This document shows positions 1 through 40,253 of a stretch of DNA of 40,253 nucleotides, piece by piece. A program made the position numbers and the translations under genes. The stretch spans positions 1 to 40,253 of the forward strand of contig CAIWXX010000042.1 in NCBI GenBank assembly GCA_903916735.1, in the 5' to 3' direction. Positions within the stretch are counted from its first letter, which is position 1. Every line of letters begins with the position of its first letter. Source of the stretch: an uncultured Acidobacteriota bacterium. GTDB lineage: Bacteria; Acidobacteriota; CAIWXX01. The notes under the pieces were generated by a model that saw only the letters and a list, made by a program, of their open reading frames with translations, was not told the DNA's origin and did not search any database.

Positions 1-139
1 TGCATGATGCGGCACCAACGGGTCGTAAGCCGACCGGCGATGTGGAGTAACAACCCATCGTCCCGAAGAGCCGTATGTGAACAGCACTCGTACGGTTCTG
101 TGAGAGCTGGGGGAGAGCAATCTCCCCCGGCTACTCGAC
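1..139 (+). mobile_element. 3' end of a bacterial group II intron (domains V and VI)
   Basis: Two consecutive RNA hairpins are visible. Domain V (about 68-98) has the conserved lower stem GAGCCGTA/TACGGTTC, which contains the catalytic AGC triad and a CG bulge. Domain VI (about 102-136) is a long stem, GAG-AGCTGGGGGAGA against TCTCCCCCGGCT-A-CTC, closed by a GCAA tetraloop. The single unpaired A at 133 is in the position of the branch-point adenosine, and the sequence then runs to GAC at 139, the usual 3' AY end. The intron-encoded reverse transcriptase would lie upstream, outside the window. The element ends about 65 bp before the rpmE promoter. Whether the intron is complete cannot be judged from here. 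Confidence 0.85.
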
Positions 140-205
140 GATTATCGTGAAGTGGCACCGGCTCTACGTTGACGTCATGCTGCGGCTGCCGTGACACAGT
201 TATGA

Positions 206-234
206 TTGATTTTCCAAGGTATCCAAGCTATAAT
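206..234 (+). promoter_or_regulatory. Sigma-70-type promoter for rpmE-prfA-prmC
   Basis: A -35 box TTGATT (206-211) is followed after exactly 17 bp by a perfect -10 box TATAAT (229-234). Transcription would start near 241 and leave a leader of about 20 nt that contains the AAGGGGG ribosome binding site. This position excludes translation starts upstream of about 245 and therefore decides the rpmE start. Confidence 0.7.
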
Positions 235-262
235 CCCTCTCGTTCGCGAAAAGGGGGTTGTG

Positions 263-481
263 TTGAAGGAAAAGATTCATCCGCAGTATTATGACAACGT
301 TCAAGCCCACTGCGCGTGTGGCGAGACGTTTGTTACAAGATCCACGAAATCCGAGCTGAAGCTGGAAATCTGCTCCAAGTGCCATCCCTTCTTCACTGGC
401 CGGCAGAAGTTTATCGATTCCGCGGGCCGTGTCGAGAGGTTCCAACGCAAGTACGCAGGCCACTCTAAGAAAGCCCACTAG
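263..481 (+). CDS. rpmE: 50S ribosomal protein L31 (zinc-binding form)
   Basis: This is ribosomal protein L31 of the large subunit, 72 aa from a TTG start. The N-terminus reads (M)[11 protein letters not shown], the usual start of the family. Four cysteines in C-x-C (C17, C19) and C-x2-C (C37, C40) mark the zinc-containing paralogue. TTG at 263 lies 5 nt after AAGGGGG (251-257); GTG at 260 is the only reasonable alternative. An in-frame start as far upstream as 206 would begin inside the -35 box of the predicted promoter and is rejected. The gene is followed after 35 nt by prfA, a common bacterial neighbourhood, so the two are probably co-transcribed. Confidence 0.93.
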
Positions 482-516
482 ATCATTTTCGTCTAAACCC
501 TTTTCAGGGTGGAATT

Positions 517-1611
517 GTGTTTAAGAAGCTAGAGGAGCTGGAAACTCGCTACAACGGACTGGAGAGGGATCTATCTCTGCCCGAGGTCATATCGGATCAA
601 TCCAAATACCAGAAAATCGCCAAGGAGCACCGCGGTCTTCGGCCCTTGATCGAAAAATTCCGTGAATATCGGAATCTTGAAGGGAAGCTCCGGGATGCTC
701 GCGATATGCTCAAGGAATCCGACTCCGAGCTGAAGGCATTGGCTCAAGAAGAGGTCATTGCACTTGGTGCACAGATGGCTTTGTGCACCACTGATCTTAA
801 AAAATCGCTTGTTCCACGAGATCCCAACGACGATAAAAACGTGCTGCTTGAAATCCGAGCCGGGACAGGCGGCGGCGAAGCCGCGCTGTTTGCCCAGGAT
901 ATTTTTAGGATGTATTCGCGATATGCCGAGAGCAAAGGGTGGAAAGTCGAAATCATCTCATCCAGTCCCACTGGAATCGGCGGTTTCCGCGAGATTATTT
1001 CGATGATTGACGGGAACGGAGTTTACAGCCGGCTGAAATATGAAAGTGGCGTTCACCGGGTACAGCGCGTTCCGGTGACGGAAGCGAGTGGGCGAATCCA
1101 TACATCGGCGGTCACGGTTGCGATTTTGCCTGAAGCTGATGAGGTTGAGATCACCATCGATTCTAAGGATCTGCGCGTCGATACATTTTGCTCATCCGGT
1201 CCCGGTGGCCAGAGCGTCAATACGACGTATTCCGCGGTTCGCATCACGCACATACCATCCAATATCGTCGTCCAGTGCCAGGATGAACGCTCCTGGCAGA
1301 AAAACAAGGCCAAGGCAATGCGGGTTCTTCGCAGCCGCCTCTATGAAGCTGCGTTAGCTGAACAGCATGCATCGATCGCCGACAACCGGCGCAAGCAGGT
1401 CGGAACGGGTGATCGGAGCGAAAAGATCCGGACCTACAATTATCCTCAGAGCCGCGTCACCGACCACCGGATCGGCCTGACCATTTATCGTCTGCAAGAT
1501 ATGCTTGATGGGCCAGGGCTTGACGAGTTTGTCGATGCGCTGGCAACCTATCGCGAAGCTGAGAAGTTGAAGAGCCAGACATCCGTGGCGGACGCCGCTA
1601 CTACGAAATAG
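517..1611 (+). CDS. prfA: Peptide chain release factor 1
   Basis: RF1 recognises UAA and UAG stop codons and triggers peptidyl-tRNA hydrolysis on the ribosome. The 364-aa protein has normal family length. The catalytic GGQ motif is at residues 230-232, and the stop-codon recognition tripeptide is PVT at 186-188, which identifies RF1 rather than RF2 (SPF). The start is GTG at 517, preceded by AGGGTGG. The next gene, prmC, encodes the methyltransferase that modifies the GGQ glutamine, and it begins 8 nt after the prfA stop. Function and orthology are secure. Confidence 0.96.
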   Translation: MFKKLEELETRYNGLERDLSLPEVISDQSKYQKIAKEHRGLRPLIEKFREYRNLEGKLRDARDMLKESDSELKALAQEEVIALGAQMALCTTDLKKSLVPRDPNDDKNVLLEIRAGTGGGEAALFAQDIFRMYSRYAESKGWKVEIISSSPTGIGGFREIISMIDGNGVYSRLKYESGVHRVQRVPVTEASGRIHTSAVTVAILPEADEVEITIDSKDLRVDTFCSSGPGGQSVNTTYSAVRITHIPSNIVVQCQDERSWQKNKAKAMRVLRSRLYEAALAEQHASIADNRRKQVGTGDRSEKIRTYNYPQSRVTDHRIGLTIYRLQDMLDGPGLDEFVDALATYREAEKLKSQTSVADAATTK

Positions 1612-1619
1612 CCAACACC

Positions 1620-2471
1620 GTGCGTGTCATCGATCTGCTCCAGCATGGAACACGTGTCTTACGTCAAGCAGGTTGTCCTGAGGCCGAGCGGGACGCCGAG
1701 CTGATCGCGATGCTGGCTCTTGGCTGGAGTCGCGAGCAACTCTATCGTGATTTGCAGGAGCATGCGCCTGAAGCGCGGCTGGCCGATTTTTTCTCGTACC
1801 TCGCCCGTCGGGAAAACCGCGAACCAATCGCCTATATCCGCCGGAAGCAGGAATTTCGAGGACTTGAATTGGAAGTGACGTCTCACGTCTTGATCCCTCG
1901 CCCTGAAACCGAGATCATCGTCGAACAGGTGATTGAATTGGCTCCACCCAACGCTCGGATTGTGGACGTCGGCACCGGGTCCGGCAATATCGCCGTTGCG
2001 ATCGCACATGAAAGAAAGGATCTCTTCGTCGTTGCCGGCGATATCAGTCAAGAAGCTCTTCATGTCTGTGCGAGGAATCTCAGGTTTCATTCGCTGGAAC
2101 GCCGGATCCCGCTGGTGTGCAGCTCACTGCTTGAACCTTTCTGCTCTCGATCTTTGGATATCATCGCATCCAATCCGCCTTATATTGCGCTTTCGGAAAA
2201 GGACAGCCTCGCTGACGAGGTCCGGCAATTTGAACCTCCGATGGCACTCTATGCCGGCGCCTCGGGTTTGGATTTCATCTCGGCTCTCATCCGGCAATCA
2301 CAGGACTGTCTGAAACCGGGTGGTTGCCTGCTGATGGAATTCGGCATGGGACAGGGCGCTGCCGTCCTCAGTCTTCTGAACCCCAAAATCTGGGAAAACG
2401 CATCTCTGTTGCGGGATCTGCAGGGCCTTGAGCGGACGCTTCGGGTATGGAGAGCGGCGACCAGTTTCTAG
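1620..2471 (+). CDS. prmC: Release factor glutamine N5-methyltransferase PrmC (HemK)
   Basis: PrmC methylates the glutamine of the GGQ motif in release factors using S-adenosylmethionine. The 283-aa protein has an N-terminal helical substrate-binding part (about 1-95), then a class I Rossmann methyltransferase fold with the SAM-binding loop VDVGTGSGNIA (about residues 115-125). The diagnostic NPPY active-site motif is at residues 185-188 and binds the target glutamine. The start is GTG at 1620, 8 nt after prfA, with no strong Shine-Dalgarno of its own, so translational coupling to prfA is likely. It is the last gene of the rpmE-prfA-prmC run. Confidence 0.95.
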   Translation: MRVIDLLQHGTRVLRQAGCPEAERDAELIAMLALGWSREQLYRDLQEHAPEARLADFFSYLARRENREPIAYIRRKQEFRGLELEVTSHVLIPRPETEIIVEQVIELAPPNARIVDVGTGSGNIAVAIAHERKDLFVVAGDISQEALHVCARNLRFHSLERRIPLVCSSLLEPFCSRSLDIIASNPPYIALSEKDSLADEVRQFEPPMALYAGASGLDFISALIRQSQDCLKPGGCLLMEFGMGQGAAVLSLLNPKIWENASLLRDLQGLERTLRVWRAATSF

Positions 2472-2632
2472 TGTTGTGCGTCGATAGAGGCCTTTTCATA
2501 TGCCTCAACTCTGGCGAGTTGTGTTGTTGAGTGAGGATTGGTCGGAGGCTGTTGAAAGGGATGAACATGGCTTAACCCCGATCCGCGCGTAAAATTGAGG
2601 TTTCTGTGTGAAAAATGCGTCGGAGCCTTAGC

Positions 2633-2729
2633 GGCACGGCTCGCGAGGACGCTCGCCCTCCAATTCCGTCATCAAGGATCACATGATCAATGGATTGGGA
2701 GGGCGAGGCTCCTGCCGAGCCATCATGCC
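2633..2729. repeat. REP-like imperfect inverted repeat
   Basis: The left arm (2633-2667) contains CGGCTCGCGAGGACGCTCGC followed by CCTCCAATTCC. The right arm (2692-2729) contains GGAGGGCGAGGCTCCTGCCG followed by AGCC. The arms are reverse complements over about 35 bp with a few mismatches, separated by about 24 bp. Read in one frame the right arm encodes the EGEAPAEP peptide that recurs in spurious ORFs of several environmental phyla, so this is probably a dispersed extragenic palindrome. Only one copy is present in the window, and no RAYT transposase is visible. Confidence 0.7.
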
Positions 2730-2818
2730 GGGTCAATCGAGACTATCTGATGGCTTGCCGCCTTTCCTTATCCGCGGATTTCGGTCCCGTCTGGATGGTC
2801 TTCGGACCTTCACGGATT

Positions 2819-2848
2819 TTGGCCGTATTATTAGGTATGCTGGATAAT
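2819..2848 (+). promoter_or_regulatory. Possible promoter of the decayed mazEF locus
   Basis: TTGGCC (2819-2824) and GATAAT (2843-2848) are separated by 18 bp and lie about 55 bp upstream of the mazE start. The match is moderate (4/6 and 5/6 to consensus) and there is no other support. Confidence 0.3.
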
Positions 2849-2902
2849 GGACATCACCGGGCAGGTATGATGGAATGTCATATTGATGAATGAGGGTGTG
2901 TG

Positions 2903-3000
2903 ATGGGTGTTGCAAAAGTTGCCGTGACCATTCAAGAGAGTGTCCTCAAACGTCTGGACCGGCTTGTTCAGAAATCGATGTACCCGAGTCGCAGCCGTAT
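2903..3000 (+). pseudogene. Antitoxin (ribbon-helix-helix, MazE-like), N-terminal remnant
   Basis: The reading frame from ATG 2903 gives MGVAKVAVTIQESVLKRLDRL and continues through MYPSRSRI. It is recognisable as the N-terminal beta-strand and first helix of a ribbon-helix-helix antitoxin that pairs with MazF/PemK toxins. GAGGG (2892-2896) is a proper ribosome binding site. After about residue 32 the homology stops abruptly, and the sequence continues in another frame as the C-terminal part of a MazF toxin. The C-terminal toxin-binding part of the antitoxin is therefore missing and the gene is non-functional as an antitoxin. Confidence 0.65.
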
Positions 3001-3194
3001 TGACCAGCCGGATACAGACAGCGGGATTTCCTCTCACTTTCGAGCTAAACGTTGCTTGGCTGCCAAAGAAATCATGGGTCAAGATCGGTCAAGTTCGCAC
3101 GCTATCCACGGAACGACTGGGAAAGAAACTTGAACGAATCGCGCCCGAGGTCTTGGATCAGACCGTTGATGGTCCGAATGAGATCATAGGATAG
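2985..3194 (+). pseudogene. MazF/PemK-family toxin, C-terminal remnant
   Basis: In the frame of position 2985 the translation includes LTSRIQTAGFPLTFEL, then LPKKSWVKIGQVRTLSTERL, and ends with VDGPNEIIG and a TAG at 3194. This matches the C-terminal half of MazF/PemK endoribonucleases (SWVK-x-Q-x-RTLS-x-ERLG and the final GLNEIIG). The N-terminal half, with the catalytic arginine and the start, is absent. It is replaced by the mazE N-terminus in another frame, so the locus is a deletion remnant that cannot make toxin. Confidence 0.7.
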
Positions 3195-3248
3195 CCTGAA
3201 CGATATATCGAGCTGATGCAACACAAATCCGAGAACCGGAGGCCGCCT

Positions 3249-3290
3249 TTCCACCCGCCGCCTGAGGGTGCGGGTTTTCGGGTGGGGGAA
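3249..3290. other. GC-rich hairpin between mazF remnant and mobA-like gene
   Basis: TTCCACCCG (3249-3257) can pair with CGGGTGG and GGGAA (3279-3290), and an inner CCGC/GCGG stem is also possible. It lies downstream of both the mazF remnant (plus) and the mobA-like gene (minus). It could act as a terminator, but no T run follows on either strand. Confidence 0.35.
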
Positions 3291-3403
3291 TGGTGAAAAT
3301 TCCATTGCTGTTATAAAAACAATCCATTGGAATTTTTTTCCAAATTGCATGAAACCCAAGGGTAACGTCAAAGTCAAACCGATGCCTCATCAGGAAATCC
3401 TAT

Positions 3404-4021
3404 TTACTCAATCCATCTCTTGGCTGTGTGAGCTTTTCGGAAAAGCTCGAGTGCAGTGTCATAGTCGTCAGGTGTGTTCAGCTTGAGAACGATGCCCGGA
3501 TCATCCACCACGATTTCCTTCACTCGGCCAGGATCACGGCGAACGACTGTGTGCGCGGGCTGGTCGTCTGCGAGTGCGAGGAATTCCTGGGCCAAAGAGC
3601 GGTGGAAAAGGCTTGGGTGACCTCTTCGCCCTTCACATACAGGAATGATGATCGGACTCGTATGGTTCAAGAGAAGATCGATTGTCAGTGAGCGCACGAG
3701 TGGATGGTCAACTGGAAAAATCAGAAAGCCGACGCTCTCTTTCGGCAGAAGGCTCAGCCCCAATCTCAGCGATGAAGTCTGACCACGCATGAAGTCCGGG
3801 TTGCTGGCGATGGTCGCATCCGGAGGAATCAGTTGACGAATTTCCCTCTCAGCGCAGCCGAGAACGATGATCGGGTGGCCAACATGCTGCCGGCGACAGG
3901 CGTTAAGGACAAGTTCCAAGCCGGAGATGCCGTCGAAGTCGAGCAGCGCCTTGGGCCTGCCCATACGGGAAGATGCGCCCGCTGCGAGAATAATGGGAGT
4001 ATAAACCGGCCAGTCACTCAT
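3404..4021 (-). CDS. MobA-like NTP transferase domain protein (nucleotidyltransferase)
   Basis: This 205-aa protein belongs to the MobA-like NTP transferase group, which includes the molybdenum cofactor cytidylyl- and guanylyltransferases. The N-terminal signature LAAGASSRMGRPKAL (about residues 12-27) binds the nucleotide. FPVDHPLV (about 110-117) carries the metal-binding aspartate, and the C-terminus ends in the typical LNTPDDYDTAL segment. No molybdopterin or molybdoenzyme genes are nearby. It is the last gene of the waaA-lpxK-lpxL operon, beginning 8 nt after the preceding stop, so a role on an envelope or sugar-nucleotide substrate is equally possible. The exact substrate cannot be read from the sequence. 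Confidence 0.8.
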   Translation of the reverse strand: MSDWPVYTPIILAAGASSRMGRPKALLDFDGISGLELVLNACRRQHVGHPIIVLGCAEREIRQLIPPDATIASNPDFMRGQTSSLRLGLSLLPKESVGFLIFPVDHPLVRSLTIDLLLNHTSPIIIPVCEGRRGHPSLFHRSLAQEFLALADDQPAHTVVRRDPGRVKEIVVDDPGIVLKLNTPDDYDTALELFRKAHTAKRWIE

Positions 4022-4029
4022 CTGAACGC

Positions 4030-4908
4030 CTAGCTTTCATTCTCCGGTATTTTCCACCGATCGTGCATCCACAACCATAGCTCGGGGCGTTTCCTGATAA
4101 ATCCGGAAATCACATCGTTGCATTCCTGAACGATATCGGCGATCGGACGTTGGATACCATTGATGGTCGTCGGGATTTCCTGCAGGTAGACAGTTCGCAA
4201 TCGGCTGGATCCGTGGATCGGTTCGCAGAAGCCTGGAACAAGCCCCGCTCCAGTTTGCTGCGCCAAGCGAGCTGCAGCGGGAGTCGTGAAGGCCGGACGC
4301 CCCAGGAAGGTTCCGGCGAAGCCTTCATTGGCAGGAACTCGCTGATCGATCAGGATCGCCACGATGTGCCCTGATTTGAGCGTTCGTAATGCAGGGCGCG
4401 CGGATTCCCTTTTCTCGATGACATGATTGCCGATTTTTTCTCTCTTGGCTTGCAGATGTTTTTCCAGGAGGCGATTATCCAGAGCTCGCGCAATGATGAG
4501 CATCGGGCCAAAAAGAAGTGCTGCATTGACCGCGCCCATTTCCCAATTGCCATAATGCGCAGTAAAAAGAACGGCGCCACGGCCTCGGCTGAGTGCCGCC
4601 TGCATGTGTTCGACGCCTTCAACGTCGAAAAGCTGTTTGAGCCGATCAGGATGAAGGCTCCAGAGTTTAATAGAATCGAGCACCATTCGGCCGAAATGCT
4701 CGAAAACATGGACGGCGATCAAGTCGGATCCGAGTGTTTCCCTCAGGTTCTTTTTCGTCAATTCTCGATGCCGGCGGTCGATTCGAAAAAACAATCGGCC
4801 CATTCCTGCGCCGATGGCCTGGAGTATCGGCCGGGGTAGCACCTTGATCAACATGGCTGCAACTCGATAGATGGCGTACTCGATTTTCTCGATCGCAGGG
4901 CTTTTCAG
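4030..4908 (-). CDS. Lipid A biosynthesis lauroyl acyltransferase family (LpxL/HtrB-like)
   Basis: These are membrane-associated acyltransferases that add secondary acyl chains to Kdo2-lipid IVA. The catalytic H-x4-E motif (HYGNWE) is at about residues 118-123, and the membrane-anchoring N-terminus is followed by RIDRRHREL. The first ATG is at 4854, but family-like sequence (IEKIEYAIYRVAAML) continues upstream in frame. A CTG at 4908 overlaps the lpxK stop as CTGA and lies 7 nt after GGGAG. I therefore place the start there (292 aa). The rare CTG start is an inference; ATG 4854 would give 274 aa and lose the conserved N-terminus. The acyl donor and position cannot be read. Confidence 0.87.
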   Translation of the reverse strand: MKSPAIEKIEYAIYRVAAMLIKVLPRPILQAIGAGMGRLFFRIDRRHRELTKKNLRETLGSDLIAVHVFEHFGRMVLDSIKLWSLHPDRLKQLFDVEGVEHMQAALSRGRGAVLFTAHYGNWEMGAVNAALLFGPMLIIARALDNRLLEKHLQAKREKIGNHVIEKRESARPALRTLKSGHIVAILIDQRVPANEGFAGTFLGRPAFTTPAAARLAQQTGAGLVPGFCEPIHGSSRLRTVYLQEIPTTINGIQRPIADIVQECNDVISGFIRKRPELWLWMHDRWKIPENES

Positions 4909-5810
4909 ATTCGTGCTCCCAGCTGATGACAGACTGCCTGCATAAACCCTTGGTCAATCTCCACTTGAATCGGCAAAGATTGTATACACAGCCGTTTGAC
5001 AATTTCATCGGAAATTCTGACCAGATCCTTTTCTGTCGTCAGTAACAAATCGGCATGATATTGATCAGCAGATTCCCTCAACCCTGCTAATTCATCTTCA
5101 GTGTACTCATGGTGATCTCTGAAGAACCGGGAACCACACAAATGCCCATCGGCGCGATCGATTGTATGGAGAAATGATTTGGGATTTCCGATCCCGCAGA
5201 ATGCGAAAACTTTTTTACTACCGAGTTGCCTGGTCGGGGTGAACTGAACTTTGAATACCGGCACGTTCGGGAAGCGCGCCAGTCTACGAGTGATTCTCCG
5301 AAATGGCCCGGCCTCAGCTCGTGTTAGAAGAATAATCGATGCGCGGTGGAGCGATCCGAATCCTTCACGAAACCAGCTGTTGGGTTCTTCCGAGCAATCG
5401 ATGAGGACGATGTCGCAATCCCGATGAAGCTTTCGGTGTTGAAACCCATCATCGAGGATCTGCACGTTGAATCCGTCGGCTTCCGCCTTTTGCCCGGATG
5501 AAAAACGATCTGAGCCGATGAAGACCTTGGCAGAATTGAATTTTTCTTGATAAAGCCGCGCTTCATCGCAGATGCCACCGATTGAATATCCGCGTAACAA
5601 GATGGAGGGATTCAGTCCTGCCCGTGTCAGTTGGTCATGCAGGTAGATGCAAATGGGAGTTTTCCCGGTCCCGCCAACCGACAGATTGCCGACGCTGATG
5701 ACAGGCGTTTTCAATCGTCGCGGTTGCAGCAGATGGCGCTCAAACGCGAAATTACGGATCCCTGTCGCCGTCCGGTGAATAGCGCTGAGCAGATGATTCA
5801 GGCCGGGCAT
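4905..5810 (-). CDS. lpxK: Tetraacyldisaccharide 4'-kinase
   Basis: LpxK phosphorylates the 4' position of the lipid A disaccharide to give lipid IVA, at the inner face of the cytoplasmic membrane. The 301-aa protein has the P-loop SVGGTGKTP at residues 44-52 and the family motif DDGFQHR-x-L-x-RD about 100 residues later. The ATG at 5810 overlaps the waaA stop by one base (TAATG) and its own stop overlaps the following acyltransferase start, so the three proteins are probably translationally coupled. It is slightly short compared with enterobacterial LpxK (about 328 aa), but no key motif is missing. Confidence 0.95.
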   Translation of the reverse strand: MPGLNHLLSAIHRTATGIRNFAFERHLLQPRRLKTPVISVGNLSVGGTGKTPICIYLHDQLTRAGLNPSILLRGYSIGGICDEARLYQEKFNSAKVFIGSDRFSSGQKAEADGFNVQILDDGFQHRKLHRDCDIVLIDCSEEPNSWFREGFGSLHRASIILLTRAEAGPFRRITRRLARFPNVPVFKVQFTPTRQLGSKKVFAFCGIGNPKSFLHTIDRADGHLCGSRFFRDHHEYTEDELAGLRESADQYHADLLLTTEKDLVRISDEIVKRLCIQSLPIQVEIDQGFMQAVCHQLGARI

Positions 5811-7090
5811 TATGAATCCTTCAGCAGATCATCGAGTGTATCGGCGGTCTGCTGCACAGCGCCCGAGAATGTTCCGACAAGGTCCTTGCCCGCTTGACCC
5901 ATTCGCTCGGCTTCCTGGGAATTGGAAAGAAGCCTTGTGAGCCACAGCGAAAGTTCATGGCAATTCGCAACTTGCTGGGCCGCTGAATTTTCAATAAACA
6001 GACGGCTCATTTCACGGAAATTCGACATATGGGGGCCAAAGAGAACCGGCTTGCCGCAGGCCGCCGGTTCCAGAATATTATGACCGCCTACGTTCACAAG
6101 GCTTCCGCCGATGAAGACAACATTCGCGATCTGATAAAGAGAAGCGAGTTCGCCGATTGTATCCAGCAGGATGATGTCGGCCTTCTTCCGCATGTCGCGG
6201 CTGCGAACAGCAAAGGAGATATGACTCCTTGCAAGGATCTGTTCAACCTCGCCAAAGCGATCCGGTTTTCGCGGAGCGATGATGACGACAAGATTAGGAA
6301 ACCTGTCTCGAAGGCTCGCGACGGCATCTAGAAGCATCGATTCTTCGCCGATACAAGTGCTTCCCGCAACGAGGACCTTTTGCGTCGAATCAATCGCAAG
6401 CTCCTCTCTCCAGGCATTTCCATCGCGTCCTGCTGATTCACAACCGGACTGCCACTTGAGGTTAGCGATTGATTGTACGCGACTGGGTGATGCGCCAAGC
6501 AGAATAATGCGGCGCGCATCTTCGTCGCTTTGCATGAGGAAACGATCGACATCGGCCAGCACAGACTTCAGAAATATGCGAATCCGCAGATATCGTGGCA
6601 ATGAACGATCGGAGATACGCCCGTTCACAAACGCGATCGATGTGCCGTGCTTTTTGGCTGAATGGATCAGACCCGGCCAGATTTCTGTTTCGAAGATGAT
6701 GAGGAGAGCGGGGCGGAGCCGTCTCAGTGCCCTGTTCAGTGCCAGAGGGTGGTCGATGGGCAGATAGAAGAGCGAATTGATGCCGGGGAGTTCTTTCTGC
6801 GCTATCTCGCGGCCTGTCGTCGTCACTGTCGACAGGCAGATCGGGCGGGTTGGGTGTCGGGACGATATTTCCTTGATCAGCCCCCGAGCCGCCATCACTT
6901 CGCCAACAGACACGCAGTGAATCCAGATCGAGCGCCGTGCAGATGTCAACGGCGGGTGGATGAATCCGAGCCTTTCACGCAAGCCGTGCAGATTGCGCCT
7001 TTTCCACCCGAGCAAATGCCCGATGGCCATCCACGGGATAATGATCACAAGGGCGATCGTAACCGCCATACCGTAGAGGAAAAAAATCAA
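5810..7090 (-). CDS. waaA: 3-deoxy-D-manno-octulosonic acid (Kdo) transferase
   Basis: WaaA (KdtA) transfers Kdo from CMP-Kdo to lipid IVA. The 426-aa protein has an N-terminal membrane anchor (residues 1-27), then WIHCVSVGEVMAARGL with the catalytic-base glutamate, and a C-terminal GT-B nucleotide-binding half with FIGGSLVNVGGHNILEPAACGKPVLFGP split over two strands. The start is TTG at 7090, 6 nt after GGGAG; the next ATG (7069) has no ribosome binding site and would cut the anchor. It heads the waaA-lpxK-lpxL-mobA-like operon, which shows that the organism makes Kdo-containing lipid A. Confidence 0.95.
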   Translation of the reverse strand: MIFFLYGMAVTIALVIIIPWMAIGHLLGWKRRNLHGLRERLGFIHPPLTSARRSIWIHCVSVGEVMAARGLIKEISSRHPTRPICLSTVTTTGREIAQKELPGINSLFYLPIDHPLALNRALRRLRPALLIIFETEIWPGLIHSAKKHGTSIAFVNGRISDRSLPRYLRIRIFLKSVLADVDRFLMQSDEDARRIILLGASPSRVQSIANLKWQSGCESAGRDGNAWREELAIDSTQKVLVAGSTCIGEESMLLDAVASLRDRFPNLVVIIAPRKPDRFGEVEQILARSHISFAVRSRDMRKKADIILLDTIGELASLYQIANVVFIGGSLVNVGGHNILEPAACGKPVLFGPHMSNFREMSRLFIENSAAQQVANCHELSLWLTRLLSNSQEAERMGQAGKDLVGTFSGAVQQTADTLDDLLKDS

Positions 7091-7422
7091 TTGCTTCTCC
7101 CGCTGCCAGTGTGTGCTTCCGGCGACGGCGAATATATATCATGCGGGGATGCGCATCAATGCCTTGAGTATCGCCACCGATTCCACGCACACAAAAGTGC
7201 AAATGAGATTCTTTTCTTTTTGAAGCTGCTGGGGTGGGGAGGAGCGGAAGGGCCTTTACAGCTTCCCTTTTGGCACCACTGCTGCAGCCAATCTTTGTCG
7301 CAACTGGAGTCGCGGCGGATGATGCCGGCGCGAAAGGCGTTAAATACCTTTTGGATCGGGTCTTAAATCTTTTGGTGATGGGAATCACAGATTTCTACAT
7401 CAGTCATTTTCATAATTAGGGG
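7091..7422. other. Divergent intergenic region between waaA and the FG-GAP gene
   Basis: These 332 bp must hold the promoters of two divergent transcripts, but I see no convincing -35/-10 pair; CATAAT at 7411-7416 is the best -10 for the rightward gene. An open frame on the plus strand (7234-7419) and one on the minus strand have no recognisable family resemblance and no start signals. Confidence 0.5.
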
Positions 7423-9549
7423 ATGAATACTAAATGGGCAATTTTATTTTCAGCGTTACTCGTGATTGGAGCGCACCAAATCGCGCACGGCGGCATTGGG
7501 ACCCCCGTGTTGAAGTGGCAACGCGCGGGATGTTATTCATCATGGTGCCAGACGGGATGGTACGCTTCACCCGCTGTCGCCGATCTCGATTCTGATGGCA
7601 AACAGGAAGTCATCTGGGCCGCCTACAGTATTTTTGTGGTGGACGGCGCAACAGGCGCGCTGAAATGGAAAGTGTCTTCCGGACACGATCGCAGCGAACC
7701 ATCGGCAAGCGATGTTGGGCGAACATGGCCGGGCGTCGTTGTTGCAGATGTAGACGGTCATGGGGATTTGGAAATCGTGACGGCTCACAGCGGCGGCTGG
7801 GTTTCGGTCTACAATTCAAATGGATACTTTTTACCAGGCTGGCCGAAACAGCCGACACCGGGTTACGAGCTGAGGAGCCTTGCGGTCGACGACCTGGATC
7901 ATGATGGTGACCTGGAGATCATTGTGGCGTCGACTCGCCCGGATAATCAATGGTACGTCTATGAGCACACAGGCGCCCTTCGTCCTGGATGGCCTCAACA
8001 TTCGCCCGACTCATCCGCTAATGGCTATGCTGCAGGCTGCTTCAATGAGAATATCGCAGCCGGCGACATCGATGGTGATGGTCGATCGGAAATCATCGGG
8101 CCGAGCGATGTTCACTATGTCGCTGCCTTCAATGATAATGGGAGCCAGATTGCGGCCAATGCCGGGCACTTTGGCGGAAGCAAGTATTGGAGTTGTGTCG
8201 GTGTTCATGTGGCGGATTCAGTTGATGTCCGTGGCTGGGCTAATTGCGGTGTCGAACATCGCCCGAATTTTGCGGACAGCGCGCCGGCGATCATGGATGT
8301 CAACGGAGACTCGGTGCTCGAAACAATCGTCGTCGGCAATGTCTACAACTGCGGCACTGACCCCTACACATCGCTCTATCAAATGCCGTTCATCTTCAAC
8401 GCCGATCGCACTCGCTGGTCAGCCGGCGGCTATGACTGGACTGCGATCCCTTTGCCGGACCCGGCTTCAGGACCTCTTTCCGAGGACTATGACCGCATCG
8501 AGACGGCTCAACCCAACCCCGCCATCGCCGACCTGGATGGCGATAATAATATGGAAATTCTTTTTGCATCCTATGACGGTAAAGTTCATGCTTACTGGCT
8601 CGACAAGACTGAGCGTGGCAATTGGCCGTTCTCGGTGACTCGGGCAGGAGAAGGCTTCATACGATTCGCTTCGGAACCTGTTGTGGCGGACTTGGACGGC
8701 GATGGGAAAGCCGAGGTGATCTTCGGATCGTGGCCGGAGAAAGGCGGGAATCGCGTCGGCCGTCTGCATATCCTTGATGATCGCGGGCGAGTCCTTCAGG
8801 AGATCGATTTGCCTCCGCCTTTTTCGGGGAACTGGAACGGCATTCTTGGAGCACCCACGATTGCAGATATTGACAACGACGGCCAGCCCGAGATTGTCGC
8901 AGGGACATCCCAGTCCGGCCTGATCGCTTACGATCTCCCGGGGGCCGGGATCCCACGAATTCTCTGGGGCACCGGCCGCGGGAACTATCAGCGATCGGGG
9001 TTTGTCGCGAGGTCGGGTGGCGGGTCACTCCAGCCGATTGCAAACTCCGGTCCAGATCAATCCGTGAAGCCAGGATCAACAGTGCAGCTTGATGGGTCCG
9101 CCAGCGTCAGCCGGCGTGGAACTCCGCTCAGCTATGCCTGGTTACAGGTATCAGGTGCAGCTGTGGCGCTCTCCGCCGGTGATGCACTTCGTCCTCTATT
9201 CACAGCTCCACAAGTCACATCATCGCTTGTTTTTTCTCTCATCGTGAATGACGGCGTTGAAGCAAGCAGCCCTGATCAGGTCACCATTAATGTCACGACC
9301 GTCGCGCAAGGGACGATTTCCGGTTTGACACTCAACAAGCATAAAAAACCGGTCGCTGGAGCGACTGTCAATCTAGATGGGGTTTCCCTCAAGAGGAAAG
9401 TCATATCATCTGATTCCGGTCAATACGGTTTTGCAGGCATTCCACCGGGTACGTACACGATTCAAGCCAAACGGAGCAGGGTTGGACGTGCAAGCAAGAA
9501 AATAAGATTTCCAGGCGGGACTTACTCACTGAATCTCATCCTTAAGTAA
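7423..9549 (+). CDS. Secreted FG-GAP/VCBS beta-propeller protein with PKD-like and carboxypeptidase-regulatory-like domains
   Basis: This 708-aa exported protein has a signal peptide of about 26 residues (MNTKWAILFSALLVIGAHQIAHG). Residues 45-530 carry about eight FG-GAP-type calcium loops such as VADVDGHGDLEIV, AGDIDGDGRSEII, VADLDGDGKAEVI and IADIDNDGQPEIV, which form a propeller like that of integrin alpha chains. Residues 540-625 are a PKD/REJ-like Ig fold (SGPDQSVKPGSTVQLDGS), and the C-terminal 75 residues (ISGLTLNKHKKPVAGATV) are a carboxypeptidase-regulatory-like fold. There is no catalytic domain, so a surface or adhesive role is inferred. The ATG directly abuts AGGGG with no spacer, a poor ribosome binding site. 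Confidence 0.85.
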   Translation: MNTKWAILFSALLVIGAHQIAHGGIGTPVLKWQRAGCYSSWCQTGWYASPAVADLDSDGKQEVIWAAYSIFVVDGATGALKWKVSSGHDRSEPSASDVGRTWPGVVVADVDGHGDLEIVTAHSGGWVSVYNSNGYFLPGWPKQPTPGYELRSLAVDDLDHDGDLEIIVASTRPDNQWYVYEHTGALRPGWPQHSPDSSANGYAAGCFNENIAAGDIDGDGRSEIIGPSDVHYVAAFNDNGSQIAANAGHFGGSKYWSCVGVHVADSVDVRGWANCGVEHRPNFADSAPAIMDVNGDSVLETIVVGNVYNCGTDPYTSLYQMPFIFNADRTRWSAGGYDWTAIPLPDPASGPLSEDYDRIETAQPNPAIADLDGDNNMEILFASYDGKVHAYWLDKTERGNWPFSVTRAGEGFIRFASEPVVADLDGDGKAEVIFGSWPEKGGNRVGRLHILDDRGRVLQEIDLPPPFSGNWNGILGAPTIADIDNDGQPEIVAGTSQSGLIAYDLPGAGIPRILWGTGRGNYQRSGFVARSGGGSLQPIANSGPDQSVKPGSTVQLDGSASVSRRGTPLSYAWLQVSGAAVALSAGDALRPLFTAPQVTSSLVFSLIVNDGVEASSPDQVTINVTTVAQGTISGLTLNKHKKPVAGATVNLDGVSLKRKVISSDSGQYGFAGIPPGTYTIQAKRSRVGRASKKIRFPGGTYSLNLILK

Positions 9550-9728
9550 AAGCGCCTTCACAAATTCAATAAAAACCAGGAGGCAATCACTCATCCTCTG
9601 GCTGTTCTCTCATTCTGCAATATTCCAAGGATTAAGTTGATCTGGCCCCCAAAGGAGCACTGGATCAGGGCAGTTCTTTCGGCCATTAGCATTTGTGATA
9701 TTCTCGCTGACATGAAGAAAGGAGCGCC

Positions 9729-11321
9729 ATGAAATTATCGTCACTCATTCTTGCCGTGATTCTCTCCTTATCGTCGTTGTTGTCAGCCCAGTTGAATACC
9801 GGCGATGAAATACTCGCGCATGTGAAAATTCTCTCCGACGACAAATTGGAGGGCCGCGGGACGGGTTCGGAAGGGGAGAGGAAAGCAGCCGCTTACATTG
9901 AAGAGCAATTTAAGAAGATCGGTCTGAAACCGGCCAATAATGGCAGTTTCATCCAGGAAGTTCCCATGGCTGGGATCATAGCGGAACCATCGACGACATT
10001 GGCATTTCAAGGATCAGCCGGCTCGATCGTTGCCAAATATTATGATGCTTTCTCCGGTGGCTGCGGGGTTCTTGAGGAAAATGTCACAGTCGATAATGAC
10101 CTCATATTCGTCGGATATGGCATCACAGCGCCGGACCAGAAATGGGACGATTTCAAAGGAACCGATGTTCGTGGCAAGATTCTCCTGGTGCTCGTCAATG
10201 ATCCTCCCTCCGATGACCCCACGGTCTTTGGTGGGAAGGCGATGACATATTATGGGCGATGGATCTACAAATTCGAGGAGGCGGCGCGACGCGGCGCAGC
10301 CGGTGCCATCCTTATTCATATGACCGACAAGGCCGGCTATCCCTGGCAGGTGGTACAGAAATCCTGGTCGGGAGAACGGTTCCAACTTGAAGAACGACCC
10401 GATCCGTTGCTGCTGGAAGGCTGGATCCGGGGAGAGATCGCCGAGAGTCTTCTGAAGAGCGCGGGCAAGGATTTCGCGACTTTGGTCGCCGATGCCGGCC
10501 GGTCTGATTTCAAGCCGGTGCCGCTCGGAATTCGCGTCAAAGCTCAGATCAAAAATAAAATTCGAAAATTGACGGCTCCAAATGTTGCTGGAATCCTGAC
10601 AGGCACAAAACAACCCGATCAGTACATCTGCCTTGTTGCCCATCATGACCATTTCGGGATCGGCACGCCGGATGAGAAAGGCGATAGAATCTACAACGGA
10701 GCGCTTGACAATGCGACGGGAGTCGCGGTTGTGATCGAGCTCGCTCGCGCCCTCAGCCTTCAAAAACCGGCTGATTCCATCATCTTTCTTACGGTGACGG
10801 CTGAAGAGCAAGGCTTACTGGGTTCACTCTACTACACGATGCACCCGCTCGTGCCTTTGGAGAAAACCACGACAGCGATCAGCTTGGATGCGATCAACGT
10901 CCTTGGCCGGACTGAAGATGTGCAGGCACTCGGAGCTGAACAGAGTCAACTGGACTCGATCATTCTGGACGTCGCGAACTCGCTCGGCTTGAAAGTCACT
11001 CCGGATCGATTTCCCGAAAGGGGTGGCTTCTTCCGCAGTGATCATTTCAGTTTTGCACGAGCCGGCGTGCCCGGGATCAGTATCAATGGCGGCAGCGATT
11101 ATGTCGGAAAACCAAAAGGTTGGGGCGAACAGAAAAGGATTGATTTCATCAACAAGCATTATCATCAGCCAAGTGATGAGATCACACCGGAGTGGGATAC
11201 AAGCGGGCTGGTGCAGGTTTCTGACTTCATGCTCAAGCTCGTTGCTAGACTTGGAGAAGAGAAAGGCCTCATTCCGTGGAAAAAAGAGAGCGAATATCAG
11301 AGGGTGCCGTCTCTGAAGTGA
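9729..11321 (+). CDS. Exported M28-family zinc aminopeptidase with PA domain
   Basis: The 530-aa protein starts with a signal peptide (MKLSSLILAVILSLSSLLSA). A protease-associated (PA) insert occupies roughly residues 110-200 (VGYGITAPDQKWDDF, then KGKILLVLVNDPP-like sequence). The M28 catalytic core follows with the dizinc ligands in order: VAHHDHFG (H), YNGALDNATG (bridging D), TAEEQGLLGS (general base and ligand E), DAIN (D) and SDHFSF (H). These enzymes remove N-terminal residues from peptides in the periplasm or outside the cell. A good ribosome binding site (AAAGGAG) precedes ATG 9729. The substrate preference cannot be read. Confidence 0.92.
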   Translation: MKLSSLILAVILSLSSLLSAQLNTGDEILAHVKILSDDKLEGRGTGSEGERKAAAYIEEQFKKIGLKPANNGSFIQEVPMAGIIAEPSTTLAFQGSAGSIVAKYYDAFSGGCGVLEENVTVDNDLIFVGYGITAPDQKWDDFKGTDVRGKILLVLVNDPPSDDPTVFGGKAMTYYGRWIYKFEEAARRGAAGAILIHMTDKAGYPWQVVQKSWSGERFQLEERPDPLLLEGWIRGEIAESLLKSAGKDFATLVADAGRSDFKPVPLGIRVKAQIKNKIRKLTAPNVAGILTGTKQPDQYICLVAHHDHFGIGTPDEKGDRIYNGALDNATGVAVVIELARALSLQKPADSIIFLTVTAEEQGLLGSLYYTMHPLVPLEKTTTAISLDAINVLGRTEDVQALGAEQSQLDSIILDVANSLGLKVTPDRFPERGGFFRSDHFSFARAGVPGISINGGSDYVGKPKGWGEQKRIDFINKHYHQPSDEITPEWDTSGLVQVSDFMLKLVARLGEEKGLIPWKKESEYQRVPSLK

Positions 11322-11393
11322 GCGATGGCATGGCGTTGAAAAATCGTATTGGCACAATTTCTCATTCGGACGGTGACTGCATCAGGCAATGAA

Positions 11394-12197
11394 ATGAAAG
11401 AGGCCGGCTTGAAGAAAATGATATCTGTGATCTCCGCCCGGAGCGTCACACAAGCTCCGATTCTTGAAAGCTCGCTCTCACGGCTCTACACTGTGCAGGC
11501 CGGCTTGTATGATGAATTGTATTCTCAGATCTTCAATTATGGGCATGAGTTCCATCGCTACTGCCGCTGGTTGAGGAGATATCGTGCGCGGCACATCCTG
11601 GAAGTCGGCTGTGGTTCCGGTCGCCTTCTACAATTTTTCGTGAAAGATGGTTTTCAAATCGAAGGGCTTGATCTCTCGGCGCCGTTGCTCGACATTGCCA
11701 AGACGCGTGTCGACATTCCCCTCCACCACCAGGATATGCGATCCATCAAACTCTGCAAGAAATTTGATGCCGTCCTGGTGACCGGTCGATCTTTCACGTA
11801 CATGACAACGAACGATGATGTGTTGTCGGCTCTGCGATCTTTGCGTCGCCTCCTGGGGAAGGGCGGCATTCTTCTTTTTGACAATTTCTATGCACCCTTG
11901 ATCTTGTCAGGTTTTAAGCCCAGGTGGAGAGATGAGAGAAAAGTCGGGGATAAGAGATTCATTCGTGAGAGCCGATTGAAGCTGAATCTAAAGACAGGAA
12001 TCACTTGGGATTGGATATCGGTTCTTTCTGTTTTTCAAAAAACCAAGCTGATCTTCACAGATCGGGACTCAACAACTCTTCGCGCTTTTTTTCCGGAGGA
12101 AATCTCGTCCTACCTGGCTCTTTCCGGCTTCTCAGTTCTCAGGCATTCGAGGAAGAAAGAAGCAAGGGATTTTTTAACAATCGCACGAGCGACATAG
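11394..12197 (+). CDS. Class I SAM-dependent methyltransferase
   Basis: The SAM-binding motif I ILEVGCGSGRLLQFF is followed by GLDLS at the end of the second strand. The post-I/II region DMRSIKLCKKFDAVLVTGRSFTYM and the motif GKGGILLFDNFY complete a Rossmann methyltransferase core. I use ATG 11394 because CAGG lies 7 nt upstream. The frame is open further upstream to a TTG at 11349 with no clear binding site, and ATG 11421 is also possible. The C-terminal part is unusual in composition (many K/R) and gives no substrate clue. It follows the M28 peptidase by about 70 bp and converges on glgB. Confidence 0.8.
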   Translation: MKEAGLKKMISVISARSVTQAPILESSLSRLYTVQAGLYDELYSQIFNYGHEFHRYCRWLRRYRARHILEVGCGSGRLLQFFVKDGFQIEGLDLSAPLLDIAKTRVDIPLHHQDMRSIKLCKKFDAVLVTGRSFTYMTTNDDVLSALRSLRRLLGKGGILLFDNFYAPLILSGFKPRWRDERKVGDKRFIRESRLKLNLKTGITWDWISVLSVFQKTKLIFTDRDSTTLRAFFPEEISSYLALSGFSVLRHSRKKEARDFLTIARAT

Positions 12198-12282
12198 CCC
12201 ATTTTTCGGCGAGATTGCCGGTGCTGCTGAATTTTGATCAACAGCTGGAGCAATCCATCATCGTGGTGATCAGAGACCGTCG

Positions 12283-14511
12283 TCAGACACGCTCTCGTTT
12301 GAAGACAACCATCGCCAGAGGCGGCAGGGTGAGGTTCAGAGCGTGCGTGCGGCCATGCGTCGGAATCGGCTCCGCCTCAACGCGCCCCCGGTTGCCGACA
12401 TTGCTGCCGCCGAACATTTCCGAATCGGTGTTGAAAATCTCATGATAACCGCCGGGTTGATCGACTCCAACCCGATAATCCGACCGCACCTCGGGAGTAA
12501 AGTTGCATACGAACAAGAGAGTATTCTCGGCGTGTTGTCCTTTTCGAATAAAAGCGATGACGCTCACGTCCGCATTGTGCAGATCCACCCACTCAAATCC
12601 CGAGTTAAGATTGTCGATTTCCCACAGTGCTGGTTCGGCTTGATAGAGCCGGTTGAGCTCCTTCACGAGTCGTTGTACTCCGGCGTGAGTCGGATAATCC
12701 AACAGGAACCAGTCGATGTCCGCATCGTGATTCCATTCTTTCCATTGCCCGATTTCCCCGCCCATGAACAAAAGCTTCTTGCCCGGATGAGCATACTGAT
12801 ACCCCAACAGCAGCCTTAGATTCGCGAATTGCTGCCACCAGTCGCCGGGCATTTTGGCGATGAGCGACTTTTTCAGATGAACGACTTCATCGTGCGAAAG
12901 CGGCAGAATAAAGTTTTCGCTGAAAGCGTACCAGATTGAGAATGTCAGTTGGCCATGGTGATAACGGCGATAGATCGGATTTTTGGACATATAGGCAAGT
13001 GTGTCGTGCATCCAGCCCATGTTCCATTTGAAATCGAATCCGAGGCCTCCGAGATGAACGGGTCTGGTGACACTCGGCCAGGCCGTCGATTCCTCGGCGA
13101 TCATGATGGCGCCTGGATGATATTGCCGCGTCATCTCGTTCAGCTCTTTCAGAAATTCGATGCCTTCAAGATTTTCGTTGCCGCCGTAGCGGTTGGGGAC
13201 CCACTCCCCAGGCTGTCGCGAATAATCGAGATAGAGCATCGAGGAAATGGCGTCGACACGGAGGCCGTCGGCGTGGTAGCACTCGAGCCAGAACAGGGCA
13301 TTTCCGATCAGGAAGTTGCTGACTTCATGCCGACCAAAATTGAAAATGTAAGTCCCCCAATCTTGATGTTCGCCCTGGCGTGGATCCAAATGCTCATAGA
13401 CGGCTGTTCCATCAAACCGGCCGAGAGCGTTAGGGTCTTTGGGGAAATGGGCCGGCACCCAATCCAGTATGACCCCAATGCCCACCTGATGGAAAGAATC
13501 GATCAGCGCCATCAGATCTTCGGGAGTCCCGAAACGGCTCGACGGGGCATAATAACCGGTTACTTGATATCCCCATGACCCCTCAAAAGGATGTTCCATG
13601 ACCGGTAGTAATTCAACGTGGGTATATCCCATCTCCTTAACGTAGGGGACCAGCTTCTCGGTCATTTCTAGATATGTGAGTGAACGGTAGACAGGTGGGT
13701 TACTTTCGTTATCGTGAATGCGACGCCAGGAACCCAGATGGACTTCATAGATGCTCATCGGCGCCGTCCGCAGATCTCGCTTCGGGCGTGCCGTCATCCA
13801 TTCGCTATCTTTCCAGTGATAGCGGCCCAGCTGGTGCACGATAGATGCTGTGCGCGGCGCCACCTGAGTTCGGAATGCAAAAGGATCGGTCTTGTCCAGC
13901 AGATAGTCCTGGTGAGTTTTGATCTGGTACTTGTACATTTCGCCATCGGCGATGCCCGGCACGAAAATCTCCCAGACCCCGCAATCCAAACGGCGCATGG
14001 CGTGCCAGCGGCGGTCCCAATTATTGAACCCTCCGATGACACTGACGCTCTTGGCAGACGGCGCCCAGACGGCAAATCGAATTCCTTCGACGCCTTCAAC
14101 CGTGATCCTGTGAGCTCCGAGGTTTTCAAACACACGGTAGTTTTTGCCTTCGCCGAGCAGATAGAGATCATAGCTGCTGACAGTGGGTCGGAAAGAGTAG
14201 GAGTCCAGAAATTCGTGATGCATGCCCTGTCCATCGATGCGTTCAAGGCGGTAGGCAAAGGGAAAAGTTCTTCCCGGCATAAGCGCCTCGAAAAACCCAT
14301 AAGGGTGTATCAGCTCCATGGGATGCCGTGTTTCCGTCGACCCTTGAATTTCGATCAGGAATGCCTGCGCCGATCCGGGCAGATAGGCACGAACCGATAT
14401 CCCCGGCTGACCCAGGATGTCCACCGGATGTGCGCCTCGCACAGCAAACGGATCAGGATGGTCCGTGTAAATGATCTGATAAAGCTCAGTGGGCTCAACC
14501 GTTGTTAACAT
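12283..14511 (-). CDS. glgB: 1,4-alpha-glucan branching enzyme
   Basis: GlgB creates alpha-1,6 branches in glycogen. The 742-aa protein has the long bacterial layout: an N-terminal N1 domain (about 1-115), a CBM48 domain (about 125-230, RFAVWAPSAKSVSVIGGFNNW), and a GH13 barrel with the nucleophile D420 (DGLRVDAISS) and acid/base E473 (MIAEESTAW). The 53-residue spacing equals that of D405/E458 in the E. coli enzyme, and LSHDEVVH supplies the transition-state aspartate. No other glg genes lie nearby, so it is a stand-alone copy. It is transcribed convergently with the methyltransferase to its left. Confidence 0.97.
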   Translation of the reverse strand: MLTTVEPTELYQIIYTDHPDPFAVRGAHPVDILGQPGISVRAYLPGSAQAFLIEIQGSTETRHPMELIHPYGFFEALMPGRTFPFAYRLERIDGQGMHHEFLDSYSFRPTVSSYDLYLLGEGKNYRVFENLGAHRITVEGVEGIRFAVWAPSAKSVSVIGGFNNWDRRWHAMRRLDCGVWEIFVPGIADGEMYKYQIKTHQDYLLDKTDPFAFRTQVAPRTASIVHQLGRYHWKDSEWMTARPKRDLRTAPMSIYEVHLGSWRRIHDNESNPPVYRSLTYLEMTEKLVPYVKEMGYTHVELLPVMEHPFEGSWGYQVTGYYAPSSRFGTPEDLMALIDSFHQVGIGVILDWVPAHFPKDPNALGRFDGTAVYEHLDPRQGEHQDWGTYIFNFGRHEVSNFLIGNALFWLECYHADGLRVDAISSMLYLDYSRQPGEWVPNRYGGNENLEGIEFLKELNEMTRQYHPGAIMIAEESTAWPSVTRPVHLGGLGFDFKWNMGWMHDTLAYMSKNPIYRRYHHGQLTFSIWYAFSENFILPLSHDEVVHLKKSLIAKMPGDWWQQFANLRLLLGYQYAHPGKKLLFMGGEIGQWKEWNHDADIDWFLLDYPTHAGVQRLVKELNRLYQAEPALWEIDNLNSGFEWVDLHNADVSVIAFIRKGQHAENTLLFVCNFTPEVRSDYRVGVDQPGGYHEIFNTDSEMFGGSNVGNRGRVEAEPIPTHGRTHALNLTLPPLAMVVFKRERV

Positions 14512-14718
14512 AGTATGACCTCGCTTTGATGATTAAAAATATCACACTTGGGTGGCCTTCTGCATGGAATTTCTTGTTCCTGCGCACAGGCACAAAAAAG
14601 GAGGGCTGCTTAGTCGAAAACCAAATTTGTACAGTCATGAGATATTTTCCGAGCATGGATATTGAATGTGCCTATAGCCAACACAAACAGTGTCAGGTAA
14701 TATTTGATAATGATAACC

Positions 14719-15015
14719 TTGGGTTTTATCATCCACAGCAATTCACCCGATGAGAACCGGCAATTGATCCGAAAATGCATGCGTGCGCTGAATCCGGGCG
14801 GCCAGCTCGTGATTCAGGATTGGATCATGAGTGACGATCGAACGGAGCCCTCGCTGGGCGCTCTCTTTGCGCTCAACATGCTCGCCGGTACTCAAGCCGG
14901 TGACACTTTTACGGAATCCGAAATCAAGCAGTGGAAGACGGCATCGGGGATCGGGCGAATGAAGCGGGTCGAAACCGGTTTCGGTGTGGCGCTCATGATG
15001 GGTCGGAAAAAATAA
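14719..15015 (+). pseudogene. C-terminal fragment of an O-methyltransferase
   Basis: The frame ending at 15015 reads LGFIIHSNSPDENRQLIRKC, then LNPGGQLVIQDWIMSDDRTEP, GALFALNMLAGTQAGDTFTE and a final GFGVALMMGRKK. This is the C-terminal third of a plant-type O-methyltransferase-like (family 2) SAM methyltransferase. The SAM-binding N-terminal part is missing: upstream of 14704 the same frame is closed by several stops. The longest open version starts at 14704 but lacks a domain core. It ends in TAATG, sharing one base with the next gene, so the remnant may now serve only as a leader. Confidence 0.65.
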
Positions 15016-16337
15016 TGACCTCATTCGCCGATGCTGTTTCCCCTCTGCAGCGAATTTTTTTCCACGCCTTTCCGGCGGTCATCCTCTCATGTTCCATCGG
15101 CGCCGCCGCTCCGATCAAAGCAACTGTATTCGCTCATTACACGACCTGGTTTTCGCTCGGTGAGTCATCTGATATGCATTCCTGGCCGCCTGATGAGCTT
15201 CCTGGCAAACTCACCTATGCTCTCCCACGTTATCCACTATTGAATGATGAAGGATCGCCCGCCTTCGGCACAAACCATGGTTACGGTGGATACAATGCCA
15301 TCGCGCCGGCCAACATGAAGCGGCATATTGCCTGGGCAAAGCAATATGGGATTGATGTTTTCGCGTTCCTATGGGACAGCCAAAGCGGTCGCTTTACTCA
15401 GGGCATTGATGCATTCAGAACCGTCAATACCGATATGCCGTGGATCATTTTCTACGATACGCTCATCCGGTTCGGGCATCTTGATGTCTGCGTTGGCAGT
15501 CCTTTTGGATCGGCTCATGCATCGTGCCAGTACGATCTTGGTATGAAGGTGCGGGATGGGGATGTTGTGAAGTCACTTGGACAGGTGATGGTCGATGATT
15601 TTAAAAACATGCAGAAGAACGGCTGGATCGATGATCCACATTACTTCCGTGTTGAAGGCCGGCCGGTCATCTGGATCTTCCTGGCATCATCATTTTCCGA
15701 TCAAAGTGCCACGAACCCAACGGCCAGGAAATGGTATGACTATCTCAACGACATCCGGCAATGGTATTGGGAAAATTATCATACCGAGGTCTTTCTTGTC
15801 GGTGATATTGCCGGTCCTGGAATGCCTTATTCGACCACGTGGGATTCGTACGTGACGAGGTTCGATGCCACTTCAGGATGGTCGCCCTACTATCCGGGTT
15901 GCCCTCGTGACCCGATGTGCGATTGCTGCCGCCCGCGATCTCTTACTGATGCCGTGCTTCCGAGGATCAAATCATGGGCCGATGCCGTGCCTCAAAAGAA
16001 AATCACGCGGATTACCGGCGCTCAGAGTGCCACGGAGTTTGCTCCATTTATCATGCCGCAGTTCGATGATCAGTGGGGAAAGGGCTCCAGCAAGCCGCGC
16101 ATGATCGCGACTTCAAAAGAGGACTTTCGCTATATGGCGGAGAAACTCGGTCGCGATCTGCTCCATGGAAGAAATTGGATCTTTTTATCGACATTCAATG
16201 CCTGGCCTGAAGCAACAACGGTCGAACCTGTTTGCAATTGGAAGTACAAGAATTGTGAACCTGACTACTCCAATGATCGCGGGTATTATGGTTTCGATTT
16301 CCTTGAGGTCATCCGGGACGTCTTCGGCGGTCGGTGA
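15015..16337 (+). CDS. Exported GH99/WbsX-like glycan-active protein
   Basis: This 440-aa protein has a hydrophobic N-terminus (IFFHAFPAVILSCSIGAAA), suggesting export. Its body resembles the glycoside hydrolase 99-like group (endo-alpha-mannosidase relatives): VFAHYTTWF near the start, AKQYGIDVFAFLWDS, then PVIWIFLASSF, and at the end STFNAWPEATTVEP, which corresponds to the family's N-x-W-x-E-x-T-x-x-EP segment. ATG 15015 overlaps the stop of the methyltransferase fragment (TAATG). The frame continues upstream to 14931 but without family-like sequence. The substrate is unknown and the assignment rests on motifs. Confidence 0.7.
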   Translation: MTSFADAVSPLQRIFFHAFPAVILSCSIGAAAPIKATVFAHYTTWFSLGESSDMHSWPPDELPGKLTYALPRYPLLNDEGSPAFGTNHGYGGYNAIAPANMKRHIAWAKQYGIDVFAFLWDSQSGRFTQGIDAFRTVNTDMPWIIFYDTLIRFGHLDVCVGSPFGSAHASCQYDLGMKVRDGDVVKSLGQVMVDDFKNMQKNGWIDDPHYFRVEGRPVIWIFLASSFSDQSATNPTARKWYDYLNDIRQWYWENYHTEVFLVGDIAGPGMPYSTTWDSYVTRFDATSGWSPYYPGCPRDPMCDCCRPRSLTDAVLPRIKSWADAVPQKKITRITGAQSATEFAPFIMPQFDDQWGKGSSKPRMIATSKEDFRYMAEKLGRDLLHGRNWIFLSTFNAWPEATTVEPVCNWKYKNCEPDYSNDRGYYGFDFLEVIRDVFGGR

Positions 16338-16427
16338 GCGGAGAACATCTTGCGGAAACCACCACCATAAGCTAGCATCGCGTGAATTTTGATACACGTG
16401 AATGATTCATTTTATGGGAGGTGTCTC

Positions 16428-17624
16428 ATGAATACGGTGAGGCTGAGGATCGCTTGCTTTTCCATATTCGCTTTCATTGTTGTTTTCCGAGCAGTCCCTG
16501 TGGCGGCAGATAGCTATGATCTTGTGACGATTGGAGCGCGAGCTGAAGCGATGGGAGGCGCGGCCATTGGCATGGCCGACGACTCGACTGCCATATTCAA
16601 TAACCCTGGAGCCCTCGCATTCCTGCGGCATTCTGAGATCGCAGCATCCGGCCGGATTCTCTCCGACCATCTGGAGAAACACGATGACTCGAATACGCCT
16701 GCAACATTCCGAAATACGACATTGTCCTTTGTCGGAGGAGCATCGCCGGTTTCTTTTCGAGGGCATCGTTTTTCATTTGCCATGGGATATTATCGTCCGA
16801 TCGAGATGGTGACCTATTACAAGGATAGCAATATTCATGGCGGAATTATCGCCTATGGACCGGGAATGGCGATGACGATCTCACCGTGGCTCTCGGCTGG
16901 TTTGGCGATCAATATCTGGGGAGGAACCCGCGATTTTGACAGGACATCAGAGGGGACGACTTTGTGGTGGAAGAGCACATACTCCGGTACCAATGCGACT
17001 GTGGGTCTCATGGCTGATTTTCGCCAACGGTCAAAAGCGCTGCCTCTACGGATCGGATTGACGATCCGCAGCCCGTTTGATTTAAAAATTGATTACCATG
17101 ATCGCATCAGTACCCAGAACCAGGCGGATCTTCTTTCATCGATAAGTTACAAATTGGAAATGCCCTGGATGTATGGGATGGGCATTGCCTATGATCCGAT
17201 CGTGTCACTGACCCTGGCCGGCGACATTGAAACTCGCCGCTTTGGAGATCGGCTCATCATCGCGGATGGAACCATCGGTCATCAGGAGACGCCTCTCAGC
17301 GCCAGCGGCAAGAATCTGACACCGATCCGTATCGGGGCTGAATTCAGGGTACAAGCAGGCCGATGGCAAATCCCACTGCGTGCCGGATTTCGAACCATGC
17401 CCACACTCAGAGCGGATCAGCAAGACGGCGAAGCCACGGATCAGGTTGTTGGTTCGGTTTTTTCTTTTGGATCCGGCATCGGAAATGACCGGTTTCGCAT
17501 CGATGCGACCTATTCACGATCGAGCTATGATACGAAAAGCCGAACTGCCGGTAAAGAAACAATGGCCACTCGAACCTATCAAACCATTATTATTGCAGGA
17601 TCCTTCCGGCTTGGCGGAAACTGA
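16428..17624 (+). CDS. OmpP1/FadL-like outer-membrane beta-barrel protein
   Basis: The 398-aa protein starts at ATG 16428, 6 nt after GGGAGG; an in-frame start at 16389 lacks a binding site. A signal peptide (about residues 1-27, ending VPVAADS) is followed by the typical family opening TIGARAEAMGGAAIGMADDSTAIFNNPGAL, here split as two blocks, and then alternating amphipathic strands. Charged turns and the aromatic N-terminal strand fit an outer-membrane barrel of the long-chain fatty acid transporter type. No fatty acid degradation genes are adjacent, so the cargo is unknown. Confidence 0.8.
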   Translation: MNTVRLRIACFSIFAFIVVFRAVPVAADSYDLVTIGARAEAMGGAAIGMADDSTAIFNNPGALAFLRHSEIAASGRILSDHLEKHDDSNTPATFRNTTLSFVGGASPVSFRGHRFSFAMGYYRPIEMVTYYKDSNIHGGIIAYGPGMAMTISPWLSAGLAINIWGGTRDFDRTSEGTTLWWKSTYSGTNATVGLMADFRQRSKALPLRIGLTIRSPFDLKIDYHDRISTQNQADLLSSISYKLEMPWMYGMGIAYDPIVSLTLAGDIETRRFGDRLIIADGTIGHQETPLSASGKNLTPIRIGAEFRVQAGRWQIPLRAGFRTMPTLRADQQDGEATDQVVGSVFSFGSGIGNDRFRIDATYSRSSYDTKSRTAGKETMATRTYQTIIIAGSFRLGGN

Positions 17625-17714
17625 AAAAGTCAAATATTCCGATAACTCCCTAACCTGGTGTGGCCGGAACCAAAGAAGGACGTCGCGGAACTGCGGAAAC
17701 CGAAACTCGGAAGC

Positions 17715-18959
17715 CTATTCTTCGTCCGTCCATTTCTCCAGCATTTCCTTGACGTCGGCCATGAAGGGATCCGCACGCGCTCCATCGATTGACCGGTGAT
17801 CAAAGCTCAGACTCAGGAACATCATCGGCCGGATCGTTGCTGTATCGTCGATGACAACGACGCGCTTTGTCACCGCACCGGCACTCAGAATGGCCGTCTG
17901 AGGTTGGTTAATGATCGGCGTTTCAAAAAGACATCCGAAGATTCCAGGATTAATGATCGTAAAAGACCCACCGCGAACATCATCGGGGGCCAGCTTTTTG
18001 TGGTGAGCCGCGACGGTGAGTTTTTGGATTAAGCGGGCTATCTGCACAAAACTCTTTTGGCCGGCGTTTTTAATAACAGGCACAATGAGGCCGCTGCCTT
18101 CGAGAGCCACTGCAATGCCAAGGTGGATATAGTCTTTGTAGAGGATCTCGCTGCCTGAGATTGAGGCGTTGATGATTGGATGACGATCGATAGCTTTGAC
18201 CGTCGCATAGGCGATATATGGCAGATCGGTCAACGGAAAACCTTCCTGGGCTTTGAATCTTTCCCCACGGGACTCGCGCGAGCGAGCGACGGCGTTCATG
18301 TCAACTTCAAATACGGTTGTCACATGAGGAGAAGTCCGTTTGCTTGTGAGCATGTGCTCGGCGATAGCCCTCTGCATGATATTCATGGGTTCACGCCGTT
18401 CGAGCATTTCCGATGAGGATTGAACTGATGTCCGAACAAGAAGCCCCGATGCCGGCTGTCCCGAGCTCATGACATCCACGATATCCTGCTTAGTGATTCG
18501 GCTGCCGGTTCTGCGATCGCTCACGGTCAACAGATCGATGGAGTTGTGACGAGCTATTTTGCGGGCAAGAGGCGATGAACGAATTGTCATGGGAGAGATT
18601 TTTTCTACAGTTGTAGTGGTTTTTGGGAACGATGATGTCGATGCCGGTGCGTCTCTCATCGAGTCCTCTTCCGATGGTACGTGTGTCGCCATGGGAATAA
18701 AGGAATCGCCTTTTGGGGTAACCGCCGTTTCGATGATCGCGACCACTGAATTGACGGCAACTGTTGCTCCTTCTTTGACAAGAAGCTTCAGGAGTGTTCC
18801 GCTTGCCGATGATGGAATTTCGCTGTCGATTTTATCGGTTGAAATTTCAAAGAGAGCATCATCCTTCTGAATGACATCCCCGACTTTCTTGAACCATTTC
18901 GTCAAAATACCTTCAACGATGCTTTCGCCCAGTTGCGGCACGATCACGTTCATTTCCAT
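17715..18959 (-). CDS. Dihydrolipoamide acyltransferase (E2 of a 2-oxo acid dehydrogenase complex)
   Basis: E2 carries acyl groups on lipoyl-lysine and passes them to CoA. The 414-aa protein has one N-terminal lipoyl domain with the modified lysine K43 in EISTDKIDSE. It then has a flexible linker rich in S/T/P, a peripheral subunit-binding domain (about 125-165, SPLARKIARHNSIDL), and a C-terminal catalytic domain ending in SFDHRSIDG with H388 and D392. It could serve the 2-oxoglutarate, branched-chain or pyruvate complex; the sequence does not decide. No E1 gene is present in the window. It lies 128 bp downstream of the dihydrolipoamide dehydrogenase on the same strand. Confidence 0.92.
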   Translation of the reverse strand: MEMNVIVPQLGESIVEGILTKWFKKVGDVIQKDDALFEISTDKIDSEIPSSASGTLLKLLVKEGATVAVNSVVAIIETAVTPKGDSFIPMATHVPSEEDSMRDAPASTSSFPKTTTTVEKISPMTIRSSPLARKIARHNSIDLLTVSDRRTGSRITKQDIVDVMSSGQPASGLLVRTSVQSSSEMLERREPMNIMQRAIAEHMLTSKRTSPHVTTVFEVDMNAVARSRESRGERFKAQEGFPLTDLPYIAYATVKAIDRHPIINASISGSEILYKDYIHLGIAVALEGSGLIVPVIKNAGQKSFVQIARLIQKLTVAAHHKKLAPDDVRGGSFTIINPGIFGCLFETPIINQPQTAILSAGAVTKRVVVIDDTATIRPMMFLSLSFDHRSIDGARADPFMADVKEMLEKWTDEE

Positions 18960-19087
18960 GGTCGACTCCTGGGAGGTAAAAATACAAGCTTCAGTGACTC
19001 AGCTCTCATCAAATATTCGGAAAAAGGTTGTCGAGCGAGGTCTTTGACGAAGCACGTTGATGAGCAATGAGCCTCTGATCGTCCTCC

Positions 19088-20488
19088 TCACGCATGAATT
19101 GGATGTCCTGCCCATGCTTCGGCTGCTTCGAGAACGGCCTCGTACAGAGTCGGATGAGCGTGCATCATTCCAATCATCTCCGACATCGTCCCCTCGGCAG
19201 CCATGAATGAGGCCGGTTCGGCGATGAGCTCGGTTGCGTGGGGGCCGATAATGCTGGCGCCGAGAATTTCTCCATACTTTTTCTCGGCGATGATTTTCAC
19301 AAACCCTTCGCGCTCGCCGATAATTGCGGCTTTTCCGAGGGCGGCAAAATTGAACATGCCGATGTTCACATCGTGTCCGCGCTTACGAGCTTCGGCCTCA
19401 GTCAGGCCGACTCTGGCCACCTCCGGATGGCAATAAGTGCAAAATGGAACTCGGTCATAGTTAAGCGGCTTGGTCTCTTTGCCGGCGATTTTTTCGACAA
19501 CCATTTTTCCTTCAGCAGAAGCCACATGCGCGAGCTGCGGGGTCGGGATGACGTCACCAATGGCGAAGTACCCGGGGACATTGGTCTCACAGAAGTTATT
19601 GACCATGATGTATCCCTTTTCAACATTGATGCCGATCGATTCGAGATTCAAACCATCGGTCACAGGTTTTCTTCCAACGGCGACGAGCACGATGCCGACG
19701 TCCATTTCGACTTTTCCGCTTTTTCCCGATATCTGCAGATGCACACTATCTCCTGAGGGGACGATGCTCTCAACCTTTGTTGCCACGTGAATCTTCATGC
19801 CGTGCTTCTGCAATTCCTTGTGCAAGGCCATGGCGACATCAGGATCTTCGAATGGAAGAATCTGATCCATCACCTCGATGAGAGTCACGTGCGAACCGAG
19901 CGCCTGGAAAATGCTTGCGAATTCAATCCCGACGGCACCGGCGCCGATGACGGCCATGCTTGTGGGAATGGCCGTTAAATCAAGCGCCTCGTTACTCGTG
20001 ATCACTGCCGGATGTTTGATATCGAAAGGTGGGAAGATACGGGGCTCCGAACCTGTTGCAATCAGGATGGATGTGGCTGAGATCTTTTTTGATTCTCCTT
20101 CATTTCCGACGACTTCAACAACACCTGGCCCCGACATCTGGCCACGGCCATACACGACATCAACCTTGTTTTTTTTCATGAGAAACTCGACGCCTTTCGA
20201 GAGTCTCAACACCGTTTTATCTTTGCGGCTCTGAGCGGCAGCCCAGTCAATCGCGAGTTGACTGACATTGATGCCAAATTCCTTGAAGGACTTGGTTTTT
20301 GAAAAAAGGTACGCCGTCTCAATCAGCGCTTTTGTCGGGATGCAACCGCGAAGAAGGCAGGTTCCGCCCAGCCGGCTGTCCTTTTCGACGAGTGTTGTCG
20401 AGAGCCCGAGTTGAGCTGCACGGATGGCAGCCACGTAACCACCTGGACCGGCGCCGATGACCACAAGATCTCTTTTGATGACTTCCAT
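19088..20488 (-). CDS. lpdA: Dihydrolipoamide dehydrogenase (E3)
   Basis: E3 reoxidises the lipoyl group of 2-oxo acid dehydrogenase complexes using FAD and NAD. The 466-aa protein opens with RDLVVIGAGPGGYVAAIRAA (FAD-binding GxGxxG) and has the redox-active disulfide in GGTCLLRGCIPTKAL. It also has the NAD-binding VIGAGAVGIEFASIF, the second FAD motif YFAIGDV, and the C-terminal HAHPTLYE segment with the catalytic His-Glu pair. The start is ATG 20488 with GGAG upstream; an in-frame start at 20545 would add an unconserved extension. It pairs with the E2 gene downstream. Confidence 0.96.
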   Translation of the reverse strand: MEVIKRDLVVIGAGPGGYVAAIRAAQLGLSTTLVEKDSRLGGTCLLRGCIPTKALIETAYLFSKTKSFKEFGINVSQLAIDWAAAQSRKDKTVLRLSKGVEFLMKKNKVDVVYGRGQMSGPGVVEVVGNEGESKKISATSILIATGSEPRIFPPFDIKHPAVITSNEALDLTAIPTSMAVIGAGAVGIEFASIFQALGSHVTLIEVMDQILPFEDPDVAMALHKELQKHGMKIHVATKVESIVPSGDSVHLQISGKSGKVEMDVGIVLVAVGRKPVTDGLNLESIGINVEKGYIMVNNFCETNVPGYFAIGDVIPTPQLAHVASAEGKMVVEKIAGKETKPLNYDRVPFCTYCHPEVARVGLTEAEARKRGHDVNIGMFNFAALGKAAIIGEREGFVKIIAEKKYGEILGASIIGPHATELIAEPASFMAAEGTMSEMIGMMHAHPTLYEAVLEAAEAWAGHPIHA

Positions 20489-20605
20489 AAGTTGCTCCGC
20501 CTTTCGATATTTCCGAAAATTACCACAGGCTTCGGTGCTCTGCAAAGGAACAGGGTCATCGCGCCTTCATCGATGGCCTCGGCACGGATCAGAACTGATG
20601 CGCTG

Positions 20606-22180
20606 TTATCGCGCAATCGGCTGTGTGAGAGTGATGTCAACCGAAGTTGATTGACCCACAGTGACGAGAACCTCTTTCTTATATGGTTCGAATCCTTGGC
20701 ATTGGATTGCAATCGAATGCCGTCCGGCCGAAAGATCCAATTGGAAATCTGAAGGATTATCTGTGGCAACTCCATCACCATCGATGGTCAGGACCAGTGA
20801 CATGTCTGTTGATGGAAGATTGGTGATGCGAACATGCAGGCTTCCGATGCCGTTCATGGAAGTATCGGAGGAATGAGACTGAACCGGTTGCCGTGTCGTC
20901 AACTGAACTGGAGCTGTTTGCGGAGAACTGAGGATGTCGGGGTTTTCCGAGTGTGTCTGATCCTGCGGCACGACGCCTGAGGAATTGGCTGGTTCAGTGC
21001 GAACGATGGTTTCTTTTGATTCGGTGAGAGCGGGCTGTTCCGAGGGAGCATCGACTTGATCCTTGTTGATGACCATCTTTGGTTGTTGGACCTCTTCGTA
21101 ATGCGATGGCGGAGACTGGGAAGGAGGTCGATAACGCAATCGTGTGATGGCAATCCCTATGGCCACGACCACGATCAGGGTCAAGGCGCTCCAGGTAACG
21201 AGCGACGACCTTTTCTTTTGTTGAACAAGCAGTGAAGGAGTCGATGGAGATGAGGGCGGGCTGAAGGGAGCTTTCTGCGGCAGCTTGATTGATTTGTCAT
21301 CAGCGGATGATGATTTCACAGCGGCCAGTTGCTTTGTCGATGCCTCATGGGAAACCATTTCGCTCATGATATCGGGATTGTTGAGCGCAGCAATGATTTC
21401 TCTGGCATTTTGAAAACGAGTTTCGATGCTCTTGGAGAGGCATTTGCGGACAATCGCATCGAGTTGAAAAGGAACTGTTGGAACGATCGACCTGATCGCC
21501 GGCGGATCTGTTGTCAGAATATTTGCGAGCAAAGAGGTCGTGGTTTCTCCGGTGAAAGGATGCCGGCCGGTGAGAAGCTCATAAATAACCGAGCCGAGAG
21601 AAAAGAGGTCGGAGCGCCCGTCCACTTTGTGGCCACGAATCTGCTCCGGCGACATATAGAAGGGAGTACCGACAACCATCCCCGATGCCGTCAGATTGGA
21701 GTCACGTGCCCGCGCGAGGCCGAAATCGACCAGCTTGACCGTGCCGTTCGAGAGTAGATGAATATTGCCGGGTTTGAGATCGCGGTGGATAACGTCATGC
21801 GAATGAGCATACGCAAGTCCTTCACAAACCTGGCGAAAAAGGTCGATCATCCGGAAGAAGGGCATCTCCGTTTTGTTCTGGATGATGGTCTTGAGGTCGG
21901 TTCCATCGAGCAGCTCCATGACCATGTAAAGCGTCTCATCGATTTCACCAAAATCAAAAAGGGTCACAATATTCGGGTGATGCATGGATCCGACGAGCCG
22001 AGCTTCCCTCATGAACCTCTCGTGCATTTCATGAATTTTATCCGGCTCAGAAGCGGCTATTATTGAAATCACCTTGATGGCGACCTTCCGATTGAGGACC
22101 GTATCGCCGGCTTTGTAAACGCGTCCCATGCCCCCTTCGCCGATTTTTTCAAGGATCTGGTATTTGCCGAGTGTCTCCAT
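20606..22180 (-). CDS. Membrane-anchored Ser/Thr protein kinase with C-terminal PEGA domain
   Basis: This is a Hanks-type protein kinase of the PknB group, 524 aa. The catalytic domain (about 1-265) has the glycine loop IGEGGMGRVYKAG, the ATP-binding lysine in VAIKVI, the catalytic loop HRDLKPGNI, DFGLARARD, the GTPFYMSPEQ activation segment and the later DLFSLGSVIYELLTGRHPF. One membrane segment lies at about 330-352 (TLIVVVAIGIAITRLRY). A Pro/Ser/Gln-rich linker leads to a PEGA-type Ig-like domain at about 450-524 on the other side of the membrane. A PP2C phosphatase is directly upstream, the usual partner that reverses such kinases. Confidence 0.93.
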   Translation of the reverse strand: METLGKYQILEKIGEGGMGRVYKAGDTVLNRKVAIKVISIIAASEPDKIHEMHERFMREARLVGSMHHPNIVTLFDFGEIDETLYMVMELLDGTDLKTIIQNKTEMPFFRMIDLFRQVCEGLAYAHSHDVIHRDLKPGNIHLLSNGTVKLVDFGLARARDSNLTASGMVVGTPFYMSPEQIRGHKVDGRSDLFSLGSVIYELLTGRHPFTGETTTSLLANILTTDPPAIRSIVPTVPFQLDAIVRKCLSKSIETRFQNAREIIAALNNPDIMSEMVSHEASTKQLAAVKSSSADDKSIKLPQKAPFSPPSSPSTPSLLVQQKKRSSLVTWSALTLIVVVAIGIAITRLRYRPPSQSPPSHYEEVQQPKMVINKDQVDAPSEQPALTESKETIVRTEPANSSGVVPQDQTHSENPDILSSPQTAPVQLTTRQPVQSHSSDTSMNGIGSLHVRITNLPSTDMSLVLTIDGDGVATDNPSDFQLDLSAGRHSIAIQCQGFEPYKKEVLVTVGQSTSVDITLTQPIAR

Positions 22181-22356
22181 GTTAACCTAAGAGAAACAGA
22201 AGAGCCCTCGAACCGGCTGTCTCAATCCGTCACATACGCAAATGAATCGGACACATGTAACCGACAACATTATCGAACTTGAATCCCCGCACTATATCGA
22301 TGAGTGGCTCATTCCACTTCATACGTCGTAGGAATCCGAAAACGGTTGAGAAACGG

Positions 22357-23127
22357 TTAACTGATACGGACCAGGAGCGCAGTAATGTTGTCGGCGCCGC
22401 CGTGTTGATTGGCGCTGTTGATCAAGGCTTGTCCTATTGCCGGCAGATCCGGCCGGCTCGTCAAGATGCTATGGATTTCATCGTCCTTCACAAGCGAGTG
22501 GAGACCATCGGTACAGAGGAGGAGAAGGCTGTCTGAGAGAACTTCCATCTCTCTGACTTCGAACTCGAGCTGCTCCTTGGCCCCGACGGCTTTCGTGATG
22601 ATGTTCCGCAGCGGATGGCTTTCGGCTTCGGCTTGGCTGATGATGCCGCCTGCCAGTGCTTCTCCGATCCAGGAATCGTCCTGTGTGATTCGTTGAAGCC
22701 TGCCCTTATGCAAAAGATAGGCTCGGCTGTCTCCGACGCTACAGATCGTCATCAATCGATCTTTCACAAGAACAGCGACCACCGTCGTGCCCATGCCGGT
22801 GTATTCTTCTCTTTTTTCAGCGGCGACGAAGACGCGCTTGTTAGCGAGTTTGACGCTCGTGAGAAGGCGATTGCCGTTGAAAGAGAGCCGCGAATCGACA
22901 CCGAATGGCCAGGTGATTTCCTCTTCAAGGTACGAGCGCGTGATGAAGCTGTTGATGACATCAACCGCCATCTTGCTTGCAACTTCACCGGCGCTATGCC
23001 CTCCCATCCCATCAGCGACCACGAAAAGAGATGTATCGGCGTTAATCAGAAAGGAATCTTCGTTGAGCGTACGTTTCTTCCCGACATCGGTCAGGCCAAA
23101 ATTTTCAATCATAAAAGGTTCTCTCAT
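22357..23127 (-). CDS. PP2C-family protein serine/threonine phosphatase
   Basis: This 256-aa PP2C phosphatase dephosphorylates Ser/Thr-phosphorylated proteins with two metal ions. The metal-binding and signature blocks are present in order: RTLNEDSFLI, FVVADGMGGHSAGE, GMGTTVVAVLV, SVGDSRAYLL, LLLCTDGLHSLV and GGADNITALLV. It precedes the PEGA kinase by 176 bp on the same strand, and the two probably form a kinase/phosphatase pair as with PknB/Stp in other bacteria. ATG 23127 is used; an in-frame ATG at 23112 after GAGAG is equally plausible. It has no membrane segment, so it is cytosolic. Confidence 0.93.
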   Translation of the reverse strand: MREPFMIENFGLTDVGKKRTLNEDSFLINADTSLFVVADGMGGHSAGEVASKMAVDVINSFITRSYLEEEITWPFGVDSRLSFNGNRLLTSVKLANKRVFVAAEKREEYTGMGTTVVAVLVKDRLMTICSVGDSRAYLLHKGRLQRITQDDSWIGEALAGGIISQAEAESHPLRNIITKAVGAKEQLEFEVREMEVLSDSLLLLCTDGLHSLVKDDEIHSILTSRPDLPAIGQALINSANQHGGADNITALLVRIS

Positions 23128-23541
23128 TCTATGACCCCGGTTTCAGTGATGTCAATCGAATCCCGCATTCTGCAACAGGCTGCTGTGTGCCCGGTATTTG
23201 CGTTGATGTGGATTGGTTTCGTTTGCATCCACAACTCGTTCTCTGTTCATTTGAATCTCGCAAGAGGCCTTGAAAAACGCTTCAGGACCTGACACCTCAA
23301 GAATTATACCCGGTTATTTTATCACAGGGGAGACTATTGTTTGTTTCAGTCTTGATCAGGCATGCGACTTCCCCCTTGATCCACTTGGAATCTCTACCGG
23401 ATGAAATATGATGCTCTGAAGGCTGGGTGCCAATGTTTTTTCTGTGCTGATTTTGTTAATGGACAGGCGTTTCTGCTTGGATTGACGTTTGAAGATTTTG
23501 CCATGGTACAATAAACTTGAAGGATTCAGGCGACTCCGAGT
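23128..23541. other. Divergent intergenic region with promoter-like elements
   Basis: These 414 bp separate the divergent PP2C and exported-protein genes. A perfect -10 TATAAT on the minus strand lies at 23303-23308, about 175 bp upstream of the PP2C start, without a good -35. A plus-strand pair is listed separately at 23482-23512. No credible coding sequence is seen. Confidence 0.5.
23482..23512 (+). promoter_or_regulatory. Possible promoter for the 23548 operon
   Basis: TTGACG (23482-23487) and TACAAT (23507-23512) are good boxes, but the 19-bp spacer is long. The predicted transcript would begin about 30 nt before the first ATG. Confidence 0.35.
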
Positions 23542-23547
23542 TTGGAA

Positions 23548-24930
23548 ATGAGTAGGATCATGATAAGACGACATCTGTTACGGTGCGGCATAGCGACGCT
23601 GATTTCCATCCTGCTTTTACTATTGTGTCGACCCATCTCGGCTCAATCCGCTTTCCAGGAAGCGGCATCCTGCATCAGTGCCAAGATTGTCGCTAAGATT
23701 CAGCCGTGGGCCGGGGGCATTCAGACTGCGATCTGTGTATTGCCATGCCGGAATCTGGCGGGGTTTGATACGCCGGCGATGCAACAGATGGGGCAGCTTC
23801 TACAGAGCGAGTTGGCGAGGCAGGGGGCCGGTCACATATCACTCACGACAGCTCTGTCGACAATCGACCTGGAAAATTCTTCACAGGATCTGACCAGCCT
23901 ACCAGCAGCGGATATTTGGATTGAGCCTTTGGCCGCTTATGCCGGCTCCGATTTAATACTTGCCGCTAAAATGTTCTTTCGCGGCGGATCGCTTACTGAC
24001 TTTGTATTTTGTGCCTCTCGCACTTCGCCGGGTGAAATCCTGCTTTTTTCTCAGCCACCCCCGATCATTGCCGGCTCGATGCTGAAAGAAGTTTTCAAAA
24101 GCCAGCCGCTGCCTTTTCATGCTCTCGATTTTTCGACAAACACAACTCCGGATGGCATTCTCGAACTGGCCTTTCTGGACGGCACCGGTGTGAAGTTTTT
24201 TGAATTCAGGGATAATACTCTGCTCATGAAACAGAGCCTCGATTTGCCTTCTGTCGCCATTGACGTTCGTGATCTTCGGGGCGCCATCTGGATAGGCCTC
24301 GTTGATGGAATCATGAATACTATCGCTCAAAGGTCCAATGATTCCACGGCATTTTCTTTCACTCGTCTTGATCAAGAGTGGCAAGCCGTGCCTGATTCAC
24401 TGCCATTCGTTCCTTTGATTGGAAGTCGGGCCGATGTTATCGTCGGTTGTTCATGGGCGACGGGTCGGAATTTTTTTGACTCGGCATCGTTGACTGCGCT
24501 TACGAGCGGGTCGCAAACGCAGCCCCATGGTGAAAGGCTGCAACCTTCGGCGACCCCATCAACAGGATGGTACTCGGCAGCCGTCATGCCCGGCACGGTG
24601 CCTCAACTTGTTCACGTCGATAGAGATTCAGGAGTCATTGTATCAGCACTGAACGGGACGGCCGAAACCAAACTTCCTTACAAGGCCGGAGATGCTCTCG
24701 CCGTTATGCCTTCCCAGGGGGTGACAATCACAAGTTACCCGACGATGCCGGGAACTTCAGGAGATGGCCTTCGTGGCATTCGTTTGGCGGACGGCATGAC
24801 GATGTTCGAGAAGGAAATTCGAGACTTCCGTATCGACGCGATACGAGTTGAGGAATCCCAGATGGTTGTGCTCCTGAGCAACCAGGAGAAAGTACAATAT
24901 CTCTATGTTTATGAAATCGCGACTCGGTAG
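23548..24930 (+). CDS. Exported protein of unknown function
   Basis: I do not recognise this 460-aa protein as a named family. A signal peptide is clear (IATLISILLLLLCRPISAQS). The next 60 residues (ICVLPCRNLAGFDTPAMQQM and LLQSELARQG) resemble the opening of CsgG/FlgO-type periplasmic proteins, where VLPF-x-N-L is followed by a helix of this kind, but the similarity is weak. The rest is rich in short beta strands, consistent with a propeller or barrel. The start is uncertain: ATG 23548, ATG 23560 or TTG 23542. It overlaps the next gene by 26 nt, so the two are co-translated. Confidence 0.75.
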   Translation: MSRIMIRRHLLRCGIATLISILLLLLCRPISAQSAFQEAASCISAKIVAKIQPWAGGIQTAICVLPCRNLAGFDTPAMQQMGQLLQSELARQGAGHISLTTALSTIDLENSSQDLTSLPAADIWIEPLAAYAGSDLILAAKMFFRGGSLTDFVFCASRTSPGEILLFSQPPPIIAGSMLKEVFKSQPLPFHALDFSTNTTPDGILELAFLDGTGVKFFEFRDNTLLMKQSLDLPSVAIDVRDLRGAIWIGLVDGIMNTIAQRSNDSTAFSFTRLDQEWQAVPDSLPFVPLIGSRADVIVGCSWATGRNFFDSASLTALTSGSQTQPHGERLQPSATPSTGWYSAAVMPGTVPQLVHVDRDSGVIVSALNGTAETKLPYKAGDALAVMPSQGVTITSYPTMPGTSGDGLRGIRLADGMTMFEKEIRDFRIDAIRVEESQMVVLLSNQEKVQYLYVYEIATR

Positions 24931-26317
24931 TTCCGCACTTTTCTGCATGCTGATAACCTCATGCATCCTCTTTGCTTATACGCATCCGCGATATGGAGGA
25001 GTCATTCGCCTTCATGTTAAGGAACTTCCGGTTTCATTGGATCCTGTTGCCTGCCGGGATGAACGTGATATGCCGGTTTTTGGGCTTCTTTATCGAACGA
25101 TATTCGAATGCCGGGCTGATGGCACCGTCGCATCAAGGTTCTTTACCGCCTATCGGCGGGATGGCGAGAGCTGGCTCCTGACGCCGCATCCGGCAAAAAC
25201 CAGCAACGGTCAGGCGATTGGCTTGGATGTCTTGAGACAATGCATCGAACGTGGGATCGCCCAGCAGTCGTTTGTGTCGATGACGGCGCGCACAATGCTG
25301 TTTGGCGGCGATGATTTTGTCTCGGGTAAGGAATCGGCCCTGCCGGCGTTTGAAGCTCAATCGGACGGCTCGTTCATACTGCGCACGAGAGGCCCTCAAC
25401 CATACCTGCCTCATGTTTTGTCACGCTCTCCTTTTTTCGTCGCAACAGAATCGGGAGGTGAGTATTTCGGCAATGGCCCTTTCAAACTCTCCGCTCCGAC
25501 TGCGCCCGGAGCCATGAACCTGGTTGCGAATCAAATGAGCACCGAGCCTTTTCTAGAGCGTGTTGAAGTTGTGACCGGTGATGAGGGATCTTCTGTTATC
25601 GAGATTGTGAATTGTTCATCTCCTCATTCATCAGGAGGGAGGGATGTCATTGGAAACGGTGGAATTCCAAGGACTCTTCTCCTGGGCCTTAACCCTCTGA
25701 ATCGCCCTTTCGAAGATGCGACGGTCCGTCGCAATTTTCTTGGTAGTCTCGCTCCCCAGAAGCTCATTTTGCCATCCGAAACAGGGACAATTCGAGCGAA
25801 ATGTTCGTACTTACCTCAGATGATTGCGGCGTTTCCCGCAGTCAGTTCCCTGCGGCCGGAAGCGCCGGCGGTCCCGGCTCAGATTATTTGCAAATCCCAC
25901 GATATCAATATCGGACAACTGGCGCCCGCATTTCCTCCCGGCGTCGAGCTCATTCCTCTCCAGGATGAGGACTTTAAGGCTCGTCTGAATTCCGGTGACT
26001 ATCAGGCTTTCCTGATTGAATATCAGCATGGGTTTCTGGAACCGGCGCTGGATCTGCTCGAATTGCTCTCCATCACAAAACAATCCGATCCAATCATGCT
26101 GGATGCCGAAAATAGATTGACAGAGACAATGAGGATGGAAGATCGTTCGGCAATAATGGAGATCGTGTTGGCAGTTGAAAAAACGCTGGCCGAATCCGGT
26201 CTGCTCTTTCCACTGGCGGAATTCACACCTGCCATTCCGATTGATAATCGACTGCGTGATGTCACGCTCAATCTCTTTTGGAATCCCGTCATCGAAAACT
26301 GCTGGATCGGCGAATAG
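24905..26317 (+). CDS. Orphan family-5 (peptide/nickel-type) extracellular solute-binding protein
   Basis: The 470-aa protein starts with an export signal (SSALFCMLITSCILFAYTHP, with a possible lipobox-like LITSC). The mature part opens GGVIRLHVKELPVSLDPVAC and later LLYRTIFECRADGTV. This corresponds to the start of SBP_bac_5 proteins such as DppA/OppA, where G-x-L-x-x-x-x-x-x-x-x-x-LDP and the L-x-E-L motif occur. The homology is divergent and the protein is shorter than typical DppA (about 535 aa). No ABC permease or ATPase gene is adjacent. It overlaps the upstream gene by 26 nt, and ATG 24911 is an alternative start. Confidence 0.7.
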   Translation: MFMKSRLGSSALFCMLITSCILFAYTHPRYGGVIRLHVKELPVSLDPVACRDERDMPVFGLLYRTIFECRADGTVASRFFTAYRRDGESWLLTPHPAKTSNGQAIGLDVLRQCIERGIAQQSFVSMTARTMLFGGDDFVSGKESALPAFEAQSDGSFILRTRGPQPYLPHVLSRSPFFVATESGGEYFGNGPFKLSAPTAPGAMNLVANQMSTEPFLERVEVVTGDEGSSVIEIVNCSSPHSSGGRDVIGNGGIPRTLLLGLNPLNRPFEDATVRRNFLGSLAPQKLILPSETGTIRAKCSYLPQMIAAFPAVSSLRPEAPAVPAQIICKSHDINIGQLAPAFPPGVELIPLQDEDFKARLNSGDYQAFLIEYQHGFLEPALDLLELLSITKQSDPIMLDAENRLTETMRMEDRSAIMEIVLAVEKTLAESGLLFPLAEFTPAIPIDNRLRDVTLNLFWNPVIENCWIGE

Positions 26318-26409
26318 CCGGGTTCCTCCAGCAAGTTCATGCCGGCCTGAAAACTCCAATGAAAATCAAGCTGTCAAAGATGGCAGGACACTATGTCGAG
26401 GGTTGCAAG

Positions 26410-27825
26410 ATGGGGATCAATCAGAGGGTTTTTTCTTGGCTTATCTTGAGCGCCGCCATTGGTATTTTTGTGAGTGAGCACATTTCAGCCGAGACCATGA
26501 CGGCGCCGGAATTCGGCGATGTCACAGTCTATGTCCCATTGCGTGCACCAACCTCCCTCGTTCTGTTTGCATCGGGCGATGAGGGCTGGACACCGATGCT
26601 GGAAAAAGTTGCGCACTCGCTGGCAGAACAAAATGCGCTGGTTGTCGGTATCAATACACCCGTCTATTTCCGTTCCTGGCCTGCAAAGCATCGATCGGCT
26701 TTCAACGCCGCCGCCAATTTTCAGGACCTTGGTGAATTTATCCTCTCAGAAAAACGCATCACCTCCTATCTCCCGCCGATCCTCATCGGCTATGGATCCG
26801 GTGGTTCTTTGGTGTATCTGGCATTGGCTCAGTCACCGCCCGGGGAAATCCTCGGCGCCATCAGCCTTGGCTTTTGCCCTGAGCTCAAGATGGGGCGTAC
26901 TCCGTTGCAGCGAGGCCCTCAGATATGGAACGACGCGCCAGGCGGCATCACCCTTCTGCCGGCGCCGGATCTTCATAGCCCGTGGATCGTTTTCCTTGGT
27001 TTCGGGAACGAGAAATGCGATCAAGCGGTCAACGTTGATTTTGTGAAAAAGGTACCTGGGGGAGGGCTCCTCCGAATTGACCAGATCAAGAAAGACCACG
27101 CTTTGGATGTCGCACTACCTCGTATTTGTGAAACGATAAAGCGAATTTCGGAGTCACACAGGCTTCCCTCTGTTCCGCTGACGACCCAAAATGTTGATGA
27201 TCTTCCACTTGTCGAAGTGCCTGCCAATGGCCAGGGTGATCTGCTTACGATCTTTATTTCAGGTGACGGCGGTTGGGCCAGCATCGATAAAGATGTCGCG
27301 GGTTATCTGGCCGGCAAGGGACTTCCTACGATCGGACTCAACTCGCTCCGCTACTTCTGGACCGCAAAGTCTCCGGACATTGCAGCGAAGGATGTCACTC
27401 GCCTCATCAATCACTATCTCTCGACGTGGAAGAAACAAAAAGCAGTGTTGATGGGATACTCGATGGGTGCAGATGTCATCCCTTTCATTGCCAATCGCCT
27501 GCCGCGCGAAACGGCCGCGCGACTGGCAGGCATTGTGTTGATTTCACCTGGGACAAATGCTCAGTTCGAGTTCAAGGTAACCAACTGGTTTGGTGTTAAC
27601 CCGCCGGGGGATGGCCCGGCGATCGCGCCGGAAATCGCCAAAATATTGTCAATTCCCGCTCTCGTCATCTGTGGAGGGGACGATCATGAGTCCCTGTGCC
27701 CGCAGCTGGACTCAAAGAAGTTCGATGTTCGACTTCTTCGAGGCGGTCACCATTTCTTTGGAGACTACGAGACGATCGGAAAAATGATCGGCGATTGGTT
27801 GGCTTTATCTGCTACTGCAAAATGA
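26410..27825 (+). CDS. AcvB/VirJ-family periplasmic hydrolase
   Basis: This protein resembles AcvB of Agrobacterium and relatives, which hydrolyse lysyl-phosphatidylglycerol in the periplasm. It has a signal peptide (VFSWLILSAAIGIFVSEHISA) and two alpha/beta-hydrolase-like halves. The first carries GYGSGG, and the second opens LTIFISGDGGWASIDKDVAG and carries the nucleophile elbow GYSMGADVIPF. The C-terminus has the catalytic-acid and histidine region (CGGDDHESLCP, LRGGHHFFGDY). The start is ATG 26410 (471 aa), 8 nt after GAGGG; upstream in-frame starts at 26278 and 26359 lack good sites and would bury the signal peptide. It follows the solute-binding gene by 92 bp. Confidence 0.85.
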   Translation: MGINQRVFSWLILSAAIGIFVSEHISAETMTAPEFGDVTVYVPLRAPTSLVLFASGDEGWTPMLEKVAHSLAEQNALVVGINTPVYFRSWPAKHRSAFNAAANFQDLGEFILSEKRITSYLPPILIGYGSGGSLVYLALAQSPPGEILGAISLGFCPELKMGRTPLQRGPQIWNDAPGGITLLPAPDLHSPWIVFLGFGNEKCDQAVNVDFVKKVPGGGLLRIDQIKKDHALDVALPRICETIKRISESHRLPSVPLTTQNVDDLPLVEVPANGQGDLLTIFISGDGGWASIDKDVAGYLAGKGLPTIGLNSLRYFWTAKSPDIAAKDVTRLINHYLSTWKKQKAVLMGYSMGADVIPFIANRLPRETAARLAGIVLISPGTNAQFEFKVTNWFGVNPPGDGPAIAPEIAKILSIPALVICGGDDHESLCPQLDSKKFDVRLLRGGHHFFGDYETIGKMIGDWLALSATAK

Positions 27826-27872
27826 AACTGATGTTGGGACCCGCAGGTTGCCGGAGATATGTCTGCAGATGT

Positions 27873-27901
27873 TTGACATCCAATCCTCGCCATCCTATTG
27901 T
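27873..27901 (+). promoter_or_regulatory. Strong-looking sigma-70 promoter for the serine protease gene
   Basis: A perfect TTGACA (27873-27878) is followed after 17 bp by TATTGT (27896-27901). The expected start of transcription is near 27908, only about 8 nt before ATG 27916, so the mRNA would be nearly leaderless unless translation starts at the in-frame ATG 27931. Confidence 0.55.
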
Positions 27902-27915
27902 TCACATAAGAATTG

Positions 27916-29295
27916 ATGGCAATAACTGATATGAATGAGAAGCCATTTCGGCCGTTCGCCAGTTTTTCGATCGCAAAGAAAAAGCATGGCATTCAGCTCG
28001 GAGGTCGCCATCATCGCATTTGGAATGCCCTGATCATTTCGATCGGTCTGGTTTTGAGTGCAGCTTCAATCGCGAAAGCCGCCGAGCGTTCGAAACCGCC
28101 GAGTGGAGTCTTCAACCTGAATCCGCTGATGGACCGATCATGCATCCAACTGGGATTTCTTGATAGCGATTCTCTCATCAAAGAAGATCAGGCGTTGGAA
28201 GGAACGGGCCTGCCGCTGCGGATCGGAGTCGCCAGAGATCTTGGGGGAATCGATTCAATGTGGGGGCAGGAAGAAGCGACCCCGGAAGGCGGCTGGATCT
28301 GGCGGCTGAAGATTGTATCTCCCGGTGCTTACCATCTTAGGTTATCCATCGAGGGCAGCCGAATGCCCGATGGCTGTTCGCTGTTTGTCTATGGAAACAA
28401 TGGTCTGGCGGATGAATATTCCGGCGCCGGGCCTTTTAAGAATGGTGAATTTACAACCTGGGCCGTTGATGGTGATGCCGTGACTCTGGAATTGTTCTGG
28501 CGCAAAATATCCTCACAATCCCTTTCTCGAGAATTGCCGTTCAAGATAGCCTGTCTCTACCACGCCTACCGGTTTCTTGGGGGGCTAGTCGAACAGGCTG
28601 CGCATGAAGGGCTGTGCCATAAGGATGTCACATGCTACGCCGCATGGAAGGATCAGAGGAATGCATCAGCGATGATTTCCTTCACTTCATTCCGTTCATG
28701 GAGTGTCTGTAGCGGCACGATGCTGAACGATGTCTCCAATGATCATAAGCCCTTTTTTATGGCTGCTCATCATTGCATCTCTGATCCGAAAGCAGCCAAG
28801 ACAATTCAGGCCTATTTTTATTACTACACCAATGTATGCAACGCCGGCGGGGCCGATCTCGGCGATTCAAAAAATGGCGCGGTTTATCTGGCAGGCGACT
28901 CAGCCGCTGATTTCAGCCTGGTTCGGCTGACATCGGGCGGTTTTGATGGGGTGTTTTTCGCCGGCTGGGACACTCGAGTCTTCCCATCGGGGACGGAGAT
29001 CGCATGTATTCACCATCCCAAGCGTTCATATCGGCGCATTTCATTCGGCCACATCACCCGCTCGACACCCAACATGTGGCGAATCAATTGGACAGCAGGG
29101 GTAACGGAGGTTGGATCTTCGGGCGGAGGGTTGTTCACACGCAGCCGACACAGATTTATCGGCCAGCTATACGACGGGATCTCCTCGTGTTCGAATCAAA
29201 GTGGATACGACGATTATGGGAAATTCAGTCGAGCCTATTCGCTGGGAGCGAAAGCGTTTCTCGGTAATGCGATTGGGATCGATGGTACATACTAA
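27916..29295 (+). CDS. Exported trypsin-like serine protease (lysyl endopeptidase-like)
   Basis: The protein (459 aa from ATG 27916) has an unusually long N-terminal extension before a hydrophobic export signal (IWNALIISIGLVLSAASIAKA, given here in two parts: IWNALIISIG and LVLSAASIAKA). A pro- or accessory domain of about 160 residues is followed by a chymotrypsin-fold domain. Its catalytic triad is visible: H in MAAHHCI, D in SAADFSLVRL and S in VGSSGGGLF. Several paired cysteines fit disulfides outside the cytoplasm, as in Lys-C/Achromobacter protease I. The cleavage specificity is inferred only from overall resemblance. Confidence 0.85.
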   Translation: MAITDMNEKPFRPFASFSIAKKKHGIQLGGRHHRIWNALIISIGLVLSAASIAKAAERSKPPSGVFNLNPLMDRSCIQLGFLDSDSLIKEDQALEGTGLPLRIGVARDLGGIDSMWGQEEATPEGGWIWRLKIVSPGAYHLRLSIEGSRMPDGCSLFVYGNNGLADEYSGAGPFKNGEFTTWAVDGDAVTLELFWRKISSQSLSRELPFKIACLYHAYRFLGGLVEQAAHEGLCHKDVTCYAAWKDQRNASAMISFTSFRSWSVCSGTMLNDVSNDHKPFFMAAHHCISDPKAAKTIQAYFYYYTNVCNAGGADLGDSKNGAVYLAGDSAADFSLVRLTSGGFDGVFFAGWDTRVFPSGTEIACIHHPKRSYRRISFGHITRSTPNMWRINWTAGVTEVGSSGGGLFTRSRHRFIGQLYDGISSCSNQSGYDDYGKFSRAYSLGAKAFLGNAIGIDGTY

Positions 29296-29403
29296 ATCGG
29301 ATCTGCGTGGCGATATCGAGGGAAATCGTGCGCAACCGAGATTTCCCGCTCTTAAGGTGGATGCGTTTCGGCCTAGCTTTACGAAAAGCCAAAAGGAGGC
29401 ACC

Positions 29404-30447
29404 ATGAGAAAGCTTATAGGTCTCGTTTTTATTCTCGCATTTTTTCTGGCAATTGGAATTTCCGCACACGCACAACCGGCGGCGCAGAAACCTTCTGAGT
29501 TTCAATTGAAAAAGAAAACGGTCATCGGCGGCGACGGTTTTTGGGATTACCTCACACTGGATGGCAACAGCCGGATTTTATACATCGCACATGGAGATCG
29601 TGTGGAAATTCTGAATGTGGATAGTGGCCTCAAAAGCGATCCCATTCCCGGTCTCTCCGGCGTCCACGGAGTCGTGATCGCACCGCAATATGGCCGTGGC
29701 TATATAAGCAATGGCCGCGGTGACTGCGTGACCATCTTTGATCTCAAAACCCGGCAAAAGCTCGGCGAAGTGAAAACCGGCGCCAACCCTGATGCCATTC
29801 TCTATGACGATTTCAGCCACCGGCTGTTTACATTTAATGGCCGGAGTGCCAACGCAACAGTCATTGATGCAGCTAATAATGAAGTCATCGGAACCATCGC
29901 TCTCGGCGGAAAGCCTGAATTTGCGGTTTCTGATGCAAAAGGAATCATCTACGCCAATATTGAAGATACCAGCGAGATCGTGTGCTTGGACTCGGGAAAA
30001 CTACAAGTCCTGCATAGATGGAAACTGGCACCGGGAGAAGAGCCGAGCGGTCTCGCTCTGGATACAAAAAACAACCGCCTCTTCAGTGTATGCAGCAACC
30101 GCATCTTGGTGGTCATGAATGCAGAGAACGGTGCTATTGTGACGACGCTGCCCATAGGTAGCGGTTCGGATGGAGTCAAATTTGATCCCGACACAAGCCT
30201 GATCTTCAGCTCCAATGGCGAAGGAACCTTGACGGTCATTCATCAGGATGCTCCTGACAAGTATTCTGTTGTGGAGACAGTGACAACCGCGCATGGAGCT
30301 CGAACGCTGGCCGTAGATGTTCTAACCCACCGCGTTTTTGTGGCCACGGCCGAATTAGGCCCTGCACCGGCAGCGACTGCTGAACAGCCTCATCCTCGAC
30401 CCTCAATCGTTCCAAGTACCTTCATGATTCTTGAATTTGGAAAGTAG
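29404..30447 (+). CDS. Exported YncE/YVTN-type beta-propeller protein
   Basis: The 347-aa protein starts with a signal peptide (MRKLIGLVFILAFFLAIGIS, then AHAQ). It then has about six repeats of the YVTN/YncE kind, with segments such as LDGNSRILYIAHGDRVEILN, YGRGYISNGRGDCVTIFDL and VDVLTHRVFVATAE. These proteins form a seven-bladed propeller in the periplasm; their ligand is usually unknown. ATG 29404 follows AGGAGG at ideal spacing. It lies 108 bp downstream of the protease gene and is the last ordinary gene before the accessory region. Confidence 0.88.
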   Translation: MRKLIGLVFILAFFLAIGISAHAQPAAQKPSEFQLKKKTVIGGDGFWDYLTLDGNSRILYIAHGDRVEILNVDSGLKSDPIPGLSGVHGVVIAPQYGRGYISNGRGDCVTIFDLKTRQKLGEVKTGANPDAILYDDFSHRLFTFNGRSANATVIDAANNEVIGTIALGGKPEFAVSDAKGIIYANIEDTSEIVCLDSGKLQVLHRWKLAPGEEPSGLALDTKNNRLFSVCSNRILVVMNAENGAIVTTLPIGSGSDGVKFDPDTSLIFSSNGEGTLTVIHQDAPDKYSVVETVTTAHGARTLAVDVLTHRVFVATAELGPAPAATAEQPHPRPSIVPSTFMILEFGK

Positions 30448-30489
30448 AGAGAGATATATCTTCCAACCTCAGAGTCATGGGCTTTCGAC

Positions 30490-30810
30490 TTGCGGGGTGG
30501 CTTTTCGCTGGAACCATGTGAAATCGTAGAACCTGCGGATGAGTGGATCAAAGCGAGAAAGAAGACGTGGTCGCACCTGATACAGCAAGTTTACGATGCA
30601 ACTCCTTTGCTCAGCGATTGTGGTGGTATGATGAAAATCATTTCTGTGATCGAGGCGCGCCATCAATCGAATGTTGTTGGCAAAATCCTGGCGAGCATCA
30701 AGTTCGTTTTCGAAGTTCTCCAGCTCCCAGAACGTCCGCCGCCTGCCTTCTCGCCCGAGCCGGACGGCGATTGGGACGATGGCTCCAGCTCAGATGCCTT
30801 CTGCTTCTAG
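30490..30810 (+). pseudogene. IS91-like transposase, C-terminal remnant
   Basis: The translation WIKARKKTWSHLIQQVYDAT, then CGGMMKIISVIEARHQSNVV, GKILASIKF and LQLPERPPP resembles the C-terminal zinc-finger end of IS91-family Y2 transposases. In that family the pattern is R-x-W-x-x-L-x-x-V-Y-x-x-DPL-x-CP-x-CGG-x-MKII. The first cysteine pair of the finger is lost (SDCGG), the catalytic part of the transposase is absent upstream, and the tail is out of pattern. This is a dead fragment. The longer overlapping frame (30543-31076) has no family resemblance. Confidence 0.6.
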
Positions 30811-30919
30811 TCAGCCCCGAGCAATCACGCAGCAGGAAACCTTTACCTCACTTTGACTCAGCTTTCAAAATGCGCCACTCTAAACACATGTTTTTGCTGC
30901 AAACCGCCAAAAACGTCTC

Positions 30920-30969
30920 CTCCTGGCACCCGTCGGTCATCTCCGGAGATGACGGATGGGTGCCAGGAG
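30920..30969. repeat. Near-perfect 50-bp palindrome
   Basis: Two 25-bp arms (CTCCTGGCACCC...TCATCTCC and its reverse complement) meet with no spacer between 30944 and 30945 and differ at two positions. This forms a very stable hairpin or cruciform. No T run follows. It occurs once in the window and lies between a transposase fragment and an integron-type site, so a REP/MITE-like element is likelier than a terminator. Confidence 0.75.
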
Positions 30970-31160
30970 TAGTTCTGTTGTCCCCATATTACTACAGTTG
31001 TAGAGTTTTCGGTATCTGGTTGGAAAAACAAACCCCTATAGCCCCCTGTAGCCGGCGGGTAAATGGGTACGTTTAGCATGGCGTTTATAGGTTCAGTATA
31101 TTTGAAAAGGCAATCTACTTGAAACTCGGTTCGTTCACGGTAAAATTGAAAGTTATCGTT

Positions 31161-31189
31161 GCGGTCAGCTTAGCCGCCGTCCGTTAGCT
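31161..31189 (+). repeat. Right half of an integron-type attC site (R' core GTTAGCT)
   Basis: The sequence GGTCAGCTTAGCCGCCGTCC followed by GTTAGCT (31183-31189) matches the right half of an attC site: an L'-like box GTCAGCTT and the GTTRRRY-type crossover core. It is complementary to the left half found at 31649-31674 on the far side of the GNAT gene. In an integrated cassette this is where the cassette's first bases (TTAGCT) begin. Confidence 0.55.
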
Positions 31190-31221
31190 GGCGCGAACAA
31201 AGCAACTAAAGAGAAATCCAA

Positions 31222-31671
31222 ATGACTAAACAATTGTTAAATACTATTCAGTTCAAAGAGCCTCTTCCAAATATTATTGATTATTGGAATCTATTTAATA
31301 CTACTGGATGGAATGTTGAATATAATTTTACGACTGCTGATCTGGAAAAAGCTATTAAGAACAGTTGGTATTCGTTATCGGTATTTAATTCTGAAAAGTT
31401 AATAGGTTTTGGCAGGGTGATAGCCGATGGTATTCATCATGCTTTGATTGTTGACCTGATTGTCCATCCGGATTATCAAGGCAAAGGAATCGGTTCTATG
31501 CTTTTAGATAGATTGGTCAAGAAATGCGAAGAAAATAAGATAAGGGATATTCAGTTGTTTGCGGCTTCGGATAAATATGAGTTCTATGAGAAACATAATT
31601 TTGAAAAACGACCACCAAATGCACCTGGAATGCAATATAAAACGCGCCAGCTAACCAGGCGCTCAAGCTGA
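31222..31671 (+). CDS. GNAT-family N-acetyltransferase (cassette-borne)
   Basis: This 149-aa protein has the GNAT acetyl-CoA-binding motif A, LIVHPDYQGKGIGSMLLDRL (Q/R-x-x-G-x-G/A), followed by motif B with FYEKHNF near the C-terminus. The substrate is unknown; close-type proteins acetylate small molecules or proteins. The gene is visibly more AT-rich than its neighbours, starts 27 nt after a cassette-type core site and ends with its TGA inside an attC half, which is typical of integron cassette genes. The last ten residues (QLTRRSS region) are encoded by the attC itself. GAGAAATCC precedes the ATG. Confidence 0.85.
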   Translation: MTKQLLNTIQFKEPLPNIIDYWNLFNTTGWNVEYNFTTADLEKAIKNSWYSLSVFNSEKLIGFGRVIADGIHHALIVDLIVHPDYQGKGIGSMLLDRLVKKCEENKIRDIQLFAASDKYEFYEKHNFEKRPPNAPGMQYKTRQLTRRSS

Positions 31672-31674
31672 CGG
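31649..31674 (+). repeat. Left half of an integron-type attC site (R'' core AGCTAAC)
   Basis: AGCTAAC (31649-31655, RYYYAAC-type) followed by CAGGCGCTCAAGCTGACGG matches the left half of attC sites, where the L'' box has the form GCTCAAGC-x-GACG. AGCTAAC is the exact complement of the core GTTAGCT at 31183-31189, and the 13-bp segment 31643-31655 is an exact inverted copy of 31183-31195. No right half follows before the next gene at 31747, so the site is truncated on this side. Confidence 0.6.
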
Positions 31675-31746
31675 AATGAGCTCACTGCAAAATTCATAGC
31701 GAAGATAGGTGCATTACAAATTTAAAATTATCAGACGGAAGATGAA

Positions 31747-32286
31747 ATGAATACTCAAGTTCTAGTGGCGTACGCCACAAAACATGGTGCAACAGCAGAG
31801 ATTGCAGAAAAAATTGGCGAAGTGCTTCGGCAAGCGGGCATTCATACCGACGTGCTGCCTATGAACCGCATCAACAACCTGCACTCCTATAAAGCAGTTA
31901 TTTTGGGCAGTGCGGTTTATATCGGACGATGGCGTAAAGAGGCGGCGAAATTCTTGAAAGCCAACGAGGAGGTACTGGCAGAGCAATTGGTGTGGCTGTT
32001 TTCAAGCGGGCCTACGGGCAAGAGGAATCCGGTGGAATTACTGAAAGGCTGGTACTTCCCCCCCGCACTGCAGCCAATCGCTGACCGCATCCAGCCACAG
32101 GGCATTGCAGTCTTTCATGGAGTAGTTGATGTGAAGAAGTCGAGCTTCATTGAAAAATGGATGATCAACAAGGTCAAAGCGCCTCTCGGTGACTTCCGTG
32201 ATTGGGAAGCCATTTCTTCATGGGCTGCGGTTATCGCCAATGTATTGATAGAAAAGAGTCGGGCGCCAGGAACGCAATCAAAATGA
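31747..32286 (+). CDS. Flavodoxin-domain protein, HemG-like
   Basis: The 179-aa protein begins MNTQVLVAYATKHGATAEIA, a flavodoxin-type FMN phosphate-binding loop (T-x-H-G-x-T). It continues with AVILGSAVYIGRWRKEA, the second FMN loop of menaquinone-dependent protoporphyrinogen oxidase (HemG) and relatives. LFSSGPTGKRN follows. The length fits HemG. Because no haem genes are near, a general flavodoxin-like redox role is as likely as protoporphyrinogen oxidation. It lies about 75 bp after the attC half-site, in the accessory region. Confidence 0.82.
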   Translation: MNTQVLVAYATKHGATAEIAEKIGEVLRQAGIHTDVLPMNRINNLHSYKAVILGSAVYIGRWRKEAAKFLKANEEVLAEQLVWLFSSGPTGKRNPVELLKGWYFPPALQPIADRIQPQGIAVFHGVVDVKKSSFIEKWMINKVKAPLGDFRDWEAISSWAAVIANVLIEKSRAPGTQSK

Positions 32287-32343
32287 GAGCATCTTAAAGG
32301 AAGCAAGAAACAGAAATGAGAAACACGAAAGGATGTTTTACCA

Positions 32344-32760
32344 ATGACATGTGCTATGAAAGATTCTAAACTCAAGGTACATGAAGTGCTGTCTGCAATA
32401 AACCAGGCATGGCGAAGCAATACTCCTCTCGGGATGTCGCAGTACTTGCATCCTGATATTGTCATGAAATACCCTGGATTCTCCGGTGAAGTAGCAGGGC
32501 GTGATGCACTTCTCGCAAGTTTTGTTGAATTCTGTACAAACGCTAAAATTCTCGAGTATCAAGAGAGCAACGAACAAATTAATGTTGTTGGAAATTGTGC
32601 TGTGGCAAGTTTTCAATTCGAGATGTTGTATGAACGAACGAAATATCAGGAACGATCAAAGGGACGAGACCTTTGGGTGTTTCAATGCATTTCTGATACG
32701 TGGGTTGCAGTATGGCGAACGATGATGGAATTAGAGGAAGTGCGAGAGACTCGTAAGTAA
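32344..32760 (+). CDS. NTF2-like (SnoaL/DUF4440-type) small protein
   Basis: The 138-aa protein shows the NTF2-like cone fold pattern: an N-terminal helix (VHEVLSAINQAWRSNTPLGM), YLHPDIVMKYPGFSGEVAGR with the usual A-G-R-DALLA segment, then strands VVGNCAVASFQFEML and a terminal GRDLWVFQCISDTWVAVWRT, given here in two blocks. Members range from ketosteroid isomerase-like enzymes to binding proteins, and the pocket residues do not identify one here. The start at 32344 is supported by GAAAGGATG upstream. The function is unknown. Confidence 0.75.
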   Translation: MTCAMKDSKLKVHEVLSAINQAWRSNTPLGMSQYLHPDIVMKYPGFSGEVAGRDALLASFVEFCTNAKILEYQESNEQINVVGNCAVASFQFEMLYERTKYQERSKGRDLWVFQCISDTWVAVWRTMMELEEVRETRK

Positions 32761-32850
32761 GACTGCGCTGCCTCATCCGCCCATCAATCTTTGCTTGTCC
32801 AGAAGAATGCATCACAACCGGAGGCCGCTTGCACAAGGAGTAATATCATT

Positions 32851-33294
32851 ATGCAAATTGAGAAGGAATTCATAAAAGTAGTTTCTATTTGTTTGCCAAA
32901 GCATTTGAACGTATCATCCATGCGGTTCATCAACTCGATGACAAGCAAATATGGCATCGTCCATCAAGCAATTCAAATAGTGTCGGCATAATTCTCCAGC
33001 ATGTATCGGGAAATCTTAATCAATGGGTTTGTTCTGCTATTGGCGGCGAAGATTTCGAGCGAAATAGACCACAAGAGTTTAGAGATCAAAACATTATCCC
33101 CAAAAAAGATCTTATTCAAAAAATACATGCGTTGGATAAGAAAATTCAAGATGTGCTTTTACAGGTTACATAAGAATCCTTGCTTTCAAATTGCCGCATT
33201 CAAGGATTCGATGAAACAGTTATGTCCGCATTAATCGTAACGTTGACACATTTAGAACTGCATAGCGGTCAAATCTCATTCCTTGCAAACAGTG
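32851..33294 (+). pseudogene. DinB-family (DUF1572) protein, broken
   Basis: The frame from ATG 32851 (MQIEKEFIKVVSICL) must shift by one base near 32885-32895 to continue as AKAFERIIHAVHQLDDKQIW, LQHVSGNLNQWV and GGEDFERNRPQEF, the typical DUF1572/DinB four-helix metalloprotein sequence. A TAA at 33171-33173 then interrupts the same frame before ESLLSNCRIQGFDETVMSAL and LTHLELHSGQISFL. The C-terminus runs into the 3' end of the opposite SBBP gene, so it is also truncated. AAGGAG precedes the ATG. The gene is at least doubly broken unless these are sequencing errors. Confidence 0.75.
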
Positions 33295-33316
33295 TAGCCG
33301 CTGCTTCGCTGCGATG

Positions 33317-33548
33317 CTCATCACTTCACCTGGAACTGGAACGTATTGCTAGTCTGGCCGTTGACCTCGACGTAGACACCGACTATTCCCTTCTTGACTT
33401 TGGGGATTGTGACCTTGAGTGATGTCGTTTTGGCTTTGTTGATGGATTTCACTTTCTTCGTGCCGAAATACACAATATTTTTCTTTTTGTCGGTCGAAAA
33501 GCCGGTGCTGTTGATGGTAGCGCTCGAGCCCGGCTTGCTGGTCTTGGA
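33317..33548 (-). repeat. Direct repeat (copy 1) covering a shared C-terminal domain
   Basis: About 232 bp here are nearly identical, without gaps, to 35082-35313 (offset 1765 bp). They encode the last 75 residues of each of two tandem propeller genes. Confidence 0.85.
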
Positions 33549-34970
33549 TGTCATGCTGGTAATGGATGGGCCTGATCCCTGCAGCTTCGCCACAACGGCG
33601 TCAAATTCTGACGTGTAGGGCCTGATGGGCGAGCCCCAGGTGGCATAGCTGGAGAAGGTCACATAGACGTTTCCACTGTCATCGATAGCGACGCACCCAT
33701 CTTCGTCATAGTCTCCTCCGCCGAGGAAGGTGTTCCACAGAAGCCACCCATCACTGTTGAGCTTCGCCGCAAAGATGTCATCATTAGCCGCGTACGGTCT
33801 AATGGGCGAGCCCCAGGTGGCACTGCTGCTGCCGGTTAAATAGATATTTCCACTGCCATCGACAGCGACACTTCCGCTCACGTCGCCGCCTCCTCCCCCG
33901 AGAAAGGTGTTCCATTGAAGCGCCCCATTGGTGTCGAGTTTCGCGACGTAGCCGTCGTTAAGCGCCGTGTATGGCCTCCGCGTCTGCGACCCGCCCCAGG
34001 TGCCGCTACTCCAGCCGCCGACATACACGTCTCCGCTGCCACCAACGGCGATGCCTTCGCCAAAATCATGATCGTCTCCGCCGAGGAATGTGTTCCAGAG
34101 AAGCGACCCGTCGCTATTGAGTTTCGCGACGTATGTGTCCTCGCCCCCTGTGTAGGGCCTCAGCGGCGATCCCCAAGTTCGATCGCCAGTACCTGCAACG
34201 AAGACATGCTGACTGCCATCGATGGCGACCCTATTGTCCGCATCCTGACCGACTCCCAGGAATGTGTTCCAAAGAAGCGACCCGTTGGCGTCGAGCTTCG
34301 CCACGAAGGCGTTATAATTTCCGAACGTCCATGGGCTGATGGGTGAGCCCCAGTAGCGTTGGCTGCTGCCACCAACGTAAACATTTCCGACATTATCGAC
34401 GGCGACGCTGAGGCCGTCATCATCCACGTTGGGTGCGCCGAGGAACGTGTTCCAGAGAAGTGACCCATTGCGGTCGAGCTTCGCCACGAAGCCGTCGCTT
34501 CCTCCTGCGTCGAACGGCCTGACCGGTGAGCCCCAGGTCGCACCGCTTTCACCGGTGACATAGACATTTCCGTTGCTATCGACGGCTACAGCCGCGCCAA
34601 CGACCCACTCTGCCCCGCCGAGAAAGGTGTTCCAGAGAAGTGACCCGTTGCTGTCGAGTTTGGCCACGAAGGCGTCACAGTAACTCACGAATGGCATCAG
34701 TGGCGAACCCCAGCTAGCCGCGCTCATACCCGTGACATAGATGTTTCCGTCGCTGTCGACGGCGATGCCCAAGCCCTTGTCACCTCCTTGTGTGCCGAGG
34801 AAAGTGTTCCAGACAAGCCCGCCTTGTGCTGGAAGGCTGTCACCATGAATTTCAATACTCCGGCTCAGGCGAGACCGACCCTGAGCCTCGGCATTCTCCG
34901 CGCTCACTGGTAGAGCTATGCAAGCCAAACATGCGAAGCCCGCCAATGTTCCGACCATCCGATATCTCAT
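33321..34970 (-). CDS. Secreted SBBP beta-propeller protein with Ig-like IPT/TIG-type C-terminus
   Basis: The 549-aa protein has a signal peptide (GTLAGFACLACIALPVSA) and seven SBBP repeats of about 55 residues, each with WNTFLGG, G-x-x-YVTG and ATWGSP-type segments (for example GNVYVTGESGATWGSP and GNIYLTGSSSATWGSP). They form one propeller. The C-terminal 80 residues (SKPGSSATI, STDKKKNIVYFGTKK, VTIPKVKKGIVGVYV) look like an IPT/TIG Ig fold and are almost the same in the next gene upstream. Such a shared tail may be a surface-binding or sorting module. AAGGAGAA precedes the ATG. It overlaps the broken DinB gene at its 3' end. Confidence 0.88.
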   Translation of the reverse strand: MRYRMVGTLAGFACLACIALPVSAENAEAQGRSRLSRSIEIHGDSLPAQGGLVWNTFLGTQGGDKGLGIAVDSDGNIYVTGMSAASWGSPLMPFVSYCDAFVAKLDSNGSLLWNTFLGGAEWVVGAAVAVDSNGNVYVTGESGATWGSPVRPFDAGGSDGFVAKLDRNGSLLWNTFLGAPNVDDDGLSVAVDNVGNVYVGGSSQRYWGSPISPWTFGNYNAFVAKLDANGSLLWNTFLGVGQDADNRVAIDGSQHVFVAGTGDRTWGSPLRPYTGGEDTYVAKLNSDGSLLWNTFLGGDDHDFGEGIAVGGSGDVYVGGWSSGTWGGSQTRRPYTALNDGYVAKLDTNGALQWNTFLGGGGGDVSGSVAVDGSGNIYLTGSSSATWGSPIRPYAANDDIFAAKLNSDGWLLWNTFLGGGDYDEDGCVAIDDSGNVYVTFSSYATWGSPIRPYTSEFDAVVAKLQGSGPSITSMTSKTSKPGSSATINSTGFSTDKKKNIVYFGTKKVKSINKAKTTSLKVTIPKVKKGIVGVYVEVNGQTSNTFQFQVK

Positions 34971-35081
34971 TGCTTTTCTCCTTTGAAAATAGCCGTATGC
35001 GCGCCGGCAGTCATCGCAACTCCAAATGTGAACCTTTCAAGAAGCGATTGATGCATTTTTGACCGCCCTCTCGCCTCAAGG

Positions 35082-35313
35082 CTCATCACTTCACCTGGAA
35101 CTGGATCGTGTTGCTCGTCTGGCCGTTGACCACGACGTAGACGCCGACAGTTCCCTTTTTGACTTTGGGGATTGTGACCTTGAGTGATGTTGCTTTCGCT
35201 TTGTTGATGGATTTCACTTTCTTCGTGCCGAAATACACAATATCTTTCTTTTTGTCCGTCGAAAAGCCGGTGACGTTGATGGTAGCGCTTGAGCCCGGCT
35301 TGCCGGTCTTGGA
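35082..35313 (-). repeat. Direct repeat (copy 2) covering a shared C-terminal domain
   Basis: This is the partner of 33317-33548 at a constant offset of 1765 bp. Differences are scattered single bases, most altering single residues of the shared tail. Confidence 0.85.
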
Positions 35314-36203
35314 TTTGATGGAACTGATGACTGGCCCTTCGGGTCCACTGCTGCAGAGGACAGTCGTGGTGGCTGTCGAGCTCGTGACGGAGGCACTCGT
35401 TGCGATTCCAGCGACCGCCGTAGGCATGACAGCTGCTGTAGAGATTGCGGGAACAGCGGTGGAGACACTCGTAGAGGCGATCGAGCTCAAGACGAGGTTG
35501 GCGCACGAAGGGTCTATGTCTCCGGTTGATGATAGTTTGAGACACCATACGTCGCTGTTGCCGGCGCCGAAGGAGTTGGTGTTTCCGGCGAGGATGTAGC
35601 CCCCATCACTCGTCGCCTGCACAGCCCAGGCATTGTCATTGTCAGCACTTCCGTACGTCTTCTGCCACAAGACGTTGCCCGAGGCGTCGAGCTTCACGCA
35701 CCATGCGTCGCTCTGGCAACTTCCAGCGAGGATGTAGCCCCCGTCACTTGTCGCTTGCACGCTTTCCGCAATGTCAGCGGAAGCACCCCCGTAGGTTTTC
35801 TGCCACAGGACATTGCCCGAGGCGTCGAGCTTCACGCACCATGCGTCGTAGTTGCCGGCGCCGAAGGAGTTGGTGCCTCCGGCGAGGATATAGCCCCCGT
35901 CACTCGTCGCCTGCACGCTTTCAGCATAGTCATCGGAAGCACCCCGTAGGTTTTCTGCCACAGGACGTTGCCGGAGGAGTCGAGCTTCACGCACCATGCG
36001 TCGGAGCCGCCGGCGCCGAAGGAGTTCGTTACCCCCGCGAGGATGTAGCCTCCGTCACTTGTCCGCTGGATCGACCTGGTGCCATCATATGACGGGCCAC
36101 CGATTGTCCGTGCCCATTGCGTGCCTGCATCGGCGAAATGGACCATGAATGTGCAAAATAGCAGACTCATGAGAATGCGCGCCGTTCTGTGGCTTGTGTT
36201 CAT
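35086..36203 (-). pseudogene. Secreted propeller protein with TIG-type tail, split by a one-base frameshift
   Basis: From ATG 36203 (after AGGAG) the protein has a signal peptide (RILMSLLFCTFMVHFADAG) and repeats such as SIQRTSDGGYILAGVTNSFG and AWCVKLDSSGNVLWQKTYG. The frame is lost near 35945 and continues one frame over as DYAESVQATSDGGYILAGGT, three more repeats, a Ser/Thr/Val-rich linker and the shared TIG-type tail. The plus strand at the break has four Cs where the parallel repeat at 35785-35790 has five, so one base in a G run of the coding strand is missing. This could be real decay, phase variation or a sequencing error. Without the slip the product would be about 370 aa. Confidence 0.8.
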
Positions 36204-36292
36204 GATTGATTCTCCTTCATTGAGGCGGGTCTTCACGGCCACTCGTCCCAGAATGTTAATGCATCGCGCTTCCATGTGAGATTCCATCTTGT

Positions 36293-36336
36293 ATGATCGT
36301 GCATATTAGGCAATCTGTCACCACCTATTTAGGTAG
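36293..36336 (-). promoter_or_regulatory. Promoter with palindromic operator upstream of the frameshifted propeller gene
   Basis: On the minus strand, GTGACA (36321-36316) and GATCAT (36298-36293) are separated by 17 bp. Just upstream sits ACCTA-AA-TAGGT, with its axis 7 bp before the -35 box, that is at about -42.5. The plus-strand text CACCACCTATTTAGGTAG is shared, with two changes, by the region upstream of the response regulator (37175-37195). Confidence 0.6.
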
Positions 36337-36433
36337 TATCGTTTTGCCACAAAACCAATGTGCATGGCATAGAGATGGGACGGAGTATTTTCGCGCCGAC
36401 GGCGTCGAGTCGAGGAGTCCGGCCCGGGCGCTA

Positions 36434-37123
36434 CTACTCCTCTACCAGGCGATGCTGCAGCGCCTTGGCGACGGCTTCGTACTTTGTGTGAACTTGCAGT
36501 TTCTCGTAGACGTGACGCACGTGGTATGAGATCGTATTGACGCTCACGCCCAGCGCCGCAGCCGCCGTCTTGTAATTATGCCCGTCAACGAGCATCTTGA
36601 GGAGCCGGGTTTCGTGAGGTGTGAGCGCGAAGGCCGCCGGCGGGCGTGTCCGCACATTGCGGAACAGCGACACGACACGGCGAGCGACCTCTGGAGTCAT
36701 CGGCGAACCGCCGTCGACGGCTTCGCGTAAGCTATCGATGATGCGGGCGGGCGGTGTCTTCTTGAGCAAATAGCCGCATGCGCCGGCGCACAGCGCATCG
36801 AAGATACGCTCGTCATCGTCATAGACCGTGAGCATCAACATCAGGAGACTCGGATGTTGTTCTTTCAAAATGCGGATGCCCTCGATTCCTGACATACCTG
36901 GCAGCCCGATGTCGACGAGAGCGATGTGGGGCGCACAACGGCCGATTCCATCCAACGCCTCCTCCATCGAACCAAAATTGCCGACGCAACGGAAACCAAC
37001 GGTCCCGTTGATCAGAATCCCGAGCCCCTCGCTGATCTCACGCTTGTCCTCGATAATGGCAACCCTAATGATGCCGGTTTCTCCACTCTCAGCGGAGGCT
37101 GATGTCATCGCCGTTTCAGGCAC
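36434..37123 (-). CDS. NarL/FixJ-type response regulator (LuxR HTH)
   Basis: The 229-aa protein has a receiver domain (about 18-135) with the acidic pair in AIIEDKREI, the phosphoacceptor D in ALVDIGLPGMSG, and the T and K of LMLTVYDDDE and YLLKKTPP. A LuxR-type helix-turn-helix follows (about 165-225: LTPHETRLLKMLVDGHNYKT, VSVNTISYHVRHVYEKLQV). Start is GTG 37123, 7 nt after GGGAGA. The C-terminal part of a sensor kinase is 98 bp upstream in the same direction, so this was a two-component pair. Its promoter carries a palindromic box also found before the propeller gene, suggesting autoregulation and a target. Confidence 0.92.
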   Translation of the reverse strand: MPETAMTSASAESGETGIIRVAIIEDKREISEGLGILINGTVGFRCVGNFGSMEEALDGIGRCAPHIALVDIGLPGMSGIEGIRILKEQHPSLLMLMLTVYDDDERIFDALCAGACGYLLKKTPPARIIDSLREAVDGGSPMTPEVARRVVSLFRNVRTRPPAAFALTPHETRLLKMLVDGHNYKTAAAALGVSVNTISYHVRHVYEKLQVHTKYEAVAKALQHRLVEE

Positions 37124-37151
37124 GCTCAGTCTCCCTTCGTCTCCCAGGTCA

Positions 37152-37195
37152 AATCTAACCCCGGCTTTTCAATTTGTCACCACCTACGTAGGTAG
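37152..37195 (-). promoter_or_regulatory. Response-regulator promoter with palindromic operator
   Basis: On the minus strand, GTGACA (37180-37175) and TAGATT (37157-37152) are spaced 17 bp. The perfect 12-bp palindrome ACCTACGTAGGT lies directly upstream with its axis 7 bp from the -35 box, at about -42.5. Transcription would start near 37145, giving a 22-nt leader with GGGAGA. The same arrangement is present at 36293-36336. Confidence 0.65.
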
Positions 37196-37221
37196 GGATG
37201 TTGCATCTGACCCCTTCGAAT

Positions 37222-37494
37222 TCATTCGCGTCCCCATCGCATTGCACGACGGTGCGCCAGCGGCACTCTCAAGGAAACGGCCGTGCCACTACCCGGTCCT
37301 GAGACGACTTCCAATGTGCCTCCGATACTCCCGACACGCATGGCCATGCTTCCCAGGCCGTGGCCGCTGCTCTTCATTGCTGTGTCGAATCCTCTCCCGT
37401 TGTCGGCCAGCTTCATCTCGACCAACCCGCTCGCAATCCGCAGCGAGATGTGAGCCTCGGTGCAGTCCGAGTGCCGTGCGATGTCAGCCGTCAC
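37222..37494 (-). pseudogene. Histidine kinase, C-terminal ATPase fragment truncated by a transposon
   Basis: The translation from 37494 (GTG) gives IARHSDCTEAHISLRIASGL, then LADNGRGFD (G1 box), GHGLGSMAMRVGSIGGTLEV (G2 and following) and GSGTAVSLRVPL. This is the ATP-binding domain of a NarX/DegS-type sensor histidine kinase. The N-box is incomplete, a stop codon sits three codons upstream of the GTG, and the dimerisation and sensor domains are missing. The break coincides with the putative transposon end at 37499. The remaining domain is too small to act as a kinase for the adjacent response regulator. Confidence 0.8.
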
Positions 37495-37616
37495 GCTTTG
37501 TTAGGGGCCTGTTTTCACGATCGAGTTAGCTGTTGAATATGAGAATCAATGCCTGATTGTCGAATTGATTAGCGGGCAGTAGTTGGAAGCGGGAGGCGTG
37601 TGTTGCGAGGCGAGAC

Positions 37617-37649
37617 GGGGGAGCGCGCGAGGCACCGCGCGCGATCCCC
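37617..37649 (-). terminator. GC-rich hairpin downstream of the transposon operon
   Basis: GGGG-GA-GCGCGCG pairs with CGCGCGC-GAT-CCCC around an AGGCAC loop, about 13 bp after the stop of the small four-cysteine gene. It could end the operon's transcript or protect it. No T run follows, so the call is weak. Confidence 0.35.
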
Positions 37650-37662
37650 GTGATGAAGGTGA

Positions 37663-38097
37663 TTACCGGATGCGATGGAAGCGGACTTCCGGCCAAGAGC
37701 CGTGGTCGAGGACGGTGAGTTTGAGGCGCCAGCGGCAGAATTCCTCGCCATCATGGCGAGCTTCGGATTCAAGGTCGAGAATGTTGTTGGCGGAAGGGAT
37801 GTTGAGGTGGAGGATGTGAACAAGGGCGCCATCTCGGAGGTAAATACGAAGCTGGAGTCGGCATCGTGAGTGGAGGCATTCGACGCAGGGGAATCCGTTC
37901 ATGTTTCGAGTTCCATCTGGCGAGGAGCAGACGATCGAGCTGTTGTTGAAGCGGGTACGAAGCGCGATCATTTTGGTGACGTGACCTTCGAGCGAGTCAA
38001 GCGGCTCGGCTGAGTTTCTGGGGAGGAATCCGAGGCGAGTGACGCGGACGGGGATGGTAACCGGTTGCAAGAACACGAGCTGTAGAGAGGAGCTCAT
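37663..38097 (-). CDS. Small four-cysteine protein of the transposition operon, unknown function
   Basis: This 144-aa protein starts with ATG 38097, which overlaps the ATPase stop as ATGA, so its translation is coupled to the transposition genes. Cysteines C57, C71, C74 and C79 sit in the arrangement C-x13-C-x2-C-x4-C (VCSSPDG, then FPCVECLHSRC), a likely zinc site. It is flanked by beta-strand-rich sequence (LQLVFLQPVTIPVRV before; RLQLRIYL, LVHILHLNIPS and WRLKLTVLDHG after). The layout recalls zinc-containing OB-fold nucleic-acid-binding proteins of mobile elements, which is only my inference. A DNA-binding or target-selection role would fit the context; no named family is claimed. Confidence 0.65.
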   Translation of the reverse strand: MSSSLQLVFLQPVTIPVRVTRLGFLPRNSAEPLDSLEGHVTKMIALRTRFNNSSIVCSSPDGTRNMNGFPCVECLHSRCRLQLRIYLRDGALVHILHLNIPSANNILDLESEARHDGEEFCRWRLKLTVLDHGSWPEVRFHRIR

Positions 38098-38916
38098 AGG
38101 TCGACCTCATCGAGCGACTCAGTGACAAGCTCGGCATCGATGTCCTTTTTGTGCTGGTGGAGTGCCGCGAGGAGGGAGTGTTCGGCGATACGATCGACGA
38201 GACGAGGTACGCCGCGGGAGGCCTTGAAGATGGCCTCGACGGCATCGGGGAAGAAGAGTTTGGCGGTGCGACCGGCGGCTTCGAGCCGGTAGAGAATGTA
38301 CTGATCGACCTCATCCCGATCCCAGCCTTTGAGTCGGAGACGGATGGTGATTCTCTGTGCGAGGGCATCGTGGACGGCGAGGCGCAGAGTGGATTCGATT
38401 TGTTGATGACCAGCGAGGAGGAGCGTGAGATCGTCCCGGCGCATCGCCATCGAAATTGGTCATGATTCTAAGTTCCTCAAGCAGCTCGCCTCTGAGGAGG
38501 TGAGCTTCGTCGATGACGAGCACAGGATGTATTTTATTCTGACGGGAGAGCTTGAGGATTCTGTCTTTGATCTGCCGGCCGCAATCGGCGCGGCGGTGGG
38601 TTGGTGTGATGTCGAATCCATAGGCGATGAGGCGAAGCAGGTCGGTGGCACAGCAGGTGGTGTGTGCGATGTAGGAGAGGCAGTGGGTGTTTTTAGAGAG
38701 GCCCGATATGAAGGCGCGGAGCAGCGTTGACTTGCCAGTTCCCGGCGCCCCGGTGAGCAGGCCGATGCCTCGGCGGTCGACGAGGTAGCGGAGCTTATCG
38801 AGGCCTGTGGTGAGGCTCGACGTTTGGAGATACTCTTCGGTGGCGGCCGGTTTGAGGAACGGGAGGGTCTTCAATCCGAAGAAGGCTCTGAGCATGGTTT
38901 CAATTCTCTCACTCAT
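38094..38916 (-). pseudogene. AAA ATPase of the transposon (TnsC/TniB/ExeA-like), frameshifted
   Basis: From ATG 38916, overlapping the integrase stop by 8 nt and preceded by AGGAGG, the protein reads MLRAFFGLKTLPFLKPAAT, Walker A LLTGAPGTGKSTLL, Walker B HPVLVIDEAHLL and LRIMTNFDG. There the frame is lost: about one extra base near 38434-38442 moves the rest (LTLLLAGHQQIESTLRLAVH, KGWDRDEVDQYIL, GVPRLVDRIAEHSLLAA) into another frame that ends at 38094. Repaired, it would be about 273 aa, similar to ExeA/TniB-type AAA proteins that regulate target choice by DDE transposases. In the sequence as given, the full product cannot be made. Confidence 0.82.
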
Positions 38917-40225
38917 GGGAGGCCTCCTTCTGGAACGTCTGTGCCTGATGTTGGAGGCTTCTGAGTGTCTGCGATGTCGGAGTTGATTCGGTATCGGGTA
39001 ATCGTCTGGCACGGCGATTTCCGGCGAGGTCCACCGGGAAGGCATCAATTCTTTCACCGCGATCCGAGAAGACCTGGATGCGGCGGAGGTCGAATGGGTC
39101 GTAGCGAACGGTGACTTTCTGCCCGATGAAGTGCGGGCCGGGCTCGAATGCTTTTCCGTCCAACACGATCGTGCCGTCTTTGCGGACGCGGCGAGTCACC
39201 TCATCAAGGAAGAGTAGATCCAGGTCCACGTCGGACGGGATGGGGCGAATGCCGCCGCTCTTGCGAACCCATCGGTCCAGAGGCGTTTCCCCCTCGATCC
39301 CTCGATGCGGCCGGATGTGGTACTCGCCTTCGACGAAGGCGAAGAGAAGTCGATTGAGCGCATCAATGGATTCGAGACGGTTGCAATCGATGCGCGAGAG
39401 GAAGCAGCGACGGACCGTTCCGAAGAAGCGTTCGAGCTTGGCGCGACCCTGCGGTCTGTAGGGGCGCGTGTGGATCAGCTGAATGCCGAGCCGCGCCGCC
39501 AGGTGGAGCAACGACCGGCTCTTAAATATTCTGCCCTGGTCCATGTATAAGCGCCTGGGTAAACCACGCTTCAAGAAAGCCTGTTTGAGCGCGTCTTTGA
39601 GCGTTATCAGATGCTGCTCGAAGTAGAACTGTGCATGGGCGATAAGACGCGTTGCGTCATCGAGGATTGCGAACAAGTAGGTGCGACGCCGCGTCCCCTT
39701 TCTGGTCGGCAGATCCGGCCCATACATGATGTCCATCTGCCAGCAATCCCCGGCCAGGTCGAACTCGAAGGCACGGTGATCGCGGCTGATGATCGACGCA
39801 CCCGCTCGCAACGCCAATCCATGCGCCTTCACGAATCGGTAGAGTGTGGAAAGCGAAGGAACCCGCTCCTTGAAGGCGGGATCAGCACGAAGCTCCTTCA
39901 GAATGCCGGGACCATCCAGTCCTGTTTCTCCTTGCGCGAGCTCTTCAATGCGGCTCGCCGTTTCCTCGTCAATCACTCGGCTGGATCCTCGATCACGGCG
40001 AGCTTGCGGCACGAGCGCATCCAACCCGCCGCTCCGGTAGGCATAGAGCCAGTGCTCAATTGCCCCTTGACTGTACTGCACCGACCCTCGTCGCGGATGT
40101 TCCCAGGTGCGCGAACTCAGCTTCTGGAGCATCCGGTCGAGCGTTCCTTTCGGCTCCCTCTCCAGATTCAGAAGCGGTGCGATCACTTGGAATCGAAAAA
40201 GCGAAACGTCTTCGGGTTTGGTCAT
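38909..40225 (-). CDS. DDE integrase/transposase with Mu-type C-terminal domain
   Basis: This 438-aa protein is a retroviral-integrase-fold transposase. An N-terminal HTH part (about 1-150: GAIEHWLYAYRSGGLDALVP, LSTLYRFVKAHGL) is followed by the catalytic core with D in CWQMDIMYG, D in RLYMDQGRIF and E in GRAKLERFFG. The last two are separated by exactly 35 residues (DD35E). A beta-barrel Mu-transposase-C-like region follows (HFIGQKVTVRYDPFDLRRIQ), as in MuA, TnsB, TniA and IstA. All catalytic residues are intact. ATG 40225 follows AAAGGAG. It heads an operon with an AAA ATPase and a small cysteine protein. Confidence 0.9.
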   Translation of the reverse strand: MTKPEDVSLFRFQVIAPLLNLEREPKGTLDRMLQKLSSRTWEHPRRGSVQYSQGAIEHWLYAYRSGGLDALVPQARRDRGSSRVIDEETASRIEELAQGETGLDGPGILKELRADPAFKERVPSLSTLYRFVKAHGLALRAGASIISRDHRAFEFDLAGDCWQMDIMYGPDLPTRKGTRRRTYLFAILDDATRLIAHAQFYFEQHLITLKDALKQAFLKRGLPRRLYMDQGRIFKSRSLLHLAARLGIQLIHTRPYRPQGRAKLERFFGTVRRCFLSRIDCNRLESIDALNRLLFAFVEGEYHIRPHRGIEGETPLDRWVRKSGGIRPIPSDVDLDLLFLDEVTRRVRKDGTIVLDGKAFEPGPHFIGQKVTVRYDPFDLRRIQVFSDRGERIDAFPVDLAGNRRARRLPDTESTPTSQTLRSLQHQAQTFQKEASHE

Positions 40226-40253
40226 TACGATTCTCCTTTCATTGGAGGAAGAA

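Follow-up and report, generated by a model that had tools for sequence, protein, structure and literature searches.

A Mu/Tn7-like transposition module whose exchangeable third gene may link it to DNA replication

For transposons built on a DDE transposase, the handover from transposase to the replication machinery is, to my knowledge, known in detail only for phage Mu, where it depends on host factors. In Tn7, replication forks are used for target selection, through the protein TnsE. Mu requires PriA and DnaT after strand transfer, both for replication and for the repair of insertions (PMC3325207). Among the entries of ISfinder, the large ISNCY elements ISArsp14 and ISBli29 carry passenger genes (PMC10045372), and these two may be relatives of the elements described here. 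No publication on the gene set reported below was found in the open-access literature searched.

The window (the whole stretch of DNA analyzed, 40,253 bp) is contig C42 of a 5.37 Mb assembly in 183 contigs, from an uncultured Acidobacteriota bacterium. Its last 2.7 kb form a module of three successively overlapping genes on the minus strand, ending at the contig end and encoding an integrase, an ATPase and a protein with four cysteines (hereafter referred to as the C4 protein). The features of this region are the following:

36434–37123: response regulator following the sensor-kinase fragment
37222..37500, minus strand: host flank, C-terminal HATPase part of a sensor kinase, frame broken at ~37501 (domain match)
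37510..37532, minus strand: provisional right end TGTTTTCACGATCGAGTTAGCTG (TGT at 37510), placed by comparison with relatives with mapped ends, all beginning TGT
37663..38097, minus strand: third gene, 144 aa, cysteines C57, C71, C74 and C79, predicted zinc/OB-fold protein of ssDNA-binding type (homology, models)
37861..37929, minus strand: stretch coding for C-x13-C-x2-C-x4-C, invariant in 7/7 family members (alignment)
38094..38916, minus strand: AAA ATPase (AAA_22, ExeA/MuB-like), split by a frameshift near 38437–38442 (domain and profile matches)
38909..40225, minus strand: DDE integrase/transposase, 438 aa, with HTH, rve and Mu-transpos_C, related to IS481 and TnsB (domain and homology matches)
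40226..40253, minus strand: the 28 bp between the integrase and the contig end, including a ribosome-binding site

A sequence-only reading of this DNA had proposed a three-gene transposition module beginning at 37499, and much of its description is borne out. The gene set is real, the ATPase start lies within the integrase end (8-nt overlap, 38909–38916), the third ORF starts over the ATPase stop with an ATGA overlap (37663–38097 against 38094–38916), and the third protein does contain the motif C-x13-C-x2-C-x4-C. The proposed range starts near a plausible right end, beside the histidine-kinase fragment, but lacks the left end: no partner end is present on the contig, whose assembled sequence stops at 40253. 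Only 28 bp separate this point from the start of the integrase, which makes the element incomplete. A DUF6431-type gene, found upstream in relatives, is absent from the assembled stretch, and a DUF6431 search of the whole genome was also empty. No second complete copy of the element was found in this genome, and no phage genes among the scanned ORFs of the window.

The sensor-kinase gene is apparently cut beside the element. An in-frame TAA (37501–37503) just precedes the first codon that can be read, which prevents an exact placement of the kinase/element junction and of the duplication. Further into the window, genes at positions 33321–36287 code for proteins with SBBP beta-propeller and IPT/TIG domains, apparently mutually related, and positions 31001–33000, which include a gene for a flavodoxin-type protein (31747–32286), have a G+C content of 41–45% against ~52% around them.

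The integrase matches the Pfam families rve (E 9.6e-15) and Mu-transpos_C (E 1.1e-12). Its D165/D229/E265 triad, with 35 residues between D229 and E265, is intact and invariant among relatives, in keeping with the earlier description of an intact DD35E integrase with a Mu-type C-terminal part. Against NF033577, the NCBIfam model for IS481, it scores 175.7 bits (E 1.4e-51), which does not reach the cut-off of 224 bits; this score, the ATPase partner and the Mu C-terminal domain led me to reject membership of IS481. PADLOC matches the integrase to TnsB (E 4e-10) and gives only generic P-loop matches for the ATPase. The nearest solved relatives are TnsB for the integrase (PDB 7svw, E 9e-6) and MuB, 'target DNA activator B', for a homologous ATPase (E 0.005); both matches are weak, and both agree with the Mu/Tn7-type DDE and AAA pair that had been recognized. 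The pair is taken to work like MuA/MuB and TnsB/TnsC.

What had been missed is that the ATPase gene is interrupted. Mapped against a profile of homologous ATPases, profile positions 3–158 fall in one frame (38437–38904) and positions 158–268 in another (38106–38438), without any gap in the DNA between both parts, and one surplus base in a GGG run near 38437–38442 (CCGGGACGAT) breaks the frame. This would be either a sequencing or assembly indel or the mark of a decayed copy, and given the frameshift the copy of the element in the window may be dead. Programmed frameshifting may also be considered; homologous ATPases are mostly single ORFs, and the shift site, CCG GGA C, is not known as a standard slippery site.

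For the third ORF, length alone is no proof of coding, as 236 of 2000 shuffles held an ORF of equal or greater length. Homologues that share its frame and location, together with a codon-position GC (0.61/0.43/0.69) close to that of the integrase (0.64/0.45/0.68), indicate that it is coding; homology and codon pattern thus rule out a chance ORF. Sequence searches find no relative of it in Pfam, NCBIfam, PHROG or the PDB, the last searched with C4 profiles, consistent with the earlier remark that the protein belongs to no recognized family, and on this basis it represents an undescribed family. No TniQ, TnsD or TnsE match was obtained in Pfam for the protein and its homologues, nor in NCBIfam for the window protein. 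A TniQ homologue was rejected for lack of similarity, as was a Tn7-like element with TniQ, there being no TniQ, and a defence gene for lack of any match.

Seven members of the C4 family were found, in Acidobacteriota, Eisenbacteria and Verrucomicrobiota, four of them (G222, G1137, G984, G1179) by the third-protein profile search alone. All seven share the four cysteines, R47, R84, S102 and F140. The gene lies directly behind the ATPase in six; around the seventh (G1179) the region has decayed, the nearest trace of the module being an integrase fragment at a distance of 2.1 kb. The G281 homologue (31% identity over 103 residues, pair E 6e-9) comes after an integrase with 58% identity and an unbroken ATPase gene; that of Candidatus Eisenbacteria (L035, 37–38% identity) lies behind a partly decayed, 59%-identical integrase and a truncated ATPase; and that of G222 adjoins a very divergent transposase (integrase-profile match only 9e-30). 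Three members come from the phylum to which the Verrucomicrobiota genome G405 belongs: G1137, with integrase, ATPase and C4 consecutive; G984, with the ATPase end immediately upstream of C4 at a contig edge; and G1179. The gene is rare, occurring in 3/396 genomes of the sample of its own phylum and in 1/47 and 3/388 of two other samples. Outside such modules, the genomes searched yielded no homologue, and none turned up in viral contigs, plasmids or phage collections.

AlphaFold2 models of the C4 protein were built on two-sequence alignments, with a pLDDT of 43.7 for the window protein and of 60.0 (pTM 0.51) for its closest homologue, from Eisenbacteria. The latter model has the strand order b-b-b-b-[C4 loop]-b-b-helix-b-b, and the order of strands and helix in both weak models (pLDDT 44 and 60) is compatible with an OB fold whose cysteines lie in a loop. 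In Foldseek, the better model matches phage proteins with E 1.6e-4 to 2e-3 and a probability of ~1.0, at a query-normalized TM-score of just 0.31–0.38. Further down, at E 0.01, is a T5-like D11; T5 D11 belongs to PHROG 1607 (E 8e-106), the family labelled 'single strand DNA binding protein'. No PDB structure matches at E ≤ 1e-3, and the non-significant matches include RPA (RPA-ssDNA) and other OB folds. These models provide a lead of medium weight, pointing to an OB-like fold that includes a zinc loop and resembles phage ssDNA-binding proteins; zinc binding and ssDNA binding are thus predicted properties of the C4 protein.

In order to place the third gene in context, integrase relatives were aligned from plasmids, from 45 genome contig loci and from a 395-genome phylum sample. 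The contig loci came from a scan with a three-sequence integrase alignment; a single integrase query had yielded none. Most relatives share one layout, with a zinc-ribbon DUF6431-like gene, the integrase, the ATPase and a third slot, often with a 4-nt ATGA overlap, and nearly all loci with a complete region downstream of the integrase have the AAA ATPase. The regular absence of the third gene from homologous integrase/ATPase pairs, which would have counted against the sequence-only reading, is half observed: in a tree of 62 integrases, 48 are followed by some third gene, the C4 gene being behind just 5, and 14 have none, some of these loci being short. The slot holds an AAA_25 helicase (RepA-like) in 19 modules, DnaA_N with AAA_25 in 1, C4 in 5, a RepB primase in 2, DUF669 in 1, DUF6618 in 3, small proteins ending in -PF in 12 and other small proteins in 5. 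Matches above the curated Pfam cut-offs were obtained for AAA_25 (5e-30), DnaA_N, RepB_primase N and C, DUF669 (9e-8) and one DUF6618, and the DUF669 protein also matches a PHROG SSB family (6.6e-8). Since mapping the slot labels on the tree takes 20 changes, against a minimum of 8, the contents have been exchanged, C4 alone accounting for at least 2 changes. The slot is therefore typical and its occupant exchangeable, and most identifiable occupants are replication or ssDNA proteins. As most relatives lack the C4 gene, an obligate third core subunit was rejected.

Several loci show individual arrangements. In L024 (3151–4398, genome G195) the slot protein is a DnaA N-terminal domain fused to an AAA_25 helicase domain; in L063, L056 and L067 (clostridial and spirochaete) a DUF6618-like protein of ~100 aa lies downstream of the ATPase; and a Streptomyces relative (L016, 5317–5595) has an additional 92-aa gene between integrase and ATPase.

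A -PF terminus (IDDPF, DEEIPF, DLPF and others) was found in 14 of 20 small slot proteins, counted with L104 and with two additional loci from Burkholderiales; among long background ORFs the figure is 4 of 1232. The -PF proteins are partly interrelated and so not independent, yet the tail occurs in several unrelated-looking proteins. The tip of bacterial SSB docks PriA. The SSB terminus is DDDIPF, and its tip docks partners such as RecG (PMC10164576).

Wherever ends could be mapped, the third slot is part of the mobile unit. Genome G795 has two copies, 99.2% identical (3778 and 3781 bp; L112 1946–5723 and L113 1928–5708), each with TGT ends and a RepB primase inside, flanked by the target-site duplications (TSDs) AGGAGGTG and GCTCA; this element is apparently recently mobile. 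An 84-aa third gene lies inside the element of L008 (TSD CTCCCG) and a -PF protein inside that of L019 (TSD CTTG), while the helicase of L039/L050 lies inside inverted repeats, with no TSD found. G674 has four copies without a third gene, of which three were delimited, each with 5-bp TSDs. Relatives with mapped ends have TGT...ACA ends and TSDs of 4–8 bp, mostly 5 or 6. A common target of related insertions does not emerge from the mapped TSDs (AGGAGGTG, GCTCA, ACAGG, CTCAT, AAAGC, GCAACT, CTCCCG), which come from few copies, none of them carrying C4. The C4-type elements have a provisional right end only (window 37510, TGTTTTCACGATCG), none being delimited at both ends, and membership of C4 in the element is deduced from the family.

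The best reading of these results is that the product of the third gene is no third core protein but a replaceable subunit at the interface to replication. For the window, I consider it about evenly balanced whether the locus is a (probably damaged) Mu/Tn7-like, IS481-related element whose slot holds an exchangeable accessory linking it to replication, here a zinc-OB C4 protein binding ssDNA. The broader proposal is put forward a little more tentatively: that a widespread Mu/Tn7-like group has a modular replication-interface slot, filled through repeated exchange by a helicase, a primase, an ssDNA-binding protein or a mimic of the SSB tail, with C4 as a new zinc-OB family. Under this proposal, transposase and ATPase would, as in Mu, connect the ends of the element with the target, and the accessory would bind to the forks or single-stranded gaps left at the joints of strand transfer, helping to recruit or protect the host replication and restart machinery that must fill or copy these joints. 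The slot product would most naturally act after strand transfer, and an element with its own helicase, primase, ssDNA-binding protein or SSB-like tail could ease the handover in diverse hosts. Gene order, coupling, homology, the invariant cysteines, the exchange of slot contents, the inclusion of the slot in mobile units and the replication nature of most identifiable occupants are observed; the link to replication, the fold, the binding of zinc and ssDNA and the step of action are inferred. Counting against the reading are the weakness of the models, with no PDB match at E ≤ 1e-3, the partial relatedness of the -PF proteins, the lack of a C4 element delimited at both ends, the possibility that this copy is dead, and the third gene being dispensable, as 14/62 related modules have none.

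The sequence-only reading had cast the third protein as a target selector or an end-binding factor. As an undescribed accessory protein it stands; as a fixed third subunit for either role it is not borne out, and neither role is now the first choice, the identifiable occupants being mostly replication or ssDNA proteins and a separate zinc-ribbon DUF6431-like protein, of end-binding type, being encoded upstream of the integrase in most relatives. A selector would act before strand transfer, like TnsE or TniQ, steering the ATPase to ssDNA, a fork or the replisome, in which case the replication-type domains would serve to direct insertion into DNA that is being replicated. This is the strongest of the alternatives, though I consider it rather unlikely: translation of the gene is coupled to that of the ATPase, which is the target-choice subunit in MuB, TnsC and IstB systems, slot proteins are of kinds that meet forks, and exchangeable selectors are familiar in Tn7-like elements, but there is no similarity to TniQ or TnsE, the few mapped insertions share no target (though none of these carries C4), and helicases and primases suit a role after insertion at least equally well. 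A protein bridging the transposase and the element ends, or a regulatory zinc protein, is far less probable. Four invariant cysteines would suit such a zinc- and nucleic-acid-binding protein; the transposase however has its own HTH, the DUF6431-like zinc-ribbon protein upstream in relatives is a better candidate, and the same slot elsewhere holds helicases and primases.

It is also possible, if improbable, that the slot is merely a tolerated cargo position, with genes that have no function in transposition. Contents that change so often (20 label changes against a minimum of 8) and the 14/62 modules without a third gene would agree with this, as would the large IS481-like elements with passenger genes recorded in ISfinder (PMC10045372). 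Cargo would not, however, be expected to be repeatedly of ssDNA or replication type, ATGA-coupled and provided with a recurrent -PF tail, nor would a passenger C4 gene be expected to have no homologue outside such modules in the genomes searched and in plasmid, phage and viral collections. If the replication-interface reading is correct, these elements carry their own exchangeable replication proteins, making the handover dissectable gene by gene, and coupling to replication would be a new axis along which DDE/AAA transposons diversify, beside the well-studied choice of target.

Compared with known proteins, the model of the C4 homologue matches phage proteins including a T5-like D11, and the zinc OB fold of RPA weakly, but the phage ssDNA-binding proteins are longer and show no sequence similarity to C4, which has its own loop spacing, C-x13-C-x2-C-x4/5-C. 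IS481 provides the closest transposase model, and the TGT...ACA ends of the relatives and TSDs of mostly 5–6 bp recall its 5'-TG...CA-3' ends and mostly 6-bp TSDs; the elements here differ in the sub-cut-off score, the Mu-type C-terminal domain, the ATPase partner, the upstream DUF6431 gene and the additional third slot. With Tn7, Tn5053 and CAST they share a Mu-type DDE transposase, an AAA ATPase and a variable accessory (TniQ or TnsE in those systems), as well as TSDs mostly of 5–6 bp, several of 5 bp. In contrast to those systems, there is no TniQ, TnsA or TnsE, the 438-aa transposase is nearer to IS481, relatives have an upstream zinc-ribbon gene, and the accessory is C4, a helicase, a primase or SSB-like. 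Phage Mu also combines an rve and Mu-transpos_C transposase with an ATPase, MuB, the nearest solved relative (weak) of the ATPase here. Mu uses the host PriA and DnaT, whereas the elements described here, of 3–4.5 kb and without phage genes, have a replication-type accessory of their own, and the dependence of Mu on restart (PMC3325207) suggests how useful such accessories could be.
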